From: a virus
Virus record (IMG/VR): IMGVR_UViG_3300027631_000036
Span: 1 to 47,452 of that record
Reading direction: 5' to 3' (one strand)
Length of the DNA: 47,452 nucleotides
Both the position numbers and the translations under genes were made by a program. Under the pieces are notes generated by a model. The model searched no databases. It was given only the letters and a program-made list of their open reading frames with translations, and was not told the origin of the DNA. Below are positions 1 to 47,452 of the stretch, piece by piece; position 1 is the stretch's first letter, and every line of letters starts with the position of its first letter.

Positions 1-388
1 AATCTGGATCTTCCAAGAGACTTTTTATTACTTCACCAGCTTGTTCAGCTTGTTCAGCTTTTTCTAATGGCTCTTGATCACTGCGTACTTTCATGAAGCC
101 GTCACTGATCCCAATTAAATTTTGAATTTCTATTTGAATTTGATATGCACTCGCTGGAATAGTAGTCGTAAACTCAACGACTTGGATTTCATAACCACGT
201 AGCTGTGGGAAATCATGTGGTGTTGATTGCAACATCAATTTCTTCGGGGCGCCGAACTTTTGGACGTTGTACTTTACTAAGTGACGTTCAATTCGGTCAA
301 ATTCTTCGTTTGTTAGCTCTTTGGCTAACTTAATTCTATATGTATATGTTTTTGCAGACTCCTGCAAGTATGATTTAAAAGATTTCAT
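1..388 (-). CDS. Hypothetical protein, 3' end outside the window
   Basis: An open frame runs leftward from the ATG at 388 off the window edge, giving about 129 residues starting MKSFKSYLQESAKTYTYRIK. A second in-frame ATG lies two codons upstream at 394, but AGGAG ends only two bases before that one and eight before 388, so 388 is preferred. The visible part is a mixed alpha/beta, charged, soluble sequence with no signal peptide or membrane segment. Proteins starting MKSFKSYLQE-like are frequent in T4-like marine phages, but I know no function. It follows gp16 closely, and a GATAAATA late-type motif lies in the 3' end of gp16. Confidence 0.75.
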   Translation of the reverse strand, partial: MKSFKSYLQESAKTYTYRIKLAKELTNEEFDRIERHLVKYNVQKFGAPKKLMLQSTPHDFPQLRGYEIQVVEFTTTIPASAYQIQIEIQNLIGISDGFMKVRSDQEPLEKAEQAEQAGEVIKSLLEDPD

Positions 389-408
389 GGACATGTCTCC
401 TAGTATTA

Positions 409-978
409 CTATTTATCGTTTTCATCGTTTTCTTTCATTTTCGCCATAATGTCCGCAATCATACTGGAACGATCACCAACAATCTTGCCTTCAATCGCAG
501 GCTGATATTCGTCATTGTTCTCATTGGCTTTTCTAATTTTAAGTTCTAGTTCTTTTTCTTGCATATCAAGTCGCTGTTTGCGCATCTGCAATTCAACCAT
601 CTTTAGCTTTTTATCTATTTTGGCTTGTTTAACTTGTATGGCAGCGGCCAACATTTTACTGGCACTATCAAATACTGGTGCTGCATGTCGATCCTCAACA
701 TTCTTACCTAAGTCGCATAGTTCTTCAAATGTTTGCATTGCTTTAGTAGCATACTCGTCCATTTCACGCTCTATATCGTCCAAACCTTGCACAAGTGGCA
801 ATGCTGCATCAACCCGTTCAGCTAACGCCATCTCATTCTTGTGTAATGCTATTTCGGTTTGAACTTCTTCTAGCGTCAGCGTAGGCTCATCGTCGTCTTC
901 TTCTTCCTCGTCGTGATAGTTGAACTCAATATCTTCTATAGGCGGTAAGTTAAATTCGTCTTCAAGTCGCGTTGTCAT
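409..978 (-). CDS. 16: Small terminase subunit, T4 gp16-like
   Basis: 189 aa, against 164 aa for T4 gp16. In T4, gp16 is the DNA-recognition subunit that regulates the large terminase gp17 during packaging. The N-terminal 40 residues are very acidic (EEEEDDDE). The middle, from about residue 65 (LDDIEREMDEYATKAMQTFE) to about 145, is predicted long helix with a central FDSASKMLAAAIQ motif. It matches by eye the DLEDDYG..RNMHFQQQMLMDAAKIF and VFATLM helical core of T4 gp16. The ATG at 978 has an AAGGAAG site and overlaps the end of the upstream SGNH-like gene by 17 bases. The ID rests on this helical pattern and on context; gp17 is not in the window. Confidence 0.7.
   Translation of the reverse strand: MTTRLEDEFNLPPIEDIEFNYHDEEEEDDDEPTLTLEEVQTEIALHKNEMALAERVDAALPLVQGLDDIEREMDEYATKAMQTFEELCDLGKNVEDRHAAPVFDSASKMLAAAIQVKQAKIDKKLKMVELQMRKQRLDMQEKELELKIRKANENNDEYQPAIEGKIVGDRSSMIADIMAKMKENDENDK
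410..418 (-). promoter_or_regulatory. Putative late promoter (CGATAAATA)
   Basis: On the minus strand CGATAAATAG lies 22 bases before the ATG at 388. It differs from the T4 late consensus TATAAATA by one base and overlaps the 3' end of gp16. The predicted start would leave a short leader containing the AGGAG site. Confidence 0.4.
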
Positions 979-1825
979 AATAATCTTCCTTTATCTTATC
1001 TATTATCAAGTTATACAGATACTGATGTCCTGATTCATTCATATGTTTACATTCACATAATAAATTTTTATCTTTTAACCTATATTGGAATTCACGAGTT
1101 ATGCCTTTTCGTAATAGTTTTGGCAGCAACTTGGGAGTAATAAGTTTATCAGATATGGTTACGTGACTATCATTGAATACACCAAATGTTAACCAGAAAT
1201 GTTTTTTATTTAGAGCCTCTAACTGATTTAATATTGTATTTACTATAATTAAATTGTCCATTGTCTGCAGGTAAGTATCAGCATACAGCAATAAGTACTT
1301 TTGGTAAGCATCAAGTATAAGTCTCGCTTCATCACTTACCTGCAGACTGCCGTCAATAAAATTATTTACGTCTTGTTCAATTTCAGAAGTTACTTCTGTA
1401 AATGGGCCATTATGATGATGAGTAGAATAATATGCAGATAATATTTCATACTCTCGTTTAAAGCTCGCATCGACATGACCAAACGTTTGGTATTTTATAT
1501 TTGAAAATATCATTTCTTCAATATCTTCTTTTTCAAATAAACCTTCCAGTGGAATTTTCATTGATCCGTCTAATAGGCGGGGCTCAAATAAAAACAATTT
1601 CAAATTTTGGTTATTAATGAACCCATTATTGAAAAGTTTATTAAAGGAAAATAATAACTCTGTATTTGTACAACCAGGAAGTCCTATCTTGACTAATTCC
1701 AACCCTAGCTCTTCTGCTATATGGTCTGCGAAAGTTTCTTGTAATACGTCGCCATTGCATTCTCCAGCAGTATGACTAGTACCTAATACGATCATATATG
1801 GTTTTTCTGGAATGTCTATGTTCAT
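962..1825 (-). CDS. SGNH/GDSL-hydrolase-like protein, copy A
   Basis: 287 aa, cytoplasmic by sequence. SGNH-hydrolase blocks can be read: block I as MIVLGTSHTAGEC near residue 11 (Ser nucleophile, GTS instead of GDS); block II Gly in IGLPGCTNTELL near residue 47; block V at the C-terminus as ECKHMNESGHQYLY, with the catalytic Asp of DxxH replaced by Glu. Block III (GxND) is not obvious. Enzymes of this fold deacylate or de-esterify glycans or lipids; activity here is inference. It is a tandem paralogue of the next gene, with near-identical N-terminal DNA and a diverged body. An AGGAT site precedes the ATG. A non-catalytic SGNH-fold protein is the alternative. Confidence 0.55.
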   Translation of the reverse strand: MNIDIPEKPYMIVLGTSHTAGECNGDVLQETFADHIAEELGLELVKIGLPGCTNTELLFSFNKLFNNGFINNQNLKLFLFEPRLLDGSMKIPLEGLFEKEDIEEMIFSNIKYQTFGHVDASFKREYEILSAYYSTHHHNGPFTEVTSEIEQDVNNFIDGSLQVSDEARLILDAYQKYLLLYADTYLQTMDNLIIVNTILNQLEALNKKHFWLTFGVFNDSHVTISDKLITPKLLPKLLRKGITREFQYRLKDKNLLCECKHMNESGHQYLYNLIIDKIKEDYYDNAT

Positions 1826-1838
1826 TTTAAAATCCTAT

Positions 1839-2726
1839 TTAATAAAATATATGTTTTATTTTATCTATTATTTCTGCATATAAATTATCATGGCCTGCAC
1901 TATTCAAATGTCCACAATCACACAATAGATGCGGTAAATTATTCATATACTTATTACATATACCATCTTCTATTAACGTATTTTTTGTATTTTTAAAATA
2001 GCCTGTCATTAACAAATTTCTATCTATAATTCGTGTTTTATTGCGATACAAACTGTCAAATGTAATCCACGCTGCGGGTATTTTAGCTAAGTTTAGCGTG
2101 TTTAAAATCATTGTTATGTGGATCAGGTTATCAAACAGTTCCGCATAGCTTCCAGTATAATGCAACGAATGATTTACATAATCTTCTATAATTCTTTTTA
2201 TATCTGGATCTACTTCATATTTTTTGCGTGTTCTGTTATTAATAAGATCCATAATCCTGTTGACTTTATCATCAACAGAAGACTTATCATTCATAACAAA
2301 ACTAAAATACTCTGCAATTAGACGATGCGGGAGTATAACATCAGAATTCGCAGAGTTTCTTGATGTTGTTAACCCAGTGTTATTTTTAATAAAAATTTCT
2401 AATATTTCTGTTGCTTGGTCCACACCAACAAATGAATCTAGACTAATGCGTATACTTGTCTCAGATAATCTAGGCTCTAGTAGGAAAAATTTTAGATTAT
2501 CATTTTCAATTAATCCGTAATCTTGTAATCTTAAAAACGCATAAGATAACTCTTGGTTAGTGCATCCCGGTATACCTACCTTGATTAATTTTAAACCTAG
2601 CTCTTCTGCTATATGGTCTGCGAAAGTTTCTTGTAATGCGGCGTCATTGCCGTCGTCATTGCATTCTCCAGAAGTATGACTAGTACCTAATACGATCATA
2701 TATGGACCAGCTGGTACAGATATCAC
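1839..2726 (-). CDS. SGNH/GDSL-hydrolase-like protein, copy B
   Basis: 295 aa. Same architecture as its downstream paralogue: GTSHTSGEC near residue 14 (block I Ser), VGIPGCTNQELSYAF near residue 48 (block II), and a C-terminal CDCGHLNSAGHDNLY that keeps the DxxH catalytic Asp-His pair, unlike copy A. The start is GTG at 2726, overlapping the TGA of gp4 as GTGA, with AGAGGAAG six to seven bases upstream. The paralogue has the same ten or so residues before MIVLGTSH, which supports this start over the internal ATG. Placement between gp4 and gp16 suggests late expression. Possible roles are trimming of host envelope polysaccharide or modification of a virion component; neither is shown by the sequence. 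Confidence 0.55.
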   Translation of the reverse strand: MISVPAGPYMIVLGTSHTSGECNDDGNDAALQETFADHIAEELGLKLIKVGIPGCTNQELSYAFLRLQDYGLIENDNLKFFLLEPRLSETSIRISLDSFVGVDQATEILEIFIKNNTGLTTSRNSANSDVILPHRLIAEYFSFVMNDKSSVDDKVNRIMDLINNRTRKKYEVDPDIKRIIEDYVNHSLHYTGSYAELFDNLIHITMILNTLNLAKIPAAWITFDSLYRNKTRIIDRNLLMTGYFKNTKNTLIEDGICNKYMNNLPHLLCDCGHLNSAGHDNLYAEIIDKIKHIFY

Positions 2727-3169
2727 TTTTTCTTCCTCTTGGATCCTTGCGGCTTATTAAATATTTCATTTTCAGTAATAACACGGAACCCCAGTCCTTG
2801 ACTTTTGCACCAGGCCCTTGCAGATTCCCATTTCGCCGCATTGATTACTGCTTGTGTTTTTTCAATCTGCGAACGGGCTTCACCAAGTATTTGCTTGCTT
2901 GGTTTTATTTCAACTATTTCAGCACGTTTTTGCCCGTGACGATCCTGGTATACCATTAGCAAGTCTGGAACATACGTTGTTTGTTTTCCTGTAATAGGGT
3001 GTCTATATGGTATACGGTGTGTTTCACTACCCCATCCGATAATAGAAGGATGATTGTCACACATACGAAAAACTACCAATTCCCACCCACTGCGGTACCG
3101 TGGAGGACGATTGCCTATATATTTGCCTGGATTTTGAGGGATGTATTCGCCCTGTTGGAATTTTGCCAT
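2723..3169 (-). CDS. 4: Head completion protein, T4 gp4-like (PD-(D/E)XK fold)
   Basis: 148 aa, the usual length for T4 gp4. In T4, gp4 acts after packaging to finish the head before tail joining. The N-terminus (QGEYIPQNPGKYIG) and the RSGWELVVFRMCDNHPSIIGW block are characteristic of the family. Residues resembling a PD-(D/E)XK (TnsA-N-like) nuclease site are visible: E in SGWE near 29, PDLLM near 68, and EIVEIKP near 84. The C-terminus is basic (KRKKK). The start at 3169 lies 11 bases after the tube-fold gene; its ribosome site is weak. The stop overlaps the GTG of the next gene, so the two are probably translationally coupled. Confidence 0.85.
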   Translation of the reverse strand: MAKFQQGEYIPQNPGKYIGNRPPRYRSGWELVVFRMCDNHPSIIGWGSETHRIPYRHPITGKQTTYVPDLLMVYQDRHGQKRAEIVEIKPSKQILGEARSQIEKTQAVINAAKWESARAWCKSQGLGFRVITENEIFNKPQGSKRKKK

Positions 3170-3180
3170 TGGTTACTTTC

Positions 3181-3819
3181 TTAACGGCCGGCGCGACCAG
3201 AGGTATGAATGTCATACCCCTCATATGCTAGCTCTATTCTATATTTCACTGGGGTACTATCACTATAACTTAGAGTGTCACCTTGTATGGCAGTGATTAA
3301 TGGGTTCCATAATGTTATAAGGTTATCATCTTCTGGACTTGACCATCTTCTAATTTCTATTTTAGACATAAAAAATCTACTTTCCAGAAGTTTTAATCCG
3401 CGTCCACTAGATCCATTATAAAAATCAGTTTGGATAATATCATCAATACTCTGCCCACGGCCAGACTGGTCATTCATTGGACCATCATAATAGTATGCTG
3501 CATATTCTTTTAAAAACGTTTCTATTTGTGCATCTCGTGTATCATATGCATTGATAGATATATTCTGATACTCAACGCCAGTATTAGCCAAACGTTTTTT
3601 ATTGTATTGATTCATCATGACTGTTTTAAAGATAACGCTAGGCATCGATATATCAGAAATTTTATTCAAAACAAGGGGAGTAGCTGACCTACTCCCCTTG
3701 TGATAAATTGTAGTTTCAAATTGAAACTTACTTCTAGGGATAAATGACTGTGTACTGCTGCTACCTGAATCGCTCTGACCGTAGATATAAGATGCCGCTC
3801 CGCCTAGAAATCCGCTCAT
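3181..3819 (-). CDS. Second tail-tube-fold protein (gp19-like; perhaps gp54/gp48 role)
   Basis: 212 aa. After a Gly/Ser-rich N-terminus, residues 30-90 follow the gp19 pattern: FQFETTIYH strand, ISDISMPSVIFKTVMM, YNKKRLANTG, then VEYQNISINAYDTRDAQIETFL. The C-terminus LITAIQGDTLSYSDSTPVKY.IELAYEGYDI mirrors the IPSIQYGDLNYATSDVVQITATIRYD end of the neighbouring gp19. It therefore looks like a tail-tube-fold protein. In T4 the baseplate tube-initiators gp48 and gp54 share this fold, and one of these roles is plausible. A gp19 paralogue making part of the tube is the alternative. It sits 15 bases downstream of gp19. Confidence 0.6.
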   Translation of the reverse strand: MSGFLGGAASYIYGQSDSGSSSTQSFIPRSKFQFETTIYHKGSRSATPLVLNKISDISMPSVIFKTVMMNQYNKKRLANTGVEYQNISINAYDTRDAQIETFLKEYAAYYYDGPMNDQSGRGQSIDDIIQTDFYNGSSGRGLKLLESRFFMSKIEIRRWSSPEDDNLITLWNPLITAIQGDTLSYSDSTPVKYRIELAYEGYDIHTSGRAGR

Positions 3820-3834
3820 AATTTAAAGCCTATA

Positions 3835-4437
3835 TTAGTTGTTGCCGCCTGGTGCAACGCTGCCCTTACCAGGTGTTCCTTTTGCTAGTGCATCAGTCCC
3901 AGCCTTGCCTTCATTTGATGCATTATCATAACGAATAGTTGCAGTAATTTGCACTACATCACTTGTTGCATAGTTCAAGTCACCGTATTGGATACTAGGA
4001 ATAAAGCAACCTGCCAATGTCCAAGTATCAATTGCAGCATCTGTTTGTGAACCATCAAGCATTTCAATTTTAAGACCAAACTTATAGTCGGCCCCAGCTT
4101 TTGCTGATGATTGAGTTGCATGGTTTACTTGGCGCGCCATCTGATTACCTAGCATTGTCATAACGTCACTATTGACATCATCACGAATTACCAAAGTGAC
4201 GTCTTGCCATGTGTGCTTGCCTGCCAAACGGATTTTTGAGTTGTAAACATCGACTGTTACGTCTTCATGATCCAGCGCAGGTCTTGTCACACTAACAACA
4301 TTACGTGTTATTAGTGAACCAGTTGTGCCTTGTCCGCCCAAGTTTGTGAATGACACGCGGAAGCGGTATTGTAGTTTTGGCATAAGTGTGCCACCAGTCT
4401 GTTCTGTTGGGACACCAAAGTTAACTGTTACAGCCAT
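3835..4437 (-). CDS. 19: Tail tube protein, T4 gp19
   Basis: 200 aa (T4 gp19 is 163 aa). It polymerises into the inner tube of the contractile tail. Typical features are KLQYRFRVSFTNLG near residue 22, VVSVTRPALDHEDVTVDVYN near 47, the HTWQDVTLVIRDD strand near 75, and the C-terminal half-barrel IPSIQYGDLNYATSDVVQI near 147. The last 25 residues are a Gly/Lys/Ala-rich tail beyond the usual family end. A consensus AAAGGAGA site precedes the ATG, and a perfect late promoter lies 35 bases upstream of it, behind the sheath terminator. Confidence 0.9.
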   Translation of the reverse strand: MAVTVNFGVPTEQTGGTLMPKLQYRFRVSFTNLGGQGTTGSLITRNVVSVTRPALDHEDVTVDVYNSKIRLAGKHTWQDVTLVIRDDVNSDVMTMLGNQMARQVNHATQSSAKAGADYKFGLKIEMLDGSQTDAAIDTWTLAGCFIPSIQYGDLNYATSDVVQITATIRYDNASNEGKAGTDALAKGTPGKGSVAPGGNN

Positions 4438-4471
4438 TATAAATCTCCTTTAAGGTTAGTATTATATAATG

Positions 4472-4479
4472 TATTTATA
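4472..4479 (-). promoter_or_regulatory. Late promoter upstream of gp19 (TATAAATA)
   Basis: GTATAAATAC on the minus strand, an exact match to the T4 late-promoter octamer, 35 bases before the gp19 ATG. It directly follows the gp18 terminator. Confidence 0.75.
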
Positions 4480-4496
4480 CCTTTTACTCAAAAAAA

Positions 4497-4522
4497 TAAG
4501 GGCAATGTTTCCACTGCCCTTA
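4497..4522 (-). terminator. Intrinsic terminator after gp18
   Basis: On the minus strand an 8-bp stem, TAAGGGCA/TGCCCTTA with a 10-base loop, is followed by ATTTTTTTG. It lies 22 bases past the gp18 stop. Confidence 0.8.
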
Positions 4523-4543
4523 AATTTAAATTTATAAGCTATA

Positions 4544-6964
4544 TTAGCTTAATTCGCCTGTGTTAACAATGCGGATTGGAATATAGATGAATTCCGCTGA
4601 TTTTGTTGGTTCGATTGCGACGTCGATCCACAGTTCATTACGATCAACACGTGCTGGTGTATTGTTTGTTTCATCACATACAATAGCAAAGTCGTATAAG
4701 CCACGCTGTGCTAGGATATTGCCCATGAAGCCATCAAATGTACCTTTTGCATTTCTACGAGTGCTTTCGTCATTTGGTTCAAACAAATATGGACGACCAA
4801 TAACCGCAAACCGTTCACGTAGATAAGCTGTTAGGCGTGCTACGTTTACACGGTCCAGTGCGCTTGCGCCTGCTGCTAGTGTCTTCTGACCAAATACAAT
4901 GATGCCTTCTGCTGGGAAACGAGCAATTGGGTTTAGCTTGTTTTCATACATTACATCACGTGAACCTTGTGTTAGTGAAACTGCAACAAAGTCACCTTCT
5001 GCATTGATATAACCAACGTTTGATGCGTTTTGTACAACGCCACGAGTTAAACCAGCTGGTGCGAACCACTGATAGCTTACGTTATCACTGTATGCATATG
5101 TGTATAGCACCGCATGCGATGCTGGAGCAACAACACTGTCACCAGTTGCTGGGTTAGTTGTTAGAACACTTGGGTAATATGCGGCTGCATATGTGTTGCG
5201 TCCTACTAAACCATCTTCACCGTTCTCAATTGCATTTGTACCTTGAACCCAGGCTACTGCTTCTGTTGGATTAGCGCGGAATGGCGCATCAACAATAACA
5301 AATGCTGTTTCGTTACGATCAGAGTTCAGTGTCACCATTTCATCAAATAGCTCTGGATAACTAGGTGCAGCTAGAAGACGGAATTGTACAGTATCTTCAC
5401 GTAGTGTTGTACCACTTGCACTTGCTTGCATTGCAGCAACGATAATTTTACGCTGCGCATGTCTACCAAATGATCCGGCGCCAGTAGCATGGTTTCCTGC
5501 CAGGTTACGCCATTTCCAATCAGTCACTAGTGCTGAATTATAAACACGTACTGTATTTGCTGAACGACACATATTGACACCAGTTGTGCCAACTGGGAAG
5601 ATTAGCGGGCTTGGACCATCTGCTAATATGTCGCCATGGGCTACAAAGTTTCCAGCTGAAACATCGTCTGCTGAAATATCACCAAATACAACGCCATTGG
5701 AAGTTGTTTGGTCAGTGTTGTCTTTTTCAACCCATGCGGCGCCATTATAACGACTAATTGCTGGGAATTCAGCAGTAGTATCTACCCAGTAATCACCTTG
5801 CAATGGACTTGCTGGTGCTACTGAACCGTATGATACTTCGCTTACACGTGCCCACTTTTGTTCGCCAGCATCTGATACAACTTCAAAAATTGCAAGATCG
5901 TTAAGATCTGGATCAAACCAAATTGTACCGTCTGCTGCTGAGCCTGTTGGCTTGTTTACTGTTACGTCCATTGTGAAAGCACCAGTTGCTACAGATTCAT
6001 CAGTTGAAATATCATCCCATTCACTGTTTGTACTGTCCCAACGGACAATGTTGATTGCGCCGTCAAGGACTTGCACCCATATGTCAGCTTCAGTAATTGT
6101 TCTTGCCGCTGGCAATGAACCATCTTGGAACGTATCAGTTGCGTCACCAGCTGGGATATCTTCTTGGCAATATAGAATTTGCTGTGCAATGAAGTCACCA
6201 GCAAATGTAGTATAAAGTCGAAGATCTAGCTTTAAGCCTGCGCCTGGCTGAGTTGTTTTGATCCAAACATCGCCTGCTACTGGTCCAGATGGCTCATTAT
6301 AATGCGGAGCAAAAGTTACTGTGCCTGTTGACCATAATGAATCAAGAGCTACCAAGCTGCCAGATTCACCAATCCAATATGAAATTTCTGTTGATCCAGC
6401 GCCATTGTCAACTGCTACAAGAAACTCGCCATCTGCAACACTTATTACTGGTGCTCCGCCTGATGTAATTTCAATTGCAGTAGATTGTGCTTGCCATCCG
6501 CCTGCTGTATATTGGAAAACTCCAAAACCAGATGTTGACGGATTTAGCCAATATGTGTTGTTTGCTGCTGGGCCTACTGGCGCACTAGATAGTGGACGTA
6601 GTGCTGCGGTGTTAATGTTTGCGCGGACGACGTATGCTGCTGAACTTTGCCCTAGGAAAGAATATGCTGCTAGCAGACCGTAGTCGTTTGTTTCGTCGCC
6701 CTGCACTACTGATCCAGCAACTTTGCGGAAGTCGACGTTCCCAAAGTATTGTGTTAGTTCGCGCTGTGACGTAACAAGTACTGGTGTTCCGGCGCTTGCT
6801 TCTTTAGTATACTTGGCGATGCCGTCAGCTTCTGTGCCAGTTGGGTCTGCTTTATTTTCTCCAGTAGCAATGAATATCATTGGTACTGTACCTGTGCCTG
6901 CTGGACCGTAAACTGACTCATCAGTTACTGAAACCTGTACGCCAGGTGAAACTAGATTTGCCAT
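4544..6964 (-). CDS. 18: Tail sheath protein, T4 gp18, with inserted GDxW modules
   Basis: 806 aa against 659 aa in T4. It forms the contractile sheath. The N-terminus LVSPGVQVSVTDESVYG and the C-terminal third (RLTAYLRERFAVIGRPYLFEPND, ELWIDVAIEPTKSAEFIYIP) are typical gp18. Residues about 125-415 hold at least four short modules of the form P.G...G..YW.(D/N)....f...Y..W: NNTYWLNP near 135, AGDVWIKT near 230, DGTIWFDP near 345, and QGDYWVDT near 387. They lie where T4 gp18 has surface-exposed protrusion domains. The extra length is therefore probably surface decoration. AAGGAG precedes the ATG at 6964, and a TATAAATA promoter lies 58 bases upstream. Confidence 0.92.
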   Translation of the reverse strand: MANLVSPGVQVSVTDESVYGPAGTGTVPMIFIATGENKADPTGTEADGIAKYTKEASAGTPVLVTSQRELTQYFGNVDFRKVAGSVVQGDETNDYGLLAAYSFLGQSSAAYVVRANINTAALRPLSSAPVGPAANNTYWLNPSTSGFGVFQYTAGGWQAQSTAIEITSGGAPVISVADGEFLVAVDNGAGSTEISYWIGESGSLVALDSLWSTGTVTFAPHYNEPSGPVAGDVWIKTTQPGAGLKLDLRLYTTFAGDFIAQQILYCQEDIPAGDATDTFQDGSLPAARTITEADIWVQVLDGAINIVRWDSTNSEWDDISTDESVATGAFTMDVTVNKPTGSAADGTIWFDPDLNDLAIFEVVSDAGEQKWARVSEVSYGSVAPASPLQGDYWVDTTAEFPAISRYNGAAWVEKDNTDQTTSNGVVFGDISADDVSAGNFVAHGDILADGPSPLIFPVGTTGVNMCRSANTVRVYNSALVTDWKWRNLAGNHATGAGSFGRHAQRKIIVAAMQASASGTTLREDTVQFRLLAAPSYPELFDEMVTLNSDRNETAFVIVDAPFRANPTEAVAWVQGTNAIENGEDGLVGRNTYAAAYYPSVLTTNPATGDSVVAPASHAVLYTYAYSDNVSYQWFAPAGLTRGVVQNASNVGYINAEGDFVAVSLTQGSRDVMYENKLNPIARFPAEGIIVFGQKTLAAGASALDRVNVARLTAYLRERFAVIGRPYLFEPNDESTRRNAKGTFDGFMGNILAQRGLYDFAIVCDETNNTPARVDRNELWIDVAIEPTKSAEFIYIPIRIVNTGELS

Positions 6965-7021
6965 TATTAAAGTTCTCCTTATCTTTTTTACATGTAAATT
7001 CGAGAATCTATGCTCTACTAG

Positions 7022-7029
7022 TATTTATA
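7022..7029 (-). promoter_or_regulatory. Late promoter upstream of gp18 (TATAAATA)
   Basis: CTATAAATACT on the minus strand, an exact T4 late octamer, 58 bases before the gp18 ATG. No clear hairpin terminator is seen between gp13 and this site. Confidence 0.72.
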
Positions 7030-7079
7030 GCAGACCCCATGAAACCATGCTGATATAGAGTTAACGTAGTAGTTTAAGC

Positions 7080-7820
7080 TTATCCAATGATAAATCCTAG
7101 CCCAGCGCTGCCATCGTTATACAATGTCAATTCTACTTCCAGCTTATCTATCTCTGCTTGTGCATCACTACGCAGTGTATCCGCGTTCATTGTGGTACCG
7201 CCTTGTGGTCCAGCAATCTGACTAAATTTGCCACGTGCTTCGGCTAACATCAACTTAACATGTGAAAATGCATAATCTTTAATCCATGGCCCAGCATAGG
7301 TATCATCTAACAGATTATCATCTGGACGATTATTGTAAACATGCAACACTACTGTTTCGGCTGCCCTTATCTTACGATGCAGGATAATGCGGTGATCTTG
7401 TGGACGCCATGTGAACACTATTTCTGAACCAAAAATACGGCCCATTGTTTCACGATTTTGCATAAGAAAATCATATGTTGCCAATCCGCCAGCACGTGAT
7501 GCACCTAACAAATACGAGTTCATATATGCTGCTTGAAACGGTTCAAAATCACTACCACTGCCAGTACCCATGCCGCCAATTGTTTGTCGATAAATATCTT
7601 TTACTTCTATTACTTCATTTGGAAGAGTATACTCGTTTATTTCAGCTGCCAGCGGGAGAACTACAAAACTTTCCTCGACTGCGTTTTCTGCTCGTTGACG
7701 GTATTTTGCTAAACTCTTTTTAATAGCCAGTTCATAATGCTCTGGATCGAGCTCTACATCAACCATGCCGCCGCCTAGGCGTAGTTCCATTTCTTTGATC
7801 AAATCACTTTTTGCACTCAT
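7080..7820 (-). CDS. 13: Neck protein, T4 gp13
   Basis: 246 aa (T4 gp13 is 309 aa). In T4, gp13 with gp14 forms the neck that seals the filled head and accepts the tail. The N-terminus DLIKEMELRLGGGMVDVELD and helix AIKKSLAKYRQRAENAVEES match the T4 pattern ([20 protein letters not shown]). The C-terminus from about residue 177 (WIKDYAFSHVKLMLAEARGK, GPQGGTTMNADTLRSDA, LGFIIG) matches T4 gp13 WVKDYATALAKE, LPGGVTIDGQRL and FGILVG. A central Gly/Ser/Met-rich loop sits near residues 80-110. Its usual partners gp14 and gp15 are encoded nearby but on the opposite strand. AAGGAGATC precedes the ATG. Confidence 0.85.
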   Translation of the reverse strand: MSAKSDLIKEMELRLGGGMVDVELDPEHYELAIKKSLAKYRQRAENAVEESFVVLPLAAEINEYTLPNEVIEVKDIYRQTIGGMGTGSGSDFEPFQAAYMNSYLLGASRAGGLATYDFLMQNRETMGRIFGSEIVFTWRPQDHRIILHRKIRAAETVVLHVYNNRPDDNLLDDTYAGPWIKDYAFSHVKLMLAEARGKFSQIAGPQGGTTMNADTLRSDAQAEIDKLEVELTLYNDGSAGLGFIIG

Positions 7821-7838
7821 AATAGATCTCCTTGCTAC

Positions 7839-7846
7839 TATTTATA
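7839..7846 (-). promoter_or_regulatory. Late promoter upstream of gp13 (TATAAATA)
   Basis: TTATAAATAGT on the minus strand, 18 bases before the gp13 ATG. Its first bases are continuous with the U-tract of the preceding terminator, so termination and re-initiation signals are fused. Confidence 0.72.
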
Positions 7847-7871
7847 AAAAAAGGGAGGCAAAAGCCTCCCT
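7846..7871 (-). terminator. Intrinsic terminator after the 419-aa gene
   Basis: Minus-strand stem AGGGAGGC/GCCTCCCT with loop TTTT, then a run of six T. It ends the unit driven by the sigma70-type promoter at 9188-9216. Confidence 0.88.
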
Positions 7872-7894
7872 GTATTGTAGTGGTGGTGTTTTGA

Positions 7895-9154
7895 TTATTT
7901 AAACACTGATAGGATAATCGTTTCTTCGTTAAAGCGGCCATTGAGCAATGTTTCAGTAGTTTTGATGTCTGTAAACTCTCGCAACATCTTGGGCTTTGTT
8001 GTTTTCTTAAACTTTCCTACCAATTCTGCAGGTTTACGTAATGTTTTTTGTTGGCTAGTCTTTTCGTTGTATCCAATAATAGTAGTACCTTTAACCTTAA
8101 ATCCTGTTGCATCTTCAGCAATATAAACACCAAGTTTGCGATTTTTACAGTTATAAACTACTGCGGCGACTGCCCCAACTAGCTGTGCAGGTGGTACACT
8201 AGTAATAGCCAATTCGTTGTCGCTCATCTTAAACTTGAGTTTGCTAACTAGTTGTTCAGGGCTTTTGGCTTTAATTTTACGTGGCGACTTGGTCACTTTC
8301 TGTTCTGCAATAACCATGTCACAAGCGTCAATAATCTTCTTAAACAGTTCAAGTGCTGCTTTCTTTTGTGCATTACTATATTGCGCATAGCCTTCTTTGA
8401 TCTGTTCCCATTCGTCCTGTTCTTTTTCGGTCATCTTTTTAAGCTGACTGGCACTAGGTACATTGTTAACGAGCTGCATCTCCTCATAGTTGCCTTCGTA
8501 AAACTTACGAATAATGCGAGCATGGTTGGCTTTTGCTTGAACTTTGACTAATATTAATTTTGGATCAAAGTCCTTTACAACTGCGGGGTCATTGGTTCGA
8601 ATAAAATCGTCAATAACATCATCAATAGCTTCACTCATATTGGCGGCTGTTTCACGCATAACTTGTTGAATAGTAAGAGTATGTGTGTTAGCTTTGGTTT
8701 TTTCCTTTGCATCAACTTCAGTTACCTTGAGCAGGCCCTGCTCGACTGCAATGTCAATACTCTTTTTAATATAGTCAGTAACTGGCTTCATCTTGTCACC
8801 GGTTCCAGGCAGTGCTTCCCAGAATTCTGCATGCTTGGGATTATATGCTGGCATGCCAGTCGACAGCAGTTTGCACTGTATTCCAACATTAGGGCTAATC
8901 AAAGCAGCCTTTGCTGCTTTAATCTGAGATGGAGTGTAATCATTTTCTTTCATCCAACGATATACTGAAGGAAGAAGATCTTTAGGGTCAACTTGGTTAT
9001 AGTACATAAACTTCAAACGGTCTACTTCACGATGAAACTTCTCACCGCTCCAGCGTTCCCAACCAGTCCATACTGGATCAGTAAAGCCAGTTTTGCGGTT
9101 TACACTAGCACGTGGTTTTTTCTTAGGAATTTTAACGCCAATACCTTTAGCCAT
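7895..9154 (-). CDS. Unrecognised basic 419-aa protein, probably early-expressed
   Basis: 419 aa from the ATG at 9154. A longer reading from a TTG at 9169 would use the GGAG ribosome site as codons, so it is rejected. The N-terminus is basic (KGIGVKIPKKKP). A helical middle (about 20-290) has many Lys/Glu pairs and no signal peptide, membrane segment or catalytic motif that I recognise. The C-terminal 100 residues look like a small beta-rich domain (LVGAVAAVVYNCKNRKLGVY, GTTIIGYNEKTS). It lies between gp13 and gp14 on the minus strand, has its own sigma70-type promoter and a strong terminator, and so seems to be expressed apart from the surrounding late genes. Function unknown. Confidence 0.85.
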   Translation of the reverse strand: MAKGIGVKIPKKKPRASVNRKTGFTDPVWTGWERWSGEKFHREVDRLKFMYYNQVDPKDLLPSVYRWMKENDYTPSQIKAAKAALISPNVGIQCKLLSTGMPAYNPKHAEFWEALPGTGDKMKPVTDYIKKSIDIAVEQGLLKVTEVDAKEKTKANTHTLTIQQVMRETAANMSEAIDDVIDDFIRTNDPAVVKDFDPKLILVKVQAKANHARIIRKFYEGNYEEMQLVNNVPSASQLKKMTEKEQDEWEQIKEGYAQYSNAQKKAALELFKKIIDACDMVIAEQKVTKSPRKIKAKSPEQLVSKLKFKMSDNELAITSVPPAQLVGAVAAVVYNCKNRKLGVYIAEDATGFKVKGTTIIGYNEKTSQQKTLRKPAELVGKFKKTTKPKMLREFTDIKTTETLLNGRFNEETIILSVFK

Positions 9155-9187
9155 TTCAGTAGTCTCCAAAGTTTCTGTTTACAACTT

Positions 9188-9216
9188 ACTATAATACATT
9201 GTGTAACGCGTGTCAA
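9188..9216 (-). promoter_or_regulatory. Sigma70-type promoter for the 419-aa gene
   Basis: Minus strand TTGACA (9211-9216), 17-base spacer, TATAGT (9188-9193). The -35 is perfect and the -10 is 5 of 6. It gives a leader of about 25-30 bases before the ATG at 9154. Confidence 0.75.
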
Positions 9217-9218
9217 TA

Positions 9219-9226
9219 GCTAAATA
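9219..9226 (+). promoter_or_regulatory. Possible late promoter for the gp14-gp15 operon (GCTAAATA)
   Basis: GCTAAATAC on the plus strand keeps the TAAATAC core of the late motif, 20 bases before the gp14 ATG and adjacent to the -35 of the divergent minus-strand promoter. AAGAGGA provides the ribosome site. Confidence 0.4.
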
Positions 9227-9246
9227 CGATATAAGAGGAAAAATAT

Positions 9247-10317
9247 ATGCCACGACTTAGTCTCTACAAACCATACAAGGGCAATGATTACAAGTTCATG
9301 GATAGAAATATTCGCGAGCAATTTGATATAGGTGGAACGGCTGTTCATATCCATAAATATCTTGGCCCTAAGCAAACACTTAATAGTGGTGATCCTAGTG
9401 AACCAAACTACGGCAGCGGATTGGAAATCGACCCGACTCTTGGCATTGAAATTAATCCAGAAGGTTGGATCAACGAAACAAAGATACAGGACTTGCTGTT
9501 TATGGAAAATCGCGATCGCAAATATGATCCTGATATTTACGACTTGCGCGGGGTATACAATGTAAGTGATAATGATTTCGACTTGAGTCAATTTGGATTA
9601 TTTTTGACAAACGACACGTTGTTTATCACTTTTCATATTAACGATATGATTGAAAAACTAGGACGTAAGATTATGCCGGGTGATGTGTTTGAATTACCGC
9701 ACTTGCGTGATGACTTACTATTAAATCACGATCGTGATGCTGTCAACAAGTTTTATGTAGTACAAGACGCGAATCGTGGTAGTGAAGGATTTAGTCAGAC
9801 TTGGTACTCGCATATTTGGCGTGTTAAGGTTAGCCCACTTACAGACACACAAGAGTATGCTGATATTCTCGGTACTGCATCTGACCCTGACAGCTTAAAG
9901 AATAAAATTAGCAGTTACAAAACTGAGATTAACATTAGCAATGCGATTGTTGCAAGTGCTGAAGCGGCTGATCCAATTGGGTTGCCACTTGCTGAACATT
10001 TGTTTGGTGTAGCAGATAATACTACAACTGAATATGAACACGGCGAAACAATACTAAGTGGTGACCAGTTTCCACAAGAAACAAATGATGGCGATTATTT
10101 TATAAGAACAGACTTTACCCCTAATAGGATGTTTGTTTTTCGCGGAAGTCGTTGGCATAGACTATATGATAACGTAAGCGCCGCTACATGGAGTGATAGA
10201 ACATATAATGCCAGCAGCTTCATTAATAACAATAACACAACCATTGTAGATAATCAAGAGTTCCCAGAACGGCAACCACTAAGTCAAGTTATAACCCCAA
10301 AGACGGATTTTGAATAA
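9247..10317 (+). CDS. 14: Neck protein, T4 gp14-like, with C-terminal extension
   Basis: 356 aa against 256 aa in T4. Residues about 30-230 follow gp14: an early acidic segment with IQDLLFMENRDRKY, a strand-rich core FGLFLTNDTLFITFH, the LGRKIMPGDVFELPHLRDD turn near residue 137 (T4: EPKEGDLIYFPMDN), then FYVVQDANRG and the HIWRVKVSPL segment. In T4, gp14 joins gp13 at the head-tail interface. About residues 273-305 contain one GDYF....RMFVFRGSRWHRL module of the type inserted in gp18. The gene is on the plus strand, opposite to gp13, and its stop overlaps the gp15 start as TAATG. The call relies partly on the certain gp15 next door. Confidence 0.68.
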   Translation: MPRLSLYKPYKGNDYKFMDRNIREQFDIGGTAVHIHKYLGPKQTLNSGDPSEPNYGSGLEIDPTLGIEINPEGWINETKIQDLLFMENRDRKYDPDIYDLRGVYNVSDNDFDLSQFGLFLTNDTLFITFHINDMIEKLGRKIMPGDVFELPHLRDDLLLNHDRDAVNKFYVVQDANRGSEGFSQTWYSHIWRVKVSPLTDTQEYADILGTASDPDSLKNKISSYKTEINISNAIVASAEAADPIGLPLAEHLFGVADNTTTEYEHGETILSGDQFPQETNDGDYFIRTDFTPNRMFVFRGSRWHRLYDNVSAATWSDRTYNASSFINNNNTTIVDNQEFPERQPLSQVITPKTDFE

Positions 10318-11672
10318 TGGCAGATTACTTTTACGACAAACAGATAAGAAGATACATACAGCAGTTTATTCGCTTGTTTAGTGGATTTAATGTGCAAATG
10401 GGCGTAAGTGATGATAGATTTCCTATTTTTCAACAAGTACCAGTTCGCTATGGCGATATTAGCCGCATGGCGGCACACATTCAGCGAGAGAACAGCGAGA
10501 ACATTACTAATACTGTTCCGTTTGTAAGTTGTTACGTAACTAGCTTGGACATGAACCCAACTTATCGTATGGATCAAGATCATGTTGAAAAGGTACCAGT
10601 ATATGAGAAGAAGGTAGATCCAGCTACAGGAAAATATTTGGATGAAGTTGGTAAAACTTATACTGTTGAACGTTATATGCCAGTTCCATATAAATTAACA
10701 ATGAACTGTGACATTTGGACAAGTAATACTGATCAAAAATTACAATTGCTGGAACAAATTCTAGTGCTTTTCAATCCAACGCTGAATATTCAGACTACTA
10801 GTAATGGGCTTGACTGGTCTAGACTTGCGTATGTTGAAATGACAAATACTATCTGGAGTAGCCGCAGTGTTGGATCTAATATTGATGACATTGTCGATGT
10901 GGCTACGCTTACATTTGAAATGCCAATCTGGATCAATCCGCCAGCAAAAGTTAAACAGCAAAAGCTAATCCATACTGTACTCAATCAACTATATAATTTA
11001 GATGATGCTGATTTAGATGCATTTAGAAATCAAGAACCGTTCGATACTTCATCATTGCAATATACTGTTATTACTTTTGAAGATCGTAAACTTCGCTATA
11101 TTGATGGAAACGCATATTTACTAAACAGTGCAAGTGGAACAACTGATGTAGATGGCAATACACTTGAATGGAAAAATTCACTAGTACCATTTGGCGCTTT
11201 GCGCGAAGGCATTAGTCAGCTAAGATTAAGAAAATCAAACAATCCAGATGATATCGAAAATGATATTATTGGACGGTTAAGTTACCATCCAACTGATTTA
11301 AATGCTTTAGTTGTTGACATTGACATAGACACATTGCCTGCCAATTCATTGCCTCCAGTTACTGGAGTTATTAATCCTGCTAAAAATTTCCCGGGTGACG
11401 GTATAGTTCCAAATGCAGTCGCCGGACAAAGTTACTTATTGCAAGCGGATTTACCAACATCAGGCGCTTGGGGCGCGGCTACAGGGAAAGCTAACGATAT
11501 TATACAATTCAATGGCAGCGGATGGATTATAATTTTTGATGCAGCTAGCATATCTACCCAACATTTTGTTTATAATACTGCATCAGCTGATCAACTTGAA
11601 TGGAATGGTACTGACTGGTTCAACAGTTACGAAGGTATATATAAAGCAGGTTACTGGAGGATCTATCTATAA
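10317..11672 (+). CDS. 15: Tail terminator / sheath stabiliser, T4 gp15
   Basis: 451 aa against 272 aa in T4. The N-terminus YFYDKQIRRYIQQFIRLFSG matches T4 gp15 YFYNSSFRRYATLMGDLFSN, followed by VPVRYGD. The core includes VPYKLTMNCDIWTSNTDQKL near residue 122 and DDIVDVATLTFEMPIWINPP near 187, matching the T4 segment ending in WMYPP. gp15 caps the tube and sheath and docks to the neck. From about residue 359 there is a C-terminal extension with two GDxW-type units (NDIIQFNGSGWIIIFD and DQLEWNGTDWFNS). One-base stop/start overlaps link it to gp14 and to the next gene. Confidence 0.85.
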   Translation: MADYFYDKQIRRYIQQFIRLFSGFNVQMGVSDDRFPIFQQVPVRYGDISRMAAHIQRENSENITNTVPFVSCYVTSLDMNPTYRMDQDHVEKVPVYEKKVDPATGKYLDEVGKTYTVERYMPVPYKLTMNCDIWTSNTDQKLQLLEQILVLFNPTLNIQTTSNGLDWSRLAYVEMTNTIWSSRSVGSNIDDIVDVATLTFEMPIWINPPAKVKQQKLIHTVLNQLYNLDDADLDAFRNQEPFDTSSLQYTVITFEDRKLRYIDGNAYLLNSASGTTDVDGNTLEWKNSLVPFGALREGISQLRLRKSNNPDDIENDIIGRLSYHPTDLNALVVDIDIDTLPANSLPPVTGVINPAKNFPGDGIVPNAVAGQSYLLQADLPTSGAWGAATGKANDIIQFNGSGWIIIFDAASISTQHFVYNTASADQLEWNGTDWFNSYEGIYKAGYWRIYL

Positions 11673-12298
11673 TGGCAACTTGGTTAGACGAAGACGGCGC
11701 AGTAAATATAAGATATGACGGTCATATGTGCATACATGAAATGTTGTGGCGAGATGATGAAGCGTTTATCGACAGCCAGCTGTGGATCGATGAGGTAATG
11801 CCGACAGTCGAGGTAGTACACACTGTCGTTGATTATTTTAACTGCTTTATGATAAATGATCATATAATCGCAATGCAACAAGAATATCCAAAAATTAAAA
11901 AAATTATTGTTACAAAGACTTCAATAGATTACAGAAAACCAGAATACGCAGTGGGATTTGTTAGTGAAAATCTTAGATCTGGATTTATATTCGGCATGTC
12001 TGATATAATTATTAATTTTGATGAAATACATATTACTCCTGGTATTGAAATTATTATTGATGAAAGTTTATCTCATATTACTGCGAAAATAATTACAAAC
12101 CATCATTCTAGATTATTGTTGGCAGATATGTCTAAATTTTACTGGGCCAGGCAGGACTTGGGCGATTATATAGAATTTCCATATTCTCAAGGACATGTTT
12201 ATCATAAATGGTTTATGCCGTTAAATCGTTCCAATAGAGCTATCACATGGGACATATTTAAGAATATGATTTATGACAATTTAAATTTAGGTAATTGA
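11672..12298 (+). CDS. Unrecognised protein in the neck operon
   Basis: 208 aa, start ATG overlapping the gp15 TAA by one base. The sequence alternates beta-strand-like stretches (KIKKIIVTKTSID, IEIIIDESLSHITAKIITNH) with aromatic-rich segments (MSKFYWARQDLGDYIEFPYS). The N-terminus MATWLDEDGAVNIRYDG is acidic. No signal peptide, membrane segment or catalytic motif is visible. Being translationally coupled behind gp14 and gp15 suggests a virion or assembly role, but no family is recognised. It is followed after one base by the TTG start of the Nudix gene. Confidence 0.8.
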   Translation: MATWLDEDGAVNIRYDGHMCIHEMLWRDDEAFIDSQLWIDEVMPTVEVVHTVVDYFNCFMINDHIIAMQQEYPKIKKIIVTKTSIDYRKPEYAVGFVSENLRSGFIFGMSDIIINFDEIHITPGIEIIIDESLSHITAKIITNHHSRLLLADMSKFYWARQDLGDYIEFPYSQGHVYHKWFMPLNRSNRAITWDIFKNMIYDNLNLGN

Positions 12299-12299
12299 T

Positions 12300-12752
12300 T
12301 TGCAAGCTAGCGGGTGCATATTCTTAGCTGTCGACACTGGCAGAGTAATGTTACAACAACGTAGCAATCAATCTAGCCATCCCAGGACCTGGGGATTCTT
12401 TGGCGGGAAGGGTGAAAAGGCTGAACGTCCTATCCAGACACTTCTACGTGAACTGGAAGAAGAAATAGGTATGCTCCCTAACGTAGAAAAAGTTTATCCA
12501 CTTAATAAGTTTACTAGTCCTGATAGAAAATTCACATACAACACATTTGTTGTGACGATATATGAAGAATTTGTACCAGTACTTAACAATGAAAGCGATG
12601 GATTTTGTTGGGTAAAGATTGGCAACTGGCCGCGCCCGTTACACCCAGGCGTAAAGGCACAATTATTTAATAAAGATATCGTAAAGAAAATAAAAACCAT
12701 CCATAACAATTGCGCCGTGGATGGTTCTAATTGGCTTGATAGTTTTAATTAA
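12300..12752 (+). CDS. Nudix hydrolase
   Basis: 150 aa. A complete Nudix box GX5EX7REUXEEXGU is present near residues 39-60 (G..GEKAE...REL.EEIGM). It predicts Mg2+-dependent hydrolysis of a nucleoside diphosphate linked to another group; the substrate cannot be told. Upstream PRTWGFFGG is the usual strand before the box. The start is TTG at 12300, the only codon that keeps the first strand (SGCIFLAVDTGRVMLQQR); TTAGGT lies about eight bases upstream. It closes the plus-strand operon. Its stop overlaps the stop of the convergent minus-strand gene, and its last codons contain the terminator hairpin of that minus-strand operon. Confidence 0.9.
   Translation: MQASGCIFLAVDTGRVMLQQRSNQSSHPRTWGFFGGKGEKAERPIQTLLRELEEEIGMLPNVEKVYPLNKFTSPDRKFTYNTFVVTIYEEFVPVLNNESDGFCWVKIGNWPRPLHPGVKAQLFNKDIVKKIKTIHNNCAVDGSNWLDSFN
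12686..12726 (-). terminator. Minus-strand intrinsic terminator embedded in the Nudix gene
   Basis: On the minus strand AACCATCCA (12718-12726) pairs with TGGATGGTT (12695-12703), 9 bp with a 14-base loop, followed by TTTATTTTC. On the plus strand the hairpin has no T-run. It would end the tiny-gene operon about 25 bases past its last stop. Confidence 0.7.
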
Positions 12753-12870
12753 GCGTACTTAACCGCGCCTTTGACTTTGATTTTTTCATTGACTAATGAA
12801 CTTTCTTCAAGTTTTTTGAACATGTAGCAATTAATACAATCTCACCATCTACACGAACGTAATATGCCAT
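12749..12870 (-). CDS. Tiny protein split over two frames at A AAA AAC
   Basis: The ATG at 12870 (AAAGG site upstream) opens a frame of only 25 codons ending at 12793 (MAYYVRVDGEIVLIATCSKN then LKKVH). Within it lies A AAA AAC at 12817-12811, in exact phase for -1 slippage. The -1 frame continues as LEESSLVNEKIKVKGAVKYA to a stop at 12749, giving a coherent 40-residue product. A six-base AT hairpin (12785-12800) lies 10 bases downstream. One extra A in the A6 run would also join the frames, so a real or sequencing indel is the alternative. The second frame has its own ATG at 12823. Last gene of the tiny-gene operon; function unknown. Confidence 0.5.
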
Positions 12871-12871
12871 G

Positions 12872-13003
12872 TTATTTTACCTTTGTGATTAGGGTTTGGA
12901 ACCCAACTGCTTGTCGATCTTTTGCAAACGATTGTGCATCAGCGTAATCATCAAAATATTCGTCAAACACGAAGCCAGCCATGTTAAAGTTTACACGATA
13001 CAT
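12872..13003 (-). CDS. Tiny hypothetical protein, 43 aa
   Basis: The ATG at 13003 overlaps the preceding stop as TAATG, with AAAGG nine to ten bases upstream. The product starts MYRVNFNMAGFVFDEYFDDY, continues ADAQSFAKDRQAVGFQTLITK, and ends with a basic residue pair. It is acidic in the first half and rich in aromatics; small and soluble. No family is recognised. Good ribosome site, coupling on both sides and position in a four-gene unit with a promoter and terminator support a real gene. Confidence 0.7.
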   Translation of the reverse strand: MYRVNFNMAGFVFDEYFDDYADAQSFAKDRQAVGFQTLITKVK

Positions 13004-13110
13004 TATTTGCGACCTTTCAGTAGAGCATGAATGAGTTTTGCTTCTTTACCAGAGATAGGCTTTCGAGAAGTTTTGATTGCCTTCTCAACTGCTTCTTTAT
13101 TGTAGGACAT
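13003..13110 (-). CDS. Tiny hypothetical protein, 35 aa
   Basis: The ATG at 13110 overlaps the stop of the 74-aa gene as TAATG; GAGGAG lies eight bases upstream. The product is basic and helical: MSYNKEAVEKAIKTSRKPIS then GKEAKLIHALLKGRK. Very short proteins with an AxxIHALLKGR ending occur in T4-like phages as hypothetical proteins, from memory. No function is known. Confidence 0.72.
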   Translation of the reverse strand: MSYNKEAVEKAIKTSRKPISGKEAKLIHALLKGRK

Positions 13111-13334
13111 TATACAGTCTCCTCAAACTTGATATACATACCAACATTCATTTCTGCATTGCGTTTAGCAGCTTCAAATTCTACAAAAGGACCGGCAGAA
13201 GTGAACTCGTCAAGCAACCGACCTTCAGGAGTAAACAACATCCAGTTACCGCCGTATACTTTTGAGATACGAACTGATTTGATGCTATTGGTAGCGATAA
13301 AGTGGTCTTTGCTGATCTCTTCGAAGGTCATCAT
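13110..13334 (-). CDS. Small hypothetical protein, 74 aa, first gene of the tiny-gene operon
   Basis: Starts MMTFEEISKDHFIATNSIKS, with AAAGGAA upstream; ATG codons at 13334 and 13331 are both possible. The product is a compact alpha/beta-looking sequence (YGGNWMLFTPEGRLLDEFTS, then AAKRNAEMNVGMYIKFEETV) without membrane or signal sequence. It lies 25-30 bases from the predicted start of the sigma70-type promoter. Function unknown. Confidence 0.75.
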   Translation of the reverse strand: MMTFEEISKDHFIATNSIKSVRISKVYGGNWMLFTPEGRLLDEFTSAGPFVEFEAAKRNAEMNVGMYIKFEETV

Positions 13335-13365
13335 GAGCTAGGTTCCTTTTGCTTCCTACAATACT

Positions 13366-13423
13366 AATATAAGCAATGTGTCTTGGTTTGTCAACACTTT
13401 TTTTACTTTTTTTGAATTTTTTT
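13366..13423 (-). promoter_or_regulatory. Strong sigma70-type promoter with phased A-tracts
   Basis: Minus strand TTGACA (13389-13394), exact 17-base spacer, TATATT (13366-13371). Directly upstream are three A7 tracts (13398-13404, 13407-13413, 13417-13423) spaced 9-10 bases, as expected of an UP element or intrinsic bend. T4 early promoters are likewise A-rich upstream. It drives the four tiny genes. Confidence 0.85.
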
Positions 13424-13425
13424 CA

Positions 13426-13450
13426 ACAAAAAACCCGCACTAGGCGGGTT
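13426..13450. terminator. Bidirectional intrinsic terminator
   Basis: Stem AACCCGC/GCGGGTT with a 5-base loop (13432-13450). On the minus strand it is followed by T6 and ends the glycosyltransferase gene just before the early promoter. On the plus strand CTTTATTTT follows, so it can also stop rightward transcription from the neck operon. Confidence 0.85.
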
Positions 13451-13457
13451 CTTTATT

Positions 13458-14558
13458 TTAATCATCTGTTCTGACTGTACGCTGTTTCATGCTTTCAACA
13501 AAGCGTTCGCGCAACCATTCAAAGTCGTTAATTTTGTTTAGTGCCGCGACATTGTCTTTATTGGCAATGCCATATTCGCGACCTTCAATAGCGCCCTTGA
13601 TGCAATAACGTCCAAATCGAGCGCCGTTGTCAACTGTACACCAAATTTCAAGTCGTTCTTCTGATTCACTATCCTTTTGATTTGGATTAATCTTGCTTGA
13701 TAGTTTAACACATTCACGAAAGGCGCTTCGCCATGTACGGAATGGGTCTTTGTTAAAGCCAGTTATGTTAGCAACATCGCGAACAGGTTGGTAAAATGCT
13801 GCGCCAGTACTAAAATCTGGTAGTTCATGACCCATCTCTAATAGTTGTTCACGTGGAAATAGTTTAATGCCGCCATATCCATATTCTAAGCCGTTTACTA
13901 GGTTACGTGCAAACCAACTGTACGTTGTATTCTTACGATTTGCCATTGGCGGGATGTAATCAAAGCAGAAATGGTCTAAGATATCAGCATCTGCGTCAAT
14001 AATCCAAACCATTTCAGTTTCAGAAACACGTGCTGCTTCGCGGTGTGCTTCCGCAATACCCTTAACGTTTTTAACGTGTTTAATATCAGGAAACCGTGTC
14101 TTCAGTCTTAGATAGTTTGCGTCTGCTTCACTTTCATGATAGCTCAACATAACAATGTCAAAGTCTGCTTCATGATATGTAGCAATAATTTTATTTTTAA
14201 CTGTGCCGTGTGCTACGCCACCTGTTGGTACAAGTCTTACGTCTCCCCAAAGCATTGGACGCTTACTTCTTCTTGTCACTCTTGGGAATTTGTGAATGAA
14301 ATTTTTACCGGTATCGCTAGGGCGATAATGCCATGGAAAATCATTTACTATTTTAATATTTTGATTAACAATCCAAACCATATCAGACTGGTTTTGAAAC
14401 GCACGGGCTACTTCCAATAATTCTTCATCTTTGGTAATATGCCTGTCCGTCTTATATATTGGATATGATTGAAAAATATATTTTTTTAGTCTATCCCAAG
14501 GAGTAATTACATTTTGACCCTTGTAGTCAAATATCGCCGATCTTTCTAAATCAATCAT
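13458..14558 (-). CDS. Glycosyltransferase-like protein (GT-A fold suspected)
   Basis: 366 aa. A DXD-like motif WIIDADADI near residue 185 follows a helix-rich HVKNVKGIAEAHREAARVSE segment and an FDIVMLSYHESEADANYLRL strand-helix. This resembles the nucleotide-sugar binding half of GT-A enzymes. YGGIKLFPREQLLEMG and FSTGAAFYQPV near 230-265 could form the acceptor side. There is no membrane anchor. Its start overlaps the stop of the preceding glycosyltransferase gene by four bases (ATGA), with GGAGG upstream, so the two are co-translated. Virion-protein or DNA glycosylation, or host surface modification, are possible; none is shown. Confidence 0.6.
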   Translation of the reverse strand: MIDLERSAIFDYKGQNVITPWDRLKKYIFQSYPIYKTDRHITKDEELLEVARAFQNQSDMVWIVNQNIKIVNDFPWHYRPSDTGKNFIHKFPRVTRRSKRPMLWGDVRLVPTGGVAHGTVKNKIIATYHEADFDIVMLSYHESEADANYLRLKTRFPDIKHVKNVKGIAEAHREAARVSETEMVWIIDADADILDHFCFDYIPPMANRKNTTYSWFARNLVNGLEYGYGGIKLFPREQLLEMGHELPDFSTGAAFYQPVRDVANITGFNKDPFRTWRSAFRECVKLSSKINPNQKDSESEERLEIWCTVDNGARFGRYCIKGAIEGREYGIANKDNVAALNKINDFEWLRERFVESMKQRTVRTDD

Positions 14559-15202
14559 TTACAATCATCCTCCAATGTGTATGCTCTTGTTCCTATATGA
14601 GCAATTTTATTACTTAAATCTGAATCGATCCAAATATCGTATCCTGCATTATCTGCCTTGTTAGCAAAAAATAAATCTTCACCAATCAAACTCGTATAGT
14701 CATGATTCCATTCAACACCAAAATAAGGAAGTTCCATGTCATTAAACACATTACGTTTTACTAACATGCATCCCATGCCAACAGCAGTTACTTTATTTAA
14801 TCCGGTTTGATCATAAAGTCTTTGACTCATATCTTGCTTACTAGTGAAGGCCACTGGAATATGTGGCGCTACTCGAGTGCTGTAATTACATGCAACGATA
14901 TCCTTTTCATGCAATAGTAGTGATTCTATGATAGTATTAGGAAATCTCATATCGCTGTCTAGCCAAAGAATATGCGTACATTCTGTAGATAATGCTTCGG
15001 TTGCTAGTTGCTGTCGTTGACTTGCTATTTCGCTTCCTATTACCATATGCAATGAGGTTTTGCGAGCAGTCTCGCCACACTTTTTTAGAAGCATCGCGAG
15101 ACTGAACGAAAACGCCGCGGTCACATTGTCACGCACAGGAACGCATATTGCAACACGAGCCGTTTTATCTGCACGATATAGATAATTTGGTATCGATACC
15201 AT
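14555..15202 (-). CDS. Family-2-like glycosyltransferase
   Basis: 215 aa. Compact GT-A pattern: VAICVPVRDNVTAAFSFSLA near residue 17, RQQLATEALSTECTHILWLD near 63 leading into the DXD motif LWLDSDMRFP, GMGCMLVKRNVF near 142, and IGEDLFFANKADNAGYDIWI near 173 with the GED signature of the active-site loop. This makes a nucleotide-sugar-dependent transfer likely. It is a minimal single-domain form, as is common in phages. Acceptor unknown; the downstream partner gene overlaps it. Ribosome site weak. Confidence 0.75.
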   Translation of the reverse strand: MVSIPNYLYRADKTARVAICVPVRDNVTAAFSFSLAMLLKKCGETARKTSLHMVIGSEIASQRQQLATEALSTECTHILWLDSDMRFPNTIIESLLLHEKDIVACNYSTRVAPHIPVAFTSKQDMSQRLYDQTGLNKVTAVGMGCMLVKRNVFNDMELPYFGVEWNHDYTSLIGEDLFFANKADNAGYDIWIDSDLSNKIAHIGTRAYTLEDDCK

Positions 15203-15210
15203 ACGTTATC

Positions 15211-15627
15211 TTATTCTGAAAGTTCAGAACTTAGTTCTGCTTCAATGTCACGAACTTGTGAGTTTAATGTTTTTGCAATCTGTGATGCCCCTTTGACACA
15301 TGCCGCAAAGGCATTATCACTAAGTGCAGCCATATAGTTCATATGCTCTGGTTGCACTTTTCCGATTGTTAAAATGTCAATAGCTGCAAGACGTGATAAT
15401 CGTTTGACCCAGTATTCTTCTTCTTCAGATTCAATTGAAGCTAATAGTGCGTCAACATCGTTTACTGATGCAAATTCGTCATATACTGCTTGTAATACTG
15501 GGAGGTCTGGATGGTCTTCTGCTCTAGCCTGATTTAATTCGTTAATTAGGTGTTTGGCTTGCCGTGATTTAGTAGGATGTACTCCTAATAGAAATGTTTC
15601 AATTTCAAATTGTGTTCTAATGCTCAT
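15211..15627 (-). CDS. Unrecognised acidic helical protein, 138 aa
   Basis: Starts MSIRTQFEIETFLLGVHPTK, followed by a nearly all-helical sequence with an acidic patch (ESEEEEYWVKRLSRLAAIDI) and an acidic end. No membrane or signal sequence. AGGAG precedes the ATG and a TATAAATA motif lies about 45 bases upstream. It sits between the adhesin block and the glycosyltransferase pair. A small chaperone or adaptor role is conceivable but unsupported. Confidence 0.8.
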   Translation of the reverse strand: MSIRTQFEIETFLLGVHPTKSRQAKHLINELNQARAEDHPDLPVLQAVYDEFASVNDVDALLASIESEEEEYWVKRLSRLAAIDILTIGKVQPEHMNYMAALSDNAFAACVKGASQIAKTLNSQVRDIEAELSSELSE

Positions 15628-15672
15628 ATTATTCTCCTGTGAATTTATTGAGTTTTTATGTTTATGTAATTT

Positions 15673-15680
15673 TATTTATA
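15673..15680 (-). promoter_or_regulatory. Late promoter (TATAAATA) for the 138-aa and glycosyltransferase genes
   Basis: GGTATAAATAAA on the minus strand, exact late octamer, 45 bases before the ATG at 15627. Confidence 0.7.
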
Positions 15681-15691
15681 CCATGAGAGAG

Positions 15692-15721
15692 GAGCATTGT
15701 CTTAACTTAAAGACAATGCTC
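15692..15721 (-). terminator. Perfect 12-bp hairpin after the 61-aa gene
   Basis: GAGCATTGTCTT and its exact complement with a 6-base loop, just past the stop at 15745. No T-run follows on the minus strand, so it may act as a 3' stabiliser rather than a classic terminator. A late promoter follows 11 bases later. Confidence 0.55.
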
Positions 15722-15744
15722 TCAATGCTCTTGGTATGTTATAA

Positions 15745-15930
15745 TTATGGACTTGTTCCTAATGCGTTAGGGTTTTGCCATCCGCCAAATGTTGCGGACA
15801 GTTTGATATTTGTGGTTACACTTGGTGAGATAAAAGCCCCTAACCCACTTAAAGTTACTGTGCCTGACAGTCCAAAATAGTTACGTACTGTACCCATTGT
15901 GATTGTTGCACCAGTTGCTGGTAATGCCAT
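15745..15930 (-). CDS. Small structural-type peptide, 61 aa
   Basis: Starts MALPATGATITMGTVRNYFG and continues with Thr/Ser/Gly-rich beta-like sequence. The pattern M.LP.tG.Itm..v...fG..g..sl recurs, from memory, in small phage proteins next to tail-fibre genes. GAGGAG lies nine bases upstream. It follows the 1387-aa S74 fibre gene, so a fibre-tip or assembly role is possible. The product is too short for a firm claim. Confidence 0.65.
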   Translation of the reverse strand: MALPATGATITMGTVRNYFGLSGTVTLSGLGAFISPSVTTNIKLSATFGGWQNPNALGTSP

Positions 15931-15962
15931 AGTATGAGACTCCTCAATTTAATTTTTGCGTC

Positions 15963-15988
15963 AAAAGTATGCAACTCTGCATACTTTT
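15963..15988 (-). terminator. Hairpin between the 1387-aa fibre gene and the 61-aa gene
   Basis: AAAAGTATGCA pairs with TGCATACTTTT (11 bp, 4-base loop). The stem ends in TTTT on either strand, so it could be a weak terminator of the fibre gene. It directly follows the AATAAATA motif and could instead be a 5' mRNA hairpin. Confidence 0.5.
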
Positions 15989-15989
15989 A

Positions 15990-15997
15990 TATTTATT
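15990..15997 (-). promoter_or_regulatory. Variant late promoter (AATAAATA) for the 61-aa gene
   Basis: AATAAATA on the minus strand in a very AT-rich 30-base stretch, one mismatch to the late octamer. The register is ambiguous because AAATAAATAAATA repeats. Confidence 0.35.
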
Positions 15998-16018
15998 TAT
16001 TTTCTACTATACAATAAC

Positions 16019-19000
16019 TTAGTTGTTAAGTCTAGCCTTAAGTTCAGCAATCTCTGCTTGCATACCCTTAATTGTTTCAGTTTGTTCTTTAATTGCTTCA
16101 ATCAACAAACCAACCATGTTGCCATACTTAACGGCCTTCATACCATCTTCATCAGTTGTTACTGCCTGTGGTAGAACTTTTTCCACATCTTGCGCAATAA
16201 CACCAGTTGAAGCAATGCCATCTTCTTTACGTGTATATGTAACACCACGTAGTTGGTCAACTTTATTTACTGCATTTGTGATTGTTTCAATGTTGTCTTT
16301 TAGTCGTTCGTCTGAATAAGCTGTAACATCACCGCCGGCATAAATTGCTCCGCCAACACCTAATCCGCCAGTAATCTTCACTGCGCCAGTAGTTGTTGAT
16401 GTTGATGCTGTGGCATTACTGAATGTAATAACACCGCTCGCGGTATCAGTTGCATCGCTGCGTAAGAAACTAGCACCTTGCACGCCGTCAAGTGTATCAG
16501 CGTCTAGGCCTGATCCAGCGCCATCGTTACCGCCATGCCAAACCACGTTACCGTCCAAATAACGGCCAATCTCAGAGTTGGTAATCGTGGCTGTGATTGT
16601 CCCAAGTGTCGTTGCAAAACCAACAGCCCAGTTGTCGTTCCATTGGTCCGCATCGTAATTGCTATAACCAGCAACAAAATGCGTTACTGCAACCTGTGGA
16701 TAAGACCAAGTGCTTGTTGTTTCACCGATGTAAACGCAGCAATATGTGCCATCATGCCCAAGACGCACAGTGAAGTTGCGGTTCACATTTGGCGATCCGA
16801 TGATATAAGCAAACGGACTATTGGCCCAAGATGCACTTGGCGAATAGTTATAGCCACCACAAACAACCTCAAACGCTTCATTTGTTGCATATTCGTAAAT
16901 ACGAATAGTCATTCGCATCATGGTATTGGACCATGATTGCGGCAAAGTGATTTTGATAGCGCCAGTTACCGTGGCAGTGTTGGTCGCATAGCTTGCGCCA
17001 TGAGGGTTGAAGATAGAAAGTGATCCTCCAGCAGTGTTCACAAACCCTTCTGCTTGTAAATATCCTGTGGTCGCAGTGTTCGCATCAGCCCGCAAGAAAG
17101 ATGCGCTGCTTAAGCCATCCAACAGGTCGGCGTCAAGGCCGGAACCTGCACCATCCACAGTCTTGATTGCAGTCAGGATTTCAGCCGCAGTCTGGTCACC
17201 AGTTGCCCCTGACTCGATACCATTTAGCTTGCTCTTGTCTGTTGAAGACATCAGACCATTTGCACTTGTAGTAGCTACGCCATATGTTGTATTTGTATCA
17301 GTACTACTGATTGTAAAGTTTGGATATGTACCACTTACTGATGTAGCCCCACTTCCTGTTAGTGTAACAGTTTGATCTGGTGCTGCGTTAATGAATTGTG
17401 TACCAGATAGTGTTAAGCCAGTTCCTGCGGTGTAAGTTGTGTTTGTATCACTCCATGGCACGTTAACTACTGCTTGTCCACTTGAGTTTACCTGTACACC
17501 GTATGTTCTACTTGCTGTAGCACTTACTGCGGTTGCTGCTACTGATTGAACAGTGTCACTGAACAACTCAATGCCGCCGCGTACTGTTGATGTCGCAGCA
17601 GGTAGCGTGTATACGGTATTTGTATCAGTACTACTGATTGTAAAGTTTGGATATGTACCACTTACTGATGTAGCACCACTTCCTGTCAATACGACTGTCT
17701 GATCTGGTGCTGTGTTAGCAAAAACTGTACCTGTTAGAGATAAACCAGTTCCTGCACTATAGGTTGTGTTTGTATCAGTACTACTAACTGTGATAGTATT
17801 TGCATCAGTACGTGTTACGGTTACGTTTGTACCACTGGCAATTTTAACATCGTCAGTTGACGAATCGCTTCCTGTTAGTCGTAAATTTGCGCCGCCAGCT
17901 ACAGTTTCACTACTAATACTGTATGTTGTATTAGTATCTGAAGGCATTGTCAATGTTTTAACATTAATAGCAGTAACGTGACCTAGGGCATTTGATGCTA
18001 TGCTATCAACGGCAGTAAATGTACCGCCATGTGTTAGTGTGCCTGCACTTGTTGTGTCTGTTCTCGTTGTGTTGCTATGTGTTACTGTTGGGCTCCAACC
18101 TTCACCAGCAGTACCAGTGACCGCAATGCCAGTACCAGCAGTTAATCCTGCTACATAGTTACCAGTTGTATCTGTACCTAGCGCAACACTATTTGCTGCA
18201 ATGGTTGCAGTAAGTGTTACGTTTGCACTGCCATCAATGCTTACGTTACCAGTTAGATCGCCACCTAGTGTAATAGTGCGAGTATTTGCCCATTTACTTG
18301 CTGTTGCAGCATTTCCTGTCAAACTACCAATAAAGTTAGCGGCTTGCATGTCTGCTAGGCTAAAACTTGCGTGGCTTGTATCAATATCAATTGAATCATC
18401 TGGTTCTGGAGTATAACCGTCAAATACTTTAAATATGCCATCAGAAGCATCACGGAATAGACCAGCGTGTGCATAACTTCCAGCAGTATAGCTGCCTGCC
18501 CAACCTAAGTCAACATTTGTATTTGTGTGCGCTCTTGCACTACCACCACTTACATATGTACCAGTAGCACTGCTACTGATTGTAAAGCTAGTTGCGTTGG
18601 CACTTGTAATAGTTGCATCAGTAACGTTGTAAGCACTTGGATTTACACCTGTTACATCAACTGTATATCCAGTGCTAAAGTTATTGTCAGCAGTGTATGT
18701 TACAGTTGTGCCATTACCAACAGCATTAGTAATAGTCGCTGTACCGCCATTGTTTAGATAGATCAAGTTATCAGTAATTGAAAGACTTGCAACATCAACT
18801 GTAGTAGTTGTACCCAATACTGTTAAATTGCCGCTAATAGTTGCATCGCCGGCGACTGCTAAATCACCGCCCAATGTTAATTTTTGTGTTGATGTATTAT
18901 ATTTTAAACCAGCATTTGAAAGACCAGACTGGGCGCCGCTTGCGTTGGCAACCATTGTTATAAAACGATCCGCTGCGCTAGTATTATCTGCTATACTTTG

Positions 19001-20182
19001 TAGTGTATCTGTGTTAGTATCAGTCGCTGCAATAGTAATTGTATTAGCATCTGTTCGAGTAATTGTTATATTAGAACCATTAGCAAATTTAACATCATCA
19101 GTCGTTGCATCGCTTCCGGTTAATCTTAAATTAACGCCGCCTGTTGCAGTTTCACTACCAATACTGTATGTTGTATTTGTGTCTGTATCTACTACTGTTT
19201 CAGTACCAGTGCTGTATCCTGTTACGTGTCCAAAAGTATCAAAAGTTAGACCTGTTACGTATGTTCTTGCACTAGCAGTTAAATCGCTAGCACTTGATGT
19301 ATCAGTATGACTAAATGTTGTTCCTGCTAGTGTTAATCCACTACCAGCGGTATAAGTTGTATTTGTGTCAGTACTACTAATTGTAAAGTTTGGATAAGTG
19401 CCACTTATTGATGTAGCGCCACTTCCTGTCAATACAACTGTCTGATCTGGTGCTGTGTTGGCAAACGTTGTACCTGTTAGAGATAAACCAGTTCCTGCAC
19501 TATAGGTGGTATCTGTAGTTGAATATCTACCATCTAGGTCAACTGTGACGATTGAAGAATCAGTCAGTGTCGCTGTCAATACACCATTTGAAGTATTGAA
19601 TCCAAGACTCTGTAAATACGTGTTAGTATCTGTGTAACTTGTTAAGTATCCTGCATCGTTTGTGAACGCACTTACGTTTGTAGGTATACGGGCATCTACA
19701 CGTGCGTCAGTATAGTAAAGATTTGTAGTACCTTCTGATAAATCGTCAGTGTCTTTGGCACTCAGGTCTAGATAAATTCCAGTCTGTAGAGCAATACGTG
19801 CATCTGCTCTGGCATCTGTATAATAAAGATTTGTTCCTTCAGCAACACCGTCTGTAGTAATGTTTACTGCCAACAGCACTTGGTCGTTAAGGTCATCATA
19901 AGTGGCATCAATATAGGTGTGGTTAGCGTGGACTAGTAGCGGAGAGATTAAGTCCTCAATACCTTCTGCGTCACTTGAAATTGTTACAGTGCCGCTTGAT
20001 TGTGTAATCGTAATACCTGAACCGGCAGTAAATGTTACAGTATCCCCTCTGTTAATTTGTTGAGAAGTTGTACCATCAGTAACGTTAAACACATTGTTTA
20101 GTACGTTTGTTTCATCGATAGTAGTATTCTGGATAACACTACTGTCTGTAATTACTTCGTTGTTTATAACCTTAAAAGCCAC
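16019..20182 (-). CDS. Large tail fibre/spike with Peptidase_S74 chaperone
   Basis: 1387 aa, GTG start at 20182 with GGAGA upstream. N-terminus MAFKVINNEV resembles MAF(K/R) starts of two other adhesins here. Residues about 30-950 are Thr/Ser/Gly/Asn-rich beta repeats, including three copies of a PDQTV.LTGSGATS unit and two of a NLRLTGSD unit. ANTRTITLGGDLTGNVSIDG is a common fibre motif. About 1090-1235 is a compact domain (IKITLPQSWSNTMMRMTIRI, STWSYPQVAVTHFVAGYSNY) of the sort found near fibre tips, a good receptor-binding candidate. The last ~110 residues are an intramolecular chaperone: YSDERLKDNI (self-cleavage before Ser), GVIAQDV, VKYGNMVGLLIEAIKEQ and a coiled coil. Confidence 0.88.
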   Translation of the reverse strand: MAFKVINNEVITDSSVIQNTTIDETNVLNNVFNVTDGTTSQQINRGDTVTFTAGSGITITQSSGTVTISSDAEGIEDLISPLLVHANHTYIDATYDDLNDQVLLAVNITTDGVAEGTNLYYTDARADARIALQTGIYLDLSAKDTDDLSEGTTNLYYTDARVDARIPTNVSAFTNDAGYLTSYTDTNTYLQSLGFNTSNGVLTATLTDSSIVTVDLDGRYSTTDTTYSAGTGLSLTGTTFANTAPDQTVVLTGSGATSISGTYPNFTISSTDTNTTYTAGSGLTLAGTTFSHTDTSSASDLTASARTYVTGLTFDTFGHVTGYSTGTETVVDTDTNTTYSIGSETATGGVNLRLTGSDATTDDVKFANGSNITITRTDANTITIAATDTNTDTLQSIADNTSAADRFITMVANASGAQSGLSNAGLKYNTSTQKLTLGGDLAVAGDATISGNLTVLGTTTTVDVASLSITDNLIYLNNGGTATITNAVGNGTTVTYTADNNFSTGYTVDVTGVNPSAYNVTDATITSANATSFTISSSATGTYVSGGSARAHTNTNVDLGWAGSYTAGSYAHAGLFRDASDGIFKVFDGYTPEPDDSIDIDTSHASFSLADMQAANFIGSLTGNAATASKWANTRTITLGGDLTGNVSIDGSANVTLTATIAANSVALGTDTTGNYVAGLTAGTGIAVTGTAGEGWSPTVTHSNTTRTDTTSAGTLTHGGTFTAVDSIASNALGHVTAINVKTLTMPSDTNTTYSISSETVAGGANLRLTGSDSSTDDVKIASGTNVTVTRTDANTITVSSTDTNTTYSAGTGLSLTGTVFANTAPDQTVVLTGSGATSVSGTYPNFTISSTDTNTVYTLPAATSTVRGGIELFSDTVQSVAATAVSATASRTYGVQVNSSGQAVVNVPWSDTNTTYTAGTGLTLSGTQFINAAPDQTVTLTGSGATSVSGTYPNFTISSTDTNTTYGVATTSANGLMSSTDKSKLNGIESGATGDQTAAEILTAIKTVDGAGSGLDADLLDGLSSASFLRADANTATTGYLQAEGFVNTAGGSLSIFNPHGASYATNTATVTGAIKITLPQSWSNTMMRMTIRIYEYATNEAFEVVCGGYNYSPSASWANSPFAYIIGSPNVNRNFTVRLGHDGTYCCVYIGETTSTWSYPQVAVTHFVAGYSNYDADQWNDNWAVGFATTLGTITATITNSEIGRYLDGNVVWHGGNDGAGSGLDADTLDGVQGASFLRSDATDTASGVITFSNATASTSTTTGAVKITGGLGVGGAIYAGGDVTAYSDERLKDNIETITNAVNKVDQLRGVTYTRKEDGIASTGVIAQDVEKVLPQAVTTDEDGMKAVKYGNMVGLLIEAIKEQTETIKGMQAEIAELKARLNN
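17291..17390. repeat. ~100-bp coding repeat, copy 1 of 3
   Basis: Encodes NTAAPDQTV.LTGSGATSVSG-type sequence inside the 1387-aa fibre. Nearly identical copies lie at 17618-17717 and 19361-19460. Confidence 0.85.
17618..17717. repeat. ~100-bp coding repeat, copy 2 of 3
   Basis: Differs from the copy at 17291-17390 at only about ten positions, clustered at the far end. Internal duplication or gene conversion in the fibre is likely. Confidence 0.85.
19361..19460. repeat. ~100-bp coding repeat, copy 3 of 3
   Basis: Same unit as the copies at 17291 and 17618, with a few more substitutions, 1.6 kb further on. Confidence 0.85.
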
Positions 20183-20204
20183 TTTATTTCTCCGCTTGTT
20201 TATG

Positions 20205-20212
20205 TATTTATT
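20205..20212 (-). promoter_or_regulatory. Variant late promoter (AATAAATA) for the 1387-aa fibre
   Basis: AAATAAATACAT on the minus strand, 22 bases before the GTG start, one mismatch to TATAAATA and with the favoured C after it. Confidence 0.5.
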
Positions 20213-20222
20213 TTATTTGGAA

Positions 20223-20795
20223 TCACCCAAAATTTGTTTTTTCCAGTGATTCTACACGGGCTGTTAATTCTTTAATAGATTCTATTAGTAACCCTACGAG
20301 GTTGCCATAAGCTACTGACTTCATTCCTTCTGGATCTGTATGAACTACTTCTGGAACGATGACTTCTACTTCCTGGGCAATAACACCAATATTTTGTTTG
20401 CCACCTTTTTCGTACTCAACACCACGCATTGCATTTACTTTTTCTAACGCATTGTCAATTGTGACTACATTATGTTTAAACCGTATATCTGAATATGTAA
20501 CAACGTCACTTTTTGCGATCAAGTTGTCTAACTCAAGTGTTGCATGTGCATTAATGTTTGCTTCTGTAATTGAATCAGATGTTATTGTTGCACCGAGAGC
20601 ATAGTTGTCAATAAGGAAAAATTTGCCGGTGGTTCCGTCTCTAACTAATCCTGCGTATGTATTTGGACCAATACGGCCCATTATACCAATATCAACGTTT
20701 GGACTAGTATTATCTTTTGCTAACACCATAACGGCGTCGCTGAAGTTAACAACTTCAGATTTAGTCATTTGTAAATCTAGTTTACGGAAGGCCAT
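20223..20795 (-). CDS. Short S74-chaperone fibre protein
   Basis: 190 aa. MAFRKLDLQMTKSEVVNFSD is followed by a brief head (IGIMGRIGPNTYAGLVRDGT) like a segment of the 1387-aa fibre. From about residue 97 the Peptidase_S74 domain fills the rest: YSDIRFKHNV (Ser cleavage site), YEKGGKQNIGVIAQEVEVIV, AYGNLVGLLIESIKEL. If the domain cleaves as in endosialidase chaperones, a mature product of under 100 residues remains, unusually small. It could be a short decoration protein or a remnant of a shortened fibre. AGGAG precedes the ATG; GATAAATAC lies upstream. Confidence 0.82.
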   Translation of the reverse strand: MAFRKLDLQMTKSEVVNFSDAVMVLAKDNTSPNVDIGIMGRIGPNTYAGLVRDGTTGKFFLIDNYALGATITSDSITEANINAHATLELDNLIAKSDVVTYSDIRFKHNVVTIDNALEKVNAMRGVEYEKGGKQNIGVIAQEVEVIVPEVVHTDPEGMKSVAYGNLVGLLIESIKELTARVESLEKTNFG

Positions 20796-20831
20796 GCAAT
20801 TTTCTCCTCTGCGGACTTAATTATCTATTTG

Positions 20832-20839
20832 TATTTATC
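20832..20839 (-). promoter_or_regulatory. Variant late promoter (GATAAATA) for the short S74 gene
   Basis: CGATAAATACAA on the minus strand, 36 bases before the ATG, overlapping the last codons of the ParB-like gene. Confidence 0.5.
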
Positions 20840-21287
20840 GGTTCTTAAAATTATCTGGTATTTTTATAAATGAAGCAAGTTGTTGGATACTTGTTAGTGA
20901 GTGTTCAGTTATCAGTGACAACATCAACTCCGCTAACTGTGCAGTATCAAATTTTTCAATACTCGGAACACTTTTAAAATCCATATTATCGCATTTGTAC
21001 ACTAGACAAGGTACACTATCCATACCGCTTATCCAGTTTGCTGTTGCGCTATGTTGCCCATCCCAGAGAATATTTTTATCACCTATACGTGCTACACTGC
21101 TGGATCGTAACAATGCTGGGTGATAGTTTTCTAATATTTCGTTTACATGAGCAATATCAAATGTTTTTACTTGATGTGGCGTTACCCACAGATTATCAAA
21201 TGGTATCCATTCCAATGATAGCTGTTCTATAGCCAGATTGATTTTTCTCTCAACATTTATTGTGTCTATGTGCTTGACAATGTCCAT
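20835..21287 (-). CDS. ParB/sulfiredoxin-fold-like protein
   Basis: 150 aa. Residues about 27-100 show the ParB N-terminal pattern: WIPFDNLWVTPHQVKTFDIA (strand and position-specifying turn), HVNEILENY helix, then ILWDGQHSATANWISGMDSV with the DGxHR-like box (Gln and Ser replace the usual His-Arg order), and VPCLVYKCDNMDF. The fold occurs in plasmid partition proteins, in phage-encoded nucleases, and in sulfiredoxin. The C-terminal third is helical (AQLAELMLSLITEHSLTSIQ). It lies alone among fibre genes between a terminator and a promoter, like an inserted cargo gene. No Shine-Dalgarno site is seen, and the late promoter ends five bases before the ATG. Confidence 0.65.
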   Translation of the reverse strand: MDIVKHIDTINVERKINLAIEQLSLEWIPFDNLWVTPHQVKTFDIAHVNEILENYHPALLRSSSVARIGDKNILWDGQHSATANWISGMDSVPCLVYKCDNMDFKSVPSIEKFDTAQLAELMLSLITEHSLTSIQQLASFIKIPDNFKNR

Positions 21288-21292
21288 ACATT

Positions 21293-21300
21293 TATTTATA
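21293..21300 (-). promoter_or_regulatory. Late promoter (TATAAATA) touching the ParB-like start codon
   Basis: ATTATAAATAAATG on the minus strand. Only five bases separate the octamer from the ATG at 21287, so the transcript would begin at or next to the start codon. Confidence 0.65.
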
Positions 21301-21303
21301 ATA

Positions 21304-21331
21304 TAAAAAAGAGGGGCGTCGCCGCCCCTCT
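21304..21331 (-). terminator. Intrinsic terminator after the 499-aa S74 fibre
   Basis: Minus-strand stem AGAGGGGCG/CGCCCCTCT with a 4-base loop followed by a run of T. It leads directly into the ParB late promoter. Confidence 0.88.
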
Positions 21332-21364
21332 AGTTTATTGTTATTTTTTCACTTTGGATAGTGA

Positions 21365-22864
21365 TTATTTGTTTTTTAGTTCTTCGATTTCTGCCTTTAG
21401 TTCTTTAATGGCTTCTACTAGTAAACCAACTAAGTTACCATATTTAACTGACAGCATTCCATCTTCATCAGTTAAAACTGCTTCAGGTAGGGCTGCGTGA
21501 ACATCTTGCGCAATTAGACCTGTTGATGCTAGTCCGTCTTCTTTACGTGTGAATGTTACACCGCGTAGTGCAGATACCTTTTCAACTGCGTTGCCAATAG
21601 TTACAATGTTGTCTTTTAGACGTTCATCTGAGTAAGCAGTTACATCGCCAGTTGCTGTTATCGAACCAGTAACGGATAACCCTGTAGCAGAAAATACACC
21701 CCTCGCGGCGCCGCCAGTAGTAATGCCAAGTTGGTCAGCCGCTGGTCTGTAGATGCCTGTGTTGAGATCAGCAGTCCAAGTGAAAGAAGGTGCTGTTGCA
21801 GTGTCAGCGTCAATGCCTTGGAAGCCGCCACCAGCAGTTGAGGTAGCGTTGAATGTGGCAGCGTTTACAGTGCTAGTTGATGTACTAGCCACATCTGAAC
21901 GCAGGAACGAACTACTATCAATGCCATCCAGCAAGTTACTGTCAGCAGCCTTGCCAGTTGTAGTCAAGTAAGAACCAGCAGGTTGGTAAGAACCAGCTAA
22001 CTGGTAACGACCGTCTAGGTCAACAGTTACATCCGCCAAACCTGTACGTGTAGCACTCAATAAACCATCAGCAATGTTGAATGAAAAGCCAGTTAGGTAG
22101 TTGTTTGAGTTAGCATCGCTAGTTGTTATTGCGAAAGTAGTGTTATCACCACGTGTGAATGTGATGGTATCGTTACTTACTGTAGCACCTTTTAAGTACT
22201 CAGCAGCACCAATTGAAACCTTAGTCGCAATACTAGATGCAACAGAAGTAGCAAAGTTTGGATCATCACCTAGAGCTGCCGCTAGTTCATTTAATGTATC
22301 TAGCGTTGTTGGTGCTGCTGAAACTAGGTTTGCAACTGCTGTGTCAACATAGCCTTTTGAGGCTGCGTCTGTTGCTGCTGAAACAGTATCGATACCTTGG
22401 ATGCGGCCAGTGCCACCAAGAACGATGTCACCACCGTTTACTGTCAAGTCACCAGCAAGTGTTAGTGCGTTATAATTTGATGTATTGGCTGGATTTGAAT
22501 AATACGCTGTATTATTTATATCGTAAAAAACAGAACCATAAACATTGCCTGAAATTGTTAGGTTACCGGTGATGGTACCGCCTGACAGTTGTAGAGTTTC
22601 AGTATCATTGTTTAATTTACCTGCAATGCCTGATTTGGAAGCTAGAATTGACATGTTGCGTTCTAGATCACCAAGTCGACGTAGTGATGACTTGCTACCA
22701 GAAATCACCATTTCGTCTGTTGCTAGTGGGTTTAGATCGGTAATTTCTTCAACACTACCAGTATCTTTATTCCATTTGTATTTTTTACTTTTATTAAATG
22801 TGAAGGTATCGGTTTTTGTTGTACTTGAGGTGCTATCGTAATAGCGAATTTGACGTTCTGACAT
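21365..22864 (-). CDS. Tail fibre with Peptidase_S74 chaperone, 499 aa
   Basis: Start at 22864 (MSERQIRYYDS) because AAAGGAGAG lies five bases upstream; an upstream in-frame start adds 19 residues with no ribosome site. Order: N-terminal charged region; ISGNLTISGNV beta repeats near 120; the KGYVDTAVANLV..LDTLNELAAAL module near 170 shared with the two helical fibres; VTVDLDGRYQLAGSYQPAGS; a tip segment near 330-380 (FQGIDADTATAPSFTWTADL); and an S74 chaperone from about 397 (YSDERLKDNI, GLIAQDV, VKYGNLVGLLVEAIKELKAE). It likely trimerises and self-cleaves before the Ser. Confidence 0.88.
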   Translation of the reverse strand: MSERQIRYYDSTSSTTKTDTFTFNKSKKYKWNKDTGSVEEITDLNPLATDEMVISGSKSSLRRLGDLERNMSILASKSGIAGKLNNDTETLQLSGGTITGNLTISGNVYGSVFYDINNTAYYSNPANTSNYNALTLAGDLTVNGGDIVLGGTGRIQGIDTVSAATDAASKGYVDTAVANLVSAAPTTLDTLNELAAALGDDPNFATSVASSIATKVSIGAAEYLKGATVSNDTITFTRGDNTTFAITTSDANSNNYLTGFSFNIADGLLSATRTGLADVTVDLDGRYQLAGSYQPAGSYLTTTGKAADSNLLDGIDSSSFLRSDVASTSTSTVNAATFNATSTAGGGFQGIDADTATAPSFTWTADLNTGIYRPAADQLGITTGGAARGVFSATGLSVTGSITATGDVTAYSDERLKDNIVTIGNAVEKVSALRGVTFTRKEDGLASTGLIAQDVHAALPEAVLTDEDGMLSVKYGNLVGLLVEAIKELKAEIEELKNK

Positions 22865-22952
22865 TTTAGCTCTCCTTTGTTTGAGCATAACTAGCGCGGA
22901 GCAATACCTCTGGTACGCCACTGTCTCTATTAACTTAGTTAATTTTGACTAA

Positions 22953-22974
22953 GTGGGGGGATGTCACCCCCCAC
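22953..22974 (-). terminator. GC-rich hairpin after the 842-aa fibre
   Basis: GTGGGGGG pairs with CCCCCCAC across a 6-base loop, 15 bases past the stop at 22990. No T-run follows on the minus strand; the next bases form a second weak TTAGT/ACTAA stem. A non-canonical terminator or 3' stabiliser. Confidence 0.6.
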
Positions 22975-22989
22975 CGTTGGCTAGTTGAA

Positions 22990-25518
22990 TTATACTATTT
23001 TTAGACCTGTTACTTCAATTTCGTCGTCTGTTGCAAGAAGTGCTTGTGACATAGTTACAGTTGTTCCACTTATACTATATTCACCTGGACGTAGAAGTAT
23101 ACGGTTTAGGTATACGCTGTAATGTACTGCACCGCTTAGTTCACTAAATGTTAGTGCAATAGTTCCAGTTGCGTTTGCTGCTGCTTGTCCACTAGTGATT
23201 GATGTTGCACTACTGTGGAAGTTTGCTAAATCAGCTGGTTGAACATAACGTGCATCTAGTGTAGTTGTATTAACTGCCACACTGTCCGCTGCTACACTGA
23301 TACCGTAGCCTGCGCCAACATTAAATGTTCTGTCTGTAGCTAGTGTACCGCCACCTGTTAGACCTGTGCCAGCAGTAAATGTTGTTGCATCGTCTGCTTT
23401 TGCATCTAGTGCTGTCTGTAGACCATCAACGTTAGCAATTGTATGATTGTGTGAATCATCTGCAATTGTTACTGATATTGTTGCGTTTGCAGAACCATCA
23501 ATTGAAACTGAACCGCTTGCATCACCGCTTAGAGACAGTGTGCGAGCTGTTGTCCACTTATTTGCTGTTGCAACGTTTGTTAGACCAGCAATTGCTGCTG
23601 CTAACTCAGCGTCTGTTGCCATAGCATCATGAATCTCTTTGAGAGTATCATATGCCGATGCTGCGCCATTTACTAGATTGTTAATTGCTGTATCGGTATA
23701 GCTTTGTGCTGAAGTCAGTGTACTTGTATCGCCTGTAGCGCGTGCAGTTAATTCTGATGCTAGATTTGCTGTTAGAACACCTTCTGCTGTTGTTGCACGT
23801 GTTACTTCTGCTGCTAGGTTTGTAGTTAAAATACCTTCAGCTGTTGTTGCACGTGTTGCTTCGGCATCGATGTTGCCTTGTAGTGTAGCGTCCGCAGTTA
23901 AACGAGCAGTTGCTTCAGTTGCTAGATCACTTGCTACTGTATCAATATTGCCTTGTAGTGTTGTATCTGCACTTGCACGTGTTGATGCTTCACTTGCTAG
24001 ACTTGCTGATAGTGTATCAATATTGCCTTGCAGTGTTGTATCTGCACTTGAACGTGTACTTGCTTCAGTTGCTAGACCAGCTGAAACAACGTCAATTGCA
24101 TCCTGTAGATCTGACTCTGCACCAGTTGCACGTGTTACTTCAGTCGCCAAGTCACCTGCTACTGTATCAATGTTTGATTGTAGTGTTGTATCTGCACCAG
24201 TTGCACGTGTTACTTCTGCATTGATTGCTGAAGTGTTTGAGGTTACAGTTGTTAGTAGATCACCGTCTGCTGTTTGGAATGCTGCAACAATCTCTGTTAG
24301 AGAATCGATTGCGGCTGGGTCAATATTTGTAGTAATAAAGTCAATTTGTGACTGTAGGTTAGCGTCTGCTGTTGAACGATCACTTGCTTCTGCTGCAACT
24401 GCTGAAGCAATGTCTGCTGCAACTGCGGCTTGCGCACGTGCTTCAGTAAAAAATAGCTTTACTCCTTCAGCAATCATAGTTGTGTTTGCTGTTACGTTAA
24501 TCCACTTTTGCGCACCCAAGTCGTAACGTAGGAATTGACCATTTGTTACTGATGTGATATTAACGTCAGAAAGTTCATTAATCTCATTTTTTGCTTCTAC
24601 TGCTGTTGTGATAGCTGTAGTATATGCAGATGTGATAGCTACTTCACGACCATCAGTGTATGTTTTTGCACTTGCTAGTGTATCTGCATCGCCACCTTCA
24701 CGTGCTGCTGATTCTGTAGATAGGTCAGATTGCAGTGCAGTAACATCGCCTTCATTGACTTCTAGGCGACCTTCAGCTGAATTCATTTCAATTTCTAGAG
24801 TTGAAACACGCGATTCTACTGCACTCAGATCTGAACCTGTGCCAAATGCTAGGCCGTCTGAGTATGCCTTTGCTGCTGCCAGTGTTGCAGAGTCTTGTGA
24901 GTCAACATATGTTGAAGCTGCTTTTAGAGCTAAACTGTTTGTAACTGTTGACGCAAAATTAGCGTCGTTACCTAGAGCCTGTGCTAGTTCGTTTAGTGTA
25001 TCTAGTGCACCAACTGCGCCGTTAATTACGTTAGCAATAGATTGATCAACGTAACCTTTTGTTGTTACATGTGTTGCTAGTGTTGGCGCGCCAACGTTGA
25101 TGATCTGATTAGCATCCATGTCAATCTTATCACCAAAAACAACCGCTAGCCCATCAGCTGAAGTGATTCGCTTGTTTGTACCCATTTGCAAAGTACCTGA
25201 AATTGCAATTGGATTTGGTGATTGGAATGTCAGGACACCAGAACCTGTTGTTTTTGTCAATAATGACTGATCAATATCTGCAGAGATGACGATTGTTCCA
25301 GCGTCTGACTGCAATACTTTTTGTCCGTCAATATATAATGAACCTTGTGACAAAAATAAGTCGCGCCATTTGAAGTCTGGGCTACCTAAATCGTAACCAA
25401 CAAAACCATCTGAGTTGATTGTTGGGAGTATATTACCTGATATTATCAGGTTACCAGTGATATCACTATCTGCGTTAGTAGTAAAGCCACCGTCAATAAT
25501 AAATTTTCTTTGTGCCAT
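22990..25518 (-). CDS. Repetitive helical fibre protein, 842 aa
   Basis: Start at 25518 (MAQRKFIIDGG) with AAGGA seven bases upstream; the longer frame to 25578 has no ribosome site. Order: beta-rich N-terminal head with FVGYDLGSPDFKWRDLFLSQ near 40; a KGYVDQSIANVI..LDTLNELAQAL module near 153; a coiled-coil shaft from about 190 to 610 with 25-residue repeats (LQGNIDTLSASLASEASTRA plus SADTT) giving way to 18-residue repeats; a second YTDTAINNLV module; RTLSLSGDASGSVSIDG; and a beta C-terminus ending in VYLNRILLRPGEYSISGTTV. No S74 domain. Long trimeric fibre expected, probably tail- or baseplate-attached. Confidence 0.85.
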   Translation of the reverse strand: MAQRKFIIDGGFTTNADSDITGNLIISGNILPTINSDGFVGYDLGSPDFKWRDLFLSQGSLYIDGQKVLQSDAGTIVISADIDQSLLTKTTGSGVLTFQSPNPIAISGTLQMGTNKRITSADGLAVVFGDKIDMDANQIINVGAPTLATHVTTKGYVDQSIANVINGAVGALDTLNELAQALGNDANFASTVTNSLALKAASTYVDSQDSATLAAAKAYSDGLAFGTGSDLSAVESRVSTLEIEMNSAEGRLEVNEGDVTALQSDLSTESAAREGGDADTLASAKTYTDGREVAITSAYTTAITTAVEAKNEINELSDVNITSVTNGQFLRYDLGAQKWINVTANTTMIAEGVKLFFTEARAQAAVAADIASAVAAEASDRSTADANLQSQIDFITTNIDPAAIDSLTEIVAAFQTADGDLLTTVTSNTSAINAEVTRATGADTTLQSNIDTVAGDLATEVTRATGAESDLQDAIDVVSAGLATEASTRSSADTTLQGNIDTLSASLASEASTRASADTTLQGNIDTVASDLATEATARLTADATLQGNIDAEATRATTAEGILTTNLAAEVTRATTAEGVLTANLASELTARATGDTSTLTSAQSYTDTAINNLVNGAASAYDTLKEIHDAMATDAELAAAIAGLTNVATANKWTTARTLSLSGDASGSVSIDGSANATISVTIADDSHNHTIANVDGLQTALDAKADDATTFTAGTGLTGGGTLATDRTFNVGAGYGISVAADSVAVNTTTLDARYVQPADLANFHSSATSITSGQAAANATGTIALTFSELSGAVHYSVYLNRILLRPGEYSISGTTVTMSQALLATDDEIEVTGLKIV

Positions 25519-25611
25519 AGTATTTCCTTTTTTTCGCGAAAAAAGAGAAACTTCTAGTTTCCAGTAATATTTAAGCAATGTAGACTGTCATTAACTGCTT
25601 TTAAAATAGTT

Positions 25612-25619
25612 TATTTATT
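25612..25619 (-). promoter_or_regulatory. Variant late promoter (AATAAATA) for the 842-aa fibre
   Basis: ATAATAAATAAAC on the minus strand, about 94 bases before the chosen start and just after the giant-fibre terminator. Confidence 0.4.
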
Positions 25620-25644
25620 ATGTTAGTATTTTATGTTATTCAAA

Positions 25645-25676
25645 GAAAAAGGGCGGAAACCCTAAAGTCTCCGCCC
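25645..25676 (-). terminator. Intrinsic terminator after the giant fibre
   Basis: Minus-strand stem GGGCGGA/TCCGCCC with a 12-base loop followed by TTTTTCTTTG, about 20 bases past the stop at 25698. Confidence 0.82.
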
Positions 25677-25697
25677 AAGTCTGTCAGTTCAATAAAA

Positions 25698-28600
25698 TTA
25701 CAAGTAAGTGGCTGTAACTGCTACTGAAGCTGTGCCTGAAGTTGTTGCGTACACTAGTTCAACATTTGTGCCATTCATTTGAACACTTGCATCACCTAGC
25801 AGACTTGCGCCTGTGTAAACGATTGCATATTCTGTAATAAATGCTGTTGTACCATTGTGTGTAACTAATGCTTCACGTGATTCATATTCGCCAGCGCCGT
25901 TATCAACTTGGATGATGAACTTAGCAGTACGATATACTGAACCGTCGAAGAAGTCAACTACTGAACCACCGGTTCCAGATGTAGTAGCTAGACCTTTAAC
26001 AAACGGCTTGACATTTGATGCTAGTTTATCAGCTGTAACTGAACCAGTATCGATATATGCAACGTTTGTTGATGAGTTAGCAACAATAACTGCTTGTGTA
26101 CCAGTTGGGATTGCTTCAACAAATGTGATCGTCTGTTCTTCACTGTTAATGTCATAGTGTGTTGCCGGGTCTTGGATAACACCACCAACGAATACCATAG
26201 CGTTAACACTTGTTGCGTAGAAGTCTAGAGCAAATGTTACTTGCGCATTGTCACCGTTGATTGTTTGACGGTATGACTGTGCAAATGCTAGTGTTGTTGG
26301 ATCTACTAGTTCAACGCCTGAACCATCTGACTTAACAGCTAGGACATAACCATTCATTACTGTGAAATCAGTTGCTGTACCTACATAGTCTGTTAGATCT
26401 AGTAGTGCTTTTGATGTGTCTACACTGAATACACCTGTTGCAGAATCATAACTTAGATCGCCTGCTGCTGAAACTGCGGCACGTACACGCTCGTCTGTGT
26501 AATATAGATTAGCGCTGCCTCCAGTGCCTTCTGCTAGATCGTTTGTTGTGAAGTTACTTAGGTCGTAAGCTGATAATGCTGTATTTAGATAACCTAAGTT
26601 AACTGCATCAGAATTAACTACTGGACTTGATAAACCTGTGATTACATTTGAACCCATGTTTAGTACGCCACTCATTGTATCACCTGACTTAGCAACCTTG
26701 CCATCGATATTTGTCTGTAGTAGAATATCTGCTGCTTCGTATGCTGTGGCCATTGAATCAATAGCTGATTGTAGTGTGATGTCAGCTGCTGAACGTGCAG
26801 ATGCTTCTGAATTGATGCCTGTTTGTAGAACACCTTCAGCTGTTGTTGCACGTGTTACTTCTGAACTAATAGCAGATGTGTTTGATGATACAGTTGTTAG
26901 TAGATCACCATCTGCTGTCTGGAATGCTGCAACAATTTCTGTTAGTGAGTCTAATGATGCTGCATCTGTGTTTGACACGATAAAGTCGATCTGGCCCTGT
27001 AGGTTAAGATCTGCTGCTGCACGGTCTAGTAGCTCTTGTGCTAGACTGTTAGATACAGTTTGGATACTACCTGATAGTGCTGTATCAGCGCTTGCACGTG
27101 TTGTCTGCTCTGTTGTAATAGCTGTTGACAATGTTGCTTCTACACCAGATGCGCGAGTTACTTCGTTTGCAATAGCTGTTGCATTTGCACTATCTGCTGC
27201 AACACGAGCTACTTCTTCAGCTTTTAATGCTGCATCTAGCTTGTTGTCTGCATCTTTTAGTGATGTAGCTGCGGCGATATAGTTTGCATCACCATTTACA
27301 GTATATACACCATCAACACCTAGGCCTGCACCTGTTTGTGTTGCTGTCATCTCTGTTTCTACAACTGTTACACGGCCGTCTAGTGCTGAATCAGCGTTTG
27401 CGCGTGTTGTTGCTTCAGCGTTGATAGCATTCTGTAGGTTTGTATCTGCTGTTGCACGTGTTGTTGCTTCGTTGTTGATGTTTGTTTGTAGTACACCGTC
27501 TGCTGCTGAACGTAGTGCTGCTTCTGATGCTACTGATGTATCAGTATATCCGTTCGCGTCTACTTCAACTTGATCTGCATATGCTTCATAAGCTGTTGTA
27601 ATCGCTAGCTCACGTGTATCAGTATACGCTGTTGCACTTGTTAGTGTTGCTGCGTCACCGTCGATGTGGTGCTGGTGCTCTGCTGAGATTGCTGTTTCAC
27701 GTGCTGTGATTTCGTTAGCAATAGCTGTTGCGTTTGCTGCTTCTGCTGCTGATGCACGTGTTACTTCTGCTGCTAGGTTTGTAGTTAAAGTACTTTCAGC
27801 TGCTGTTGCACGTGTTACTTCTGATGCTAGGTTTGTAGTTAGAACACCATCTGCTGCTAGGCGTGTTGCTGCTTCTGATGCTAGGTTTGTAGTTATAACA
27901 CCATCTGCTGCAATACGTGCTGCTTCTTCTGCGTCAATTGCGTTTGCATTTGCTAGTTCTGCTGCACGAGCAGTTGTTGCTTCTGCTGCTAGGTTTGTAG
28001 TTAGAACACCTTCTGCCGCACGAGCAGTTGTTGCTTCTGCGGTAATTGCTGTTGCATTTGCTAGTTCTGCTGCACGAGCAGTTGTTGCTTCTGCTGTGAT
28101 ACTTGCACTTAGAACACCATCTGCTGCAATACGTGCTGCTTCTTCGTCAGCAATTGCAAGTGTTGAGAATGCATTAGCATCTGTTTCTGCTGTATCTGCA
28201 TATGTTTGTAGTGCTGCTGTTAGTGCTGAGTCTGCTGCAATACGTGCCGCTGTTTCTGCTGCTAGGTTTGAAGTTAGAGTACCTTCAGCTGTTGTTGCAC
28301 GTGTTACTTCTGCTGATAGGTTTGAAGTTAGAGTACCTTCAGCTGTTGTTGCACGGGTTGTCTCTGCGGAAATTGCTGTTACGTTTGTAGCAATGTTTGC
28401 TTCGGTTGTGTCCGTACGACCTTCTAGTGATACAATGTCTGATTCTGCTGTATCTAGGCGGCCTTCTGCTGTATTCATTTCACCTTCTAGTGTTGTTACA
28501 CGTGTACTGTTTGAAGTGATTAATGATTGTAGATTACTATCTGCTGCTGCATATGCGTCACCAATCTCTTTTAGTGTGTCTAGTGCTGCGTCTGCACCGT

Positions 28601-31430
28601 TAACTAGGTTAGTGATTGCTGAATCAGTGTATGTTTGCGCACTAGCTAGTGACGCTGCATCACCTGATACACGTGCTGCGGCTTCTGTTGTGAGTGCTGC
28701 TGCGCCTGCATCAACATCTGTACGTAGGCCTGCTTCTATACCAGATGCACGTGTTACTTCTGCTGCTAGGTTTGTAGTTAGAACACCTTCTGCTGCACGA
28801 GCAGTTGTTGCTTCTGCTGTGATGTTTGTTTGTAGAACACCTTCAGCTGCTGTTGCACGAGTTTCTTCGTCAGCAATTGCTGTTGCGTTTGCTGCTTCTG
28901 CTGTTGTTGCACGTGTTACTTCTGCTGATAGGTTTGTAGTTAGAACACCATCTGCTGCAATACGTGCTGCTTCTTCTGCGTCAATTGCGTTTGCATTTGC
29001 TAGTTCTGCTGCACGAGCAGTTGTTGCTTCTGCTGTGATACTTGCACTTAGAACACCTTCAGCTGCTGTTGCACGAGTTTCTTCGTCAGCAATTGCTGTT
29101 GCGTTTGCTAGTTCTGCTGCACGAGCAGTTACTGCTTCTGCATCAATAGCAAGTGTATTTGCATCAATGTCACCTTCTGCGGTTGTTAGACGGGTGTCTA
29201 GTGCTGAGTCTGCTGCAATACGTGCTGAACTCTCAATTGTTAGATTTGCAGTGTTGTTAGCAATGTTTTCTGCGTTTGTTGTAACGTTTGTTGTTATAAC
29301 ACCATCTGCTGCAATACGTGCTGTTGCTTCTGCATTGATAGCAGTTTGCAATTGTGCATCTGCATTTGAACGTGCAGTTGCTTCTGCATTGATATTGTTT
29401 TGAAGTGCAACATCAGCTGCTGAACGTGTAGTTGCTTCTGAAGTGATGTTTGTTTGTAGAGTTGTATCTGCTGCACCACGGTCTGCAACTTCTTGAGCCA
29501 GATCTAGCTCTAGTTGAGCAACATCACCTTCGTTAGTTGTTACACGGCCATCTAGTGAGGTAACTGCTAAGTTTAGTGAAGTATCTGCACTTGTACGTGC
29601 TGATGCTTCTGCGTTGATGTTTGACTGTAGTGTGTTGTCAGCGTTTGTACGTGATGTGATTTCAGATGCTAGTCCTGATTCAACAATGTCCATATCACCT
29701 TCTAGTGTAGTTGTACGGCCACTTAGTGCTGAGTCTGCTGCAATACGTGCTGCTTCTTCTGCGTCGATGTTGCCTTGTAGTACAACGTCATTTGCTGCAC
29801 GGGTTGTTGCTTCTGAAGTGATGTTTGTTTGTAGTGCAGTGTCTGCTGTTCCACGTGTAGTTGCTTCAGCGTTGATGTTTGTTTGTAGAGTTGCATCTGC
29901 TGTTGTACGTGTTGATACTTCTGTAGCTAGGTTTGCTGTTAGTGTTGAATCAGCTGCGGCGCGTGATGCTGCTTCGCTATTGATTGCAGTTGTGTTAGCA
30001 GTGATTGTACCTAGTAGAGATGAGTCTGCTGCTTGGAATGCTGTAACAATCTCTGTTAGTGAGTCTAGTGCTACCTCATCTGTGTTTGAAACAATAAAGT
30101 CGATCTGTGACTGTAGGTTAGCGTCTGCTAGTTCATATGCTGTTGTAATTGCAACTTCACGAGTATCTGTATATGCTTTTGCATCTACTTCTGCTTGGTC
30201 TGCATATATTTGGTATGCTGTTGTGATTGCTGATGTTTGTGCAACATCTTGTGAATCACTGTGTGATTTTGCATCTGCTTCTGCTGTATCTGCATATAGC
30301 TTCAGTGCAGCATCTAGTGTAGCAATTTCACCGTCTGTGTATAGCGTTTGTGCAGCACCTAGTGTAACAATTTCACCGTCTGTGTATGATTCAGCTGATG
30401 CAATTGCATCTAGTTCAGCTTGATCAGCATATGATTTTAGTGATGAGTCTAGTAATGCATCTGCTGATGCAAATTCTGCACGAACAGCAGTATCTGCAAC
30501 GGCACGTGCTGAAATTTCAGCAGTAATGTTACCAGCGTTTGCTGCTTCTGCTGTTGTTGCACGTGTTACTTCTGCTGCTAGATCTACTTCTAGAGCGTCA
30601 ATGTCTGCTTCTGCTGTTGTTAGACGTGTGTCCAGGCCTGTTTCAACGCCTGATGCACGTGTTACTTCTGCTGATAGGTTTGTAGTTATAACACCATCTG
30701 CTGCAATACGTGCTGCTTCTTCTGCATCGACGTTATCCTGTAGTGTAATGTCAGATGCTGAACGTGCAGATGCTTCTGAATCGATGCTTGCTTGTAGAGC
30801 ATTGACAGCACTAATGCGAGCTACTGTCTCTGCTGAGATAGCAGTTGCGTTTGATGTAATCGCTGCTGTAAATACATCGTCTGCTTCTTGGTATGCAGCA
30901 ACGATTTCAGCTAGTGAATCTAGTGCGGCTGGATCAGTGTTGCTGATAATGTTGTTGATCTGTGTTTGTAGACCAGCGTCAGCTGCTTCGAAATCTGTAC
31001 GTAAAACTGTGTCGGCGCCTGCACGTGCAGTTGCCTCTGCGCTAATGTTTGACTGTAGTGTCGTATCAGCTGATGTACGTGCTGCTATTTCATTGGAAAT
31101 AGCAGTGTTTAGTGCTGCGTCTGCTGCAACACGTAATGCTGCTTCTGCTGATACAGCATCTGAAATGTCAGTTGCAACTGCGGCTTGCGCACGTGCATCT
31201 GAGAAGTAAAGGTTTGAACCTTCTGCTAGGTTGTCGGTTGTAAATGAACCGATCAGTGCGCCCGCGGTGATCTTTGCAAGACTACCTGTCTCAATGTCAG
31301 CTAATAGCAGTGTACCTGTTAGTGCTGTTGAGTTCTTAGCGTTCTGGCCTGTAATTGCCGTAACTGATAGTTTACTGTTGATGACTGCTTGATTAGCTAG
31401 CGCTGCTGACTTAATTTGTCTAAAAGCCAT
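25698..31430 (-). CDS. Giant repetitive helical fibre protein, 1910 aa
   Basis: Start at 31430 (MAFRQIKSAALANQ) with GGAG nine bases upstream; two earlier ATGs lack a site and would not match the MAF(K/R) starts of sister genes. After a 90-residue head (LAEGSNLYFSDARAQAAVAT) comes a helical shaft to about residue 1650, mostly 18-residue repeats such as LTSNLSAEVTRATTAEGT. Interspersed are heptad stretches (LEGEMNTAEGRLDTAESD) and three copies of a QIDFIVSNTD..LDSLTEIV spacer. The beta C-terminus has VFVGGVIQDPATHYDINSEE and a terminal sandwich-like region. No S74 domain and no Cys in the shaft. Its 5.7 kb uses few codons, which creates long antisense frames. Confidence 0.88.
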   Translation of the reverse strand: MAFRQIKSAALANQAVINSKLSVTAITGQNAKNSTALTGTLLLADIETGSLAKITAGALIGSFTTDNLAEGSNLYFSDARAQAAVATDISDAVSAEAALRVAADAALNTAISNEIAARTSADTTLQSNISAEATARAGADTVLRTDFEAADAGLQTQINNIISNTDPAALDSLAEIVAAYQEADDVFTAAITSNATAISAETVARISAVNALQASIDSEASARSASDITLQDNVDAEEAARIAADGVITTNLSAEVTRASGVETGLDTRLTTAEADIDALEVDLAAEVTRATTAEAANAGNITAEISARAVADTAVRAEFASADALLDSSLKSYADQAELDAIASAESYTDGEIVTLGAAQTLYTDGEIATLDAALKLYADTAEADAKSHSDSQDVAQTSAITTAYQIYADQAEVDAKAYTDTREVAITTAYELADANLQSQIDFIVSNTDEVALDSLTEIVTAFQAADSSLLGTITANTTAINSEAASRAAADSTLTANLATEVSTRTTADATLQTNINAEATTRGTADTALQTNITSEATTRAANDVVLQGNIDAEEAARIAADSALSGRTTTLEGDMDIVESGLASEITSRTNADNTLQSNINAEASARTSADTSLNLAVTSLDGRVTTNEGDVAQLELDLAQEVADRGAADTTLQTNITSEATTRSAADVALQNNINAEATARSNADAQLQTAINAEATARIAADGVITTNVTTNAENIANNTANLTIESSARIAADSALDTRLTTAEGDIDANTLAIDAEAVTARAAELANATAIADEETRATAAEGVLSASITAEATTARAAELANANAIDAEEAARIAADGVLTTNLSAEVTRATTAEAANATAIADEETRATAAEGVLQTNITAEATTARAAEGVLTTNLAAEVTRASGIEAGLRTDVDAGAAALTTEAAARVSGDAASLASAQTYTDSAITNLVNGADAALDTLKEIGDAYAAADSNLQSLITSNSTRVTTLEGEMNTAEGRLDTAESDIVSLEGRTDTTEANIATNVTAISAETTRATTAEGTLTSNLSAEVTRATTAEGTLTSNLAAETAARIAADSALTAALQTYADTAETDANAFSTLAIADEEAARIAADGVLSASITAEATTARAAELANATAITAEATTARAAEGVLTTNLAAEATTARAAELANANAIDAEEAARIAADGVITTNLASEAATRLAADGVLTTNLASEVTRATAAESTLTTNLAAEVTRASAAEAANATAIANEITARETAISAEHQHHIDGDAATLTSATAYTDTRELAITTAYEAYADQVEVDANGYTDTSVASEAALRSAADGVLQTNINNEATTRATADTNLQNAINAEATTRANADSALDGRVTVVETEMTATQTGAGLGVDGVYTVNGDANYIAAATSLKDADNKLDAALKAEEVARVAADSANATAIANEVTRASGVEATLSTAITTEQTTRASADTALSGSIQTVSNSLAQELLDRAAADLNLQGQIDFIVSNTDAASLDSLTEIVAAFQTADGDLLTTVSSNTSAISSEVTRATTAEGVLQTGINSEASARSAADITLQSAIDSMATAYEAADILLQTNIDGKVAKSGDTMSGVLNMGSNVITGLSSPVVNSDAVNLGYLNTALSAYDLSNFTTNDLAEGTGGSANLYYTDERVRAAVSAAGDLSYDSATGVFSVDTSKALLDLTDYVGTATDFTVMNGYVLAVKSDGSGVELVDPTTLAFAQSYRQTINGDNAQVTFALDFYATSVNAMVFVGGVIQDPATHYDINSEEQTITFVEAIPTGTQAVIVANSSTNVAYIDTGSVTADKLASNVKPFVKGLATTSGTGGSVVDFFDGSVYRTAKFIIQVDNGAGEYESREALVTHNGTTAFITEYAIVYTGASLLGDASVQMNGTNVELVYATTSGTASVAVTATYL

Positions 31431-31519
31431 TTGATTTTTCTCCATATTGATCAATATATTGATTATCCACGTAAAGAGTGGACTTTCATGCCCGTTCCAC
31501 TATGTGGTCAAAACAAGTT

Positions 31520-31540
31520 AGCTAACTCAGGGAGTTAGCT
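31520..31540 (-). promoter_or_regulatory. 5'-leader hairpin of the giant fibre transcript
   Basis: AGCTAACTC/GAGTTAGCT, 9-bp perfect stem with a 3-base loop, starting about six bases after the late promoter octamer and so at the very 5' end of the predicted transcript. A perfect 14-base palindrome follows at 31450-31463, just before the ribosome site. Confidence 0.5.
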
Positions 31541-31545
31541 GCAAA

Positions 31546-31553
31546 TATTTATA
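31546..31553 (-). promoter_or_regulatory. Late promoter (TATAAATA) for the giant fibre
   Basis: TTATAAATATT on the minus strand, exact octamer, giving a predicted leader of about 110 bases. Confidence 0.7.
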
Positions 31554-31587
31554 ATAGATGCTGTTAGTATTAACTGCTTGGTATATA

Positions 31588-32316
31588 TTAGACTGGAAGG
31601 TATCTAAAATCTATAATCGATCCTACCATTGGAGCAGTATCCAAGGTAAGAGTTGTATCCACTATGCTATACGCATACGGCGGTAGTATTAATCCGTTTA
31701 TAATTACCAATACATCATTAACAGAATGTCCTGCTTCAATGCCATAAACGGTTTCAGTCCCATCGTTTGTATACTGATTACTATTGTATACTAAATTTAG
31801 ATGGCGATTTTCAATACTTTTGTTAGGATTGTCAACAATACTTGCGAATGGATAACGATGTTTTACGTATATGTCAGTATCAGATGGCGGCGTTTCCAAA
31901 AATACTAAATTCGCGCCATCTAGATAAAAAACTTCACCTGGTCTTTGTAATACATCATTCACATAAACATCTACTGCATCACTAGACGCAGGAACAGTTG
32001 CTAATAGATATGCTGTTGTCTCACCATCACCAACAAAGGTTTGTGGTACTGGCAACGTGTTTTGGTCGTAAGTTACTACATTATTAAGTTGATAATCAGT
32101 TACTAACGTATCTAATTCGGCTTCAGTTACTACTTTATTAATATCAGTTACTGGACTATATACTCTTTTTTCAGTAATAATTTCAAATAGTTCGTGTCCT
32201 TTGCCCCAAAGCAATCCATCAATAGTATTCATAGCAAGTTCGCCAGCAAGCAAGTCTGCATCAACGGCAGTTTTTCCAGAAATTTCTGTTCGTTTTAATC
32301 TAATTTTCTGCGACAT
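31588..32316 (-). CDS. Fibre/structural protein with Mtd_N-like start, 242 aa
   Basis: MSQKIRLKRTEISGK..DADLLAGELAMNTIDGLLWG resembles the N-terminal domain of phage receptor-binding proteins such as Mtd (xIRLKR....P..GELa.nt.d..l). Two later units share the V.VN...RPGE....G..L.F fibre module: VDVYVNDVLQRPGEVFYLDG near 113 and DVLVIINGLILPPYAYSIVD near 207. Beta-rich with no membrane segment. AGAGAAG precedes the ATG. Probably a short adhesin or fibre-attachment protein. Confidence 0.78.
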   Translation of the reverse strand: MSQKIRLKRTEISGKTAVDADLLAGELAMNTIDGLLWGKGHELFEIITEKRVYSPVTDINKVVTEAELDTLVTDYQLNNVVTYDQNTLPVPQTFVGDGETTAYLLATVPASSDAVDVYVNDVLQRPGEVFYLDGANLVFLETPPSDTDIYVKHRYPFASIVDNPNKSIENRHLNLVYNSNQYTNDGTETVYGIEAGHSVNDVLVIINGLILPPYAYSIVDTTLTLDTAPMVGSIIDFRYLPV

Positions 32317-32359
32317 GTATAACTTCTCTCAGTGTTGAGTATATAATATTTTTAATCAA

Positions 32360-32383
32360 TAGTCTGGGATGCATCCCAGACTA
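32360..32383. terminator. Perfect 24-base palindrome between fibre genes
   Basis: TAGTCTGGGATG and its exact complement, without spacer. It lies 33 bases after the 393-aa gene. There is no T-run on either side, so it is a likely 3' end or processing hairpin rather than a classic terminator. Confidence 0.55.
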
Positions 32384-32416
32384 TGACTAATATCTACGTA
32401 CTTAATTTTATTTAGC

Positions 32417-33598
32417 TTAGAAAGTGCCGCCATCGATGGTGCTTGAGTTTACCCACTCAGAACCTGACCACATAATCATGTCTGATTCTGAAATAGTTGT
32501 CAATGTGACATCTGCAAGATCGCCAAGATTTGTAGTACCTAATGCGTTTTGCAAATCTGCAAGGTCGTCAGTATCTAGAATACGTACATTACTTACTACA
32601 TCATTTGTGTCTTTTGTAATATACCAAGCATCTGCTGCTTCGTTCCAGAAGATAGAAACGTTATCATCAGTGCCGCGCTCAATTTCAATACCGCCGTTTT
32701 GTGTTGGTGCAAGAATTTCATTACTGTTTAGAAGGATGATTGAGTCACCAATATTGACTTCGTTTGAGTTAACTGTAGTAGTTGTACCGTTAACTGTTAG
32801 GTTACCTGTGACAGTTACATCGCCGTCAAATGCTGACTGTGTACCATTTACAGTTAATGTACCAGCAACAGTTACATCACCATTGTCTTTTACGCTGAGT
32901 AAGTTAACATCGTTTACGTCAACAACTTCAAATAGTACTTCGCCAGTACCTGCTGCTTTGCCAACTGTGCCTGTGATTGATGTTTTAGCTAGGGTTGACT
33001 CAATGTTACCTGCCCATAGTTCGGCCCATGATTGTGCAGCTGAACCAAGATCGTATGTATTATCAGTACTTGGCAATATGTCTGTGATTACACCACCAGT
33101 TAGTGAAATTGTATCTGTTGCTTCGTTACCTAAATATGTGTTACCATTTACATTAAGGTCTCCTGTTATCACTAGAGTATCTGCGGCCAAGTCAACTGCA
33201 ACAGTTGCATCACCATTTACAGTTAGCGATCCACCAATTAGAACATCGCCAGCAAAACTTGATTGTCCAGTGCCATTAACTGTTAGCTTACCGCCAATGA
33301 TAGCATTGCCAGATTCAGTAACTTCAAATAGACCAGCACCAGCTGAATCTAGTACTTCAAATACGTTTACTGAATCACTTCCAGCAGCAATAGTAACTGC
33401 AGAATTAATACTAGTTTTGCCGTTTACCTGGCCACCAGTACGTGTGTTAAGGTAACCGATTTCACTACCGCCAGCAAGAGCGCCATTACCAAAGAAAATT
33501 TCCAAATTATCTGTTGTGTATACAAGTTCACCAGCGACTGGTGTAATACTCGTACGGTTTGATTCTAAACCGCGTTTTAATTTAATTGTTTGCGTCAT
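32417..33598 (-). CDS. Fibre/structural protein with Mtd_N-like domain, 393 aa
   Basis: ATG at 33598 preferred over GTG at 33601 because AAAGGAG is six to seven bases from the ATG. The N-terminus QTIKLKRGLESNRTSITPVA..GELVYTTDNLEIFFGNG is a clear Mtd_N-type adhesin domain. The middle carries beta repeats of the LTVNGT..FAGDVLIGGSLT kind, repeated three to four times, with DILPSTDNTYDLGSAAQSWA near 180. The C-terminus (GDLADVTLTTISESDMIMWS then GSEWVNSS) is the LxDV..gs.WvN motif of marine phage fibres. Probably a trimeric adhesin. Confidence 0.85.
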   Translation of the reverse strand: MTQTIKLKRGLESNRTSITPVAGELVYTTDNLEIFFGNGALAGGSEIGYLNTRTGGQVNGKTSINSAVTIAAGSDSVNVFEVLDSAGAGLFEVTESGNAIIGGKLTVNGTGQSSFAGDVLIGGSLTVNGDATVAVDLAADTLVITGDLNVNGNTYLGNEATDTISLTGGVITDILPSTDNTYDLGSAAQSWAELWAGNIESTLAKTSITGTVGKAAGTGEVLFEVVDVNDVNLLSVKDNGDVTVAGTLTVNGTQSAFDGDVTVTGNLTVNGTTTTVNSNEVNIGDSIILLNSNEILAPTQNGGIEIERGTDDNVSIFWNEAADAWYITKDTNDVVSNVRILDTDDLADLQNALGTTNLGDLADVTLTTISESDMIMWSGSEWVNSSTIDGGTF

Positions 33599-33613
33599 CA
33601 CGCTCTCCTTTAA

Positions 33614-34333
33614 TTAAGTATCATAGATACCACAGTCAATAATAAGATAATCTATATACCTCTTGGTAGTTAAATTACCATCCTGTGTTATCATACTATT
33701 TTCCATCGCAGGGGCACTTACGACGCCTGTCTCGGATATTTCAAAAGCATTTCGCTTGTTTAGTGAATCGTCGCCGATGCCAACTTCAACAATTGAGTCT
33801 TCTTTTGCTATATTGTATTTACCAGTTACAAATGAATGCAGTACTGCTGTTTTTTCTGTCGGACCTACTGAAAAACTATTTTCAGCATACTCAACAGTGA
33901 TATCAATATTTACGTCATCGCCCTGTGTTACCGTAACTGTACCAGTAGCGCCGCCAGATAGGTCGTAAGTTACTGATTTAGTTTTAAAAGTATGTACGCT
34001 TGCTGATAGTTCATCAACTGCGTCCTGGATATTATCTGAAGTTAAAACACTATTTGAATTATCATAATTGACTGCTGTTGAATCTATTTCAAATTCGACC
34101 CAGTTTGCATTTGTTACGCCATTTAATAGTTTGTAAACTGTATCTTCAGATTTTACATATACCAACATGCCATTTGAACGGCGGGCTAATGTAATAGAAT
34201 TTCTGTCTGTTATGTTATCAACTTCACGATATCCGCCTTTGCCATATATGCTGTCATGTGTTGCATATACATCAGTTGTGTCTGTTGGTGCTATAACACC
34301 TGTTATATTTACTGCACCTGATATTAATGCCAT
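33614..34333 (-). CDS. Structural protein of the adhesin block, 239 aa
   Basis: Starts MALISGAVNITGVIAPTDTT with TGAGGT eight bases upstream. A short YGKGGYREVDNITDRNSITL region resembles the Y....G.R.V.....R..I...R...G m.vyv modules used in marine phage fibres, followed by SEDTVYKLLNGVTNANWVEF. The C-terminal half is beta-rich with no recognised enzyme motif. Probably a fibre or baseplate-associated protein. Confidence 0.75.
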   Translation of the reverse strand: MALISGAVNITGVIAPTDTTDVYATHDSIYGKGGYREVDNITDRNSITLARRSNGMLVYVKSEDTVYKLLNGVTNANWVEFEIDSTAVNYDNSNSVLTSDNIQDAVDELSASVHTFKTKSVTYDLSGGATGTVTVTQGDDVNIDITVEYAENSFSVGPTEKTAVLHSFVTGKYNIAKEDSIVEVGIGDDSLNKRNAFEISETGVVSAPAMENSMITQDGNLTTKRYIDYLIIDCGIYDT

Positions 34334-34343
34334 GTCACATACC

Positions 34344-35273
34344 TCACTTTACTGCAATCGTTAATGAACTAACAATGGGGTTAGTTGTTCGGTGTACATA
34401 ATATTCATTATTAATTCCGTACTCATTAGTAATATTCACAGTTATTGCGGGATTCATTGCAACTGCAAACCCGCTTGATATATCTTGAAAAATTGTTTTT
34501 AGACCAAAAGCTACTGGATATATAAAATATTTATACCCCTCATTGGCAACTGCTTTATTTCCTGTAAAGTTTAGATCTAATGAAGATGATATTAATGTCT
34601 TAATCTCAGTTTCATTTAATGATTCTAAAACGCTTGCACCATGATATGTTCGCCAGCGCCAATCAACACTAAAGGTTTTAGAGATAATTTGTCCTTTGGT
34701 ATTTTGTGCTGAAATTTTCCATGTATTTTTTTGTGCAGATGTTTTAATAATATCATTGCCAATATTAATAATTTCTGTACCATCGTTACTATATATATTA
34801 CTGTACAATATATTATTTGTCACATCTTCAATTGCAACCGTATTGGCTGATATATTTTCATCATTTAAAATGGTCCAAGAAAATGTTTTATTTCCTCCGG
34901 TTATCATATCACCTACTTCAATTACAGTAGGTTGAGCCAACATCAAAAATGTTTGTACATTTGGATATTGATAAGGGTAAAGTAAATTTGTGAAAAGTTG
35001 CTGAAGTGTAGTATTATCGAATGTATTACCAGATTCATATCCGCCAACTTCCTCGGGCATAGGAGTTAAGTTTGAATACAAGAAGGTATTTGTTTGAACA
35101 CTTGCCAATAGTGTCTGGTCTAGGAATCGTTTATTAACTGCATCTTGGTCGGCAATTGGATCATTTAATTCGGTAATACGAGTATTAGTAACTGAAACTT
35201 CATTAACGGCTTCGATAGTTAACTTATCTTCCGTCTTAATCTTGTTTTTACTATGATTTATATTAATTGCCAA
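34344..35273 (-). CDS. Structural protein of the adhesin block, 309 aa
   Basis: TTG start at 35273 (MAININHSKNKIKTEDKLTI) with AAGGA about ten bases upstream; no ATG is better placed. ITELNDPIADQDAVNKRFLD near residue 33 is a frequent head-end motif of phage fibres. The middle has an Ig-like look (FSWTILNDENISANTVAIED, WKISAQNTKGQIISKTFSVD then WRWRTYHG near 200). The C-terminus FAVAMNPAITVNITNEYGIN is beta-rich. Similar three-part proteins occur as virion proteins in T4-like phages, from memory. Confidence 0.75.
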   Translation of the reverse strand: MAININHSKNKIKTEDKLTIEAVNEVSVTNTRITELNDPIADQDAVNKRFLDQTLLASVQTNTFLYSNLTPMPEEVGGYESGNTFDNTTLQQLFTNLLYPYQYPNVQTFLMLAQPTVIEVGDMITGGNKTFSWTILNDENISANTVAIEDVTNNILYSNIYSNDGTEIINIGNDIIKTSAQKNTWKISAQNTKGQIISKTFSVDWRWRTYHGASVLESLNETEIKTLISSSLDLNFTGNKAVANEGYKYFIYPVAFGLKTIFQDISSGFAVAMNPAITVNITNEYGINNEYYVHRTTNPIVSSLTIAVK

Positions 35274-35315
35274 AGCTATGGATTCCTTGTACTTGTTTAA
35301 TTTTCACTATGTCGA

Positions 35316-35323
35316 TATTTATC
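35316..35323 (-). promoter_or_regulatory. Variant late promoter (GATAAATA) for the 309-aa gene
   Basis: TGATAAATATCG on the minus strand, 42 bases before the TTG start, in the gap after the 216-aa gene. Confidence 0.45.
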
Positions 35324-35324
35324 A

Positions 35325-35975
35325 TTATATAACCAAGCTGGCGCCGCGGTTAGAAATAACTGCCCAGCCAGCGTAAGTATACATTAAAGTGATAGTTTGG
35401 CCTTCGGTATCAAAAATAATACTAGTAAACCCTAGTAAATTATCTGGTGTTACTTGTACTGCTGATATAGGCGTTTCAACGGCCACTAGAACTTTTATTT
35501 GACCATTATGTTGTCCATTGAGCATTGTGACGGCGTTATTAGTGGATGAATTAATATAAGATACTGCTTGTAAAATAGAAATACTAGTATTAACATATTC
35601 TTCAGCTGAATCTAATACGACATTTTTAAAGAATGCATAATTCCATTCTGAGGTTGGCGATCCAATATCATAAGTGCTAGTAGAGGCAGGCAATATGTCA
35701 CTACTAATGTTTGAGTTAAGTGTTAGGCTTCCGCCGCTGTTACCAAGAGTGATCACGTCGCCGTTTGCAACAAGGGTGCCGCCTACATATACATGGCCGC
35801 CAAAGTAACCGCCGCCTAATACATTTAATGCACCGTCGCCGTATGTTGGGGTATTTAGATCAATGTCCGATAAATTATCAATTGATAATTTTCCGGATAA
35901 TGTTAAACCATTGGCAACTGCCAATGCGCCTAAAATTTTCAATTCTCCATTGTCTGGATTGATAACTGATGCCAT
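35325..35975 (-). CDS. Structural/fibre protein, 216 aa
   Basis: Starts MASVINPDNGELKILGALAV with GGAG upstream. Beta repeats (LNVLGGGYFGGHVYVGGTLV) lead into DILPASTSTYDIGSPTSEWN near 93, the same S.yDIGS...W element seen in the 393- and 842-aa fibres. The C-terminal 100 residues (AVTMLNGQHNGQIKVLVAVE, FDTEGQTITLMYTYAGWAVI) look like a small tip domain ending in W..ISNRGAS. First gene of the adhesin block after the capsid gene. Confidence 0.78.
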   Translation of the reverse strand: MASVINPDNGELKILGALAVANGLTLSGKLSIDNLSDIDLNTPTYGDGALNVLGGGYFGGHVYVGGTLVANGDVITLGNSGGSLTLNSNISSDILPASTSTYDIGSPTSEWNYAFFKNVVLDSAEEYVNTSISILQAVSYINSSTNNAVTMLNGQHNGQIKVLVAVETPISAVQVTPDNLLGFTSIIFDTEGQTITLMYTYAGWAVISNRGASLVI

Positions 35976-36003
35976 AATGTTCTCCGAAATATTTCTACAT
36001 ATG

Positions 36004-36011
36004 TATTTATG
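36004..36011 (-). promoter_or_regulatory. Variant late promoter (CATAAATA) for the adhesin block
   Basis: ACATAAATACAT on the minus strand, 28 bases before the ATG at 35975 and directly after the gp23 terminator. Confidence 0.5.
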
Positions 36012-36046
36012 TTAAAATTATAATTATAAAATTATAGCTACATATA

Positions 36047-36074
36047 ATAAAAAAGCAGGGCCTAAGCCCTGCTT
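36047..36074 (-). terminator. Intrinsic terminator after gp23
   Basis: Minus-strand stem AAGCAGGGC/GCCCTGCTT with a 4-base loop, then a T-run. It ends the head operon. Confidence 0.9.
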
Positions 36075-36106
36075 CCTTATACTGTATTCCTGTAAAAAAT
36101 TACTAA

Positions 36107-37270
36107 TTACTGGAATGATAGTGCGCCGCCGTTGACACCGATCTTTGAAAGGTAGTCTGCTGCGTTGCCTAGTGATGATGCTTGGTTGTTTAGTTCCACA
36201 TAGCCGTAACGTGTCATGAATGATACTGTTGGCTCGAATGTTTGTGGGTCTAGAACTGTACCTGAAGACATAAGTGGGATGTATGGGCAGTAGAATGCTG
36301 CTGCGTCCATTTCGCCATCGCCCTTATAACCTACTAGGATGTCTGCATCGTCTGCTGCATACTGGTTTACAAACACTTTCATTGTGCCGTTTAGAGTACC
36401 AACGAACTTTGTATTTGTTGGTGCTTCGAATGGGCCTTCTGTTGTGCGAGCAAATGCTGATGTAGTTGCTGACTGAAGAACAGTTAGGATTGTTGGAGAT
36501 ACTACAACATAGTTACCTGCGCCACGACGTGTACGTGATGCAATTAGGTTTGCTGAGCGGTTGATTAGAACTGCTAGAGCAGCATGCTGGTCACCAACAA
36601 AAGTTGCTTGACCTGATACGTTGCCTTGATCGTATGTATCTGTTGCTGTACCTGAAAGAGCAAGTAGTGAACTGATGATTTCCTGATCGATTTCAGCAGT
36701 GATCTCTTGTGCAAGTGCTTGCATGATTTCTGCTTCTACGTCCAAGCCGTGCATTGAATTAGCATCTTGTGCTGCTTCGAATGTCCAACGTGCTGATAGC
36801 TTGCGTGTTTTAGCTTCAACAGTCTGCTTTAGTACCTGGATACTCATACGACGGCCTGCTGCTGCTTCTAATGATGAAGTTGAAACTGCTTTGGCTGCTG
36901 CTGCATCACCTGAATAGCCTGCTGCGATTGCAAATGGTGATAGTGCTTCATCACCAGCGTTAACGCCAGCTGCTGTTTCTGAATAACGCACACGTAGTGT
37001 GTGGATTTGGCCTACTGGGCCAGTCATTGGTTGAACACCAACAAGTTCGTTTGCAATAACAGTTGGCATAACACGACGAATTACCGGTAGGATAACTTTG
37101 TTTAGTGTTGCAATGTTTCCTGCCATTGTTGTGCCTGATAGTGCGGCTTCTGAAAGGTAGCTCTTTGTGTTTTCAAGAACTGTTTCCATTACTACCTTCT
37201 TGTTGCCGTGCAAACCATCAGTTAGAGCTTCTTTTGCTGCGCCCCAGTTTTCAAATAGGTTTTGTGACAT
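36107..37270 (-). CDS. 23: Major capsid protein, T4 gp23, short form
   Basis: 387 aa against 521 aa in T4. VILPVIRRVMPTVIANELVG..VQPMTGPVGQIHTLRV near residues 55-95 is the gp23 hallmark. YLSE followed by AALSGTTMAG at residues 38-41 fits the (I/L)xE gp21 cleavage consensus and aligns with the T4 site, predicting a 41-residue propeptide and a mature chain of 346 residues. That is about 110 shorter than mature T4 gp23, so the T4 insertion domain is probably absent. The C-terminus MTRYGYVELNNQASSLGNAA matches the family. AAGGAG precedes the ATG; the gene follows gp22 by 15 bases and ends with a strong terminator. Confidence 0.93.
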   Translation of the reverse strand: MSQNLFENWGAAKEALTDGLHGNKKVVMETVLENTKSYLSEAALSGTTMAGNIATLNKVILPVIRRVMPTVIANELVGVQPMTGPVGQIHTLRVRYSETAAGVNAGDEALSPFAIAAGYSGDAAAAKAVSTSSLEAAAGRRMSIQVLKQTVEAKTRKLSARWTFEAAQDANSMHGLDVEAEIMQALAQEITAEIDQEIISSLLALSGTATDTYDQGNVSGQATFVGDQHAALAVLINRSANLIASRTRRGAGNYVVVSPTILTVLQSATTSAFARTTEGPFEAPTNTKFVGTLNGTMKVFVNQYAADDADILVGYKGDGEMDAAAFYCPYIPLMSSGTVLDPQTFEPTVSFMTRYGYVELNNQASSLGNAADYLSKIGVNGGALSFQ

Positions 37271-37285
37271 TTGGTATACTCCTTA

Positions 37286-38380
37286 TTAATTGATACCAGC
37301 TAGTTTTTTAAGGTTAATAATTTCGGCTTCGCTTTCAGTATCCTGTGTGCGGGCCTTGTTACCTGTGATCTCAGTCTTCTGAGTCTCATTAATGATAGAT
37401 GCTGTTGATGCTTTAACTGTTTCGTTAAGCACTGTTGGCAAATACTTGTTATATGCAGTCTGTAGCTTGCTTGTTGCTACTGACTCAAGTAGGTTTTTCA
37501 TTAAATCACGTTTATCTTTGGATAGAGGGCTTAGAAGTTCATCCATTATTTCTTTACGCTCGTTTGATTCTGCAATACGGCGTGCTTTTTTCTGTGCTTC
37601 TTCAATTAGTGCCTCTTTGGCAGAAATTACAGTTTGTGATTCAGATAGTTCTGACTTCACTGTTAGTAGTTCCTGTGATAGTTTAGAAATTTGTGTGCCT
37701 TCGGCTAGGTGTGAACTCATAAATTCAACTGCGAAAGTTTCGAATAGCTTGCGACCAAACATATTCTCTTTTGCAGTTTGAATGTCTTCTTTAAGTGTTG
37801 ATAGCTCTGATTTTAGAGTTGATTCTACAATCTTTGCTAGCTTACCACTTGCTTTTAGTATAAATTCACGTTTAGCTTCAGCAATCATTTCTTTACCTTC
37901 TTTCACCAAGCGAACTTTCTCTGCGATAAGTTCTTTCTTGTCTTGGTGGAATTCGTTAAGTTCTGAAGTTAGTTGCTCCATTACGAAGTCTTCTAGCTTC
38001 ACGAAGTTTGATTCTTGAAGTTTACGGTCGTCACGTAGTTCGGCGATTTCTCTTTTTAGAGTTTCCATTACGAACTGGTCTAAAAGTACAGCATGTTCTT
38101 TTAGCTTACGCTGATATTCAACTTTTGCTGAAACTGCTGCTTTTTTATCTTCAGCAAATTCTACTAATTCTGCTTTAATCGTATCAGATAACATTGCATC
38201 AAGTGCTTCCACCATCTGCTCTTTATCTGATTCATAACGATTTGCAAATTCTTCACGTAGTTCTGCTGTGATTTCTTCACGTGCTTCGGTTAGCTTGGAA
38301 TTCCAAGCCTCTGAAAGTGTTGAACGTACTTCTTCACTTAAAACTTCTGAACTTAGGAGTTGTTCGATTGCATGAGCCAT
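37286..38380 (-). CDS. 22: Prohead scaffold protein, T4 gp22
   Basis: 364 aa (T4 gp22 is 269 aa). It forms the inner scaffold of the prohead, which gp21 digests. Almost entirely charged helix (ELREEFANRYESDKEQMVEA, ELNEFHQDKKELIAEKVRLV), with FGRKLFETFAVEFMSSHLAE near residue 210, a conserved gp22 segment, and KARRIAESNERKEIMDELLS near 265. Several LxE/IxE tripeptides offer protease sites. The start overlaps the gp21 stop by one base (TAATG). Its AGGAGAAGA ribosome site is formed by the Arg-Arg-Arg codons ending gp21, which ties expression of the two genes. Confidence 0.9.
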   Translation of the reverse strand: MAHAIEQLLSSEVLSEEVRSTLSEAWNSKLTEAREEITAELREEFANRYESDKEQMVEALDAMLSDTIKAELVEFAEDKKAAVSAKVEYQRKLKEHAVLLDQFVMETLKREIAELRDDRKLQESNFVKLEDFVMEQLTSELNEFHQDKKELIAEKVRLVKEGKEMIAEAKREFILKASGKLAKIVESTLKSELSTLKEDIQTAKENMFGRKLFETFAVEFMSSHLAEGTQISKLSQELLTVKSELSESQTVISAKEALIEEAQKKARRIAESNERKEIMDELLSPLSKDKRDLMKNLLESVATSKLQTAYNKYLPTVLNETVKASTASIINETQKTEITGNKARTQDTESEAEIINLKKLAGIN

Positions 38381-39024
38381 TATCTTCTCCTAATGTCTAG
38401 GTTGTTTATAAATTTTAATACCTCTTCTTGCAGGTACTTTTGTGCGGCGTTATCAGGGGTCGATGCGCTAGCAACGTCCATTAGAATATTTCCGCGTTTG
38501 CCATTCATGATAGCTTCGTATATTGGGTGCGGATAAGCATCAGGTGCTGATGGATTAGCCACAATATCAACCGTCTGAATTTCAAACTCTGATACTTGCC
38601 CACTTTCATTGACGTTGCCGCTACCACGACTTGACACGCCAAGTTTTACTCCGTTCTCCAATAGTGTACGGCAAATATTGCCCATTGGAGTTGGCAGTAA
38701 CTTTAGGCGACCGTAACCATCTGCCCCGTTCATCCACATTTTTTCGATAATATGGCTTACACGGTCTAGGTTAACTTGTAGATCTTCTGGATGATCTGCC
38801 TCGCCCAAAACTGGATATCCAGTTTCGATTTTGCTTTGGATTGATTTAACTGCCTTTGCAATTTCATTAACTGGGTAAACTCTTTGGTTTTGATTGCGCT
38901 TATCACCCTGAACGAAAATTCCTTCCATGTACAAGCTTTTACCGCCGCGACCGTCGTCGACGGCCTCAGTTACGATACTTGCTTGTCCAAATGAAAGTTG
39001 TTCGTTAAGTGTTCGCATATGCAT
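38380..39024 (-). CDS. 21: Prohead core protease, T4 gp21
   Basis: 214 aa, similar to T4 gp21 (212 aa). It is a herpesvirus-assemblin-like serine protease that matures the prohead. GEADHPE near His78 and GVSSRGSG near Ser131/132 supply the catalytic His and Ser. VDIVANPSAPDAY near 160 is the next conserved block. The N-terminus LNEQLSFGQASIVTEAV contains a possible (I/V)xE self-cleavage site. ATG codons at 39024 and 39018 are both possible; TAGGT sits four or ten bases upstream. It follows gp67 directly. Confidence 0.93.
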   Translation of the reverse strand: MHMRTLNEQLSFGQASIVTEAVDDGRGGKSLYMEGIFVQGDKRNQNQRVYPVNEIAKAVKSIQSKIETGYPVLGEADHPEDLQVNLDRVSHIIEKMWMNGADGYGRLKLLPTPMGNICRTLLENGVKLGVSSRGSGNVNESGQVSEFEIQTVDIVANPSAPDAYPHPIYEAIMNGKRGNILMDVASASTPDNAAQKYLQEEVLKFINNLDIRRR

Positions 39025-39025
39025 G

Positions 39026-39931
39026 TTACCTAGGAGCCTTGTTAATCATTGAATCAGTGCCTGGCTTAGCTGGTGCTTGGCCTTTTTTCTCTGCGCCGTG
39101 GCCTTTGGACATCGTGTTTAGTGATGCGCCTTCGCCTGGGTGTTTGAAACCTGACATTGTTTGTACTTTTGGTGCTGGACGACCTGCTTCTTTAGCATGG
39201 CCTGTGTTTAGTAGTGAACCGCCCATTGCTGGCTTGCCTTTAACTGGTGATGATTTGCCGTCATCGCCTGCTGGCATTGCAACTGGATGGATTTTTTTAT
39301 CTGCACCGACTTTGTGTAGTTCAGCTGATTCATCTAGTTCTTCAGCATCTTCTTCTAAGTCTTCTTCAGCTTCAAAAGTAAATTCTTCTTCAACCTCTGA
39401 GTCATCTGACATCTCGTCGTCCATGCCAACTTCAAAGTCTGCGCCTTCTTCGTCGCCTTCTTCGTCACTGTCCATGTCGTCATTCATGTCGTCGCCCATT
39501 AGCTTTGCAAATTCTGCTTTTAGATCTGACAACGCATCTTCAACACTCATCATAGCATTTTCAATACGGTCGTCGCCATCTTCAGTTTCAGTTTCGTCAG
39601 TGTCGAAACCGTCATCAGCTGCTAGCTCTAGGTCTGCATCTAATTCGCCGCCATCTTCATCTTCAGCTTCGCCGAATGCTTCTTCAGCTTCGATTTCGTC
39701 GTCTGATGTTTCGATGTCGTTTAGGAAGTCATCTGATTCTTCATCACCAAATGCTTCGTCTAATTCTTCTTCTGCGATGTCATCTTCAACGATTTCATCT
39801 TGCTCAACAAGATCACTCCAGATCTCGCGGGCTTTCTCAACAAATGCTTCGTGTAGTAGATCTTCAGCTGAAACTGAATCACCATTTACTAGGCTTTCGA
39901 TAATCTTAGTATATCGGTCATGAGCTCTCAT
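39026..39931 (-). CDS. 67: Acidic prohead core protein, gp67-like, expanded
   Basis: 301 aa. The first 40 residues (IIESLVNGDSVSAEDLLHEA then FVEKAREIWSDLVEQ) follow T4 gp67 (LIEAIKSNDLVAARKLFAEA), an 80-residue prohead core protein. T4 gp67 then has an acidic tail. Here about 160 residues are dominated by Asp and Glu (DEEGDEEGADFEVGMDDEMS), broken by a helix SVEDALSDLKAEFAKLMGDD. A basic, Gly/Pro/Lys-rich C-terminal 90 residues (KGHGAEKKGQAPAKPGTDSM) has no T4 equivalent. AAGGAGA precedes the ATG. It is placed between portal and protease as in T4 (20-67-68-21). Confidence 0.75.
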   Translation of the reverse strand: MRAHDRYTKIIESLVNGDSVSAEDLLHEAFVEKAREIWSDLVEQDEIVEDDIAEEELDEAFGDEESDDFLNDIETSDDEIEAEEAFGEAEDEDGGELDADLELAADDGFDTDETETEDGDDRIENAMMSVEDALSDLKAEFAKLMGDDMNDDMDSDEEGDEEGADFEVGMDDEMSDDSEVEEEFTFEAEEDLEEDAEELDESAELHKVGADKKIHPVAMPAGDDGKSSPVKGKPAMGGSLLNTGHAKEAGRPAPKVQTMSGFKHPGEGASLNTMSKGHGAEKKGQAPAKPGTDSMINKAPR

Positions 39932-40062
39932 TGTTAAATCTCCTTCTATTAGATATAGGTTATAACATACTTATTTAAGACACTTTGGTCAAGAATATAA
40001 CAAAACGCAGTTTAAACCGCAGTTTTGATTATATTACTAGAATTTATGCTTAAAATAAGTAG
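39932..40062 (-). promoter_or_regulatory. 131-base leader of the gp67-21-22-23 unit
   Basis: No gene fits here. It contains direct repeats AACGCAGTTT and AACCGCAGTTT around 40002-40026, and CTTAAATAAG near 39968, a weak late-promoter-like motif. The RBS AGAAGGAGA lies at its left end. Confidence 0.3.
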
Positions 40063-40266
40063 TTAACCGCCATCATTGGGGGTATACATATCGCGATATT
40101 GCTCGACTTCGCGATTATGTTCAGCGCGTTTCATTTCGCGACTATTTCTCATTTTATTAATATGTCGCAGTGTTAACCGCGGACGTCGGGTATCATCAAT
40201 TTCCCAACTTCCATATTTGTCATTTTCTGCTTTTCGTGTTCCGTTATCTACTTCTTTAAATCTCAT
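40063..40266 (-). CDS. Small head-operon protein, 67 aa
   Basis: MRFKEVDNGTRKAENDKYGS then WEIDDTRRPRLTLRHINKMR. The ATG at 40266 has AGGGGGAGC six bases upstream and overlaps the gp20 end by 11 bases; a longer frame inside gp20 lacks a site. Basic, with DTRRPRLTLRHINKMR as the most distinctive stretch. Similar short proteins with a DTR.PRLTL.H.NK motif occur, from memory, after the portal gene in T4-like marine phages. It could be a gp68-type prohead core protein by position, but no sequence proof is visible. Confidence 0.75.
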   Translation of the reverse strand: MRFKEVDNGTRKAENDKYGSWEIDDTRRPRLTLRHINKMRNSREMKRAEHNREVEQYRDMYTPNDGG

Positions 40267-41923
40267 TTTCTGCTCCCCCTGTGGTGCCGCCAAGTGGTGA
40301 TTCACCGCCTGCTTCAATATCTAAGTCGCCGCCAAGATCTTCTTCACCAGTGTCAAGTTCTGTTGGTTCAAAGCCCTCTACGTCACCGGCTCGGACACCC
40401 AAGCCGCCTAATTCTCCTTTGGAATCAAAAGTTTCTGAACCGGAGGCGTCAGCTGAAGCTTCTTCACGCCACATACGTTCGTTTTCTTTAATCTCATTTT
40501 CGTTTAATCCTAAATATTTACTCATTAGGAATCTACGGCTTAGATAACTTACGCCTTCCAAGCTACCAAATACACTAGCACGTGCTGATTCGATTTCAAC
40601 CTCACGGTACTTACTAAAGCTCTGTGGCTCAGTAAAGTGTAAGTCAAAAAGACTGCTTGGAATTTCAATACCTTTGTGCTTTAAGAAACGTTTAAATTCT
40701 TTGTCTAGACTTGGCTGTAGGACTAATTGCAGGCGTTCACAATATTTACTGAACCGGAATTCTTGAATAAGCGCAGCACCCATTTTCCCGTCCTGATAAG
40801 TGGTAGTACCATCTTCTGGACCAGTTGGCAAATAACTGCTTGGAATACGTAATCCACGCATCAACTTATTGTTGAAATATTTTAAATCATCAATATCACC
40901 TAAGTTGTCACCACCTGGCAATACTTCAACTTTTGAACCACGACCTTCTGCTGTTTGAGCAAAAAAGTAGTCTTCCATAATACTTAGTGGGTTATATGAT
41001 GCATCAATTACACTTGCGCCGCCGCCAGTTTTGCTTGGAATACGTGTTTGGTGTACTTCATTTTTAACACGTTCAACAAAGCCCATTGCTTTGTGTGCTG
41101 GCATGTTGCCTACGTCAATATAGAACACACGACGTTCTGGCGCACGTTGTACACGGTAGATAATAATACTATCTTCCAGTAGTTCTTTTTGTTTATAAAC
41201 TTTAAAAATACTGTCCAGTATACTGTTACCAAATGGCCAGTTTGCACTCATGCCATCTGTTAATGAAATATGTAATACATGTGTTGAATCTACTGCATAT
41301 TCAGTATTGTTTGAACTAAGTCCACCTTGGTAAACTCCTGATTGCGATGACGGCATTGTAGTAAATGCTGATGCACTAACACCAGACATATTGTTTAGCT
41401 TTTTAGTATCAGTAGTAACTAAATCGGTTAAATTTAGATTGATGTTTTTCACCATATACTGGTCAATTTCTTTGCCCTTGCTTTCGTTGACAATTGCTTT
41501 ACTTACATCAACAGGATCAAGCCAAATTAACTTAAATGTTTCTGGATCACGAATAAAGAATTGGTCACCATATTTGATGGACGATCGGAACAATCCAAAT
41601 ACTCTACGTTCCCAATCGTTAATATTGCACCACTGATTCAATGCTGTAGTGATAGCACTTACTTCGCTTTCAGTTGCATCATCTTTATAATTGATTTCAA
41701 AAGGCAGGCGGGTTTCTGAATTGGATTGTGTTGAAAATTCAGCAATAGTGTCTAATGCAGCATTGATTTCACTGTCCATGTCCATTTGGTCATACTGTGC
41801 GTAACGCTCAACACGGTTTGGTTGCCCTGAGTAAACCTCAGGGAGCCAACTTTGCCAACTATTTGCTTTGGCCCGAATTCCATTACTAGATTCATATTTT
41901 GTAAAATGCTTTTTCCAGCTCAT
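40256..41923 (-). CDS. 20: Portal vertex protein, T4 gp20
   Basis: 555 aa (T4 gp20 is 524 aa). It forms the dodecameric portal where head assembly starts and through which DNA is packaged. Family segments are YAQYDQMDMDSEINAALDTI near residue 42, WERRVFGLFRSSIKYGDQFF near 105, RAPERRVFYIDVGNMPAHKA near 258, YFFAQTAEGRGSKVEVLPGG near 315, LRIPSSYLPTGPEDGTTTYQ near 355 and MSKYLGLNENEIKENERMWR near 462. The last 60 residues are an acidic, Gly-rich tail. AAAGG lies ten bases before the ATG. Confidence 0.95.
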   Translation of the reverse strand: MSWKKHFTKYESSNGIRAKANSWQSWLPEVYSGQPNRVERYAQYDQMDMDSEINAALDTIAEFSTQSNSETRLPFEINYKDDATESEVSAITTALNQWCNINDWERRVFGLFRSSIKYGDQFFIRDPETFKLIWLDPVDVSKAIVNESKGKEIDQYMVKNINLNLTDLVTTDTKKLNNMSGVSASAFTTMPSSQSGVYQGGLSSNNTEYAVDSTHVLHISLTDGMSANWPFGNSILDSIFKVYKQKELLEDSIIIYRVQRAPERRVFYIDVGNMPAHKAMGFVERVKNEVHQTRIPSKTGGGASVIDASYNPLSIMEDYFFAQTAEGRGSKVEVLPGGDNLGDIDDLKYFNNKLMRGLRIPSSYLPTGPEDGTTTYQDGKMGAALIQEFRFSKYCERLQLVLQPSLDKEFKRFLKHKGIEIPSSLFDLHFTEPQSFSKYREVEIESARASVFGSLEGVSYLSRRFLMSKYLGLNENEIKENERMWREEASADASGSETFDSKGELGGLGVRAGDVEGFEPTELDTGEEDLGGDLDIEAGGESPLGGTTGGAENEI

Positions 41924-41973
41924 GAGTGGTATACCTTTAACCTTATAATTATAGTGTATTTAGCAAAAAATAA

Positions 41974-44595
41974 TTATGCTCTCAGAGGATCAGATCGTCG
42001 AGTATAACGTTTTATTATCTCTTCAAGATTTCGCATAATCTCAAGATTTTTACGTTTTATTTCTGTTATCTGTCTTACTTGTTCATCAATTGATGAATTA
42101 CTTGAAGTATTATTACTTTTTGCTGCGTCAGCAATTGTATCGGTATTGATTCGTGCTGCTTGTGATGCACGAATTCCAATTGGTTCTGCATTATTGACAG
42201 TTGCTTGTGATTCACGAATTCCAATTGGGTCTGCATTATTGACAGTTGCTTGTGATTCACGAATTCCAATTGGGTCTGCATTATTAGCAGCGGGCATTTG
42301 CGATGTTGCATTGTCGAACACCGTACTGTTTGGTGAGCTAGATCCTCCAAAGTTTATTATCTTGCCTATACTGTTGCCTATAGTTGATGCTAGTTCAGTT
42401 AATTGAACTATTTGTTTTGCAGCTATTTCTACATTTGGTATTGACCCCTGTAGTGTATTAAATGCATTAGCAAGACCTAAAACTGTATTAATTCTATTTT
42501 GCATCATTTCTGATGTTTGTTCATGTGACATGATAAATCCAGACTGGTCTGGAACAAAAAGTTCACCTAATCCACCTGGACGATTTTCTCCCACCATATA
42601 TGGCGTATTTGCAGATACTGAGCCGCCGCTAAATCTACCAGGCGGCATATACATTGTGATACCTGATTGGTGTTTGTATATTTGTTGGCCGTCAAGTGCT
42701 GCTTCTCTGTGTGTTTGCCATTCGTATTCGCCGCCTAACTCGTCAAATCTAGCTTGATCAAATGGTTCAATATTTCGAATAGTAATTACATTACTTTGGT
42801 ACATGCTATCAAGTGCTGGATCTCTATATGGGTCAGTGGGATCAAAACCATCGACGCCCATACTTCTGACAGCCGTAGCGGAAATATCAGCTTGATCTAC
42901 TGGGCTAGCAATTGGAGTTTCTTCTGTAGTTTTTTCGCCAAAAAGACTGTCAAACGCTTGCACACTAGCTAGCATTGCACTTCCCAGTGCATCTGCTGCG
43001 TCTCCTGCAAAATCCAGTGGAACAGTTAATGCATCCTGTACTGCTAACACTGCCATAGTAGCGTTATTGAAGCCTTCTGTAGTCTTTCCTGCTTCCTCAA
43101 TATCACGCTTATATTGACTAAGTGCAGCAGATGTTTGTTCTTCGGACATGTTTAAATAGTTGCCCATGTCAGTATCCAGCAATGTTCCCGCAGTTCTCAA
43201 TTCAATCAATGCTTGGTTAATTGGACTCAGTGCATCTCCAGCGCCTTGTGCCATAATAATAGTATTTTGCCCTGCTGTTCTAATGCCGTCTAAAATAAAT
43301 TTGCTTATGTCGTTGCCTGCAACTTGTCCAGTTCTAATAGCTTCGTTAATTTGATCTAGTACTGGTGATCCAGATGTTTGCAATGCTTGCATCATAGTAG
43401 TCGCTTCGCCGCCCATTCCTACTAGAGCATCTTTGACGTCGAAATCTTCAATGTGATCAGCGGTTGTGGCTAGTGCAGCACCAATTGCGTTTGATAATAT
43501 TGTTCCTACCCCACCAAGCTGCTCTTGCCCATATGCTAGCTGGGTTAATACTTCTTTAGCACCTGTAGTAAATTTAGCACCTTCGCCGTAATTTTCTTCC
43601 ATTCTACGTAATGCTGCTGCTATTTGAGGGGCGCTAAGTGCAGCGGCACGTGCTTGTAGCAATTCATCACGACTTTTACCGGTTAAACTAGCCAATGCAC
43701 CAGTTTCTAGCATTAAGTCTCTGAATCCATTCTGTAGTTTTACCTGCGCATTGTTTGTATTTCTATTGACTTCACCAGTATTACGTGCTACTGTAATGTA
43801 GTCAGCAAATGCCTTGGCCATTTGTTCATTACTCATACCAAAGTCACCAAATGAATCTGCTGAGCGGTTTACTTCCTTAAACATTTCAGCAAAAACTTGT
43901 GTTCCTCTGGAAACTCCACCACCAAACATTTGAAGTGTTTGTCCATATTCTCCAGCTATACCAGCTAATTGAGTATAAGTAATACCACCTTTCCTAGCAG
44001 TAGTATATAGATCCTCGTATGTAGCGGCGCCTTGATTGAAAACTACACCAGAATTTATCATAGATTCTTGAGCTTTTGCAAATTGTTCTATTTTTGCAGC
44101 ATTAAAACCCAACCATGCGAATGCGGCATCGCCCAATGCTTCTACACCAGGAGCCCAATTGCTTAGTGTTTTGCCTAGAGCGCCCATGCTGCCGCCAGCA
44201 TCTTTCAGCCCAGTTAATGATTTTCCAAAACCAGCAGATGCTGTTTTAGCTGCGTCGACTAGACTAGTAAGAGGTGCTTCAGTATTACTAAATTTTCCAA
44301 CAATATCAGATGTTCGTTTAGCAAGTGATTTTGCTAACTGCGCTGTTCTTTTATTTTCATCTTCAGAATCTTGTTGGCGGCGTTCTCTTAATTTTTTAAA
44401 TGCATCTCTGACAGATTGGCTAATGTTGCTGGTGTCAACAGCATTTCCTTTAATAACATCTACAAGTTTTTTATCAATGTCATTACTGAGTTGCATTTGT
44501 GCAACTAATCCCAGAAGTGTAGTTTCACTAGCCCAAGCAGGGATAGCAATTGTTTCACCGGTAGGTAATGTAATATTATTTGTGCTATCTGCCAT
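41974..44595 (-). CDS. Tape-measure-like tail protein 1
   Basis: 873 aa. Long helical, Ala/Gly-rich body. The tape-measure C-terminal signature GGSVSANTPYMVGENRPGGL then GELFVPDQSGFI lies near residues 655-690. It ends with two exact 15-residue repeats and a diverged copy (NADPIGIRESQATVN) and a helical tail. The core (FGDFGMSNEQMAKAFADYIT, ETGALASLTGKSRDELLQAR) is homologous to the upstream protein. Start overlaps that gene by one base (TAATG). Such proteins set tail length and are expelled during injection. At about 0.15 nm per helical residue it could span roughly 130 nm. Alternative: an internal virion or ejection protein. Confidence 0.75.
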   Translation of the reverse strand: MADSTNNITLPTGETIAIPAWASETTLLGLVAQMQLSNDIDKKLVDVIKGNAVDTSNISQSVRDAFKKLRERRQQDSEDENKRTAQLAKSLAKRTSDIVGKFSNTEAPLTSLVDAAKTASAGFGKSLTGLKDAGGSMGALGKTLSNWAPGVEALGDAAFAWLGFNAAKIEQFAKAQESMINSGVVFNQGAATYEDLYTTARKGGITYTQLAGIAGEYGQTLQMFGGGVSRGTQVFAEMFKEVNRSADSFGDFGMSNEQMAKAFADYITVARNTGEVNRNTNNAQVKLQNGFRDLMLETGALASLTGKSRDELLQARAAALSAPQIAAALRRMEENYGEGAKFTTGAKEVLTQLAYGQEQLGGVGTILSNAIGAALATTADHIEDFDVKDALVGMGGEATTMMQALQTSGSPVLDQINEAIRTGQVAGNDISKFILDGIRTAGQNTIIMAQGAGDALSPINQALIELRTAGTLLDTDMGNYLNMSEEQTSAALSQYKRDIEEAGKTTEGFNNATMAVLAVQDALTVPLDFAGDAADALGSAMLASVQAFDSLFGEKTTEETPIASPVDQADISATAVRSMGVDGFDPTDPYRDPALDSMYQSNVITIRNIEPFDQARFDELGGEYEWQTHREAALDGQQIYKHQSGITMYMPPGRFSGGSVSANTPYMVGENRPGGLGELFVPDQSGFIMSHEQTSEMMQNRINTVLGLANAFNTLQGSIPNVEIAAKQIVQLTELASTIGNSIGKIINFGGSSSPNSTVFDNATSQMPAANNADPIGIRESQATVNNADPIGIRESQATVNNAEPIGIRASQAARINTDTIADAAKSNNTSSNSSIDEQVRQITEIKRKNLEIMRNLEEIIKRYTRRSDPLRA
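42150..42284. repeat. Three tandem 45-bp repeats in tape-measure-like gene 1
   Basis: 42195-42239 and 42240-42284 are identical 45-base units encoding NNADPIGIRESQATV in frame. 42150-42194 is a diverged third copy. Confidence 0.92.
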
Positions 44596-47423
44596 TAGTT
44601 AGTTGTTCTCTCTACTGCTTCGTTTGTAATCATCGTGTCTGTTATTCGGAGTGCTGTATTGCGTATTTCTTCATCAACGCTGCGCAAATCTTCAAGAGTT
44701 TCATTATCTAAAGCAGTGTCTGGTATTGTATTTGTATTTATTGGATCTTCTATTGCTGTTGGTGCTAATAATGGAGCCGTTGGCTGTATTGGTGCCGATA
44801 TTTCATCATCTCCACCAAAAACAGAAGGCCAATCCATTAATCTTTCTAGCCATGTCCCATTAGTGTTTGGTATCGCTGATTCAGGCGCCAATGCTGGCTC
44901 TGGCTCTAGCGCTAGCTCTGGCATGTTCGGCGCGGCTGGCACTTCCGTCGTCATAGGGGTAACAACCGTTTCGCGCACAGGTGCGACACCTTCTGGTGGT
45001 GGCAATGCTGGTGCTGATGTTCTATCTACTGGATCAGGTGGTTCAAAATCAGTTGGGTGTATGTCGACAGGGACAGGGACAGGTGTTGTATTTTCAATTT
45101 GTACTTCTGGAACAGAGGATGATGACAAATCAATACCTCGACTGCTAGCGGATTTTGCAACTCTTTGATCTAAGTCAGAAATGGTTATTGCACCGTCGCG
45201 GTTCATATCCAATCCAACGTTTTGATTATAGTAATTTTCACCACGTGATGTTAATACGTCTCTGTGCGCTCTGCCTGGCAGGAATACATATGCGTATAGT
45301 TTACCAGCACTAGCACCAGCTAAATTACTAGCATAAGGTTCAAAATACTTTTCTACCCAAGGCATTTGTTGTGCTCTGGTGAGTGTAATCAAATGATCAG
45401 TCGTTGTCCCTAGCCCACGTGCTGTAGACGGCATAAATTGTATTAATCCAGTCGCGCCGCCGTTTGTATTTCTTGCTTGCGGGTTTATCCCACTTTCAGA
45501 AGCCATAAGTCCTAATAGCGCATTTGGATTAAACCCAAAACGCTGTGCTACTCTGTCTACTTCTGCTAAAAATTCCCTGTCTTGCGCCCATGGTTGACTT
45601 GAAGTGACATTAATGGGCGAATACCCACCGCCACTTCTTGATGCACCAGATGTTGTTGACGATATACCAGAATAGCCTAGGGTTGATCCACTAACAACAC
45701 CTGTTTGTGAAGCCATGCTACTGGATAATCTTACTGCATCATCGTACGATAGATCTGTTTTACCTTGTAAAAAATTATTAGATTGTATACGATCTTGTCT
45801 TGCTTGTGCAGCTCGATCTTGTCGTGTGGTTACGTTTATTTCTGTTACATTAAATATATCACTCCATATATCTTGTAGTGCAGTCAATTTGTTTCCGAAC
45901 GTAGATGCAACATTTCCAGTTGCCTCAAACCCTGGAGCCAGATCAGAATATACACGTAGCATTGCTTCACGTGCATCATCAATTCCTTGTACAACTGCAC
46001 CAGCGGTTACAGTTGCGCGGTTTACTAATTCAGGAGTAAAGTTTAATTGCGACTTGGATGCATTCATAAATTCTTCAGAAGCTAGCCATGCCATATCTCT
46101 CACGTGGCCGGCAGCCGAAGTTGTTTCATTAAATGTTATTCTAAAGTCTGGCCGAGATTCACGAAGATAAGTCAATGCTTGCTGGAAGTCATATGACAGT
46201 TCTCCTGGATTTTCATAATGTCCAAATGCTGTTTTTTCAACAATGCTAGCAAATATTCCTACAGCGTCAGGGCCTAGAAAAGTTAAAGTATTTTGTAATG
46301 ATTGTTGAATATTATCCAGTGATGTTGTATTAACATCAATATCATATTGTGTTCTATCAACCCATTCTAGCAATTGCTTTGCCATGTCAGGACCAAGCAT
46401 TTCGCTTACTTGTGCAAGTTCTCCATATGCCATTTCACTGCGTCTTACTGCATTTTTATTTTCATCGTTTATTAATAATCCTGCAAATTTATTAATAGCA
46501 ACTATATGAGATACTTCATTAAGAGCATTACTACGTGCTTCTAATAATTTGTCTCTTTCAATACCAGTAGAATTTGCCATACCTATAGCAAATGCAGTTA
46601 TTTTTTGAAAACTATCAGCTATCTTTGCCCTGGCTGAATTATTAAGACTATCTATTTGTCCTGACCTTGTTAGCACCCGCGCTTCTTCAGACAATCTTCT
46701 AGCAAGCTGTTGCCCAGTGTAACCAAAATTTGATATTCCAGCTTCTCCAGAATCAACATTATTAACAAAGTCTAAAAAATTATTATACCCAGTTGTTGTA
46801 TTATTGCTCAATCGTGCTATAGACATATTAAATTCTTGCAATGTATCTATCATTGATCCAAAACTCATTGACAATGAAGCAGCAGAGTCTCTAAAATCAG
46901 TATACATATTCATATCGCCGGCGACTATTCCTAAGCCAATCATTGCCCTTAATGATTTTTCTTGTTCTGTTGCATATTCGGCTATCATTCGTGCAACAGT
47001 AAAAGTTCCTGCAACTCCTACTCCTGCTATAATAGCTGTCTTGGATACTACCGGAGCAAGTGTGCTTATGATACTGTTTCTGGCAAGGTTATCAGTGGAT
47101 TCCTGTACTGCCCATGCAAAGTCTTCAGCAATATTAGCAACAGTTGACAGCGGATTTGTGTCTCTGCTTATACCTTTGATAGTTTTATCAAATCCAGTTG
47201 ATGATTTTTTTAAAATTGAAGTCAGAGCACCATCACGTTCTATATTAAAGGCGTTAACAATATCAGCTGAAATATCCTTGCCTTTTCCCATTTGTACTAA
47301 TGCTTGATTCAATAATAAATTGGTTTTTAATGCATGTGCAAATACTTTGTCTAACGTGACTTCTTTTGCCCATGGATACATAGAATCAATTGTAAGAACT
47401 GCATTTTCAATAGGTGATGACAT
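44595..47423 (-). CDS. Tape-measure-like tail protein 2 with lytic transglycosylase domain
   Basis: 942 aa. The N-terminal 550 residues are helical and paralogous to the next gene: FGYTGQQLARRLSEEARVLT and MANSTGIERDKLLEARSNAL align with its FGMSNEQMAK and LTGKSRDELLQARAAAL. A hydrophobic stretch IISTLAPVVSKTAIIAGVGV lies near 115-135. About 610-720 is an SLT-type lytic transglycosylase domain: LLGLMASESGINPQARNTNG (catalytic Glu near 642), then GATGLIQFMPSTARGLGTTT. Near 740 DMNRDGAITISD fits a 12-residue EF-hand/dockerin-type Ca2+ loop. A Pro-rich linker (760-850) and a helical end follow. Peptidoglycan cutting during injection is expected. AGGA precedes the ATG. Confidence 0.82.
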   Translation of the reverse strand: MSSPIENAVLTIDSMYPWAKEVTLDKVFAHALKTNLLLNQALVQMGKGKDISADIVNAFNIERDGALTSILKKSSTGFDKTIKGISRDTNPLSTVANIAEDFAWAVQESTDNLARNSIISTLAPVVSKTAIIAGVGVAGTFTVARMIAEYATEQEKSLRAMIGLGIVAGDMNMYTDFRDSAASLSMSFGSMIDTLQEFNMSIARLSNNTTTGYNNFLDFVNNVDSGEAGISNFGYTGQQLARRLSEEARVLTRSGQIDSLNNSARAKIADSFQKITAFAIGMANSTGIERDKLLEARSNALNEVSHIVAINKFAGLLINDENKNAVRRSEMAYGELAQVSEMLGPDMAKQLLEWVDRTQYDIDVNTTSLDNIQQSLQNTLTFLGPDAVGIFASIVEKTAFGHYENPGELSYDFQQALTYLRESRPDFRITFNETTSAAGHVRDMAWLASEEFMNASKSQLNFTPELVNRATVTAGAVVQGIDDAREAMLRVYSDLAPGFEATGNVASTFGNKLTALQDIWSDIFNVTEINVTTRQDRAAQARQDRIQSNNFLQGKTDLSYDDAVRLSSSMASQTGVVSGSTLGYSGISSTTSGASRSGGGYSPINVTSSQPWAQDREFLAEVDRVAQRFGFNPNALLGLMASESGINPQARNTNGGATGLIQFMPSTARGLGTTTDHLITLTRAQQMPWVEKYFEPYASNLAGASAGKLYAYVFLPGRAHRDVLTSRGENYYNQNVGLDMNRDGAITISDLDQRVAKSASSRGIDLSSSSVPEVQIENTTPVPVPVDIHPTDFEPPDPVDRTSAPALPPPEGVAPVRETVVTPMTTEVPAAPNMPELALEPEPALAPESAIPNTNGTWLERLMDWPSVFGGDDEISAPIQPTAPLLAPTAIEDPINTNTIPDTALDNETLEDLRSVDEEIRNTALRITDTMITNEAVERTTN

Positions 47424-47452
47424 TATTGTGTAATCCTTTCATTTGTTACTTC

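Follow-up and report, generated by a model that had tools for sequence, protein, structure and literature searches.

Cassettes of the PeSL kind are reportedly known from T4-type phages, with Arbiol 2010 and Comeau 2014 named as the sources. In the citing literature, they figure as promoter early stem-loop cassettes of T4-type phages (cited in PMC4503421). More generally, the early promoters of T4-like phages combine their hexamers with A-rich upstream sequence and with conservation that extends beyond the hexamers, and many novel open reading frames (ORFs) of these phages sit behind them (PMC1524935, PMC2988021); the early promoters of T4 are of a strong UP/-35/-10 type and are transcribed by the host polymerase (PMC2988021).

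The locus described here lies in virus record IMGVR_UViG_3300027631_000036 (positions 1-47,452), the whole of which, 47,452 nt, is referred to as the window. It is best read as an early cassette that is mobile and akin to the PeSL modules of T4-type phages; these are the closest known kind, a comparison made through the citing literature, and strict membership is not claimed. The unit is very probably a self-contained early-gene cassette, exchanged horizontally, of a virus that is T4-like and probably jumbo; it would be read early and has partly decayed. T4-type capsid, portal, prohead protease, sheath and sheath stabiliser genes are all present in the window (phrog_138, 213, 207, 23/10581 and Pfam T4-gp15_tss), and by this gene content it is classed as a fragment of a T4-like virus; since its portal protein is closest to those of jumbo phages of the PA5oct and Atu_ph07 type (about 50% identity), the source virus is probably a jumbo phage. 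A T4-like jumbo lineage is thereby shared with the PA5oct/MIJ3-type phages (nearest portal protein, 52%), whereas the lead gene of the cassette, orf74, and a homologue of it matched nothing among 50,697 phage records, those phages included. Similarly, the first 25 kb of the window had no match among annotated phage records.

The cassette occupies the minus strand at the point where a plus-strand block (sheath stabiliser, NUDIX) meets a minus-strand block of glycosyltransferase-like genes and tail fibres, and its features are as follows:

13432-13450, minus: rho-independent terminator hairpin 5' of the cassette, ending the orf366 unit (7-bp stem, five GC pairs, T-run)
13398-13423, minus: three phased A7 tracts, UP-element-like, also present in relatives L002 and L004
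13357-13394, minus: early-type promoter, a conserved 38-bp element recurring at 12 other sites with at most two mismatches in 38 nt
13394-13389 and 13371-13366, minus: promoter boxes TTGACA and TATATT, separated by a 17-nt spacer
13110-13334, minus: orf74, lead gene, 74 aa, of a conserved family, with a predicted bbbb-alpha fold
13003-13110, minus: orf35, small basic protein of 35 aa, TAATG overlap with orf74, with homologues (pN/pS 0.15-0.36)
12872-13003, minus: orf43, 43 aa, an ORF with a ribosome site and a TAATG overlap with orf35
12793-12870, minus: truncated fourth gene, 25 aa, its first 16 common to the intact 44-aa gene of relatives
12824-12828, minus: deletion joint GCTAC, at which L002 positions 4688-4692 are joined to 4984-4988
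12749-12823, minus, other frame: leftover 3' end of a 71-aa gene, with promoter and start deleted
12695-12726, minus: downstream terminator hairpin with a T-run after it (z -3.1); it overlaps the convergent NUDIX gene at that gene's 3' end

An earlier note on this DNA had described an early-type operon of four tiny coupled genes within the late region, ended by a hairpin with a T-run, with late motifs at the neighbouring units. The late motif, TATAAATA, is indeed found at eight sites in the window, all on the minus strand, against 4.0 expected, and most of them stand just 5' of a minus-strand gene. The promoter that it had proposed, TTGACA-17-TATATT, has its sole exact match within the window at 13394-13366 (minus), and the phased A7 tracts that it had placed upstream lie at 13423-13417, 13413-13407 and 13404-13398, with spacings of 10 and 9. 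The terminal hairpin was likewise recovered, and L002 carries the same stem with a varied loop; the upstream hairpin, 37 nt 5' of the -35 box, has a fold z of -5.3 and is unchanged in relatives. A search of Rfam at this upstream terminator returned weak leader-type matches, all below gathering scores.

A simple promoter scan of the window gave a number of sites no higher than in shuffles; the hexamers by themselves are therefore weak proof, and the case for a promoter is made by recurrence. The 18-base promoter core was found in 25 stretches of viral contigs, and an alignment of 38 bases unites 13 sites, the window's among them, which agree, spacer included, to within two mismatches and lie 5' of nine or more different genes, most of them small; the 12 copies outside the window precede eight further genes of related viruses. 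Two variant sites precede the 71-aa gene of relatives (18-base spacer) and a 194-aa gene. Most copies of the promoter have A-rich sequence immediately 5', the 20-nt stretch directly 5' of the -35 box being 72% A+T, and L004 retains the A-tracts although its upstream DNA differs. Because the 38-bp element recurs nearly unchanged before at least nine small genes, it is identified, by sequence, as an early-type promoter specific to this virus lineage. It has the features of T4-type early promoters, namely sigma70-like -35 and -10 boxes, an A-rich UP region and conservation past the hexamers across many genes, the sigma70-type class being read from sequence. The cassette promoter is probably strong and immediate-early, and the very early, high expression that had been proposed is what this promoter class would imply. 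An early-type unit amid late genes is thus well supported, both by the 38-bp promoter before at least eight other small genes and by the sigma70-type promoter that most orf74 homologues keep. With the operons of T4-like phages that stand behind early promoters (PMC1524935), the cassette shares novel small ORFs, A-rich upstream sequence and genome-like composition; it differs in sitting at a junction of late structural genes and in that recent exchange and decay are directly visible.

Elsewhere in the window, a second early-type promoter, TTGACA-17-TATAGT, lies at 9188-9216 (minus) before the gene at 7895-9154, and its hexamers and spacing are kept in a relative that is about 86% identical there. 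At 21274-21331, a plus-strand promoter matching the consensus at 12 of 12 positions overlaps a minus-strand late motif and faces a strong bidirectional hairpin; this match is possibly due to chance. The genes at 962-1825 and 1839-2726 are related and in tandem (85% identity over 131 bases near their 5' ends), apparently a duplication, and those at 25698-31454 and 16019-20182 are very long and tail-fibre-like, with many diverged internal repeats.

Three of the four coupled genes stand as described, orf74, orf35 and orf43 having ribosome sites and TAATG overlaps. A profile search with orf74 found 56 viral loci, and an alignment of 24 sequences has 24 invariant columns; its dN/dS against the window copy is 0.12-0.29. 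For both orf74 and orf35, comparison with diverged homologues gives a pN far lower than pS, and both genes are under purifying selection. In contrast to these, orf43 was seen only as identical copies, and its coding status is therefore judged from its ORF, ribosome site and overlap alone. The statement that none of the genes is recognised holds for PHROGs, Pfam, PADLOC and the 50,697 phage records; in viral metagenome contigs, however, orf74 and orf35 are widespread. Among 84,980 bacterial and archaeal genomes, orf74 had no convincing homologue; matches in Prevotella MAGs cover only 20-24 residues and were set aside as chance. Taken together, the sequences define orf74 as a previously undescribed, viral protein family under selection. 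Homologues of orf35 belong to early-type operons in several other, distinct settings, where the neighbouring genes differ: in L117 (about 4598, reverse strand) and in L112, L115 and L116, these operons have TTGACA-type promoters with differing spacers, that of L117 being nearly identical to the window's.

The fourth gene, of about 40 aa in the earlier note, is not borne out, the stretch 12870-12749 crossing two frames: the frame that opens at 12870 stops after 25 codons (12793), which leaves three intact genes and a deletion scar. In relatives L002-L007, the fourth gene is intact, at 44 aa, and is followed by a second promoter copy and a 71-aa gene, then by the same hairpin and NUDIX gene. Relative to L002, the window is without 296 bp between two copies of GCTAC, and an out-of-frame stump remains. 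The identical joint recurs in L008 and L103/L105, which are contigs of the same virus (99.98% and 99.95% identity), so that a mistake in a single assembly is an unlikely source of it, although the assemblies that share it may come from shared samples. By this comparison, the cassette is partly decayed in the window virus, the deletion having removed the second promoter and most of two genes. In the ORFanage of cyanophage S-PM2 (PMC4503421), small relative-less genes of a T4-like phage are similarly lost by deletion; there the loss takes a long block of dozens of genes, whereas here it takes 296 bp at a 5-bp microhomology. A likeness, by eye, of the intact 44-aa gene to a 49-aa gene that follows orf35 in L115 found no support from BLASTP, nor did the resemblance between orf44 and orf43.

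Exchange of the whole cassette is visible in its comparison with relatives. In L003 and L006, the genes on either side are 75-90% identical to the window's, and the cassette itself is essentially the same; compared base by base with L002, the stretch 13508-12762 holds three differences, the deletion aside (an A-tract indel and two substitutions just 5' of the -35 box), as against divergence at about 15% and about 18% of positions on its two sides. Identity steps at 13509-13533 and at 12761-12718, and the patch thus ends near both hairpins. Such identity points to recent transfer, not constraint, since orf74 elsewhere has many synonymous changes, and the sequences accordingly place the whole cassette among material recently exchanged between virus species. 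The same cassette lies behind different upstream DNA in L004, the L005 contig has its first base immediately 5' of the -35 box, and the end of L105 falls within the cassette, a pattern expected where coexisting viruses share an identical patch. Another exchanged patch is found in a tail-fibre stretch of the window (16182-18181), which is 98-100% identical to L003/L006 between flanking genes of 75-88%.

The -10 box of the lead gene lies 27-32 nt 5' of the ATG in 18 of 24 homologous loci, and its promoter scores at least 10 of 12 in 16 of 24 loci, against 13% of control ORFs; some loci, e.g., L059 and L078, are without a recognisable promoter. The neighbours of orf74 vary (capsid and tail tube, DnaB helicase, sheath and terminase, RNA ligase, tRNA nucleotidyltransferase), different small genes follow it at different loci, and each of 14 large contigs tested holds one copy. 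The window and L085 have capsid proteins that are 74% identical and orf74 proteins that are 58% identical; for L057 and L084, the values are 99% and 75%, and L057 shares 94% of orf74 with viruses whose capsid identity to it is 62-64%. In the capsid tree, the window's partner is L085 and that of L057 is L084; in the orf74 tree, L085 groups with L059, and L057 with L053, L058, L076 and L054, with strong support. The sequences thus indicate an exchange of orf74 that is frequent but not unlimited, since orf74 and capsid identities remain positively correlated (Spearman, 0.63). To judge from these loci, orf74 looks like a travelling early module with its own promoter, set in many places in distantly related phages. 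In many of the loci, however, the gene lies within an ordinary early-type gene array, and its movement could therefore be plain homologous recombination that needs no special mechanism.

The cassette would then work as follows. The upstream terminator would insulate it from the preceding late unit, and the sigma70-type promoter with its A-tracts would be used by the host's RNA polymerase, still unmodified, as soon as the DNA has entered. One short mRNA would carry orf74, orf35 and orf43, with translation presumably coupled by the TAATG overlaps, and the downstream hairpin would end it against the convergent NUDIX gene. Between related viruses, the cassette may move by recombination within near-identical sequence, while its lead gene, usually with its own promoter, has repeatedly been set beside unrelated genes in distant phages; in the window virus, decay has begun with the 296-bp deletion, which took the second promoter and the greater part of two genes.

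Early genes of this sort most often turn out to be directed at the host. The cassette proteins may accordingly be host-takeover or antidefence factors, with orf74 binding a conserved host target or defence component within minutes, a proposal whose chances are put slightly below even. An early-type promoter is usual for such factors, and the tiny conserved orf74 protein with its invariant columns, its horizontal spread and its variable companion genes fit the proposal; however, the small proteins have no PADLOC, Pfam or PHROGs match and no significant structural match, and a small early protein may just as well work in the replication or transcription of the phage itself. The predicted orf74 model (pLDDT 81) has four strands and one helix. 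A Foldseek search of the PDB with it returned nothing below E 1.6, the value at which Acb4 of phage SPO1 appeared among the noise (TM about 0.2, rmsd about 12); the best VIA-align match was to SH2 domains (Z 3.6), with T4 MotA at Z 3.0, within noise. A sequence search of solved structures placed designed beta-trefoils and unrelated proteins at the top, and BFVD gave weak matches to small uncharacterised phage proteins (TM about 0.6-0.7, E above 0.03). A stronger claim would make orf74 the first member of a new and widespread family of immediate-early proteins aimed at the host, a gene that takes its promoter along as it passes between distant T4-like phages and acts as a portable factor for takeover or counter-defence, its companion genes being interchangeable; this claim is doubtful.

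It is also conceivable, and rather improbable, that the locus is a true PeSL element, in which a repeated composite of early promoter and stem-loop itself drives modular shuffling. PeSLs are known in T4-like phages as far as the citing source tells (PMC4503421), the promoter repeats almost exactly, hairpins lie close to the ends of the exchanged patch, and at this site a stem-loop terminator (13432-13450) is paired, as in PeSL, with an early promoter (13394-13366) 37 nt away. Against this, a hairpin is present at 2 of 17 promoter matches and 1 of 20 orf74 loci, as counted on contigs that are fragments; with hairpins so rare at both, the composite of promoter and stem-loop is not the repeated unit. 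At about position 530 of L034, at the edge of a gene array, a hairpin terminator stands directly before the 38-bp promoter. The preferred reading remains a cassette that resembles PeSL, within what the citing literature conveys of these modules: it shares a strong sigma70-type promoter with a hairpin terminator, small genes without known relatives and modular exchange between related T4-like phages, the patch here being bounded near hairpins; it differs in that the hairpin elsewhere in this lineage is not part of the repeated element, and in that one lead family spreads with its own promoter across phages with only 33% capsid identity.

A lambdoid-type moron recently acquired from a host would likewise consist of genes flanked by their own promoter and terminator, and is very improbable here: in GC content the operon (39.5%) does not stand out from the window (40.2%), lying at the 44th percentile, and the distribution is purely viral, with no convincing homologue in the bacterial and archaeal genomes searched. 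Fortuitous ORFs in an intergenic spacer behind a chance promoter, which chance readily yields when ORFs are short, are almost certainly not the explanation, being refuted for orf74 and orf35 (not for orf43) by the purifying selection on these two genes, and set against a promoter that recurs.

The gain and loss of the many uncharacterised early genes of T4-like phages have usually been guessed from distant comparisons. The cassette displays several stages of this process in natural populations, namely a lineage-wide promoter repeat, whole-cassette exchange between species and deletion, and the orf74 family and the 35-aa microprotein family of orf35 are candidates for effects on the host.

Follow-up and report, generated by a model that had tools for sequence, protein, structure and literature searches.

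T4-type late promoters fused to start codons: predicted leaderless late genes in part of the T4 superfamily

How is a late phage gene translated when its promoter ends only five bases before the start codon and no Shine-Dalgarno (SD) sequence is present? The question is raised by a gene for a protein of 150 amino acids, referred to here as the cargo gene, which lies on the minus strand (20835..21287, stop codon at 20835-20837) of a viral DNA of 47,452 nucleotides from a marine giant phage; this DNA was analysed over its whole length and is called the window below. T4 late expression is a textbook system that is normally described with leaders and ribosome sites. We propose that, in part of the T4 superfamily, gp55-type late promoters are fused to start codons and give rise to leaderless late mRNAs, that of the cargo gene among them, and we assign this reading a probability of about 0.85. 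The start at +1, the late timing, and the leaderless translation are inferred, and no RNA 5' ends have been mapped.

According to this proposal, the cargo gene would be transcribed late in infection by the host RNA polymerase with a gp55-type sigma factor bound to it, and the position of the octamer would make the A of the AUG the first base of the RNA. The resulting leaderless mRNA would be translated through recognition of its 5'-AUG, not through SD pairing, and the cargo protein, with its predicted ParB/sulfiredoxin fold, would be expressed as a late single-gene unit. The fusion of promoter and start codon would recur in marine jumbo T4-like phages, in phage HTVC008M, and in a few genes of phage PA5oct, and in those relatives it would also drive core virion genes, such as gp25.

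A T4-type late promoter octamer at the start of the cargo gene

The octamer TATAAATA reads from 21300 to 21293 on the minus strand (21293..21300), and the ATG begins at 21287 (21285..21287), with the five-nucleotide spacer AATGT (21288..21292) between them. The duplex energy of SD and anti-SD at this start is +1.6 kcal/mol, the weakest among the 32 minus-strand starts examined, some of which are GTG or TTG codons from the ORF lister and possibly wrong; the gene downstream of the cargo gene has a good SD (-9.1). The initial annotation, which had described an octamer five bases before the ATG without an SD, a terminator directly upstream, and a position between two S74 fibre genes, is thus borne out on all of these points. 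The terminator is a 9-bp hairpin at 21331-21310 (minus strand), with a T-run to ~21304, and stands 3' of the upstream fibre gene, and Peptidase_S74 domains were matched on both sides, in 20223-20795 downstream and in 21365-22921 upstream, both on the minus strand, the upstream gene lying 77 bp from the cargo gene.

The predicted position of +1 follows from the numbering published for T4. In the available parts of a T4 review, the first octamer base is numbered -13 ("A(-13) in place of T"; PMC2988020), and in those of a cryo-EM paper on gp55, contacts are placed at A-12, A-9, and A-8 (PMC7892883). With this numbering, TATAAATA fits -13 to -6, so that the five-base spacer would correspond to -5 to -1, and the A of the AUG to +1. 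For the cargo gene this remains a prediction, in the absence of a mapped RNA 5' end.

If transcription starts there, an out-of-frame ATG at 21289..21291 (minus strand), which opens an ORF of 13 codons, would be missing from the leaderless mRNA, because it lies 5' of the predicted +1. The terminator 5' of the octamer should shield the cargo gene from read-through. The next late promoter, GATAAATA (20832..20839, minus strand), overlaps the cargo stop codon and lies 36 nt from the ATG of the next gene. With a terminator upstream, and with a following gene that has its own octamer and a strong SD, the cargo gene looks like a one-gene late unit.

The octamer as such is not what sets this locus apart. 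There are eight copies of TATAAATA in the window, against 4.0 expected, and at least eight were obtained in 5 of 100 shuffles; all eight are on the minus (coding) strand. At 11 other window starts with NATAAATA within 120 nt, the octamer is 15-91 nt upstream, and the cargo gene is the window's sole example of the 5-nt layout. As judged from the sequence, the non-random feature is the exact distance from octamer to ATG, TATAAATA alone being only mildly enriched.

Homologues of the cargo gene

A direct search of viral contigs gave only one match, a 99% copy. Further homologues were reached via the neighbouring genes and then by alignment searches (L008/L009, L096/L097/L108, L110/L111, and L117), which makes ten sequences in five lineages; the window and L001 are the same virus, and L008 and L009 are near copies. 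The homologous proteins have 148-155 amino acids. In named phages, no relative of the cargo protein (P0001) was found at E 0.01, and at E up to 10 there were nine records, the best with E 2. Among genome_contigs, 113 stretches fit a peptide pattern and none of them encodes a relative.

The initial annotation had suggested that homologues be checked for position, and the check came out in its favour: NATAAATA-N5-ATG is exact in all ten sequences, across all five lineages, and the start codon is ATG throughout. The length of the spacer is fixed while its sequence varies (AATGT, CCACT, GAACT/AAACT, ACTAT, and CAGGT), and the SD energies at the ten starts are 0.2 to 1.6, that is, without a Shine-Dalgarno sequence. 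Between lineages, synonymous sites are nearly saturated (pS 0.65-0.81) and pN is 0.24-0.41, which indicates purifying selection, and in the first 22 alignment columns there are only 2-9 identities. The spacing has therefore outlasted the sequence that flanks it.

The poor conservation of about 22 residues at the N-terminus could also mean that the start is misannotated, and that a true start with a ribosome site lies downstream, which would give the octamer an ordinary leader. The initial annotation had named such a start as a finding that would refute it. We found no in-frame ATG or GTG in codons 2-60 of six homologues; the only candidates are TTGs at non-matching places, whose SD energies are no better than -3.1. 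In HTVC008M, the depositors' annotation also agrees with the octamer-based start at 9 of 9 five-nt sites. A downstream start is consequently the least credible of the alternatives, and the ATG at 21285..21287 is the sole plausible start. It should be mentioned that in both L110 and L111 a further in-frame ATG precedes the start by six codons, within the promoter region (L110 2209-2229; L111 3812-3832), which gene callers could pick although it lies 5' of the predicted RNA start.

The surroundings of the homologues bear on another explanation, in which the cargo protein is made from an mRNA that starts ahead of the S74 fibre gene, the octamer being where it is by chance. The upstream gene is co-oriented and only 77 bp away, as this would require. 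However, hairpins are found 5' of the octamer in 6 of 6 homologous sequences folded, each with its own stem sequence; on a read-through transcript the out-of-frame AUG at 21291 would compete with a cargo start that has no SD; and an incidental octamer would not be expected to keep its spacing in five lineages. We regard read-through as very unlikely, and prefer initiation at the cargo gene's own octamer. Downstream of the homologues, the same S74 gene follows in L008 and, as judged by eye, a similar one in L117, while the gene that follows in L110/L111 resembles the start of the window's fibre gene at 16019-20182 (again by eye).

On the plus strand, a TTGACA-17-TATAAT sequence with 12/12 matches to the sigma70 consensus (window 21274-21302) lies across the start of the cargo gene; it is directed towards the terminator and runs antisense to the fibre gene. 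The score is 12/12 in the window and L001 and 11/12 in L008/L009, but the promoter is not conserved in the remaining lineages, with 7-9/12 in L096, L097, L108, L110, L111, and L117. We take it mostly as a coincidence of coding sequence and octamer, and an early antisense promoter is not excluded.

Five-nucleotide spacing in related phages

The spacing was counted by pairing each NATAAATA with the first ATG that opens a frame, and the expectation was taken from 20 permutations of the 7-mer. In two related contigs of ~190 kb each (G001 and G002; frames of at least 30 codons), 14 of 120 octamers are at exactly 5 nt, against 0.52 expected; none are at 0-3 nt, two at 4 nt, none at 6 nt, and one at 7 nt. 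Among 194 pooled loci (frames of at least 60 codons), 35 of 642 sites are at 5 nt, where 2.3 would be expected; the corresponding figures are 4 against 3.0 at 6 nt and 16 against 6.0 at 3-4 nt, and the ordinary leadered peak at 18-28 nt comprises 92 sites against 24.3. When only frames of at least 100 codons are counted, 12 are at 5 nt against 1.9 expected; the count is lower because the post-portal genes described below are short. The pooled relatives share ancestry and their counts are not independent; outside the named phages the starts are mostly our own ORF calls, from contigs whose hosts are unknown. Before the gp23 loci were added, 99 loci gave 7 sites at 5 nt among 424, with 5 at 1 nt, 6 at 2 nt, and 6 at 7 nt, so that the 5-nt count was not above some of its neighbours, and the peak depends on the sample of phages. 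In ten relative contigs, there are 28 matches to ATAAATA-N5-ATG and 5 to the pattern when reversed.

Among named phages, HTVC008M, a cultured Pelagibacter phage, has 9 of 45 sites at 5 nt (0.1 expected), and all nine ATGs are annotated CDS starts, at 6280, 7562, 16007 (minus strand), 18916 (minus strand), 19456, 31132, 49760, 75559, and 142360. These genes are annotated as 2OG-Fe(II) oxygenase, CsgF, tape measure, DNA end protector, tail tube cap, baseplate wedge subunit, baseplate wedge initiator, a hypothetical protein after gp23, and a transcriptional regulator. Pseudomonas phage PA5oct has 5 sites at exactly 5 nt (0.5 expected) and a pattern count of 8 against 4 in the control; of two sites compared with the annotation, one coincides with an annotated start and the other falls 5 codons into an annotated gene. 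At PA5oct 180252-180267 (minus strand), an in-frame ATG falls in the octamer region, and gp213 is annotated upstream of the predicted RNA start. Mosig and Melnitz, each represented by one ~50-kb stretch, have one site each, both at annotated starts.

In T4 itself, where late promoters depend on gp55, gp33, and gp45, the coding-strand octamer TATAAATA/NATAAATA is the same and gp55 has homologues in the relatives studied here, but the first ATG follows the octamer at 18-30 nt at 21 sites (4.0 expected), and no octamer has its first ATG at 5 nt (frames of at least 30 codons). Two T4 matches to ATAAATAN5ATG were discarded as they are not CDS starts, one (113284) being inside uvsW and the other (131167) between genes 31 and rIII. 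The P-SSM2 phage likewise differs from the fused design in being mainly leadered, with 29 sites at 18-30 nt and 2 at 5 nt (0.3 expected). Pattern counts showed no excess in KVP40, Syn9, 121Q, phiM12, Phosso, or Vibrio 2.275.O; in these and in GAP32 they were 0-2, at or near the control (GAP32, 2 against 0). With no excess in several phages and none in T4, the design is not general to the T4 superfamily.

The 5-nt layout was observed at gp25-type baseplate wedge genes of G001, G003, G004, and HTVC008M (~30% identity for HTVC008M), and further at genes for a head-tail adaptor, a tail tube, a terminase large subunit, and virion structural proteins; in a scan of ten proteins encoded by 5-nt genes, PHROG gave nothing for one and, for another, only a match to a family without known function. 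Going by these gene calls, the layout is a class that includes core structural genes in relatives. The initial annotation had presented a leaderless late phage gene as an oddity, and a ParB-fold protein in an adhesin block as another; the layout that it noticed is real, and it is not a single case. PA5oct CDS 144985 (TATAAATA-CGTGT-ATG) is annotated "structural protein, ESI-MS/MS", and this note by the depositor is the only sign here that a 5-nt gene makes protein. The gp55 late sigma family (phrog_234) was detected in 5 of 10 relatives, including G003, which has the cargo gene; it was not found in the other five, which are fragments, nor in the 47-kb window, itself a fragment.

The bases at the start carry a signature of their own. 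The base before the ATG is a pyrimidine at 22 of 23 five-nt sites of HTVC008M, G001, and G002, against 30 of 63 leadered sites (Fisher p 3e-5), and at 27 of 28 ATAAATA-N5-ATG sites in the ten relative contigs. In the same three genomes, the codons at exactly 5 nt are 23 ATG, 1 TTG, and no GTG with frames of at least 30 codons, and 22 ATG with neither TTG nor GTG with frames of at least 60. The pyrimidine and the near-exclusive use of ATG both fit an RNA polymerase that starts at the A and ribosomes that need a 5' AUG. They also bear on the possibility that the mRNA begins with a few bases ahead of the AUG, and that this short A/U-rich leader supports SD-less translation with the help of bS1. 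The unmapped 5' ends leave room for this, as does the one-base slack of the post-portal genes, 10 of 32 of which have a spacing of 4. Against it, the peak at 5 is sharp, with nothing at 0-3 and 6 nt in G001 and G002 and likewise in HTVC008M, and both the pyrimidine at -1 and the near-exclusive ATG point to +1 at the A. A short leader is therefore unlikely, though less so than read-through or a wrong start, and a start at the A itself remains our reading.

The relation between octamer and SD is most visible in phrog_13986, the family of a small gene of unknown function directly after the portal gene, in which both start types exist. Two partial loci out of 47 were excluded, leaving 45. In 32, the octamer is 4 nt (10) or 5 nt (22) before the ATG and the median SD energy is 0.3 (range -5.8 to 1.6); in the 13 without an octamer at 4-5 nt, the median is -7.4 (p 8e-7). 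Starts were chosen by a neutral rule, as those nearest to the start expected from homology; a rule preferring the octamer or the best SD, which leans to the contrast, gave the same numbers. The loci are related, so the p value overstates their independence. Among the 13, a near-octamer is present at 5 nt in L191, and L129 combines an octamer at 18 nt with an SD. The window's own copy (40066-40266, minus strand) is of the SD kind (-9.4) without an octamer. In this family, then, the octamer at 4-5 nt and the SD replace each other, as far as can be told from predicted starts, and the ten 4-nt cases imply that the distance may shift by one base and is not always exactly 5. Some members of the class at large do have an SD-like sequence, the strongest energies being -7.3 and -5.4 among the 32 genes listed.

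Taken on its own, the claim of the initial annotation that the cargo gene is expressed late and leaderless has strong comparative support from conservation, class counts, and SD data, without mapped RNA ends.

Leaderless messages and the cargo protein

The mRNA of lambda cI is an example of a leaderless message. The proposed late class is like lambda cI and the mycobacterial leaderless mRNAs (PMC4633059) in its 5'-terminal AUG start without an SD, and differs from them in its phage-coded late sigma factor, in its lytic virion genes, and in its fixed distance from promoter to ATG. A paper on phage AR9 notes as an aside that the transcripts of phages "are often leaderless" (PMC5312081). The same promoter motif is known from marine T4-like and jumbo phages, as NATAAATA late promoters of the cyanophages S-PM2 and Syn9 (PMC2984593) and as the ATAAATA motif of CBB/GAP32 (PMC5259590); the consulted parts of these two articles do not mention a leaderless class. 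In the open-licence literature, as far as it was available, no description of leaderless genes under T4-type late promoters was found; subscription papers are mostly outside this search, and absence is unproven.

If the proposal is true, lytic virion genes of T4-like viruses gain a second, unrecognised mode of starting late protein synthesis, and the late start site becomes predictable from sequence. Start annotation would be corrected where an in-frame ATG lies in the promoter region, as in L110/L111 and PA5oct gp213, and HTVC008M and PA5oct would be ready systems for studying how ribosomes choose leaderless mRNAs in the course of infection, and whether phage bS21 plays any part.

Ribosomal_S21 (bS21) is encoded in 5 of 21 records. 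Three of these (G001:C1:159538-159696, HTVC008M 91237-91392, and PA5oct 170985-171143) belong to phages with 5-nt late genes; Phosso and Vibrio 2.275.O, however, also encode bS21 and show 0 pattern matches, and G002 has 8 five-nt genes with no bS21 found in 186 kb. The protein thus does not track the class cleanly, and we claim no correlation. In the parts available, HTVC008M bS21 is reported to enter ribosomes (PMC6375957), and phage bS21 expression is linked to late replication (PMC9723584). I speculate, tentatively and with more doubt than belief, that late translation in part of the T4 superfamily follows two programmes side by side, one leadered with SD and one strictly leaderless, set by promoter position alone, and that ribosomes altered by the phage, for example through phage bS21, may favour the leaderless set late. 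The phage would then redirect the ribosome to other messages just as it redirects the polymerase to other promoters.

The initial annotation had called the cargo protein ParB-like. Pfam, PHROGs, and NCBIfam reported no profile match for it at E up to 10; among its homologues, one had a sub-cut-off match to DUF6551 (E 0.013) and another to RepB_C (E 0.002). A single-sequence AlphaFold model was discarded (pLDDT 32.6), and a model with an eight-sequence alignment reached pLDDT 74.8 and pTM 0.65. The top rows of Foldseek for this model are ParB, Noc, PadC, and Srx (best E 1.3e-5), VIA gave its maximum Z of 9.1 to Srx, and both rank ParB, Noc, PadC, sulfiredoxin, SbnI, and free serine kinase first. 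SRP9 and unrelated chains, returned by a sequence search of solved structures with a best E of 0.078, were taken as chance. A ParB/sulfiredoxin fold, like that of these proteins, is thus supported for the cargo protein by structure prediction.

The name cannot be extended to activity. The CTP motif of ParB is GERR/GxHR with an arginine, and the catalytic cysteine of sulfiredoxin lies in GCHR. The cargo protein has a conserved motif W[DE]GQH[ST]AT, of which [DE]GQH[ST] is present in 8 of 8 aligned sequences; we take this stretch to be the counterpart of GERR/GCHR, a placement that is assumed and not structure-aligned. On that assumption, the cargo protein differs from ParB and Srx: the GERR arginine is not present in the stretch in the eight aligned sequences, and in the place of the sulfiredoxin cysteine the alignment has an invariant Gln78. 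The predicted fold behind the name ParB-like therefore stands, and the motif residues of a ParB CTPase or a sulfiredoxin are missing. The cargo protein should not be called a ParB CTPase, a nuclease, or a sulfiredoxin, and its activity is unknown.

Two other features of the window may be recorded. Near the fibre block, 14555-15202 (minus strand) encodes an Anp1/glycosyltransferase-like protein, with matches to PF03452 (E 5e-9) and to the glycosyltransferase family phrog_12406 (E 5e-8), its top PHROG being phrog_1574, of unknown function. At 9247-12752, a short block of plus-strand ORFs (356, 451, 208, and 150 aa) stands within an otherwise minus-strand region.
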